From a virus, in IMG/VR virus record IMGVR_UViG_3300019751_000009, positions 1 to 27,971 of that record: a DNA stretch of 27,971 bases. The stretch is one strand, 5' to 3'. Below are positions 1-27,971 of this stretch, in pieces (position 1 is the stretch's first letter; each line of letters starts with the position of its first letter). A program made the translations under genes and the position numbers. The notes beneath the pieces were generated by a model that was not told the origin of the DNA, searched no databases, and saw nothing but the letters and a program-made list of their open reading frames with translations.

Positions 1-194
1 ATTGGTTATTATGAATAGGTATATATGAATCCCTGTATATGACATCGTATCAATGAATTTATTTGTATGAATTGCTGTGTATGTAATGATAGGTATTAAT
101 TCATATATATGTTTGACTCATTCACATGAATTGCTGTGTATGTATTCATATAGATGACCAAGTGAAAGCTGTGTATGAATTCATATATATGTTT
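1..194. repeat. ATGAAT-type repeat cluster upstream of the terminase genes
   Basis: This non-coding stretch holds six forward copies of ATGAAT (11, 25, 53, 67, 126, 175) and three inverted copies (99, 144, 179). Longer units repeat exactly: ATGAATTGCTGTGTATGTA at 67-85 and 126-144, and AATTCATATATATGTTT at 98-114 and 178-194. GCTGTGTATG occurs three times (74, 133, 168), and ATGAATTCAT at 175-184 is a perfect 10-bp palindrome. Two pairs of copies are 14 bp apart (11/25 and 53/67). All reading frames are broken by stops. The position just before terS suggests binding sites for terminase (a packaging start), for a regulator or for a replication initiator, but the sequence does not decide between these. 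Confidence 0.75.
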
Positions 195-345
195 ATCCCT
201 GAAAGAACGATGCCACCCCACCCTTTTTGTACAAAGCATATCCCGGGAAACTAACCCGTGTATAAAATTATTATTTTTTCAACCTAGAGGCCCAGATTCC
301 GGCACACAGATTTCGGCCTAAGAAAATAAAAGTAGGATAATACAC
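195..345. other. Non-coding spacer, no recognised feature
   Basis: No open frame, tRNA or convincing terminator was seen. A small GC-richer island (about 281-320) contains two GGCC-containing arms that could form a 5-bp stem, but its loop is over 20 nt and no U-run follows. The stretch separates the repeat cluster from the promoter and operator-like block before terS. Confidence 0.5.
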
Positions 346-351
346 TTCATA

Positions 352-360
352 TGGTATAAT
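352..360 (+). promoter_or_regulatory. Extended -10 promoter element (upstream copy)
   Basis: TGGTATAAT matches the bacterial extended -10 consensus (TG, one base, TATAAT). The following bases ATTG make a 13-nt block that matches the second element at 488-500 in 12 positions. No good -35 hexamer lies about 17 bp upstream, which is usual for extended -10 promoters. It would drive the rightward late operon starting with terS, with an initiation point near 367. Confidence 0.5.
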
Positions 361-480
361 ATTGTTTTAATTTTAGTTAAATGCTTAAACATACCTAGAC
401 TTCTAGTGCAGATATACTATATATAATTTACTACTAGAAACAATCACTAGAATATTCTAGGTAAAGACTAAAACAATATT
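358..480. repeat. Nested inverted repeats around a 14-bp palindrome (operator-like)
   Basis: The outer arms are a perfect 12-bp inverted repeat: AATATTGTTTTA at 358-369 and its complement at 469-480. The inner arms ACCTAGACTTCTAGTG (393-408) and CACTAGAATATTCTAGGT (445-462) are an imperfect inverted repeat. The right inner arm contains the perfect palindrome CTAGAATATTCTAG (447-460), and the left contains a near palindrome CTAGACTTCTAG (395-406). ACTAGAA is also repeated directly at 433 and 446. The block lies between the two extended -10 elements, so a dimeric regulator site or a leader-RNA fold are both plausible. Confidence 0.6.
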
Positions 481-487
481 TAAATTC

Positions 488-496
488 TGGTATAAT
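488..496 (+). promoter_or_regulatory. Extended -10 promoter element next to the terS start
   Basis: A second TGGTATAAT sits 9 nt before the terS ATG at 506. Transcription would be expected to start about 7 nt downstream of the element, near 503, giving an mRNA with almost no leader. No Shine-Dalgarno sequence precedes the ATG, which fits leaderless translation from this promoter. The similarity to the upstream copy supports a real element rather than a chance AT-rich match. Confidence 0.5.
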
Positions 497-505
497 ACTG
501 AACTT

Positions 506-1093
506 ATGGCAAACAAAGGTACAATTTCTGTAGATTCTGAAGAAGAAATTAGAGAAATAGAAAAAGAATTAGAAGAAGAGCTCCGTTATGCGGTAGCATC
601 TGCTAAAGGTATAGTTCCTGCTGATGCTGTATTAAAGATTGAGCGTAAAAAAGGCAGACCGACTGGTGGACTTAGTGCAGAATCTAAGTCAGCAGGTGGT
701 AAAAAGTCTAGAATCAAAAGAGGACAGACGTATAAACCTACAGATGACGATTATTCTAAAGTAGAAGAGATGGTTACTATAGGATTAGACCAACATACTA
801 TAGCCAAAGTCATGGGTATTAGTAATGCCACACTAAATAAATATTATGCACACAATTTAGCAGTAGGTAAAGAGAAACGCACCGCCCGAGTTGCAGGTGT
901 AGCCTACGAAATGGCAGTCAGTGGGGAATCTCCTAGTATGACTACGTTTTGGTTAAAGACTCAGGCCGGATGGTCTCCGAAACACCACGTTGTTGTAGAA
1001 GATAGACAGTTTGACATACAATGGGCCAGCGATGAGGCTGACATTGCAGACGCAAATCAAATATTAAGGAACAAGGATAGCAAAGTACACTAG
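506..1093 (+). CDS. terS: Terminase small subunit (putative)
   Basis: The 195-aa product is read as the DNA-recognition subunit of the packaging motor. It has an acidic helical N-terminus (about 10-30), a basic linker rich in Lys and Arg (about 47-72), and a helix-turn-helix-like segment at about 83-115 (GLDQHTIAKVMGISNATLNK). A conserved-looking stretch, PSMTTFWLKTQAGW (143-156), follows and is typical of phage small terminases. It directly precedes the large terminase with a 5-nt gap, the usual order. There is no Shine-Dalgarno sequence at the ATG, and an extended -10 lies 9 nt upstream. Small terminases diverge fast, so the call rests on the HTH, the tail motif and the context. Confidence 0.8.
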   Translation: MANKGTISVDSEEEIREIEKELEEELRYAVASAKGIVPADAVLKIERKKGRPTGGLSAESKSAGGKKSRIKRGQTYKPTDDDYSKVEEMVTIGLDQHTIAKVMGISNATLNKYYAHNLAVGKEKRTARVAGVAYEMAVSGESPSMTTFWLKTQAGWSPKHHVVVEDRQFDIQWASDEADIADANQILRNKDSKVH

Positions 1094-1098
1094 TATTT

Positions 1099-2388
1099 AT
1101 GCAAGAGGAGAGGAAATCCATAGTAATTCCCTATACACCTAGGGATTTACAGAAACACTTACATACTAATCTAGATAGATTTAATGTTGTTGTATGTCAC
1201 AGGCGATTTGGTAAGACTGTGTTTGCTATAAACCAGCTCATAAAGAGTTCTGTAGAAGATATACAAGCCGGCAAAAGACAGCCACGCTATGCATACATAG
1301 CACCGCTATTTAAGCAGGCAAAGACAGTAGCATGGGATGAATTAAAAAGATTGTGCTCTGTATTTCCCGAAGTAAAGTTTAACGAGGCAGAACTAAGAGC
1401 CGACTTTATGGGAGCGAGGATACAGCTATACGGTGCAGACAATTACGACACTCTCAGGGGAATTTATTTAGACGGGGTAGTGCTTGATGAGTACGCTCAG
1501 ATGAATCCTAAGATGTTTTCTGAGGTTATAAGACCGGCACTATCAGATAGAAAGGGGTATGCCATATTTATTGGTACACCTAAAGGGAAAAACGAATTTT
1601 ATGATTTATACCACTCAGCACCGGATAGGAAGGGATGGGCCAGATTCTTATATAAGGCGAGTGAAACAGGGATACTAGACGATGAAGAGCTTGAACTTGC
1701 GAAACAAGATATGGCAGAGACTGAATTTGAACAAGAATACGAGTGTTCTTGGTCTGCTGCACTTAGAGGTGCGTATTATGCTAAAGAGATTGAAACTGCT
1801 TATGATGAAGACCGAGTGGGGAAAGTCCCTTATGACCCGTCTAAACAAGTAGTAACAGCATGGGACCTTGGGGTCTCAGACGCAACTAGCATATGGTTCT
1901 GTCAGTTTATAGGTAAAGCAGTACACGTTATAGATTATTATGAAAACTCTAATGAAGGACTGCCTCACTATATAGAGGTACTTAATAGAAAGGGTTATCA
2001 TTATGGTGCACACATAGCACCACACGACATAGTAGTTAGAGAATTTTCTACTGGTAAGTCAAGGCGAGACCTAGCATTTGACCTAGGCATTGACTTCCAA
2101 GTAGCACCAAAGTTAAAAGTTATGGATGGTATTGACACTACCAGAACTTTTTTAAACAAGTGTTGGTTTGATGCAGAAAACACTAAGAAAGGACTAGAAG
2201 CATTACTACAATATAGAAGTAGTTATGATGACAAGAAAAAGATATGGTCACAAAGACCAGTCCACGATTGGACATCACACGCAAGCGATGCGTTCAGGTA
2301 CTTGTGTATAACAGATGTAGTGTTTACAGGTAATGATAGTGTCTGGGGAAGGGAACTCCCTGAGACTGATTTAAGTTGGATAGTATAG
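1099..2388 (+). CDS. terL: Terminase large subunit
   Basis: This 429-aa ATPase-nuclease pumps DNA into the prohead and cuts concatemers. The Walker A variant CHRRFGKT is at 33-40. Walker B GVVLDEY is at 126-132 with D130 and E131. A motif III-like FIGTPKG is at 158-164. The RNase H-like nuclease domain shows the expected acidic residues: D256 in TAWDLG, D310 in HIAPHD, and D397 in SHASDAF. Length is normal for the family. The ATG follows the terS stop by 5 nt without a good ribosome site; an AGAGGAGAGG stretch lies just inside the gene (codons 3-6), but no standard start codon in this frame follows it closely. Confidence 0.96.
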   Translation: MQEERKSIVIPYTPRDLQKHLHTNLDRFNVVVCHRRFGKTVFAINQLIKSSVEDIQAGKRQPRYAYIAPLFKQAKTVAWDELKRLCSVFPEVKFNEAELRADFMGARIQLYGADNYDTLRGIYLDGVVLDEYAQMNPKMFSEVIRPALSDRKGYAIFIGTPKGKNEFYDLYHSAPDRKGWARFLYKASETGILDDEELELAKQDMAETEFEQEYECSWSAALRGAYYAKEIETAYDEDRVGKVPYDPSKQVVTAWDLGVSDATSIWFCQFIGKAVHVIDYYENSNEGLPHYIEVLNRKGYHYGAHIAPHDIVVREFSTGKSRRDLAFDLGIDFQVAPKLKVMDGIDTTRTFLNKCWFDAENTKKGLEALLQYRSSYDDKKKIWSQRPVHDWTSHASDAFRYLCITDVVFTGNDSVWGRELPETDLSWIV

Positions 2389-2396
2389 GAGAAGAT

Positions 2397-2534
2397 ATGA
2401 ATCCGAAATGGTTAGAAAATAAAATATTAGAAATGGCACAGGACATAAAGGACATCAAACACATTATGAAAGCAGTCAGTATGTCCACGCCACCACTTAA
2501 AGAAACAAAAGAACCTATTAATAAAGGTAAATAA
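2397..2534 (+). CDS. Small conserved-position protein between terL and portal
   Basis: A 45-aa open frame has a strong AGGAG at 2387-2391, 5 nt before its ATG. The Shine-Dalgarno overlaps the terL stop codon. The product starts MNPKWLENKILEMAQDIKDI and looks like a short amphipathic helix or coiled coil, followed by a Lys/Pro-rich polar tail. It fills an otherwise unexplained gap in a tightly packed operon and ends 3 nt before the portal ATG. I do not recognise the family. A small packaging or portal partner is possible from position alone. Confidence 0.75.
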   Translation: MNPKWLENKILEMAQDIKDIKHIMKAVSMSTPPLKETKEPINKGK

Positions 2535-2537
2535 TTT

Positions 2538-4571
2538 ATGGCTAAAATGACAAAGCGTGAGCTATCTGCTCACTTAGAGCAAGAGATTAACTCTGCTTTA
2601 GGTTATAAAGATGGAAAGCTCACAGAGCAACGCTCTGATGCATTAGACCGATACTACGGTAAAAGGTATGGTAACGAGCAAGAAGGTCGCTCACAGATTG
2701 TCACAAGAGATGTAGCCGATGTAATAGAATGGATTATGCCTAGCCTTATGAAGATATTTACTTCGGGCGATAAGGTAGTACAGTTTGAACCACAAGGTCC
2801 AGAAGATGTAGAGATGGCAAAGCAGTCTACTGATTATGTTAATCATGTAATCATGAGACAAAACCCAGGATTTTCTATTATATACCAATGGTTTAAAGAC
2901 GCATTACTACAAAAAAATGGTATAGTCAAACACTATTGGGATGACAGTAGTGAAACATTAAGAGAAGAGTATAAGAACTTAACAGAAGAAGAGTTTACTG
3001 CCCTTTTAATGGATGACAATGTCGAAATAAAAGAACATACAGAAAATGGTTTAGAAGATGAAATGTCTTTAGAGCCAGTAACACACGATGCTGTAGTAAA
3101 CAGAACATATGAAGATGGTCAGGTTAGAATAGAACCTGTACCACCAGAAGAATTTTTAATTGACAAATATGCTAAGACAATTGATACCGCAAGGTTTGTC
3201 GCTCATAGAGTAAAAAGAACTAAGTCAGAGTTAATACAACAAGGTTATCCCAAGTCTAAAATTGAAAATGTATTCAGTAATGACGAAGCGGATTACAAAG
3301 CTGAAAGACTTTCTAGATTCTCACACGAGCAAGACAACTCACCAGAAGGTGACATTGATGATGGAGTCTGGGTTACAGAATGCTACTTAAGAGTAGACTA
3401 TGATAACGATGGTATTGCTGAATTAAGAAAAGTAACGAAGGTTGGAGATGAACTGTTAGATAATGAGGCTGTGGATAGTGTTCCCTTCTCCTCCCTTACA
3501 CCTATACCAATGCCTCATAAGTTTTACGGTCTGAGTATTTATGACTTAATCTCCGACCTTCAACTAATTAAGACTACATTAATGCGTAACTTGTTAGACA
3601 ACATGTACCTAACAAACAATGGGCGATACGAGGTAGTCGAAGGTCAAGCAAATTTAGATGACCTAATGACTTCTAGACCGGGTGGTATTGTAAGAGTACG
3701 CACACCGGGTGCTGTCAACCCTTTGGGAACACCACAATTAGATGCTAACTCATTCAACATGCTAGGATACTTAGACAGTATCAGAGAAGAAAGAACAGGA
3801 GTTAGTAAGAATTCAATGGGTCTATCTGAAGGTGGATTAAAATCTCACCAAACTGCTACAGGTGTTGGTCAAGTAATGACAGCAGCACAGCAGAAAATAG
3901 AATTAATAGCCAGAATATTTGCAGAAACAGGTATGAAAGACCTAGCAAACTCTGTTTATATGTTAGTACAAAAGTTTGAAAAGCCAGAAAAGCTAGTTCG
4001 TTTAAATAACAAATGGACTACATTATACCCACATGAGTGGAAATCTAAAATGGATTGCACTGCACAGGTTGGTTTAGGTTTTGGTAATAAGGACATGAAC
4101 CTAATGCACTTAGGCAGGTTGTCACAAACAATACAAATGATTGCACAACATCCACAAGCAGGGATGTTGTTAAAGCCTAAGAACATATACAATCTAGTAG
4201 CCGAGCAGATAAAAGCTATGGGCATGAAGAATGTAGATGACTTTATTACAGACCCCGGAGACCAACAAGTTCCACAACAACAAGGTCCTACTCCTGAGCA
4301 ACAGGCTAAACAAGCAGAAGCACAATTGAAACAACAAGAGCTTCAAGTTAAAATGCAAAAGATACAGCAAGAGTCTGAACTTAAACAGCAAGAAATGCAA
4401 ATTGATGCACAAATAGCACAGCAGGACTTAGAGCTTAAGAAACAAGAAGCTACTGTAGAAATGCAAATTAAAGCACAAGAGCTTGAGATTAAGAAAGCAG
4501 AACTTGCACTTAAACAACAAGAGCTTGTATTAGAAAGAGAGCAAGAACGAGCAGTTAAAATAGGGAACTAA
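2538..4571 (+). CDS. Portal protein
   Basis: The 677-aa product is read as the dodecameric portal at the capsid vertex through which DNA enters and leaves. N-terminal features common in P22/SU10-type portals include an RSDALDRYYGK stretch (about 33-43), the segment RSQIVTRDVADVIEWIMPSL (about 51-70) and FTSGDKVVQFEP. A mid-region LRKVTKVG and a segment around SGLKSHQTATGV follow. The last about 100 residues (from about 575) are an extremely Gln/Glu/Lys-rich helical repeat, predicted as a long coiled coil. Gene order (terminase, portal, scaffold, capsid) supports the call strongly. Confidence 0.92.
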   Translation: MAKMTKRELSAHLEQEINSALGYKDGKLTEQRSDALDRYYGKRYGNEQEGRSQIVTRDVADVIEWIMPSLMKIFTSGDKVVQFEPQGPEDVEMAKQSTDYVNHVIMRQNPGFSIIYQWFKDALLQKNGIVKHYWDDSSETLREEYKNLTEEEFTALLMDDNVEIKEHTENGLEDEMSLEPVTHDAVVNRTYEDGQVRIEPVPPEEFLIDKYAKTIDTARFVAHRVKRTKSELIQQGYPKSKIENVFSNDEADYKAERLSRFSHEQDNSPEGDIDDGVWVTECYLRVDYDNDGIAELRKVTKVGDELLDNEAVDSVPFSSLTPIPMPHKFYGLSIYDLISDLQLIKTTLMRNLLDNMYLTNNGRYEVVEGQANLDDLMTSRPGGIVRVRTPGAVNPLGTPQLDANSFNMLGYLDSIREERTGVSKNSMGLSEGGLKSHQTATGVGQVMTAAQQKIELIARIFAETGMKDLANSVYMLVQKFEKPEKLVRLNNKWTTLYPHEWKSKMDCTAQVGLGFGNKDMNLMHLGRLSQTIQMIAQHPQAGMLLKPKNIYNLVAEQIKAMGMKNVDDFITDPGDQQVPQQQGPTPEQQAKQAEAQLKQQELQVKMQKIQQESELKQQEMQIDAQIAQQDLELKKQEATVEMQIKAQELEIKKAELALKQQELVLEREQERAVKIGN

Positions 4572-4573
4572 TT

Positions 4574-4831
4574 ATGGGAAAGGGAGAAGAGATAGCAAGG
4601 GCAGACCAAGCCAAACAAATTTTAGAACATCCTCTATATGTAGAGGCTCTAGCCACAGTCAAAGAAGCGTTAGTACAACACTTGTTAGACACCAGAGTTG
4701 CCGAAGAAGTGGAAAGAGATAGATTGTATATAACAATTAAAGCATTGGATTTAGTTAATCAACATATAACTTCAGTGCTTGAAACAGGCAAACTTGCTGA
4801 AAGGGAGCAAGAAGATTTTTTAACACAGTAG
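4574..4831 (+). CDS. Conserved small helical protein after portal
   Basis: The 85-aa, charged, all-helical product starts 2 nt after the portal stop. It contains EEIARADQAKQILEHPLY and a long heptad-like stretch ending in EREQEDF. It has no Cys, no signal peptide and no membrane segment. A weak AGGGA lies before the ATG. I have seen similar small proteins between portal and scaffold in marine podovirus-like genomes, without an assigned role. Position suggests a part in procapsid assembly. Confidence 0.75.
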   Translation: MGKGEEIARADQAKQILEHPLYVEALATVKEALVQHLLDTRVAEEVERDRLYITIKALDLVNQHITSVLETGKLAEREQEDFLTQ

Positions 4832-4844
4832 AGGAGAACAGCCT

Positions 4845-5885
4845 ATGGATTCCGTAGAGAACACCCAAGAAGGTAGATTTGAAAGAGCACAACAAGGTTC
4901 AGCAGAAGATGCTGCAAACCAAATCCTTAACATGTGGGACTCACAAGAGCAAACCGCAAGCGAGGAAACCGATACCCCTGTTGACGAGGAAGTGGTAGAG
5001 GATACAGAGGAAGCTGAAGAGGTAGAAGAAGAAGCCCCCGAAGAAGAAGAAGAAGAAGGACAAGCTGAAGAAGAAACCGAAGAAGAGGTAGAAGAAGAAG
5101 AGTTTGATGTAGTAGCCGAAGAAGATTTAAAGTACACCATTAAGGTAGACGGAGAAGAATTAGAGGTTGGTATTGAAGAACTTAAAAACGGATACCAAAG
5201 GCAAGCTGACTATACTCGTAAGTCTCAAGCATTAGCAGAGCAGCGTAAGGAGACGGAGGCAATCCAGTCCGAGCGTCAAAGGCTAGAGCAAGAGAGGCAA
5301 ATGTACGCCAATGGCTTACAGATGTTGCAAGAGCAACAAAACAGCAAACTTCAAGAGTTTAAAGGTATTAATTGGGAAGAGCTAAAAAGCGAAGACCCAT
5401 ACCAATATATGCTCAAGAAGGATGAGTACAGAGACGCACAGGAAAAAGTACAAAACGTGCAACAACAGCAGATTCTTATACAACAAGAACGTGCTGAAGA
5501 AGCACAAAAGGCTAGAGCACATTTTGTTCAACAAGAATACAATAGACTAGTTGAGGCTTTACCTGAGTGGAAGGATAAAAACTCTACTGTAAAAAAAGAC
5601 GTGCAAGAGTACGCTAAATCAGTAGGCTTTTTGCCAGAAGAGATTAACCAGTTGGCAGACCACCGTAGTGTTCTAGTAATTAAGAAAGCTATGGAGTATG
5701 ATAAACTAACAACTAAGGTTGCTCCTAAGAAAAAAGCAGTTAAAAAAGTTCCTAAAGTACAAAAGTCTGGAAGAGGAAACTCTAAAGAAGATAGTGCTGC
5801 TGAGGCTATTAAGAAAAAGCGTGCAAGGTTACAGAAGTCAGGCAAACAACATGATGCCGCTTCTGTTTTTTATGATATGCTTTAA
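4845..5885 (+). CDS. Capsid scaffolding protein (putative)
   Basis: The 346-aa product sits just before the major capsid gene, the standard scaffold position. The N-terminus (about 38-90) is an extreme acidic tract, mostly Glu. A long Gln/Glu/Arg coiled coil follows (about 120-230), then a basic C-terminal region rich in Lys (about 285-335), typical of the coat-binding end of scaffolds. No enzyme motif is visible. The ribosome site AGAGGAGA lies close before the ATG. Scaffolds are poorly conserved, so the call is from composition and context. Confidence 0.85.
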   Translation: MDSVENTQEGRFERAQQGSAEDAANQILNMWDSQEQTASEETDTPVDEEVVEDTEEAEEVEEEAPEEEEEEGQAEEETEEEVEEEEFDVVAEEDLKYTIKVDGEELEVGIEELKNGYQRQADYTRKSQALAEQRKETEAIQSERQRLEQERQMYANGLQMLQEQQNSKLQEFKGINWEELKSEDPYQYMLKKDEYRDAQEKVQNVQQQQILIQQERAEEAQKARAHFVQQEYNRLVEALPEWKDKNSTVKKDVQEYAKSVGFLPEEINQLADHRSVLVIKKAMEYDKLTTKVAPKKKAVKKVPKVQKSGRGNSKEDSAAEAIKKKRARLQKSGKQHDAASVFYDML

Positions 5886-5897
5886 GGAGATAGGATA

Positions 5898-6800
5898 ATG
5901 CCTACGCAATTTAAGACATACGATGCAACAGCAATCCGTGAGGATTTGTCTGATGTAATCTATGATATTTCACCAACAGATACTCCATTTATGTCCAGCA
6001 TTGCTGGCAAGGGTTCAGTATCTAACACTCTATTTGAGTGGCAAACAGAAGCACTTGCTGCTGCTTCTGGAACTAACTACCACGTTGAAGGAGCTGCTGC
6101 TGGTACAGCTGCAACTACTGCGACTGTTCGTGCAACCAACCAAACACAAATCTCTAAAAAGGTTGTTGAGGTTACAGGTACTCACGAAACTGTAAACAAC
6201 GCTGGTAAAAAATCTGAGATGGCTCACCAACTCGCCAAGGCTTCTAAGGAGCTTAAGCGTGATATGGAAACTTCACTACTAGCTGACAACGCTGCTGCTG
6301 CGGGTAACGCATCTACAGCTCGTGAGACTCGTGGTGCTGCTAACTGGATTACAACTAGTGTTGTAGATGCAGGTACTAGTGGTTCACACGCTGCTATGAC
6401 TGAAGCTGACGTTCTAGCTGCTGCTGAAGCAGTATGGACACAAGGTGGAGAAGCCTCTACAATCTTACTAGGTGCGACTAACAAGAAGTTAATCACAGCT
6501 ATGTCAGGTCGTGCTGATTCGGTTCGCTCAGTAGCAGATAACAATATGACTATTCAAAACTCAGTTGATGTATATGTATCAGACTTTGGTACTTACAACA
6601 TTGTTATGGATAGATTCTGTGACCAAGACGTTGTATACTTCCTAGACCACGATATGTGGTCAGTTGATTACCTTCGTGATTTCCAAACTGTGGACATCGC
6701 TAAAGAAGGTGACTCAGAGAAGAAGATGCTTCTAGTTGAGTACGGTCTACGTTGTGGCAACGAAGCTGCTAACGCTAAGATTAGATACACTACAGGTTAA
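5898..6800 (+). CDS. Major capsid protein, SU10/DUF5309-like
   Basis: The 300-aa product forms the icosahedral shell (HK97-type fold expected). The N-terminal segment TYDATAIREDLSDVIYDISP followed by TDTPFMSSIAGKG matches my memory of the SU10-type (DUF5309) capsid family. The NTLFEWQTEAL stretch and later VYVSDFGTYNIVMDRF also fit. The gene has a good AAGGAGA ribosome site 12 nt from the scaffold stop. Codons here look more GC-rich at third positions than in neighbours, consistent with very high expression. A hairpin follows the stop codon. Confidence 0.93.
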   Translation: MPTQFKTYDATAIREDLSDVIYDISPTDTPFMSSIAGKGSVSNTLFEWQTEALAAASGTNYHVEGAAAGTAATTATVRATNQTQISKKVVEVTGTHETVNNAGKKSEMAHQLAKASKELKRDMETSLLADNAAAAGNASTARETRGAANWITTSVVDAGTSGSHAAMTEADVLAAAEAVWTQGGEASTILLGATNKKLITAMSGRADSVRSVADNNMTIQNSVDVYVSDFGTYNIVMDRFCDQDVVYFLDHDMWSVDYLRDFQTVDIAKEGDSEKKMLLVEYGLRCGNEAANAKIRYTTG

Positions 6801-6811
6801 TATAACCAACT

Positions 6812-6835
6812 ACCACCCTAGGCAACTGGGGTGGT
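6812..6835 (+). terminator. Hairpin after the major capsid gene (attenuator or processing site)
   Basis: ACCACCC (6812-6818) pairs perfectly with GGGTGGT (6829-6835) across a 10-nt loop. Only three U residues follow, so termination would be partial. It is the only clear GC-rich hairpin between genes in the window and sits directly after the capsid gene, where many phages reduce downstream transcription or stabilise capsid mRNA. It lies 8 nt before the next ATG and may also limit translation there. Confidence 0.6.
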
Positions 6836-6842
6836 TTACATT

Positions 6843-7136
6843 ATGGCACTTGATACAAAAATCATAACAAATTTAGATGGAAGTCTTACAATAGCTAGTC
6901 AGCAAGATGACAAGGTAGTTAAAAAACTAGCCGAGCTAAACACAAAAGATAAGTTCCATAACAGAAATACACAATACAAAGGTGACTCAGTAATGTCACA
7001 CAAAGTGGCAAGCATACCCCTAATCGTAGTAGAACAAATGATGAGAGAAGGTATATGGGGAAACCAAGAAAGAATGAAAGTCTGGATGAACGACCCAGCC
7101 AACGCTATGTGGCGAACTACTAAAGGAAAAGTATAA
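6843..7136 (+). CDS. Small protein between capsid and adaptor, unknown
   Basis: The 97-aa product starts MALDTKIITNLDGSLT. An upstream in-frame GTG at 6831 lies inside the hairpin stem and is rejected in favour of the ATG at 6843. The body includes KDKFHNRNTQYKGD, then IPLIVVEQMMREGIWGNQE, and ends in a Trp- and Met-rich stretch (KVWMNDPANAMWRT). It has no signal or membrane segment. It overlaps the adaptor gene by one base (TAATG). Position hints at a capsid-completion or decoration role, but I do not know the family. Confidence 0.75.
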   Translation: MALDTKIITNLDGSLTIASQQDDKVVKKLAELNTKDKFHNRNTQYKGDSVMSHKVASIPLIVVEQMMREGIWGNQERMKVWMNDPANAMWRTTKGKV

Positions 7137-7786
7137 TGGCATTAAGTACATATACAGAATTAAAAGATGCAATAGCAGACTGGCTAGATAGGTCAGACTT
7201 GACCGCAAGGATACCAGACTTTATTGCACTAGCAGAAGCTAGAATAAATAGGGAGCTACGCATTCGCCCTATGGAAGTAAGAAGTACAATGTACGCTACA
7301 GTAGACCAACAATACTTTAACCTACCCGGTGGTTACATTCAAATGCGTAACATACAATTAAACACAAACCCAACGACACCTCTTGAGTACATTACACCAG
7401 AGATGTTAGATAGGTTATATGGTAGCACTACGACAGGCAAGCCAAGGGCCTACACTTTGATTGGAGACGAGATTCAACTAGCACCCATACCTGACTCAGC
7501 CTACCAGATAGAAATGGCTTTCTACGAGAAATTTACCCCGTTAGGAGATGGCACATCAGGTACAGTCACAAACAACTGGTTGACTGCAAATGCACCAGAC
7601 GTATTGTTATATGGTGCTCTTATGGAAGCAGAGCCTTTTATAAAGAACGATGAGCGTATACCTGTGTGGTTAAATGGATATAGCAACGCAATAGACAAAC
7701 TACAAAAACAGGACCAAAGAGATAGACACTCTGGCTCTGCAATGAGAGTAAGAAACATATACTCTGGAGTTGAGGGCAGAAACTAA
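7136..7786 (+). CDS. Head-tail adaptor/connector protein
   Basis: The 216-aa product likely forms the ring below the portal that joins head to tail (T7 gp11-like role). The N-terminus LKDAIADWLDRSDL, then RIPDFIALAEARINRELRIR, is the helical signature I associate with SU10-type phage adaptors. A beta-rich middle with YFNLPGGYIQMRNIQL and ITPEMLDRLYG follows. Start and stop are both in TAATG overlaps with neighbours. The call is by recalled family resemblance and position. Confidence 0.82.
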   Translation: MALSTYTELKDAIADWLDRSDLTARIPDFIALAEARINRELRIRPMEVRSTMYATVDQQYFNLPGGYIQMRNIQLNTNPTTPLEYITPEMLDRLYGSTTTGKPRAYTLIGDEIQLAPIPDSAYQIEMAFYEKFTPLGDGTSGTVTNNWLTANAPDVLLYGALMEAEPFIKNDERIPVWLNGYSNAIDKLQKQDQRDRHSGSAMRVRNIYSGVEGRN

Positions 7787-8523
7787 TGGCACAAAGCACT
7801 TGGTCAGCAGATTCATCAGCTTGGTCTAGCAATAGTTATGTATGGGCCAATACCACATATTCTGATACTGCAACACTAGCAACTAACGCAACCCAAAGCA
7901 ATACTGGAATAGCTGTATATCCAAGCTCAGTAACATTTGGAGCTGATGCAGGACTGACTAGCTCTGGAGGATTTCAGCTTGTAGGTAATATAGTCTTAGG
8001 ACTCAGTGCAGGATATACACCAGCTACTCAGCAAGTGTTTGTAGAGTCAGTAACACTAGCTTCTACGGAAGATATGTCTAGTGTTGGTAATAAACTCTAT
8101 GTAGACTCTATTACTATGGGCACTACGGTAAACATACCGTTGTCTGGAACAACAACTTGGAATTTAGAAACAGCAACTTGGGACACAGCAACTGGTAGTT
8201 TTGGATATACTCCACCAGTGGCTATGGCAGTAGCTGCTAATATAACTCAAGTTATGCTTAATGTCCTTAATTCAGAAGATTCAGAAAAGATTGCTTCTGC
8301 CTTAATGACTGCTCAAATGGGAGTAGGTGCTAGTGCAAGTAAAGTTGTTTCTGTTACTGCAACACTAGCTAACGAACAAGACATAAAATTCAATATAAAT
8401 TTTGAAGAAAGTGTAACACTAGATGCAACATCTGGCACTTCTTCATCAAGCAACTTCTTGTGGAATGACATCGCAGAAGACACTGGTTCTACTTGGACTA
8501 AGGTAAGTGACCCAGACGAATAA
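7786..8523 (+). CDS. Ser/Thr-rich beta-repeat virion protein, unknown
   Basis: The 245-aa product has very low Lys/Arg content and many Ser, Thr, Ala and Val residues. Paired Trp motifs occur: TWSADSSAW at the start, TTWNLETATWDTATG near 125-140, and FLWNDIAEDTGSTWTK at the end. In between are repeated beta-strand-like units with SVT (SVTF, SVTLAS, SITMG, SVTL). This composition is typical of virion surface proteins such as decoration or fibre components. It sits between the adaptor and fibre genes. No specific family is recognised. Confidence 0.75.
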   Translation: MAQSTWSADSSAWSSNSYVWANTTYSDTATLATNATQSNTGIAVYPSSVTFGADAGLTSSGGFQLVGNIVLGLSAGYTPATQQVFVESVTLASTEDMSSVGNKLYVDSITMGTTVNIPLSGTTTWNLETATWDTATGSFGYTPPVAMAVAANITQVMLNVLNSEDSEKIASALMTAQMGVGASASKVVSVTATLANEQDIKFNINFEESVTLDATSGTSSSSNFLWNDIAEDTGSTWTKVSDPDE

Positions 8524-8551
8524 CAATAATACTCTAAAGGAGAGAAATACA

Positions 8552-9043
8552 ATGGCATTAGATAATGTAAATTTAGGGCTGGCTAACTATTGGAAAGTTA
8601 CTTGCCTTGACAAAGATGGTAACGTAAAGTGGGAAGAAGATAAAAAGAATCTAATTACTACAGTAGGTTTGAACCACATTCTTGACACACAATTCCACGC
8701 AGGAACACAAGTAACAACTTGGTACATAGGACTAAAAGCAGCTGGTACTCCAGCAGCAGCAGACACTATGGCATCACACTCAAGCTGGTCAGAACTAACA
8801 AACTATTCTGGCAACAGAAAAGAATGGACAGAAGGTGCAGCTTCATCTGGTAGTATGACTAACAGTTCAAGCGTAGACTTTTCAATTAATGGCACAGCTA
8901 CAGTAGCAGGTGCATTTCTAAACACAGCAGCAACAGGAACAGCAGGTGTACTATACGGTGTAGTAGACTTTAGCTCGGCTCGTGCAGTAATCTCTGGTGA
9001 CACACTACAGGTAACAGTAACAGTAACAGCTGCTTCAGCATAA
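8552..9043 (+). CDS. Conserved phage structural protein (fibre region)
   Basis: The 163-aa product starts MALDNVNLGLANYWKVTCLD. The ATG at 8552 is chosen because AAAGGAGAG lies just upstream, while an in-frame ATG at 8507 would overlap the previous gene and has no such site. The pattern NYWKVTCLDKDGNVKWEE, LNHILDTQF, TWYIGLK and then DTMASHSSWSEL is one I recall from many phage proteins annotated only as virion or tail structural. The C-terminal half is Ser/Thr/Ala-rich beta structure. Its exact role in the virion is unknown. Confidence 0.8.
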   Translation: MALDNVNLGLANYWKVTCLDKDGNVKWEEDKKNLITTVGLNHILDTQFHAGTQVTTWYIGLKAAGTPAAADTMASHSSWSELTNYSGNRKEWTEGAASSGSMTNSSSVDFSINGTATVAGAFLNTAATGTAGVLYGVVDFSSARAVISGDTLQVTVTVTAASA

Positions 9044-9054
9044 AGGAGTAGAGA

Positions 9055-10518
9055 ATGGCTTTAGAAGATTTAACAGGCACTAAATATATAGATGACCTAA
9101 ACTCGTCTAACCCAGCAGCAGGTGATAATGTCTCTGAGGGTGATGACCATATACGAGGAATTAAAAATGTACTAAAAACTACATTCCCTAGTATTGATGG
9201 TGCAATCACAGCCACGGATACAGAACTTAATTATGTTGATGGTGTAACTAGTGCAATACAAACACAAATAGATGCAAAAGCTCCATTAGCATCACCAACG
9301 CTAACAGGCAATCCTGTAGCACCAACTCAAAGTGCTAACGATAATTCAACTAAGTTAGCAACAACAGCTTACACAGATAATGCGATTGCAGCTTTGGCTG
9401 ACTCAGCTCCTTCAACACTAAACACGTTGAACGAGCTGGCTGCTGCTTTGGGTGATGATGCTAACTATGCGACCACAACAACAAATGCTATTGCAACAAA
9501 ACTTCCTCTTGCGGGAGGAGCTATGACTGGAGCAATAACTTCTGCTGGTGACTTAAATTTTGATGTGGCTTCAGACATTGTTCTTGATGCTGATGGTGGA
9601 AAACTTAAGTTTAGAGATGGTGGCACTGACATTGCTTATTTAGAAAACAGTTCTGGCGATTTACTTATTAAATCTATTACTGATGATAAAGACATAAAGA
9701 TACAAGGTAAAGATGGGGGTTCGTTTATTACTGCGTGTACATTCGATATGTCAAATGCGGGTGCAGCTACTTTTAATGGTTATATAGATTTAGTAAATAA
9801 CAACATATATACAGGTGACAGCGGTAAAGCTATTTTTGGTGCAAGCGAAGATTTGCAAATATATCACGATGGTAGTAATAGTTATATTGCAGATGTTGGT
9901 ACTGGTAATTTAGAGTTAAGAACTAATGGTGCTCAAATTAACATTATGGCTATTAATGGTACTGAATCTATGGCCAAATTTGTTCAAGGAAACCAAGTAG
10001 AACTATATCATAACAATGCTAAGAAAATTGAAACAACTTCAGGTGGTGTTCAAGTAACAGGAGATGTTTATGGCACAGGAGCGTTTGGTAAAGATGCAAC
10101 AGATAAGATTCAATTTTCTGATAATACAAATATAAACTTTGTTGTAAATGGTAACGATGAAATGAGGCTTTTAGCTAATGGTGATTTGCACGTTGATGGT
10201 GATGTCATTGCTTACTCAACTACAATCTCTGATGAAAGACTTAAAAACAACATTGAAGTTGTTGAAGGTGCTTTAGATAAAGTCAAAGAACTTAAAGGTG
10301 TGACATTTACTCGTAAGCAAGACGGACAAAAGTCTGCGGGTGTAATTGCACAAGATGTTGAGAAAGTATTACCAGAAGCAGTTAAGCATAAAGCCTTGCC
10401 ATTACAAACTGGTGATGATGAATTGTTCAAGACTGTTCAGTATGATGCCCTACACGCATTACTTATTGAATCTATAAAGGAGCTTTCTGCAAGAGTAGAA
10501 GAACTGGAGGCTAAATAA
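9055..10518 (+). CDS. Tail fibre protein with C-terminal S74-type chaperone domain
   Basis: The 487-aa product is a trimeric fibre candidate. Residues 1-60 carry a module with EGDDHIRGIKN and ATDTELNYVDGV, shared with the product of 15765-16385. A Thr/Ala-rich stretch with LASPTLTGNP and LPLAGGAMTG follows, as in many fibres. Beta-repeats such as LQIYHDGSNSYIADVGTGN fill about 230-330. From about 385 it has the intramolecular chaperone (peptidase S74) signature: SDERLKNN with S392 and D393, AGVIAQDVEKVLPEAV, VQYDALHALLIESIKEL and a terminal coiled coil. That domain folds the trimer and then cuts itself off. AAAGGAG precedes the ATG. Confidence 0.92.
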   Translation: MALEDLTGTKYIDDLNSSNPAAGDNVSEGDDHIRGIKNVLKTTFPSIDGAITATDTELNYVDGVTSAIQTQIDAKAPLASPTLTGNPVAPTQSANDNSTKLATTAYTDNAIAALADSAPSTLNTLNELAAALGDDANYATTTTNAIATKLPLAGGAMTGAITSAGDLNFDVASDIVLDADGGKLKFRDGGTDIAYLENSSGDLLIKSITDDKDIKIQGKDGGSFITACTFDMSNAGAATFNGYIDLVNNNIYTGDSGKAIFGASEDLQIYHDGSNSYIADVGTGNLELRTNGAQINIMAINGTESMAKFVQGNQVELYHNNAKKIETTSGGVQVTGDVYGTGAFGKDATDKIQFSDNTNINFVVNGNDEMRLLANGDLHVDGDVIAYSTTISDERLKNNIEVVEGALDKVKELKGVTFTRKQDGQKSAGVIAQDVEKVLPEAVKHKALPLQTGDDELFKTVQYDALHALLIESIKELSARVEELEAK

Positions 10519-11192
10519 TGGCTTTACAAAGTAGTGGACAAATAAGTTTATCTCAAATAGCAGCAGAGTTTGGAGGCTCTGCTCCTCATCAATTGAGTGA
10601 GTATCACGACAAAGGCAACGCACCTGCTAGTGGAGAAATACAACTAGCTGCTGATTTTTATGGAACTTCTGACCAAGTGCTTATGAGTACAGGCAGTGAA
10701 TCTTCTGCTACAGCAAGTTTAGGAAACGCAGTACAACTAGCTACTGGAAAAGTTGGTACTGGTTACTATTATAGTAGTGGTACAACAGGACTTAAATTTA
10801 GAACATTAACAGTAAGCGGTAATGCTTTAAATTGGAATTCTTTAACTACTCACGGAATAGGTACTTGTTCTCAACAGTATGGTGAGTTTGAAGGTAATTT
10901 CTTTTATGGCGGAACTAGATGGCACAGCGATGGTGGTGTTTTACCACAGGCATCTAACTATTACAAATACACACCTTCTATAGCTTCTGGATTTAGTGAA
11001 TCTATTAGTTGGGGAAGTAGAACTGCTTCGGGAACTTTTGGTAGTGGATGGCAAAATGTACCTAGCTCAAGTGTTACTGACGGAACTTCTCTTAATGTAT
11101 TAACAGGAATGTCTTTTTTCCTAAGTTATAACTTCTGTGGAAGAAATCCATATAACCACAGAATTTACTATCGTTCATTTTCAATAACATAA
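10518..11192 (+). CDS. Fibre/minor virion protein with ISLSQIAAEFGG motif
   Basis: The 224-aa product begins with SGQISLSQIAAEFGGSAPHQ, then LSEYHDK and IQLAADFYGT. This short module recurs at the N-terminus of many marine phage tail-fibre or structural proteins, often as SGQISLSDF-like repeats. The remainder is Gly/Ser/Tyr-rich beta structure with no signal peptide, ending in ASGTFGSGWQNVPSSS and a Tyr/Arg-rich tail. It overlaps the S74 fibre gene by one base (TAATG), suggesting coupled expression. A receptor-binding tip or fibre accessory role is inferred. Confidence 0.75.
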   Translation: MALQSSGQISLSQIAAEFGGSAPHQLSEYHDKGNAPASGEIQLAADFYGTSDQVLMSTGSESSATASLGNAVQLATGKVGTGYYYSSGTTGLKFRTLTVSGNALNWNSLTTHGIGTCSQQYGEFEGNFFYGGTRWHSDGGVLPQASNYYKYTPSIASGFSESISWGSRTASGTFGSGWQNVPSSSVTDGTSLNVLTGMSFFLSYNFCGRNPYNHRIYYRSFSIT

Positions 11193-11202
11193 GGAACAAA
11201 CT

Positions 11203-11517
11203 ATGTTGTATATGACAGTACAAAAAGAATCTAAAACAGTCCATTTAATGTCTACAGATTATCCTTCAACTGATTGGTGTGCTAATTTAAATCCTAATTG
11301 GGAAACACATTACGAAGTTAAAGAATATCCAGACTATGAACCAGATGATTTTTTTGGTAAATTAGTTAGGTTTGATGATAGCGATAATATGATTGTTAAA
11401 ACTCACGAAGAAACTAGGACAGATGGTACAGATGAAATGTGGTTTTTAGGAGAAGAATTGTTGTTGTCTTGGCAACCAAATCAATACCCTAACTATAACC
11501 CAGAATTAGGTTATTAA
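11203..11517 (+). CDS. Small acidic protein after fibre genes, unknown
   Basis: The 104-aa product is rich in Asp, Glu, Trp and Tyr and has a Pro/Tyr/Asn-rich C-terminus (PNQYPNYNPELGY). AAGGAA precedes the ATG at 11203; an alternative ATG lies three codons in. It has no signal peptide. Its position directly behind fibre genes is where tail-fibre assembly chaperones often lie, but I see no recognisable motif of those families. It ends in a TAATG overlap with the first exported gene. Confidence 0.7.
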   Translation: MLYMTVQKESKTVHLMSTDYPSTDWCANLNPNWETHYEVKEYPDYEPDDFFGKLVRFDDSDNMIVKTHEETRTDGTDEMWFLGEELLLSWQPNQYPNYNPELGY

Positions 11518-12083
11518 TGAAAGAAAAAGCACTAGGTTTGCTTATAGGTCTAATCGTAATAGCTATTGTACTATTTACACCTATTAATGCAGAAGCTAAC
11601 GACCCTATTATTACAGAGTCAACTAGCACAGTAACAACAAATGGCAATCAAACTACTAAGGTAGAAAGCCCACCACCTAGTGCAATAGCACCTCAGTTTG
11701 GTAGTGGCAATACCTCAGACTTATGTACGATTAGCTCTAGTGGTTCAGTACAGACACAGATACTCGGACTTTCAGTAGGTACAACGTACACAGAAGAGAA
11801 TTGTTTAAGACTTAAAAAGGCACAGAAGCTGTATAACTTTGGTATGAAAGTAGCAGCAGTTAGTGTAATGTGTCAAGACCCTGATGTATGGGAAGCGATG
11901 ATGTCAGCTGGGACTCCGTGCCCTATAGATGGACTCATAGGACAGCAAGCAAAGGATGCTTGGGCTGTACACACAGATACAATACCAATGCCACCGGAGG
12001 AAGATGAAATTACTGCACAAGAAAAACGTGATAAGGCTCTTAGCATTATGGGTACTGTTGCAGCAGCCTTCATACTCTTCTAG
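11517..12083 (+). CDS. Exported protein with N-terminal signal/anchor (exported cassette gene 1)
   Basis: The 188-aa product starts MKEKALGLLIGLIVIAIVLF, a positively charged tip plus a strong hydrophobic helix, followed by TPINAEAND, which offers AXA signal-peptidase sites. The mature part is Thr/Ser-rich, then has paired Cys residues (LCTISSSG, ENCLRLKKAQKLYNFGMKV, MCQDPDVWEAM, TPCPIDG), suggesting periplasmic disulfides. The C-terminus RDKALSIMGTVAAAFILF is hydrophobic. It overlaps the next gene by 80 nt out of frame. The family is not recognised; the predicted location is the periplasm or inner membrane. Confidence 0.75.
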   Translation: MKEKALGLLIGLIVIAIVLFTPINAEANDPIITESTSTVTTNGNQTTKVESPPPSAIAPQFGSGNTSDLCTISSSGSVQTQILGLSVGTTYTEENCLRLKKAQKLYNFGMKVAAVSVMCQDPDVWEAMMSAGTPCPIDGLIGQQAKDAWAVHTDTIPMPPEEDEITAQEKRDKALSIMGTVAAAFILF

Positions 12084-12885
12084 CTATACCTTTGGATACA
12101 CAGGTAACGCAGCAGTAGATAGTCTGGTATGGAGTATGACATCTGGAACGCTAGGAGTTAGCGTAGAAGATGGGCTAGACATAAGTGGAGTAATATACAA
12201 GTACAAGGTAACTAAGGAAGCTGGAGAAGAGTACCTAGTTACAGTACAGAATGAAGATGTAGATGGTGGGTATATCTTTCAAGATACACAAGACTGGACC
12301 GATGGTACGGGTATGAAAATACAAAGACTTGTACCTTTACCATACACACCAGTCAGCAAGTTTGGCACAGGTTCTATTGAAACAGTAGGAACTGGTACAT
12401 TAGAGGATGCAAGTGTGGTTTATATGTACAGATTTGATAAGTGCTTTGACCCACAGAATGATGAGAGTTGTCCGGGATATGTCGAGCCTATGCCAGTTAT
12501 ACCTGAGATTGAGATATATGATGCACTAGATGATGACGCAGTTATAGACGCTACTGAAGAAACTGAAAGTGATTTGTATGAGAAGGAAGAAAAAGAAAGA
12601 AAAGAAGAAGACGAAGACGAAGAAGATGAAAACAGACTAGAAATGGCTCTGGCTGCATCTGAAAACGCTTTGACAATAGCTAACACAGTATCTCAGTCAG
12701 TTCTATTACAGACCATAAACAACGCTACTAATGTAAGTTCTTATTACTTAGCAGATGTTCCGGGTGGGGTGTATCGTGAATCTATTTCACTGCAAGGAGG
12801 AGAGATAGTAGACAACAGAAGAGCACTAAAAAGTTTGGCACAAGATAACTTACATAACAAAATGATAGAGGAACAATACAAATGA
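12004..12885 (+). CDS. Exported acidic protein (exported cassette gene 2)
   Basis: The frame is open from 11956, but I choose the ATG at 12004. It has GGAGG at 11996-12000 and gives a signal-like N-terminus, MKLLHKKNVIRLLALWVLLQ followed by QPSYSSSYTF. This gives 293 aa. The N-terminal half is beta-rich (SGVIYKYKVTKEAGEEYLV, GGYIFQDTQDW). A tract of Glu, Asp and Lys lies around 195-215 (mature charge strongly negative), then a helical C-terminus with SENALTIANTVSQSV. Its start lies inside the preceding gene in another frame, and its stop overlaps the next start (ATGA). GTG 12028 is an alternative start that keeps most of the hydrophobic core. No family recognised. Confidence 0.7.
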   Translation: MKLLHKKNVIRLLALWVLLQQPSYSSSYTFGYTGNAAVDSLVWSMTSGTLGVSVEDGLDISGVIYKYKVTKEAGEEYLVTVQNEDVDGGYIFQDTQDWTDGTGMKIQRLVPLPYTPVSKFGTGSIETVGTGTLEDASVVYMYRFDKCFDPQNDESCPGYVEPMPVIPEIEIYDALDDDAVIDATEETESDLYEKEEKERKEEDEDEEDENRLEMALAASENALTIANTVSQSVLLQTINNATNVSSYYLADVPGGVYRESISLQGGEIVDNRRALKSLAQDNLHNKMIEEQYK

Positions 12886-13400
12886 ATAAATTATTATTAA
12901 CATCTTTAGTTCTTGCCCTCACTGGCTGTTCTTTGTTTGCAAGCAAAGTAGAAGCTAACGCAGAAATCAATGGCTCAGTAGAGTCTAGATGTACAGTAAA
13001 CACGGACACACCCGGAGTATATGGAAACCCTAATGCATACACTCTTACAACAACACCAGCTAGTGGTGGACAGAAACCTATTGTAAGGTTTGACGTATCG
13101 CTTGCTAACGCTTATTACGCACAGGTTAGTTACCCTACTTCTTTTAGCTCTAGCCCTAGCTTAAGTGACACCGTTGCTTGGACAGGTGCAGTAGCAGTAG
13201 CACAATCATCTGGCAGTGACTTTGATGGATACCAGACAGCTAGTACAGCCACTGGTGCTCTAAGACAATACGCTATGGCACACGCTGGTACTTTATGGGT
13301 AGATGTTCAGTCAGAAGCTACTTATGGTGGCGGACAACAGAAAGCATTTCCCGGTGGTTCATATACAGCAATTGTAGTTGCTGAATGTGTCGCTCAGTAA
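12882..13400 (+). CDS. Lipoprotein/pilin-like exported protein (exported cassette gene 3)
   Basis: The 172-aa product has a textbook lipoprotein signal: MNKLLLTSLVLALTGC, with lipobox LTGC at 13-16 and Ser at +2, predicting the outer membrane. A nearby EANA sequence could alternatively be a signal-peptidase I site. The mature body (EINGSVESRCTVNTDTPGVY, then GNPNAYTL, ending PGGSYTAIVVAECVAQ) has spaced Cys residues and a Gly-rich final strand. It resembles spore-coat-U/pilin-type beta-sandwich subunits. That similarity is from memory of pattern, not a search. ATGA overlap with the previous gene suggests coupled translation. Confidence 0.72.
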   Translation: MNKLLLTSLVLALTGCSLFASKVEANAEINGSVESRCTVNTDTPGVYGNPNAYTLTTTPASGGQKPIVRFDVSLANAYYAQVSYPTSFSSSPSLSDTVAWTGAVAVAQSSGSDFDGYQTASTATGALRQYAMAHAGTLWVDVQSEATYGGGQQKAFPGGSYTAIVVAECVAQ

Positions 13401-13756
13401 TACTGTGGGCACTGCTATGTACATCTGTAGCAGCTCACGAAATGACACCTACTTACCCGAAGTGGCAAACTTCATACATAAGTGGTGTACACAAGACTAC
13501 AATGAGACTGTTCAACAAGAGGGAAGATGTAGAGTTTTATGAGGTAGGGGTATTTACAGAAGAGTGGAAGCCAATACCTTTTGTTACTGACTACAAGATT
13601 ATGAAGGTAGATTACTTGGAGTCTGTAAAGTTTGATGTTTACATTAATTCAAGTAACAAAGACAAAGCAGAATACATATGCTCGTTGTCTAAACTTAGAG
13701 GGGATGGAGAGACTAAAACGATGGTAGCAACAAAGATATGTTCGAGGTTTAAGTGA
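13385..13756 (+). CDS. Small exported protein, chaperone-like features (exported cassette gene 4)
   Basis: The 123-aa product starts MCRSVILWALLCTSVAAHEM, a short signal peptide with a likely cut after VAA. The mature protein begins HEMTPTYPKW and carries KTTMRLFNKREDVEFYEVGV and an EYICSLSKL segment with a second Cys in KICSRFK. The stretch of a strand, then LFNKRED, then another strand, loosely recalls the first domain of periplasmic pilus chaperones, but the protein is too short for the usual two-domain form. The gene overlaps the pilin-like gene by 16 nt. A partner or folding factor for that protein is inferred weakly. Confidence 0.7.
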   Translation: MCRSVILWALLCTSVAAHEMTPTYPKWQTSYISGVHKTTMRLFNKREDVEFYEVGVFTEEWKPIPFVTDYKIMKVDYLESVKFDVYINSSNKDKAEYICSLSKLRGDGETKTMVATKICSRFK

Positions 13757-14166
13757 AATGGTTAAGGTACTTGGTACTACTGCTTTGCACACAAACCATA
13801 GCAGACAGTAACTCGATGACCTTTTCCTTGCCAAGTGCTGGATACAGCAGTGGCACAGACAGCATAAGAGCTGGTGATTTAGACTGTAAGAATAGTATAG
13901 GTGGTACTACTAACTTTGAGTTAGGCATGACTGGAATAATAAACAACGCAGTTACACCAATTATAGGCAAAGAAGGAGACAGACCACAGACTAAAGACAT
14001 AGGCTTGTATGCCAGAATAATAATTCCTTTAGATGGTCCTGCTGAAAGAATAAACTGCAACACACTGTACCAACTAGAACTACAACGCAGAAGACTAGAA
14101 GTACAAAAACTTAAGCAAGAAATAGAATACCTTAAGCAATTACAACTAGATGGATTTGATAACTAA
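13753..14166 (+). CDS. Small exported coiled-coil protein (exported cassette gene 5)
   Basis: The 137-aa product starts at GTG 13753 in a GTGA overlap; no ATG in this frame fits, and the GTG gives a proper signal peptide, MKWLRYLVLLLCTQTIADSN. The mature part contains SAGYSSGTDSIRAGDLDCKN, a glycine-rich loop, GLYARIIIPLDGPAERINC and then a charged helix (LELQRRRLEVQKLKQEIEYL) typical of a coiled coil. There are two Cys residues in the mature domain. I recall similar proteins beside cassette gene 4 homologues in marine phages, always without a function. Predicted location is the periplasm. Confidence 0.72.
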   Translation: MKWLRYLVLLLCTQTIADSNSMTFSLPSAGYSSGTDSIRAGDLDCKNSIGGTTNFELGMTGIINNAVTPIIGKEGDRPQTKDIGLYARIIIPLDGPAERINCNTLYQLELQRRRLEVQKLKQEIEYLKQLQLDGFDN

Positions 14167-14633
14167 TGGCAGACCTAGAAGAATTAGTAAGCAAAGGCGA
14201 AAGCATAAAGGATAAGAAACTTACTTTGTTTGGTTTACGTTTAAGTGGCACAAGTATAGTTGCAGCATTTGCTTTTATTTCAACGATTGTTGGTACTCTT
14301 TATGGTGGCTTTCTTATGTACCAGAAAGTTGAAGGAATAGCAAATTTGGACCTTGACGCTATAGCTGGGCAGATGGCAAAGACATCATCAGATGTAATAC
14401 GCATAGAAGAGCACGCTAACGCAATTAAGATTGAACTCAAGAAAGATATGACTGATTTAAGAAACGCACAGTGGAATCTTGAGTCAAAGGTAGATGGTAA
14501 ACTACAGTCAGTAGACACTAAACTTACCAACTATGATGACAAACTAGACAGGTTTGAAATTAAAGTAGACAAGACAAAGTTGGATATGGAAAAGCGTATT
14601 CAGCAGTCATTAGATAATCCATTAGCAAACTAG
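14166..14633 (+). CDS. Membrane-anchored coiled-coil protein
   Basis: The 155-aa product has a cytoplasmic-looking charged N-terminus, one transmembrane helix at about 28-50 (SGTSIVAAFAFISTIVGTLY), and a long charged coiled coil to the end with heptad-like DTKLTNYDDKLDRFEIKVDK. This is the architecture of an inner-membrane spanin subunit or of a membrane sensor or accessory protein. The coiled coil of about 100 residues would span much of the periplasm if it faces out. The gene follows the exported cassette with a TAATG overlap. Function unproven. Confidence 0.72.
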   Translation: MADLEELVSKGESIKDKKLTLFGLRLSGTSIVAAFAFISTIVGTLYGGFLMYQKVEGIANLDLDAIAGQMAKTSSDVIRIEEHANAIKIELKKDMTDLRNAQWNLESKVDGKLQSVDTKLTNYDDKLDRFEIKVDKTKLDMEKRIQQSLDNPLAN

Positions 14634-14642
14634 GAGAATAAT

Positions 14643-14738
14643 ATGCCATACGGACCGGGAACATACGGAAGTAAAAGAGGTAGACCACCTGTTAAAAAAA
14701 CAGGTAAGAAAAAAGCCATGACTAAGAAAAAGAAATAA
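14643..14738 (+). CDS. Very basic 31-aa peptide (MPYGPGTYGS type)
   Basis: A short frame has AGGAG at 14632-14636, 6 nt before its ATG. The product starts MPYGPGTYGSKRGRPP and continues in a Lys-rich tail. I recall this exact opening as a recurrent tiny protein in marine phage genomes. GRPP plus the Lys run resembles an AT-hook-like DNA-binding peptide. It overlaps the next gene by one base (TAATG). It may be packaged with DNA or bind nucleic acid; its role is unknown. Confidence 0.75.
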   Translation: MPYGPGTYGSKRGRPPVKKTGKKKAMTKKKK

Positions 14739-14998
14739 TGGCTAAAGACTCAAGACTAACCAGAGCTGGGGTCTCTGCATACAACAAACCAAAGCGTACA
14801 CCTAGTCACAAAACTAAAAGCCATGTTGTTGTAGCCAAGGAAGGTGGTAAAGTAAAGACTATTAGATTTGGACAACAAGGAGTTTCTGGTGACAGAACCG
14901 CTACCAAAAGGTCAGCATCATTTAAAGCGAGACACGCTAAGAATATAAAAAAAGGTAAGATGTCTGCTGCTTACTGGGCTAACAAGGTGAAGTGGTAA
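14738..14998 (+). CDS. Basic protein, DUF6321-like
   Basis: The 86-aa product contains the recognisable pattern SRLTRAGVSAYNKPKRTPSH, KSHVVVAKEGGKVKTIRFGQ, then SFKARHAKNIKKGKMSAAYW ending in ANKVKW. I associate this pattern with a conserved marine-virus family (named DUF6321 to my memory). It is strongly basic and has no signal or membrane segment. It lies between two other very basic small proteins, all coupled by TAATG. A nucleic-acid-binding or virion-internal role is an inference from charge and position. Confidence 0.85.
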   Translation: MAKDSRLTRAGVSAYNKPKRTPSHKTKSHVVVAKEGGKVKTIRFGQQGVSGDRTATKRSASFKARHAKNIKKGKMSAAYWANKVKW

Positions 14999-15123
14999 TG
15001 GCTAGACGAGGACTGTACGCAAACATAAATGCTAGGAAAAAAGCTGGCACAAGTAGAAGTAAAAAGAAATCTACTATCAGTAAGAAAGCCTATGCCAAAA
15101 TGAAGAAAGGATTTAAAAAGTGA
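14998..15123 (+). CDS. Very basic 41-aa protein (GLYANI type)
   Basis: The frame starts in the TAATG overlap with the preceding gene. The product begins MARRGLYANINARKKAGTSR and ends in a Lys-rich helix (KKAYAKMKKGFKK-like). GLYANI followed by basic residues is a recurrent small phage protein that I recall from cyanophages and other marine phages, often with an additional internal segment that this copy lacks. About two fifths of residues are Lys or Arg. Function unknown; nucleic-acid binding is likely by charge. Confidence 0.75.
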   Translation: MARRGLYANINARKKAGTSRSKKKSTISKKAYAKMKKGFKK

Positions 15124-15329
15124 GTGATGAAATTAGGAGACTTCAGGTGCAACTAGACAAGCATTCTACACAGATTGCTAAGTTGTTCAGTAAAGTTGAT
15201 GACACTAATGCAAGCATACAAAAAATTGTAAACACTTTAAATCAAATTAGGTGGACATTTTTTGGTGCTATAGGCTATTACGCAGTGTCTGAAATAGGTA
15301 TTATAGAAGCAATGAGGATAGCAGTATGA
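15120..15329 (+). CDS. Small membrane protein with N-terminal coiled coil
   Basis: The 69-aa product begins at GTG 15120 in a GTGA overlap. The nearby ATG at 15127 is out of frame. Residues 1-44 are a heptad-type coiled coil (RRLQVQLDKHSTQIAKLFSK), followed by one transmembrane helix at about 45-62 (IRWTFFGAIGYYAVSEIGI). It overlaps the holin candidate by 4 nt (ATGA), so the two are probably made together. A holin partner, antiholin or lysis accessory is plausible from size and position. Confidence 0.72.
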   Translation: MSDEIRRLQVQLDKHSTQIAKLFSKVDDTNASIQKIVNTLNQIRWTFFGAIGYYAVSEIGIIEAMRIAV

Positions 15330-15763
15330 TAGCGTTATTAACAAATGTAGCACCAATAGCACTAGGTTTTGTTGCTAAGTTGTTTGCACTTAAGAGTCAA
15401 GCAGCAGCAGAAAATCAAAAGTTAATGATACAGAATTTGCAGGCACGCAATGATTCTATTAACCAAGCAAGAGACAGAGCAGACAAAGAAAGTCCAATGG
15501 CTGCACTTAACAGGCGAGTTATTATATTTGTCATATTGGCACTTATAATATTTACACAAGTAGCTCCAGTGTTTTTTAATGTACCGACAGTTATACCTAC
15601 AGTAACAGAAGGATTTAGTTTTTTTGGTATACAGTTTACACCAGACATAGTGGAGTATATAGAAATACAAGCTGGTTCAGTATTAAAGATGGATGAAATC
15701 TTTGGCTGGGCTACGATGATAATAGAGTTCTATTTTGGAGCTCAGTTAGCAAAAGGAAAATAA
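15326..15763 (+). CDS. Holin candidate (three-membrane-segment type)
   Basis: The 145-aa product shows a hydrophobic N-terminal helix (about 2-21), a charged helical linker (22-60), a strong transmembrane helix at 64-86 (RRVIIFVILALIIFTQVAPV) and a weaker one at 124-142 (IFGWATMIIEFYFGAQLAKG). An RR pair just before the second helix and the FYFG-AQLAKGK C-terminus recall three-segment holins of marine phages and gene transfer agents. It would form membrane lesions to release endolysin. No endolysin gene is visible in this window. Inference from topology; not proven. Confidence 0.68.
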   Translation: MIALLTNVAPIALGFVAKLFALKSQAAAENQKLMIQNLQARNDSINQARDRADKESPMAALNRRVIIFVILALIIFTQVAPVFFNVPTVIPTVTEGFSFFGIQFTPDIVEYIEIQAGSVLKMDEIFGWATMIIEFYFGAQLAKGK

Positions 15764-15764
15764 C

Positions 15765-16385
15765 ATGGCACTAGAATCCACAACATATATAGACGGGTTA
15801 GTAGCAACAAACCCTACAGGCACAGACGCAAGGAGCCAAGGTGATGACCACATAAGACTAGTCAAGTCTGCGGTTAAAGCTACATTTCCAAACATTACTG
15901 GTGCTATAACAGCTACACATACAGAACTAAACAAAATAGACGGTTACACTGGAACAACAGCAGAGTTAAATTATAATGATGTACCAACACTAGGTACAGT
16001 AGAAGCATCAAGAACTGTAACTGCTGATGCTACTGGTGTAACTACTAACCTAAAGACTAAAAAACAAACAGAGATTGTTAATGCTGTAGGCACAGTAAGT
16101 AGCTCAACAGCAATTGATTTCTCATTAGGCAACGTAGTAACTGCTGTGCTTGCAAATGGTGGTGCATTTACAATAACTAACGCACCAACATCTGGAGTAT
16201 ATGGTAAATTTAAATTAATATTAACTAATGGTGGTACGGTGACAGACCCTTGGCCAAGCAGTGTTAAGTTTGCAGGAGGCACTACACCTACACTAACAAC
16301 AAGCGGAATAGACATTCTTACATTTGAAACTATTGACAACGGTGCTAACTGGTACGCAGTTGTAAATGGTTTAAATATGAGCTAA
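15765..16385 (+). CDS. Second fibre-type protein sharing the fibre N-terminal module
   Basis: The 206-aa product starts MALESTTYIDGLVATNPTG, and residues 1-58 align with the start of the S74 fibre: GDDHIR, a spaced Lys helix, ATFPNITGAITATHTELNKI. The rest is a beta-rich Thr/Val/Gly domain (STAIDFSLGNVVTAVLANGG, then FKLILTNGGT and WYAVVNGL), a pattern found at fibre and spike tips. It has no S74 domain. AAGGAAAA precedes the ATG. It probably attaches to the same virion site as the larger fibre. Confidence 0.8.
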   Translation: MALESTTYIDGLVATNPTGTDARSQGDDHIRLVKSAVKATFPNITGAITATHTELNKIDGYTGTTAELNYNDVPTLGTVEASRTVTADATGVTTNLKTKKQTEIVNAVGTVSSSTAIDFSLGNVVTAVLANGGAFTITNAPTSGVYGKFKLILTNGGTVTDPWPSSVKFAGGTTPTLTTSGIDILTFETIDNGANWYAVVNGLNMS

Positions 16386-16388
16386 TAC

Positions 16389-17939
16389 ATGCCAGCACAG
16401 ATAACACAACTAAACCCAACAGGGATTAATAAAGACATAGATGCTTATGAGTTGCCAGAAACGCAATGGTCTGATGGCAACAATGTCCAGTTTGATAATG
16501 ACACTACTAAAAAAGTATTAGGTACTCAACAAGTATTTGGCACACCAACAGTAGCACCTTATTGGTTAATGCCTTTTGACACTATTAGTACCAACTCTTG
16601 GATATATCCTAGTTTAACTAAAATATATAGAGTGCATACTTCTGGTACAAACACTACACATACAGACATAACTAGAACATCTGGTGGTGATTACTCTGCT
16701 GCTGCTAACACAGGCTGGAATGGTGGTGTGTTAGGTGGTGTTGCTATTATTAATAATGGTGTAGACAATCCACAATTCATGGGCACTGCTAACAATGCTA
16801 AGTTTGCTGATTTAACAAACTGGCCTAGTAGTACAACTTGTCAAGTTATTAGACCATTTAAAAGATTTTTAGTAGCACTAGACATAACAGAGTCAAGCAC
16901 ACGTTACCCATTTAGAGTTAAGTGGTCACACCCAGCAGAGGGTGGTACAGTACCTACTACTTGGGACCCAGCAGATGCAACTAAAGATGCTGGTTATGTA
17001 GACTTGTCACAATCAAAAGGATTTGTAATTGATTGTTTGCCACTAGGTGACGTAAACATTATATACAAAGAAGACTCAATATGGTCTATGGCATTTGAGG
17101 GTGGACAGTCTATATTTGGATTTAGACAACTATTTGATGATGTTGGTATCTTAGGTAGGCACTGTGCAAAAAGTTTCGATAACAAGCATTTTGTAGTCTC
17201 TGAAGATGATGTATACATACATGATGGACAAACTAAACAATCAATTGTAGACCAACAAATTAGAGATGAGTTGTTTAGCTCTATGCACCCAGACTACAAG
17301 ACAAGAACATTTGTAGCTGCGGACAGAGAAAAAAATGAAATGTGGGTATGCTTTGTATCTAACACTAATGATACAAATGCATTTGCAGACACAGCTTATG
17401 TATATAATTTTAGAAACAATAGCTGGTCTAAAAGAGATTTACCGTATGCAAGTTATGTCGACTGGGGAATTGTAGAGTTTGATTCTGCCACTGACTGGTC
17501 AGAAACAGGAGACTGGGACACAGACAGTGAGTCATGGAACTCACCCCTTAAACCTACGTTATTAATTGCATCTGCATCAGCTACTAGACTATACATACAA
17601 GGAAGCAATCAGAATGCAGGAACTAGTTTCAGGTCTTACATAGAAAAAGACAAGATGAATTTAGGTTTTCCGGGAACAAAAAGTATACAAAAGATTGTTC
17701 CAAGAGTAAGTGGCACAGGCTCGGTAGATTTTTATGTGGGTAGTGAAATGAATCCACAACAAGGTACAACATGGAAAGGGCCCTATACATTTACTAGTGG
17801 TGTGCATTCTGAAATACCAGTAAGAGCAACAGGTAATTATGTAGGTGTTAGAGCAGAATCTACAGATGATAATACATGGTCATTAGCTAACTTAGAAATA
17901 CACTGGACTCCTAGTGGAAACAGAGGAAACGGTGTATGA
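16389..17939 (+). CDS. Tail nozzle/tubular-protein-B-like structural protein
   Basis: The 516-aa product begins with TQLNPTGINKDIDAYELPET and has WSDGNNVQFDNDTT, WNGGVLGGVAIINNGVDNPQ, VIRPFKRFLVALDITES, and then LGDVNIIYKEDSIWSM with VSEDDVYIHDGQTKQSIVD. I know this pattern from many phage genomes as a conserved virion protein, and the repeated WxxxY/IHDGQ strands suggest a beta-propeller as in T7 gp12 or P22 gp10. It is placed before the ejection-type genes, as in T7. There is no good Shine-Dalgarno sequence. The stop overlaps the next start (ATGA). Confidence 0.8.
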   Translation: MPAQITQLNPTGINKDIDAYELPETQWSDGNNVQFDNDTTKKVLGTQQVFGTPTVAPYWLMPFDTISTNSWIYPSLTKIYRVHTSGTNTTHTDITRTSGGDYSAAANTGWNGGVLGGVAIINNGVDNPQFMGTANNAKFADLTNWPSSTTCQVIRPFKRFLVALDITESSTRYPFRVKWSHPAEGGTVPTTWDPADATKDAGYVDLSQSKGFVIDCLPLGDVNIIYKEDSIWSMAFEGGQSIFGFRQLFDDVGILGRHCAKSFDNKHFVVSEDDVYIHDGQTKQSIVDQQIRDELFSSMHPDYKTRTFVAADREKNEMWVCFVSNTNDTNAFADTAYVYNFRNNSWSKRDLPYASYVDWGIVEFDSATDWSETGDWDTDSESWNSPLKPTLLIASASATRLYIQGSNQNAGTSFRSYIEKDKMNLGFPGTKSIQKIVPRVSGTGSVDFYVGSEMNPQQGTTWKGPYTFTSGVHSEIPVRATGNYVGVRAESTDDNTWSLANLEIHWTPSGNRGNGV

Positions 17940-18187
17940 GTATAAAATATGCTAAGTCACCTGTACCTAGTGACCCAAAAGATTTAGCATCTTATTTACA
18001 ATCAGAGCTAGATAAAATATCTTCTATAATAAGTAACATAGCTGATGGACATTTTGATGTGTCTAATGCAGTTCCATCAAAACCAAGAGCTGGAGATGTT
18101 AGGTACGCAGATGGTACTAACTGGAATCCGGGTAGTGGTGAAGGGTTGTATTTATACTTGAGCACAGGAGCGTGGAGTAAACTTTGA
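17936..18187 (+). CDS. Small conserved virion-associated protein
   Basis: The 83-aa product has an N-terminal helix (DPKDLASYLQSELDKISSII) and a C-terminal motif PSKPRAGDVRYADGTNWNPG then SGEGLYLYLSTGAW. I recall this C-terminal pattern from tail or virion proteins of many phages, where it is usually unassigned. It begins in an ATGA overlap with the nozzle-like gene and ends in a TTGA overlap with the next gene, so it is translationally linked to both. Probable minor structural or fibre-attachment protein. Confidence 0.75.
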   Translation: MSIKYAKSPVPSDPKDLASYLQSELDKISSIISNIADGHFDVSNAVPSKPRAGDVRYADGTNWNPGSGEGLYLYLSTGAWSKL

Positions 18188-18591
18188 TTGAAGGGATTAA
18201 GGGAGAAAGTGTAGAGGTTTGGTGGCCTCTCGTTGAAGAATACTTGATTGCAGCCCTGAAACATGGTTTAGGCGAGTATAGTATTACTGACATAAAAAGT
18301 GCTTGTAAATCGAAGGATATGCAGCTTTGGGTAAAAGTAGGCAAGCAAGCTAAAGGAGCTTTTGTTACTAAGATAGCTAAGTATCCACAAAAGAATTTGC
18401 TCTGTGTCATCTTACTAGGTGGCGATGAGTTCCATACATGGAGAGATGAAGCAGATGCACTCTTAAACGCATTTGGAAAAAAACACAACTGTGAGTATGT
18501 AGAATTGTTTGGTCGTAAAGGCTGGGGAAAAATACTCAAAGATATAGACTATAAAGAAGTAACACGACTATTCGCTAAGGAGATAAAATAA
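18184..18591 (+). CDS. T7 gp13-position protein (possible acetyltransferase-like fold)
   Basis: The 135-aa product starts at TTG 18184, with GGAG at 18174-18177 and a TTGA overlap; the next in-frame ATG would remove about 45 residues. It has VWWPLVEEYLIAALKHGLGE, a central strand-turn-strand GAFVTKIAKYPQKNLLCVIL, then GGDEFHTWRDEADALLNAFG and a final ELFGRKGWGKILKD. The GRKGW element near residue 112 and the strand order recall small GNAT-like proteins found between nozzle and internal virion genes in T7-like phages. Catalysis is not claimed; a minor virion or ejection role is inferred. Confidence 0.65.
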   Translation: MIEGIKGESVEVWWPLVEEYLIAALKHGLGEYSITDIKSACKSKDMQLWVKVGKQAKGAFVTKIAKYPQKNLLCVILLGGDEFHTWRDEADALLNAFGKKHNCEYVELFGRKGWGKILKDIDYKEVTRLFAKEIK

Positions 18592-19391
18592 TGTCAAAGA
18601 GTCCAGATACATCAACTGTAAATGCCGACCCGTGGGATGTGGCTGTACCCTACATGGAAGGTGGCTTTGAAGAAGCCAAAAATTTATACAACAACTACAG
18701 CCCTGAGTATTACACTGGCCAGACACAGGCAGGATTTACACCAGACCAGCTAACATCACAGCAAGGCATAAGAGACTTTGCAGTGCAAGGTGCACCAAGC
18801 ATTATGAACCCAGCTATAAGTGCTTACCAGCAAGGTACTAGTGCTAACATGCTAGATGTAGCTAACAATCCATATGTAAATAACATGGCACAAGCAGCAT
18901 CAGACAGAGCAATGGGTGGTGTATATGATGCATTATCAAATATAGGACAGAATGCAATTATGTCAGGTGGTTATGGTGGTGGTAGGCAAGGTATTGCAGA
19001 AGGTAATGCTATAGCTGGAGCAGCAGATGCAGCTAATCAAGCAGCAGCACAGGTATATAGCAATGCTTATGGACAAGGACTTAACCAACAACTAGGAACA
19101 CTAGGGCAAACAGGTTCTTTAATGAGTGCTGGTTTTAGTCCTTATGGTGCATTAAACCAGTCAGGAATGCAGCAACAGAATAGAGAACAAGCATTAATTA
19201 GAGATGCACAAGCTAGACAACAATTTGAACAGAACCTACCATACGATAAATTTAATAAGTATCAACAAGGTATTGCAGGATTTAGTGGATTAGTTCCAAC
19301 GACAGGTACACAAGTTTCTACCAGTCCGGGTGCAAGTCTTATGAGTAACTTAGGTGGATTGGCACAAGCTGGCTCATTATTTTTTCGATAG
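18591..19391 (+). CDS. Ejection-type internal virion protein 1 (putative)
   Basis: The 266-aa product is rich in Ala, Gln, Gly and Asn with short helical repeats: PYVNNMAQAASDRAMGGVYD, a glycine loop SGGYGGGRQG, then NAIAGAADAANQAAAQVYSN. This composition, amphipathic and low in charge, resembles T7 gp14 or P22 gp7-like ejection proteins that line a channel across the host envelope. It has no signal peptide. It starts in a TAATG overlap with the gp13-position gene, reproducing the T7-like gene order. Family is inferred, not shown. Confidence 0.7.
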   Translation: MSKSPDTSTVNADPWDVAVPYMEGGFEEAKNLYNNYSPEYYTGQTQAGFTPDQLTSQQGIRDFAVQGAPSIMNPAISAYQQGTSANMLDVANNPYVNNMAQAASDRAMGGVYDALSNIGQNAIMSGGYGGGRQGIAEGNAIAGAADAANQAAAQVYSNAYGQGLNQQLGTLGQTGSLMSAGFSPYGALNQSGMQQQNREQALIRDAQARQQFEQNLPYDKFNKYQQGIAGFSGLVPTTGTQVSTSPGASLMSNLGGLAQAGSLFFR

Positions 19392-19399
19392 GAGTTTAA

Positions 19400-21346
19400 A
19401 TGGCACACAACATATTTCACACTGGAACAGAATGGTTAAGTGACAATGTAATTGACCCTGTTACAAACTATGTAGTTGACAAGGGCACAGACATGTACAT
19501 CAACAACTTAAAGCAAGATTATGTAGATTCAGTTGTAGAAGCGTTTGGTGGGCCAAAGACAATTACTCCAGAGATGGCAGATGCAGGATGGAAGTATGGA
19601 TTAGATGGTGTTCCTTACAATTCTAGCATAGCTATGTTTCCAGAAGATTTTGAAACTGACCCTAACATAACACCTAGACCGGGAGCCATAGGTCCTGATT
19701 TTGTTGCTAATAATACTGCAACTACTTCAGGTCCTTTCTTGTCTCAAGACTTAAGACAACGCACACCATCAGGTACTATATATAACCCAAGCATGGAAGC
19801 GTTTAACAACGCATCTTTGTTTAACTATAAAGGACCGGGTGGAGCTGCTGAGTACACATACGGACAAGGTTTGCCTATGGGTTACGGAACATATGGCACA
19901 CCTCCGGGACCTAATTTATATTATGAGGGACAATTTGGTGAAGGCTATAAAGAATCTCAGGTAGCAGACAATGCTATTAACTTACCTCCTGTAACAATGC
20001 CAGATGGTGTTCCACAAATACCTGCACCTAAACCTACTCAACCTAATATGCCGGGGTTTACTAGCGGTGGCTCTGTTAATGACAAGGTTCAATATGAAAA
20101 TGAAATACTAAACAGTAATGTAGGCTCTGGTTTGAATCCAAACTTTCTTGTTAGCCAAGCTGACCAAGGACCAGACATTGGACTACTTAACTACACAAAC
20201 AACGGAACTGTAAGTGCAGCAGACCAAGCTATATTTGATGCAGCTAAGATGGAAAAATTTAATCCCACTGGTGGTCCTAGTATATATGACACGCAGTATA
20301 CAGTAGGTGCTAACAATGCTATGAGCCCAGTTGGACCTAGTATATATGACACGCAGTATACAGTAGGTGCTAACAATGCTATGTCTCCTATTGGTCCTAG
20401 TATATATGATACTCAGTATACAGTAGGTGCTAACAATGTTATGTCACCTATTGGTCCTAGTATATATGAAACAATGACATCCCCTACAATGCTAGGTGGC
20501 GAAGAACAAGTGTTTGAAGGACCATATAACATGACTGTTAATGATGATGGTACATTTTCTTATGGAAATTCTCAGTCTAATCAAGGTAATTTTGAAACAG
20601 CAAACCAAACAGTAGAAAATGACTCATACATATCAGATTTGCCTATAGTTGAAAGTGACATAAACAACTTAAATATTTTTCAAGACACAGGAGATGAAGA
20701 AGTTGTGATAAGCACTCCTTTAGGAGACTTAACTCAGTCAGACATAGACAATATGGTATCTAATGCTGTAACAATAAACCTTGACCAATCTTATGCTAGT
20801 GACAATTACTCCCCAGCTCCTAAATATGGTCTTGATGAGGCTGTTGTAGACTCAGGAAAATACATATACGATGTTCTTACTTCTGGTAATACTAGTAACG
20901 CTAACGCTGGATTTGTTCAAGCAGTTGCTCCAACAGCAACAACAACTGGTTATGCTGGAAACATACAGATTAATCCATTTACACTTGATATGTCTCCTAG
21001 TGAAATAGCTTATCAAGATGCTGTTGCAAATCCAGTTGTTCAGACTGTTGTAAATCCACAGCCTTTACCTTCTTTTATTAATGAAGACAGTGGAAACCAA
21101 GAAGGAAAAGAAATGTATGAAATGTTTAAAGAAGGATTGCTGGCAGATGACATGATGATTGGCTCAAACTATTTAGGAGTAGATGACAACCCAAAACCAG
21201 CCCCAGTTACAGTTAGTATACCTAGCATATTTAGACCACCAGCTCCTAGACCAACACCAGCACCTACTGTGTTTGCTAGTCCGGGTGGAGCACCGGGATA
21301 TACTAGCTACGGACCTCCCAACTTTCAATTGGTAGGGGGTAGATAA
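19400..21346 (+). CDS. Large low-complexity internal/virion protein with 20-aa tandem repeats
   Basis: The 648-aa product is acidic and rich in Asn, Pro, Gly, Tyr and Thr, with little predicted regular structure. Residues 292-351 are three copies of a 20-aa unit, GPSIYDTQYTVGANNAMSPV, plus a partial fourth. A Pro-rich tail (PPAPRPTPAPTVFASPGGAP) ends the protein. AGGAG lies close before the ATG. No enzyme motif seen. Position among ejection-type genes suggests an internal or ejected virion protein, or a flexible tail component. The family is not recognised. Confidence 0.7.
   Translation: MAHNIFHTGTEWLSDNVIDPVTNYVVDKGTDMYINNLKQDYVDSVVEAFGGPKTITPEMADAGWKYGLDGVPYNSSIAMFPEDFETDPNITPRPGAIGPDFVANNTATTSGPFLSQDLRQRTPSGTIYNPSMEAFNNASLFNYKGPGGAAEYTYGQGLPMGYGTYGTPPGPNLYYEGQFGEGYKESQVADNAINLPPVTMPDGVPQIPAPKPTQPNMPGFTSGGSVNDKVQYENEILNSNVGSGLNPNFLVSQADQGPDIGLLNYTNNGTVSAADQAIFDAAKMEKFNPTGGPSIYDTQYTVGANNAMSPVGPSIYDTQYTVGANNAMSPIGPSIYDTQYTVGANNVMSPIGPSIYETMTSPTMLGGEEQVFEGPYNMTVNDDGTFSYGNSQSNQGNFETANQTVENDSYISDLPIVESDINNLNIFQDTGDEEVVISTPLGDLTQSDIDNMVSNAVTINLDQSYASDNYSPAPKYGLDEAVVDSGKYIYDVLTSGNTSNANAGFVQAVAPTATTTGYAGNIQINPFTLDMSPSEIAYQDAVANPVVQTVVNPQPLPSFINEDSGNQEGKEMYEMFKEGLLADDMMIGSNYLGVDDNPKPAPVTVSIPSIFRPPAPRPTPAPTVFASPGGAPGYTSYGPPNFQLVGGR
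20273..20469 (+). repeat. 60-bp in-frame tandem repeat (3.3 copies)
   Basis: Three full 60-bp units start at 20273, 20333 and 20393, with a 17-bp partial copy at 20453-20469. The first two units are nearly identical apart from a few bases near their 3' ends. The third differs at a few third positions and one Ala to Val change. The unit encodes 20 aa, so copy number can vary without frameshift. Recombination or slippage is the likely origin. Confidence 0.95.
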
Positions 21347-21372
21347 TGAAATTTAATAAAGGAGATAAGTAA
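21346..21372 (+). CDS. 8-codon minicistron (MKFNKGDK) carrying the next gene's ribosome site
   Basis: An ATG at 21346 overlaps the stop of the preceding gene (TAATG), encodes MKFNKGDK and stops at 21372, where its own TAA overlaps the ATG of the following gene (again TAATG). The AAAGGAGA inside it is the Shine-Dalgarno for the next gene. It may be a leader peptide that couples translation across the junction, or a chance frame in a 25-nt spacer. Peptide function is not claimed. Confidence 0.45.
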   Translation: MKFNKGDK

Positions 21373-22235
21373 TGCCTTGTATGATGAATGGTATGCCAGT
21401 ACCGGGAGCTAAAGGCTCTTGCCCAATAGGAAGCACTTGGGTTGAAGATGAATTTATGGCAGTTAATGCTATACAAAATGATGTTGCACTAGACAAGGCA
21501 ATGAAACCTGCTAGTTCAAACCAAGCATTGGGTTTAATAAAAAATAATTTTATGAACAAGACTCAAGGTATTCGTGACTTGATTATGAACATGAACCCAA
21601 CAAGAATGGGAGAAAGCTACGCAACTAGTGGTACTTTGTTTCCAAAAGATGCTAGTCAAAAACCAAAGCCTGCTTTTATGAATGATGCTCAAAGAATGCA
21701 ACAGCTAGACAGCTCACCAAAAGAACCTAAAAAACTATCAGCTATGGCAGGGCTAATGGAAAACATGAGAAACCCTGAATGGTGGGGTCAAAGCATGAGT
21801 GGCTTACCGGGAGACACTAGGCTTATGAGACTAGGGCAACTGATGAATTACTATGGACAAACACCACAGCAGAGACTTAAAAACAAACAACCTGCTGAAC
21901 TGTGGGCAGCTAATGAAGCAGCAGCACAGAAAAACAAAGCAGCAGTATTAGCAGCAGGTGCAAAAAGAGCAGATGAAATATACGGAAAGAAATCCATAGA
22001 AGACTTAGCTACTGATGTGTTGGCTGATGTAAAGGAAATGTTTGGAGACAGAATGTTTACAATCTCTAGCAACCCTGATGCTAGTGATGAGGATGCAATG
22101 GCAAGTCTTGCGTCTCAAGTAGCAACAAACATAAAGGCTATAACTCTTGCTTATCCTGACAAAACTCCGGGTGAAGTTAGAAAACTAGCACTAGAGCAGT
22201 TAATGAGGGATAGAGACTTAGACGATTTAAGGTAA
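21372..22235 (+). CDS. Ejection-type internal virion protein 2 (putative)
   Basis: The 287-aa product starts MPCMMNGMPVPGAKGSCPIG, with two Cys and many Met residues. It is then a largely helical protein rich in Ala, Met, Lys and Asn, with RNPEWWGQSMSGLPGDTRLM in the middle and a helical C-terminus (DKTPGEVRKLALEQLMRDRD). It has no signal peptide or enzyme motif. AAAGGAGA in the preceding minicistron is the ribosome site. Its place just before the 1102-aa protein fits a role in the same internal complex. Family not recognised. Confidence 0.7.
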   Translation: MPCMMNGMPVPGAKGSCPIGSTWVEDEFMAVNAIQNDVALDKAMKPASSNQALGLIKNNFMNKTQGIRDLIMNMNPTRMGESYATSGTLFPKDASQKPKPAFMNDAQRMQQLDSSPKEPKKLSAMAGLMENMRNPEWWGQSMSGLPGDTRLMRLGQLMNYYGQTPQQRLKNKQPAELWAANEAAAQKNKAAVLAAGAKRADEIYGKKSIEDLATDVLADVKEMFGDRMFTISSNPDASDEDAMASLASQVATNIKAITLAYPDKTPGEVRKLALEQLMRDRDLDDLR

Positions 22236-22244
22236 GGAGACCCG

Positions 22245-25200
22245 ATGGGATTCTTTTTTGAAGATGAAGAGATTGATGCAGTAAAGAAACTAAGTGCTGG
22301 TCAAGCAGCAGTTCCTATGTATGGCTCCATGCAAGCCAAAGGACTTGGTGCTGCTGGTGACATGTTTGGTATTGACACAGGACCAGTAGATTTATTCCAA
22401 AAACAAATGGAAGAAAGTCTGAAAGGATTTACTCCTAAGTTTCCTGAACGTCTGCTGGAAACTGAAAAGCCAGTGCAGTGGTGGACAGAAAAAGCTGCAC
22501 TTAACTCACTCAATACACTAGTACCTATGATGGGCTATGCTGTTGGAAGTACACTTATGAGAGTACCTAATCCAATTGCTTTTGGCTTAGGTGCTGTAAT
22601 CAACATGGGCACATACGCTCTTACATACAACGCTAACTTTGCAGACACACTAGAAGAGCACGAAAGAGCTGCTGGTAGAGAGCTTACGTCTGCCGAAAAA
22701 GGAAAGGCAGCAGTTGCATCAGCAGCTGTTACATACTTAGACATGCTTGCTCCAATTAAAGGAGCCAAGGCAACATCAGATGTTATAACTAAAACATTTG
22801 GCAAGGGTGGTCTAGAGAATACTAGAAAGACATTAGAAAAATTAGCCAACACTGAGTACCAAAGTCTTGCTAAATCTGTAGGCAAGGGTGGTAAATTTTT
22901 AGGTAAGATTACTGGTACTGAAATGGCAACTGAGGCTGGACAAAAGGCTATACAAATAGCTACTAGCCAAGACCCTAGTAGATTATTTACATCTGAAGGA
23001 GCACAGGACTTACTTGAAGAGGCTGTTATTGCGGGTCCTATAGCTGGTGGCATGAGTGTACCTACATCTGTTGGTGTAGGAAGAGAAGTAAACAGAGACA
23101 TAAACACAGCACGCAGACTGGCTGAGGGTTACAACAGACAGGTAATGGAAGGCACTAGTCCTACTAGCACAGAAGAAATAAAAGCCGGTAGAGGACAGCC
23201 ACTTATTAATATACCTGAGCTAGACAGTAACATAAAGAAACTAGCCAAGTCAGCTAATCTTAAAATAGAAAGTGCTACTGGTGTTAATGTTGGCAAGGCA
23301 TCACAAGATTTTACTAAAGGACTAGCGTTTAAGCCACTAAGTGATTTAGTTAAAATAAGAAACGAGGCTAGAACTGGTGCTGAATTTCATGCAGCTAACA
23401 GAGCATACCAAAGGTTTGCACCTGTAGGCACAGCAAGTGGAACCACACAAGTACAAGACAACTTCTTTGCTATAAAAGAAACTAAGACTGGTGAGTACCT
23501 AGCACCTGTAGTTAATATAATAAACAAGTATGCAAATAAAAAAGCAGGTATAGGATTTATAGGACAGCGTGTTGACCCTGAAAGAAGTAAGTACATTAGA
23601 GAAAGATTACAAGGCAAGCCTATAACAGCTAAGGTAGACCAAGAGTTTATTGACAGCTTTGAAGGTAACAACACTACACAACAACAAAGAATTAGCAATC
23701 AAAATCCTGAGGGCAAGACTGACTTACAAATAATACAAGACCAGATAGCTCTTGTTCGACAAGACATGGTAGACTCTGGTGTTTCTATAGGATTGATAGA
23801 CAATTATTTAACTAACCCTCTTAATGCTGAGGTAGTTAAAGCAAACAGAGAAGCATTTATTAAAGCACTGATTGCATCTAGCAGAAAAGCCAATCGACTT
23901 AACAAAGAAGTTAAACCTATTACTCGTAAAGGCAGTAAGAACAGGAAAGGTGCAGAGCAAATAGCTGATGAAATAATACAGGGACTTGAGCCTGATGTAC
24001 TTACAGCTAGAGAACAAGAGGCATTAGCTAAAGCAGAGTTTGCAGGACAAAAAAGAAAAGGATTTGAAAAGTCAAGAGCCGAGGCATGGAAATACTTAGA
24101 TGAATTTGCAGCCAAAGAAAGCCTTAACTTTAGAGAGACAGACATAGAAAAAGTATTGACTGGTTACTTGCAAAGAGGTGCTGCTCGTGTAGCATCTGTA
24201 AGAGCATTCGGTAAGGATGCACAAGCACTAAGAGATGACATGAAGATTCTTAGAGCAGGTGGAAAACTTACAAAGAAACAGCGTGACAAAATCTATGACA
24301 CCTATGATGCTGCACACAACACATACAAAAAAGACTTAGACCCTAACCTATCTGCTTTGTCTAAACTAGCAACTGGTGTAGGTGCTATGACACACTTAGG
24401 ACTAGCTACTATATCCTCTATAACAGAACTTGCTTGGATAGGTGAGAGAGCAGGTTTTATAAACATGCTCAAGACATTACCTAAAGCACTTGACTACGCA
24501 CTTAAAGGAATAAGAAGAGGTGTGTCAGGTAAATATGTACAGCCGGGCGAGGGTGCAATGGCTATGGCTACACTAGGATTTAACCTAGACCCAAGAGTAA
24601 ATGAAAGACTAGACCAAATCTTTTCTACCGACCACAACATGGTAGTTAATATGTACTTTAGAACACCACTTGGTGGATTTCTAACACAGTGGACAAACTT
24701 TAACAGGAACTGGGCAGCTCAAGCTATGATGACTAACATCAACACAAGAGCTAACAGAATGAAAGCGGGTACTCTAAGCAACATAGAAAGAATGAGACTT
24801 GAGAACGAGCTTAAAGAGAATGGTGTTAGTAGAGATGAGTGGAATTTTATTAGTAAAGCATTTGAAAGAGATGATGGCAGAACTATAGTAGACATAACTA
24901 ACGAAGGAATACTTAATACTGAAATGCCTAATGGCAAAAAGGTTAGAGATGTTCTTATACCTTGGTTACACAAAGTAGTTGATGATGTAGTTGTACATCC
25001 TAAAGCTACTAACAAACCGTTGTGGATGTCTGACCCTAAGTTTGCAATCATAGCACAGCTTAAGACATTCCCTGTTGTGTTTGGTAATACAGTAGTCAAG
25101 AGACTATTAAGAAAGTTAAACCCTAAGCAATGTAGTCCAGACTATGGTGCAGCATTTGGTGTTGTAGGTGGTATAGCATCAGCCTATGCACTTGTACTAA

Positions 25201-25553
25201 TAGGTGAGGCAATGAAAGATGCAATCAAAGGACAAGATTGGGAAGACCCTACAGTATTAGAAGTGATGGACAGAGCAGGATTGACTGGTGTTGTTGGATT
25301 ACTGGGTAGTGCTGGCAGGTTCCATGATGGTGCTACTACTTCATTACTAGGTACTGGTGCAGGATTTATTGACAGAGCATGGGAAGATGCCATCAGTCCT
25401 ATATGGTCTGGAGATGCTGAGGCTAAGATGCAAGTAGATGACAATTTAATTGAGTGGTTGACTGAGAGTCTTGACAGTACACTAGGACCAGCTGGTATAT
25501 TCTTTACACCAACTGGAGACATAGCAGATATTTTTGGATACGGAGATGACTAA
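22245..25553 (+). CDS. Large ejection-type internal virion protein with membrane-active segments
   Basis: The 1102-aa product is the largest in the window. Hydrophobic helices lie at about 93-128 (PMMGYAVGSTLMR, then IAFGLGAVINMGTYAL), 705-738 (GAMTHLGLATISSITELAWI) and 966-990 (AAFGVVGGIASAYALVLIGE), separated by charged helical regions. Such a pattern suits proteins ejected into the host envelope, as T7 gp16. I see no lytic transglycosylase signature, unlike T7 gp16. The C-terminal third resembles helical domains of large polyvalent phage proteins, from memory only. AAGGAG precedes the ATG. Confidence 0.78.
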   Translation: MGFFFEDEEIDAVKKLSAGQAAVPMYGSMQAKGLGAAGDMFGIDTGPVDLFQKQMEESLKGFTPKFPERLLETEKPVQWWTEKAALNSLNTLVPMMGYAVGSTLMRVPNPIAFGLGAVINMGTYALTYNANFADTLEEHERAAGRELTSAEKGKAAVASAAVTYLDMLAPIKGAKATSDVITKTFGKGGLENTRKTLEKLANTEYQSLAKSVGKGGKFLGKITGTEMATEAGQKAIQIATSQDPSRLFTSEGAQDLLEEAVIAGPIAGGMSVPTSVGVGREVNRDINTARRLAEGYNRQVMEGTSPTSTEEIKAGRGQPLINIPELDSNIKKLAKSANLKIESATGVNVGKASQDFTKGLAFKPLSDLVKIRNEARTGAEFHAANRAYQRFAPVGTASGTTQVQDNFFAIKETKTGEYLAPVVNIINKYANKKAGIGFIGQRVDPERSKYIRERLQGKPITAKVDQEFIDSFEGNNTTQQQRISNQNPEGKTDLQIIQDQIALVRQDMVDSGVSIGLIDNYLTNPLNAEVVKANREAFIKALIASSRKANRLNKEVKPITRKGSKNRKGAEQIADEIIQGLEPDVLTAREQEALAKAEFAGQKRKGFEKSRAEAWKYLDEFAAKESLNFRETDIEKVLTGYLQRGAARVASVRAFGKDAQALRDDMKILRAGGKLTKKQRDKIYDTYDAAHNTYKKDLDPNLSALSKLATGVGAMTHLGLATISSITELAWIGERAGFINMLKTLPKALDYALKGIRRGVSGKYVQPGEGAMAMATLGFNLDPRVNERLDQIFSTDHNMVVNMYFRTPLGGFLTQWTNFNRNWAAQAMMTNINTRANRMKAGTLSNIERMRLENELKENGVSRDEWNFISKAFERDDGRTIVDITNEGILNTEMPNGKKVRDVLIPWLHKVVDDVVVHPKATNKPLWMSDPKFAIIAQLKTFPVVFGNTVVKRLLRKLNPKQCSPDYGAAFGVVGGIASAYALVLIGEAMKDAIKGQDWEDPTVLEVMDRAGLTGVVGLLGSAGRFHDGATTSLLGTGAGFIDRAWEDAISPIWSGDAEAKMQVDDNLIEWLTESLDSTLGPAGIFFTPTGDIADIFGYGDD

Positions 25554-27877
25554 TGGCATGTGGAACTAACATAGTACCGGGATTCCAAGAAGCTAATAGA
25601 AAGGTTAATAGCCCTAAGGATGAGTCGGTATACAATAAGTTAATGAACGACTCTGTATATGAGCCAACTGCTAACACACCACAAGACATTCTTGAAGCTC
25701 AACGAACTGTAAGACATATACAAGAAGAAGGTAGGCATCCTGATGATGCACTTGCTTGGAGAAAACCAAAAGAAGTTGGTGCTCCTAAAAGAAAGAAAGA
25801 CATGTCACAGCCTGACTCTCTGGTGTTTGCAGCAAATCAAGTTAAGAATGGCAAAATGTCAGTGCAAAAGTTTAGAGAGTTAGTGCAGAAGAGTGACTCT
25901 CCTGTAACATCTATGCAAGAAGTACCTGAACTTGTAAGCATAACAAACTTGGCAAGAGCATTGGATGCAGGTAAAGCAGGCAAGGGCAGAATAATAGGAC
26001 TACCGGGAATAGAAATACAAGAAGGAACAAGGGTAGGATTAAGACTGGACATACCGGCATACCAAAACATGGACACTTGGGTTAATGCTATACACTTTAA
26101 AGAAAAGGTAGAGGGTACTAGACCGGGCAATGCATACTCAACAGCTAGTGCAGGAACTAATGTAGAATTTGGCAAGCACTCTAAGAAAGCAATCAATGTT
26201 GCTACTGGCACAGCCAAGTCTCCGTTTGCTGTAATGGATGTTGAATGGCAAAGCCAATCACCTGAGCAAACACACAAAGAAATAACTGCTGCATTAGAAG
26301 ACAGTAAGCAACCTGAATCTAGATGGAAACAGATAGGTATGAATCCTAATCGTTCAGGTTTCTTTTATGACAAGGCTACATTCTTGCCAGTTTCTAGTGC
26401 ATCAAGGGTACTGCAAGTGGGTGCATTAGTTATGGCCCAGGATGTACAGTATGTTGGCCGAGAGGGTAGTGTAAACTTTGCACCTATGATGGGTGGTTTA
26501 TTTGGCAACAAAAAAGAAAAAGAATTTGATAAGCAGTTAGACAATGAGTTAAATTTAGATGATGCAATCATTAAGTTTGACAGCAAAGGATACAAGTCTT
26601 CTTTAAATCCTAAGGTTGAAGCGTTTGTTGACAGCAGTGGCAATCCTTTTACAATGCCACACGACCACAGTATGAAAGGCAAGTATGCTTTTATGATTCA
26701 CAAGGCTGCAAACAAACAAGCCAGAAATGTATTTAAAAACTACGGAAGACCTAACATAGTACAATGGTCTAGAGATGGAGGTCATTATAATGCAAGCAGC
26801 GACACAATTGCACTTCCTTTAAATCCTGATACTTTAAAAAATGGTGATAAAATATACAATAGCGTAGTAACAACTGCATTGCACGAGACTTGGCATTGGG
26901 CAGACTACCAGTTAGGAAGAGAAATTTATCCTGAATTTCAAGATAACATTCCTGTTGGCTTTAGTGGTGCGGACAGGAAATTTAGATGGGCATTTTTTAA
27001 AGATGCTGAAAATCTAGGAATTACTCTCGAAGAAAATATAAGAAGTAAGAAAGGATTTAGTGTCAATTTTTATGACCAAGACATGTACAAAAGAGACTCA
27101 TCTAAGATTTGGGAACAGCATGATGATGACCTATCAGCTTTAGTATTCTATGACCAAATGCTTAGCAACCCAAGCATGCACAATAAAATAAATAACTTGG
27201 TCAAGTCTAATCCTCCTGATTCTCAAAGAAGTTTATTGGCAAATATATTTAGAGGTAATGAATCAATAGGCATGGAACAGATGGTTCAAGGTATATCTGA
27301 CGAGAATGTTATGCATACGTTTGGACACAAGTTCCTAGTCATGGATGGTAATGTTACCGATGAAAAATACATATACCCACCTGAGTCTTTGCTTGAGTAT
27401 ATACAATCAGGATACAATGATGGTGGTATTCCTCCTTTGTCTGACATACCCAGCATGATTGATGAGCTAGAGGCTAGACTAAAAGACTCATCAGCAATGT
27501 CTGAAATGGAATCAAAAAGAAATAAACTATATAAAGAAATTCACGATGAAGGTGTGAGCATAGGAAGAAATTTATCTCAGCTTACTGCTACTATGGACAT
27601 AATAGATGCCATGACTTCTGGAGATGCTTTTAAAAATGGTGGCTTAAGCGGACATGGAGTAGGTTATTATACAGAAAGCCGAGGTGGTGGTACAGATGGT
27701 GGGTACTATAGAAGAATGGCAGAAACATTTGCACAGTTAGGAACAGCTTGGAGCAAGAAAGATGAGAACTCTTGGAAATATATAGAAAAGTATTTCCCTA
27801 GTTTAGCAAAAGACTTTCAGCGTATAATAAATAAGCATGGAAGAACTAAAATTAAATCAGCTTTTGGAATAGACTAA
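25553..27877 (+). CDS. Large virion protein with HEXXH zinc-peptidase motif
   Basis: The 774-aa product carries VVTTALHETWHWADYQLGRE, giving HEXXH at 444-448 (H444, E445, H448). A later MAETFAQLG places E724 as a possible third metal ligand, a pattern seen in phage and toxin zincins. The N-terminal about 180 residues are charged and helical. The middle is beta-rich, with GKYAFMIHKAANKQARNVFK and an RPNIVQWSRDGGHYNASS strand pair just before the active site. There is no signal peptide. It is coupled by TAATG to the 1102-aa gene and likely forms part of the ejected set, cutting a host or virion protein on entry. Substrate unknown. Confidence 0.78.
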   Translation: MACGTNIVPGFQEANRKVNSPKDESVYNKLMNDSVYEPTANTPQDILEAQRTVRHIQEEGRHPDDALAWRKPKEVGAPKRKKDMSQPDSLVFAANQVKNGKMSVQKFRELVQKSDSPVTSMQEVPELVSITNLARALDAGKAGKGRIIGLPGIEIQEGTRVGLRLDIPAYQNMDTWVNAIHFKEKVEGTRPGNAYSTASAGTNVEFGKHSKKAINVATGTAKSPFAVMDVEWQSQSPEQTHKEITAALEDSKQPESRWKQIGMNPNRSGFFYDKATFLPVSSASRVLQVGALVMAQDVQYVGREGSVNFAPMMGGLFGNKKEKEFDKQLDNELNLDDAIIKFDSKGYKSSLNPKVEAFVDSSGNPFTMPHDHSMKGKYAFMIHKAANKQARNVFKNYGRPNIVQWSRDGGHYNASSDTIALPLNPDTLKNGDKIYNSVVTTALHETWHWADYQLGREIYPEFQDNIPVGFSGADRKFRWAFFKDAENLGITLEENIRSKKGFSVNFYDQDMYKRDSSKIWEQHDDDLSALVFYDQMLSNPSMHNKINNLVKSNPPDSQRSLLANIFRGNESIGMEQMVQGISDENVMHTFGHKFLVMDGNVTDEKYIYPPESLLEYIQSGYNDGGIPPLSDIPSMIDELEARLKDSSAMSEMESKRNKLYKEIHDEGVSIGRNLSQLTATMDIIDAMTSGDAFKNGGLSGHGVGYYTESRGGGTDGGYYRRMAETFAQLGTAWSKKDENSWKYIEKYFPSLAKDFQRIINKHGRTKIKSAFGID

Positions 27878-27971
27878 TGAACTACGATGAAATAAAAGAA
27901 GGACTAAAACTTGGTAAGCAACGTAAAAAAGAATTTGAAATGTCTGAGGCAGGAATGTTATTTAAAGAACA
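27877..27971 (+). CDS. Start of a further gene, truncated by the window end
   Basis: An ATG overlaps the stop of the zinc-peptidase gene (TAATG). The visible 31 codons start MNYDEIKEGLKLGKQRKKEF and stay open to the last base. The product is charged and helical, with no signal peptide. It is probably another member of the ejection-type group because of the coupling, but too little is present to judge. Confidence 0.7.
   Translation, partial: MNYDEIKEGLKLGKQRKKEFEMSEAGMLFKE

Follow-up and report, generated by a model that had tools for sequence, protein, structure and literature searches.

A swappable repeat array upstream of the terminase genes of uncultivated marine podovirus-like phages: a possible bank of host-protein binding sites

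The window, by which we mean the whole stretch of DNA analyzed here, is a virus record of 27,971 bases classed as linear and without end repeats. It carries the late genes of a podovirus-like phage (TerS of phrog_309, TerL, portal, scaffold and major head protein), and its source is an uncultivated marine podovirus-like phage. The best matches to its TerL in the phage collection are HTVC010P-type pelagiphages (51–54% identical); for TerS, 50,697 phage records held no close relative and six partial matches, all below 42%. The features at the left end of the window are listed in Table 1. The left flank of the repeat array is missing because the contig starts 10 bases before the first motif; in relatives, the sequence to the left of the array consists of a conserved left box followed by early-gene leader sequence. 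The form of the right box is conserved in relatives, and its C-run has a counterpart in cultured pelagiphages. A generic promoter scan made no call at the TATAAT of the rightward promoter-like sequence. The placement of a TATAAT before the terS start codon (window 491–508) recurs in relatives, and the terS message may, judging from the sequence, be leaderless. Far to the right, a 60-bp tandem repeat of in-frame length (20272–20469; 3.3 copies, 92% matches) sits within a 648-aa late protein that has no PHROG match.

Table 1. Features of the terS-upstream cassette and neighboring genes, in window coordinates.
Feature	Position	Strand	Remarks
Left conserved box, truncated by contig start	1..30		TTATTATGAATAGGTATA/TATGAAT
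Predicted left end of terminal repeat	23/24		Aligned contig-start site of relatives
ATGAAT array, direct repeats with 14-bp period	11..194		Two copies each of a 19-mer and the 17-mer AATTCATATATATGTTT
Right box	201..226		GAAAG...CACCCCACCC C-run; CACCC at 214 and 219
Predicted right end of terminal repeat	240..246		Equivalent of the right contig ends of G001 and G002
Conserved AT-rich element TATAAAATTATTATTTTTT	261..279		Unwinding-element-like
TATAAT of rightward promoter-like sequence TATGGTATAAT	355..360	+	Conserved in relatives
TATAAT 9 nt ahead of terS start codon	491..496	+	Read from the sequence only
terS, small terminase subunit	506..1093	+	phrog_309, E 1.8e-11
terL, large terminase subunit	1099..2388	+	phrog_2, E 2.6e-37

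A sequence-only reading of the window had described a dense ATGAAT array upstream of terS, and its particulars were borne out: six direct copies (positions 11, 25, 53, 67, 126 and 175), three inverted copies (ATTCAT at 99, 144 and 179), an exact 19-mer pair (67 and 126), an exact 17-mer pair (98 and 178) and a 10-bp palindrome (ATGAATTCAT at 175). The array also holds CATATATATG at 102 and 182. Comparison with shuffled sequence confirmed that the array is genuine and not a product of chance: none of 2000 dinucleotide shuffles equalled it in number of motif copies (nine), in longest exact repeat (19 bp) or in repeated 12-mer content. The count of the commonest hexamer was a weaker statistic, being equalled in 1.85% of 2000 dinucleotide shuffles. 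The period of the array is 14 bp (lag-14 autocorrelation 0.49, compared with at most 0.45 in 1000 base shuffles). Coding sequence and small RNA were rejected as explanations, since no ORF of at least 60 aa covers the array and no Rfam family matched it at E values up to 1. A search of the phage collection for similar DNA returned a single match, at chance level.

Relatives were gathered by scanning viral contigs for TerL (the best 80 of 215 confirmed loci) and TerS (the best 80 of 188), which gave 95 distinct terS-upstream regions after removal of duplicates, the window included. A common two-box frame was found by pattern in 78 of the 95, and the remaining 17 are mostly cut by contig ends. 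On the left, the frame consists of AATAAAACT..TTATTA..TATATAAA or TATATGAA; on the right, it consists of a G/C box with CACCC, followed by TATAAAATTATTATTTTTT. Between the boxes, the sequence varies from lineage to lineage. By simple and coarse rules of our own, 92 of the regions (the other three being too short) fell into the array classes PAL (21), CCATCC (16), other (14), ATGAAT (11), FUR (11), CGAATAAA (9), DIF (5), GACAGATT (3) and DNAA (2); one region, L116, bears ATGAAT units as well as DnaA-like boxes. Further scans added little to the family. The left-box pattern gave mostly noise among the matches listed in viral contigs, and of those checked only L342 was a new member with both boxes. 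A scan with the cluster-10 early protein gave six loci, none from a new contig, and the best 80 of 219 loci from a scan with a GP88 protein were mostly from more distant phages.

Two other kinds of repeat were noted near the slot. At its left box, L064 carries a 27-bp tandem repeat of at least five copies (positions 1–150). To the left of the slot, perfect palindromes of at least 12 bp are present twice in 8 of 75 loci (L082, L086, L128, L042 and L066/L068/L125/L127), compared with 0 of 75 when each locus was shuffled once. The identical copies are separated by ~130–230 bp, in the neighborhood of the leftward early promoter (~500–750 bp upstream of terS), and their sequence is lineage-specific. 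They may be paired operators in which a change in one copy is matched in the other.

The ATGAAT motif is concentrated in the slot. In a set of 12 ATGAAT-type loci that contains near-duplicates, 3,660 bp of slot hold 55 copies of TATGAAT, compared with 21 in 86,523 bp elsewhere; TCATATATATG has 22 copies in the slot and none elsewhere, and each of the 12 loci has at least one. The sequence-only reading had named conserved ATGAAT spacing as a thing to look for in related phages, and the 14-bp period does recur in several ATGAAT-type lineages. Lag 14 is the strongest in L082, L132, L129 and L080, and leads or ties with lag 28 in L085 and L036; it ranks third in L042 and is absent in L070. Four close relatives retain the array without indels, with 14 of 189 columns variable, compared with 11 of 71 to the right of the array. 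In the same four, motif columns were not significantly more conserved than spacers (p = 0.16). This last result is what one would expect if the array were a functionless, neutral repeat expansion in an AT-rich spacer, as are the plain 27-bp tandem expansion of L064 and the change of array content even within one assembly (the two ends of G002, below). We nevertheless consider neutral expansion very improbable, given that several lineages with dissimilar arrays have this motif and its 14-bp period in common, that the four close relatives keep array length and vary less inside the array than beside it, and that Fur-type and dif-type sites concentrate in the same slot.

Array content changes beside a nearly constant TerS. 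Two relatives, L085 and L086, share 95–99% identity in the 300 bases that precede terS, a match that extends from the right box into the gene, and 31–52% in the 400 bases further left; the array of L085 is of the ATGAAT type and that of L086 is Fur-like. The TerS of both is 96% identical to that of the window, yet their arrays are wholly different. On a TerS DNA tree (92 rows, nine classes), at least 27 class changes are needed, where the minimum is 8 and the shuffled mean is 60.8; the classes are therefore clustered but repeatedly exchanged. Well supported branches of this tree force at least six changes for ATGAAT and at least five for FUR. Thus, TerS is most likely not the specific reader of the array, and the earlier suggestion that the small terminase recognizes these repeats is not supported.

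Array class does track early-gene content within 1.9 kb. Early cluster 4 occurs solely with PAL (14 of 14) and cluster 12 solely with CCATCC (6 of 6); cluster 10 occurs with ATGAAT (7), DIF (3), DNAA (2) and FUR (2). On four early-gene trees, the class changes needed were similar to, or slightly fewer than, those on the TerS tree for matched loci (9 vs. 11, 6 vs. 6, 2 vs. 3 and 2 vs. 3), so by this measure the early arm predicts the array only modestly better than TerS does.

Judged by their sequences, other arrays in the slot resemble sites to which host proteins of bacteria bind. Sites of the Fur type (7-1-7, up to two mismatches) number 36 in 40,992 bp of slot and 21 in 657,535 bp elsewhere, a 27-fold enrichment that drops to 4.4-fold at three mismatches; because near-duplicate loci are included, these figures and those that follow are counts of sites and not of independent events. 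The Fur box was taken as background, like the other consensus motifs, and was not fitted to these data. TTATCCACA, which resembles a DnaA box, is present in four copies in L116 and two in L128, with a spacing of ~11 bp in both. The Xer/dif pattern CGCATAAN6TTATGTTAA has five exact matches in the slot region and none elsewhere (L050 and L066/L068/L125/L127; four of the five loci are near-identical), and these sites have XerC and XerD arms with a 6-bp center, as in chromosomal dif. About half of the classes (CCATCC, palindromes, CGAATAAA, GACAGATT and other) match no host protein that we know of.

The dif-type sites have counterparts in bacterial chromosomes. The 24-mer of the phages was found in two Succinivibrio genomes. 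Of 369 genomes from the class to which Succinivibrio belongs, 54 contain the 26-base Xer pattern, once in each except for one genome with two copies, as expected of dif. The phage center, TTTATC, ends in C, whereas the chromosomal centers listed end in A, except for one Succinivibrio copy that has the phage center; a second Succinivibrio genome, from outside the set of 369, has this center too. In Succinivibrio dextrinosolvens (G054; one copy at L425 4898–4921), there are two Xer sites, with centers TTTATC and TTTATA, perhaps marking an element integrated at dif.

Sites resembling iron-regulator boxes also occur in cultured pelagiphages. Among 12 phage records scanned, the exact Fur-like 15-mer was found only in Greip (L408) and HTVC024P (L139), once in each, in an intergenic region upstream of the terminase genes and adjoining the C-run element. 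An exact palindrome, TTAGAANNNTTCTAA, was found once in each of six of the 12 records (L407, HTVC010P; L409, Lederberg; L426, HTVC100P; L427, HTVC204P; L429, HTVC035P; L430, HTVC203P), every time in the terminase-upstream intergenic region or at the record end next to that region. We take it to resemble the Irr/ICE iron-response box of alphaproteobacteria, which would fit Pelagibacter hosts.

We then looked for a protein that might read the ATGAAT type. Early arms of six ATGAAT-type and ten other loci, some of them incomplete, were compared by ORFs of at least 38 aa. Of the ORF clusters present in at least three of the six ATGAAT arms, none was absent from all ten other arms, and therefore no phage-encoded specific reader was seen in this comparison. 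Such a reader may lie outside the compared ORFs, in the late arm, below 38 aa or in the incomplete arms. Patterns for ARG, PhoB, CRP, LexA and IHF were not enriched over 78 cores, and these proteins were set aside. A TorR-like pattern was enriched (11 matches vs. 0.15 expected), but its spacing is 10 bp and that of the array 14 bp, and TorR was rejected as well. Not one of the regulator motifs tried agrees with a 14-bp spacing. Eight FNR-like matches over the 78 cores trace to L116 and L080. In 369 bacterial genomes, a two-unit ATGAAT pattern gave two weak matches, compared with four for a control pattern, and no array. We infer that a host DNA-binding protein is the likely reader of the ATGAAT array.

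The slot lies where the genome changes direction. In the closest near-complete relative, G045, the directions of the early genes (leftward) and of the late genes (rightward) lead away from the array, and the early arm encodes a DNA polymerase, a primase/helicase, a Cas4-domain exonuclease, a ribonucleotide reductase and a RusA-like resolvase. The locus is the GC-skew minimum of G045; in G045, G001 and G007 the skew changes sign here, and G+C is lowest or near its lowest. As in an iteron-type replication origin, direct repeats (here of 14-bp period) accompany an AT-rich element, which is conserved (261–279). Bound by a phage or host initiator, the array might then be the origin itself and the AT-rich element its unwinding site, and the DnaA-like boxes at ~11-bp spacing in L116 and L128 would agree with this. 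Divergent gene orientation accounts for the skew equally well, however; the DnaA type makes up only 2 of 92 classed regions; no candidate initiator gene covaries with the ATGAAT type among the early ORF clusters of the 6 ATGAAT and 10 other arms; and a DNA polymerase and a primase/helicase are encoded by the phages themselves and are common to all array types. We regard an iteron origin as unlikely, and yet the DnaA-like arrays of two relatives and the GC-skew minimum may point to some origin or control function.

Contig ends are frequent at this locus. Within ~5.1 kb upstream of terS, 55 of the 95 regions are cut by a contig end, and among 400-bp bins the one at 400–800 bp from terS holds the most of these ends, 13 of the 55. 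Twelve contigs begin inside the frame, three of them (L105, L112 and L063) at exactly one aligned nucleotide, which corresponds to 23/24 of the window. L129, for which there is no aligned relative, starts with the same motif as these three; L133 and L061 have a second start in common; and L001, L004, L037, L006, L064 and L106 start elsewhere. (The start of L064 is a tandem repeat, and it was dropped from the terminus argument while still being counted among the 12.) The simulated chance of four starts at one of 260 positions is 1e-5. In a 42-kb contig, G002, each end carries a copy of the cassette (138 and 157 bp), and in G001 the two ends join at the right site, overlapping by 9 bp. Both early-arm contigs with an end inside the frame (G001 and G002, at their right ends) stop 22–27 nt past the start of CACCC. 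This clustering suggests a short terminal repeat, with the genome termini at the cassette.

If so, the cassette could be a direct terminal repeat of the T7 kind (~140–280 bp), and the array itself might serve genome-end formation or packaging, for example as a terminase or concatemer-junction site. The starts at one aligned position, the doubled cassette of G002, the meeting ends of G001 and the similar distance from CACCC all speak for such a repeat. Against it, all 54 virus records checked are classed as linear and lacking end repeats, the fourth of the coinciding starts is that of L129, and the end copies of G002 differ by an indel that removes a Fur-like sequence; microdiversity of the array could by itself break assemblies. 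Two lineage-specific pattern scans, of seven loci each, showed no contig besides G001 ending in the cassette. The array changes while TerS does not, and therefore it need not be a terminase signal even if it lies at a terminus. A role of the array in forming or packaging the ends thus seems rather unlikely to us, if less so than an origin. Of the earlier proposal of a control or packaging site, the analysis supports a locus that acts in cis and is conserved, with genome termini plausibly nearby; it does not support a motif read by TerS. For Skadi, a 125-bp terminal repeat is reported (PMC10504331). Skadi records OP131302 (1–259) and OP131294 (1–1616) begin inside terminase or portal genes, and on that account the 125-bp repeat may be assembler overlap; we set it aside as support for a terminal repeat here.

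Our preferred reading, put forward tentatively, is that the array is a swappable bank of 14-bp host-protein sites between the divergent arms, probably at or in a short terminal repeat, and not read by TerS. The bank would form the variable core of a cassette located where the leftward early and rightward late arms part, and this cassette probably lies at or inside the repeat at the end of a linear genome. Once bound, most likely by a host DNA-binding protein, the array would serve as an operator or a nucleoprotein block that separates the divergent promoters, and it might have such a role at the genome end too. The host protein would vary with the lineage, the sites in the slot being Fur-like, DnaA-like or Xer/dif-like in some phages and those of another protein in the window. 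A bolder form of this idea, which we think improbable, is that arrays for tight-binding host proteins (Fur, DnaA, XerC/D and others) are plugged into a slot at or near the genome ends. The bound host protein would then be a cap or insulator for the genome ends and for the early/late switch, and the phage would read the state of its host, or shield its DNA, by means of a protein that it does not encode.

If host proteins do read these arrays, a fixed slot would record the host factor on which each phage lineage depends. That would open a route to host prediction for uncultivated marine phages and make it possible to test for gating of infection by iron status (Fur), replication state (DnaA) or chromosome segregation (Xer). 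The cassette also gives an assembly-level reason for the frequent contig breaks upstream of terS in these phages. Searches of the open-access portion of the literature on Fur or DnaA boxes and decoys in phages, on iterons or packaging sites upstream of terS, on TATGAAT direct repeats, on podophage terminal repeats and on Irr with Pelagibacter returned nothing alike, which is weak evidence of absence; within that portion, we found no precedent for an interchangeable bank of host-factor arrays at this position.

Several known systems share parts of this arrangement. Packaging sites of the lambda cosB or pac type, which are read by the small terminase, likewise place repeats beside terS and near a G/C-rich box, but here the repeats are wholly different between phages whose TerS is 96% identical. 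Iteron origins of plasmids and phages also combine direct repeats with an AT-rich element at a GC-skew minimum; the present array differs in its 14-bp period, in the lack of a covarying initiator among the arms compared, and in a repeat vocabulary that is swapped among relatives sharing replication genes. T7 and the cyanophage P-SSP7 are podoviruses with short direct terminal repeats, and the contig ends and doubled G002 cassette suggest a repeat of similar length. Unlike theirs, the interior here is hypervariable, with swapped arrays; no record is classed with end repeats, and the termini are deduced from contigs. The HTVC010P-type pelagiphages, the nearest cultured relatives by TerL, have the same divergent early and late genes and a C-run element upstream of the terminase, but not the long arrays: the four regions searched gave short two-copy repeats only. 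Finally, the Pho boxes of cyanophages are host-regulator sites in the regulatory regions of marine phages. In common with them, the cassette would be a phage regulatory region with (predicted) sites for host transcription factors; in contrast to them, the sites come as arrays at a single fixed position, and close relatives differ in the factor implied.
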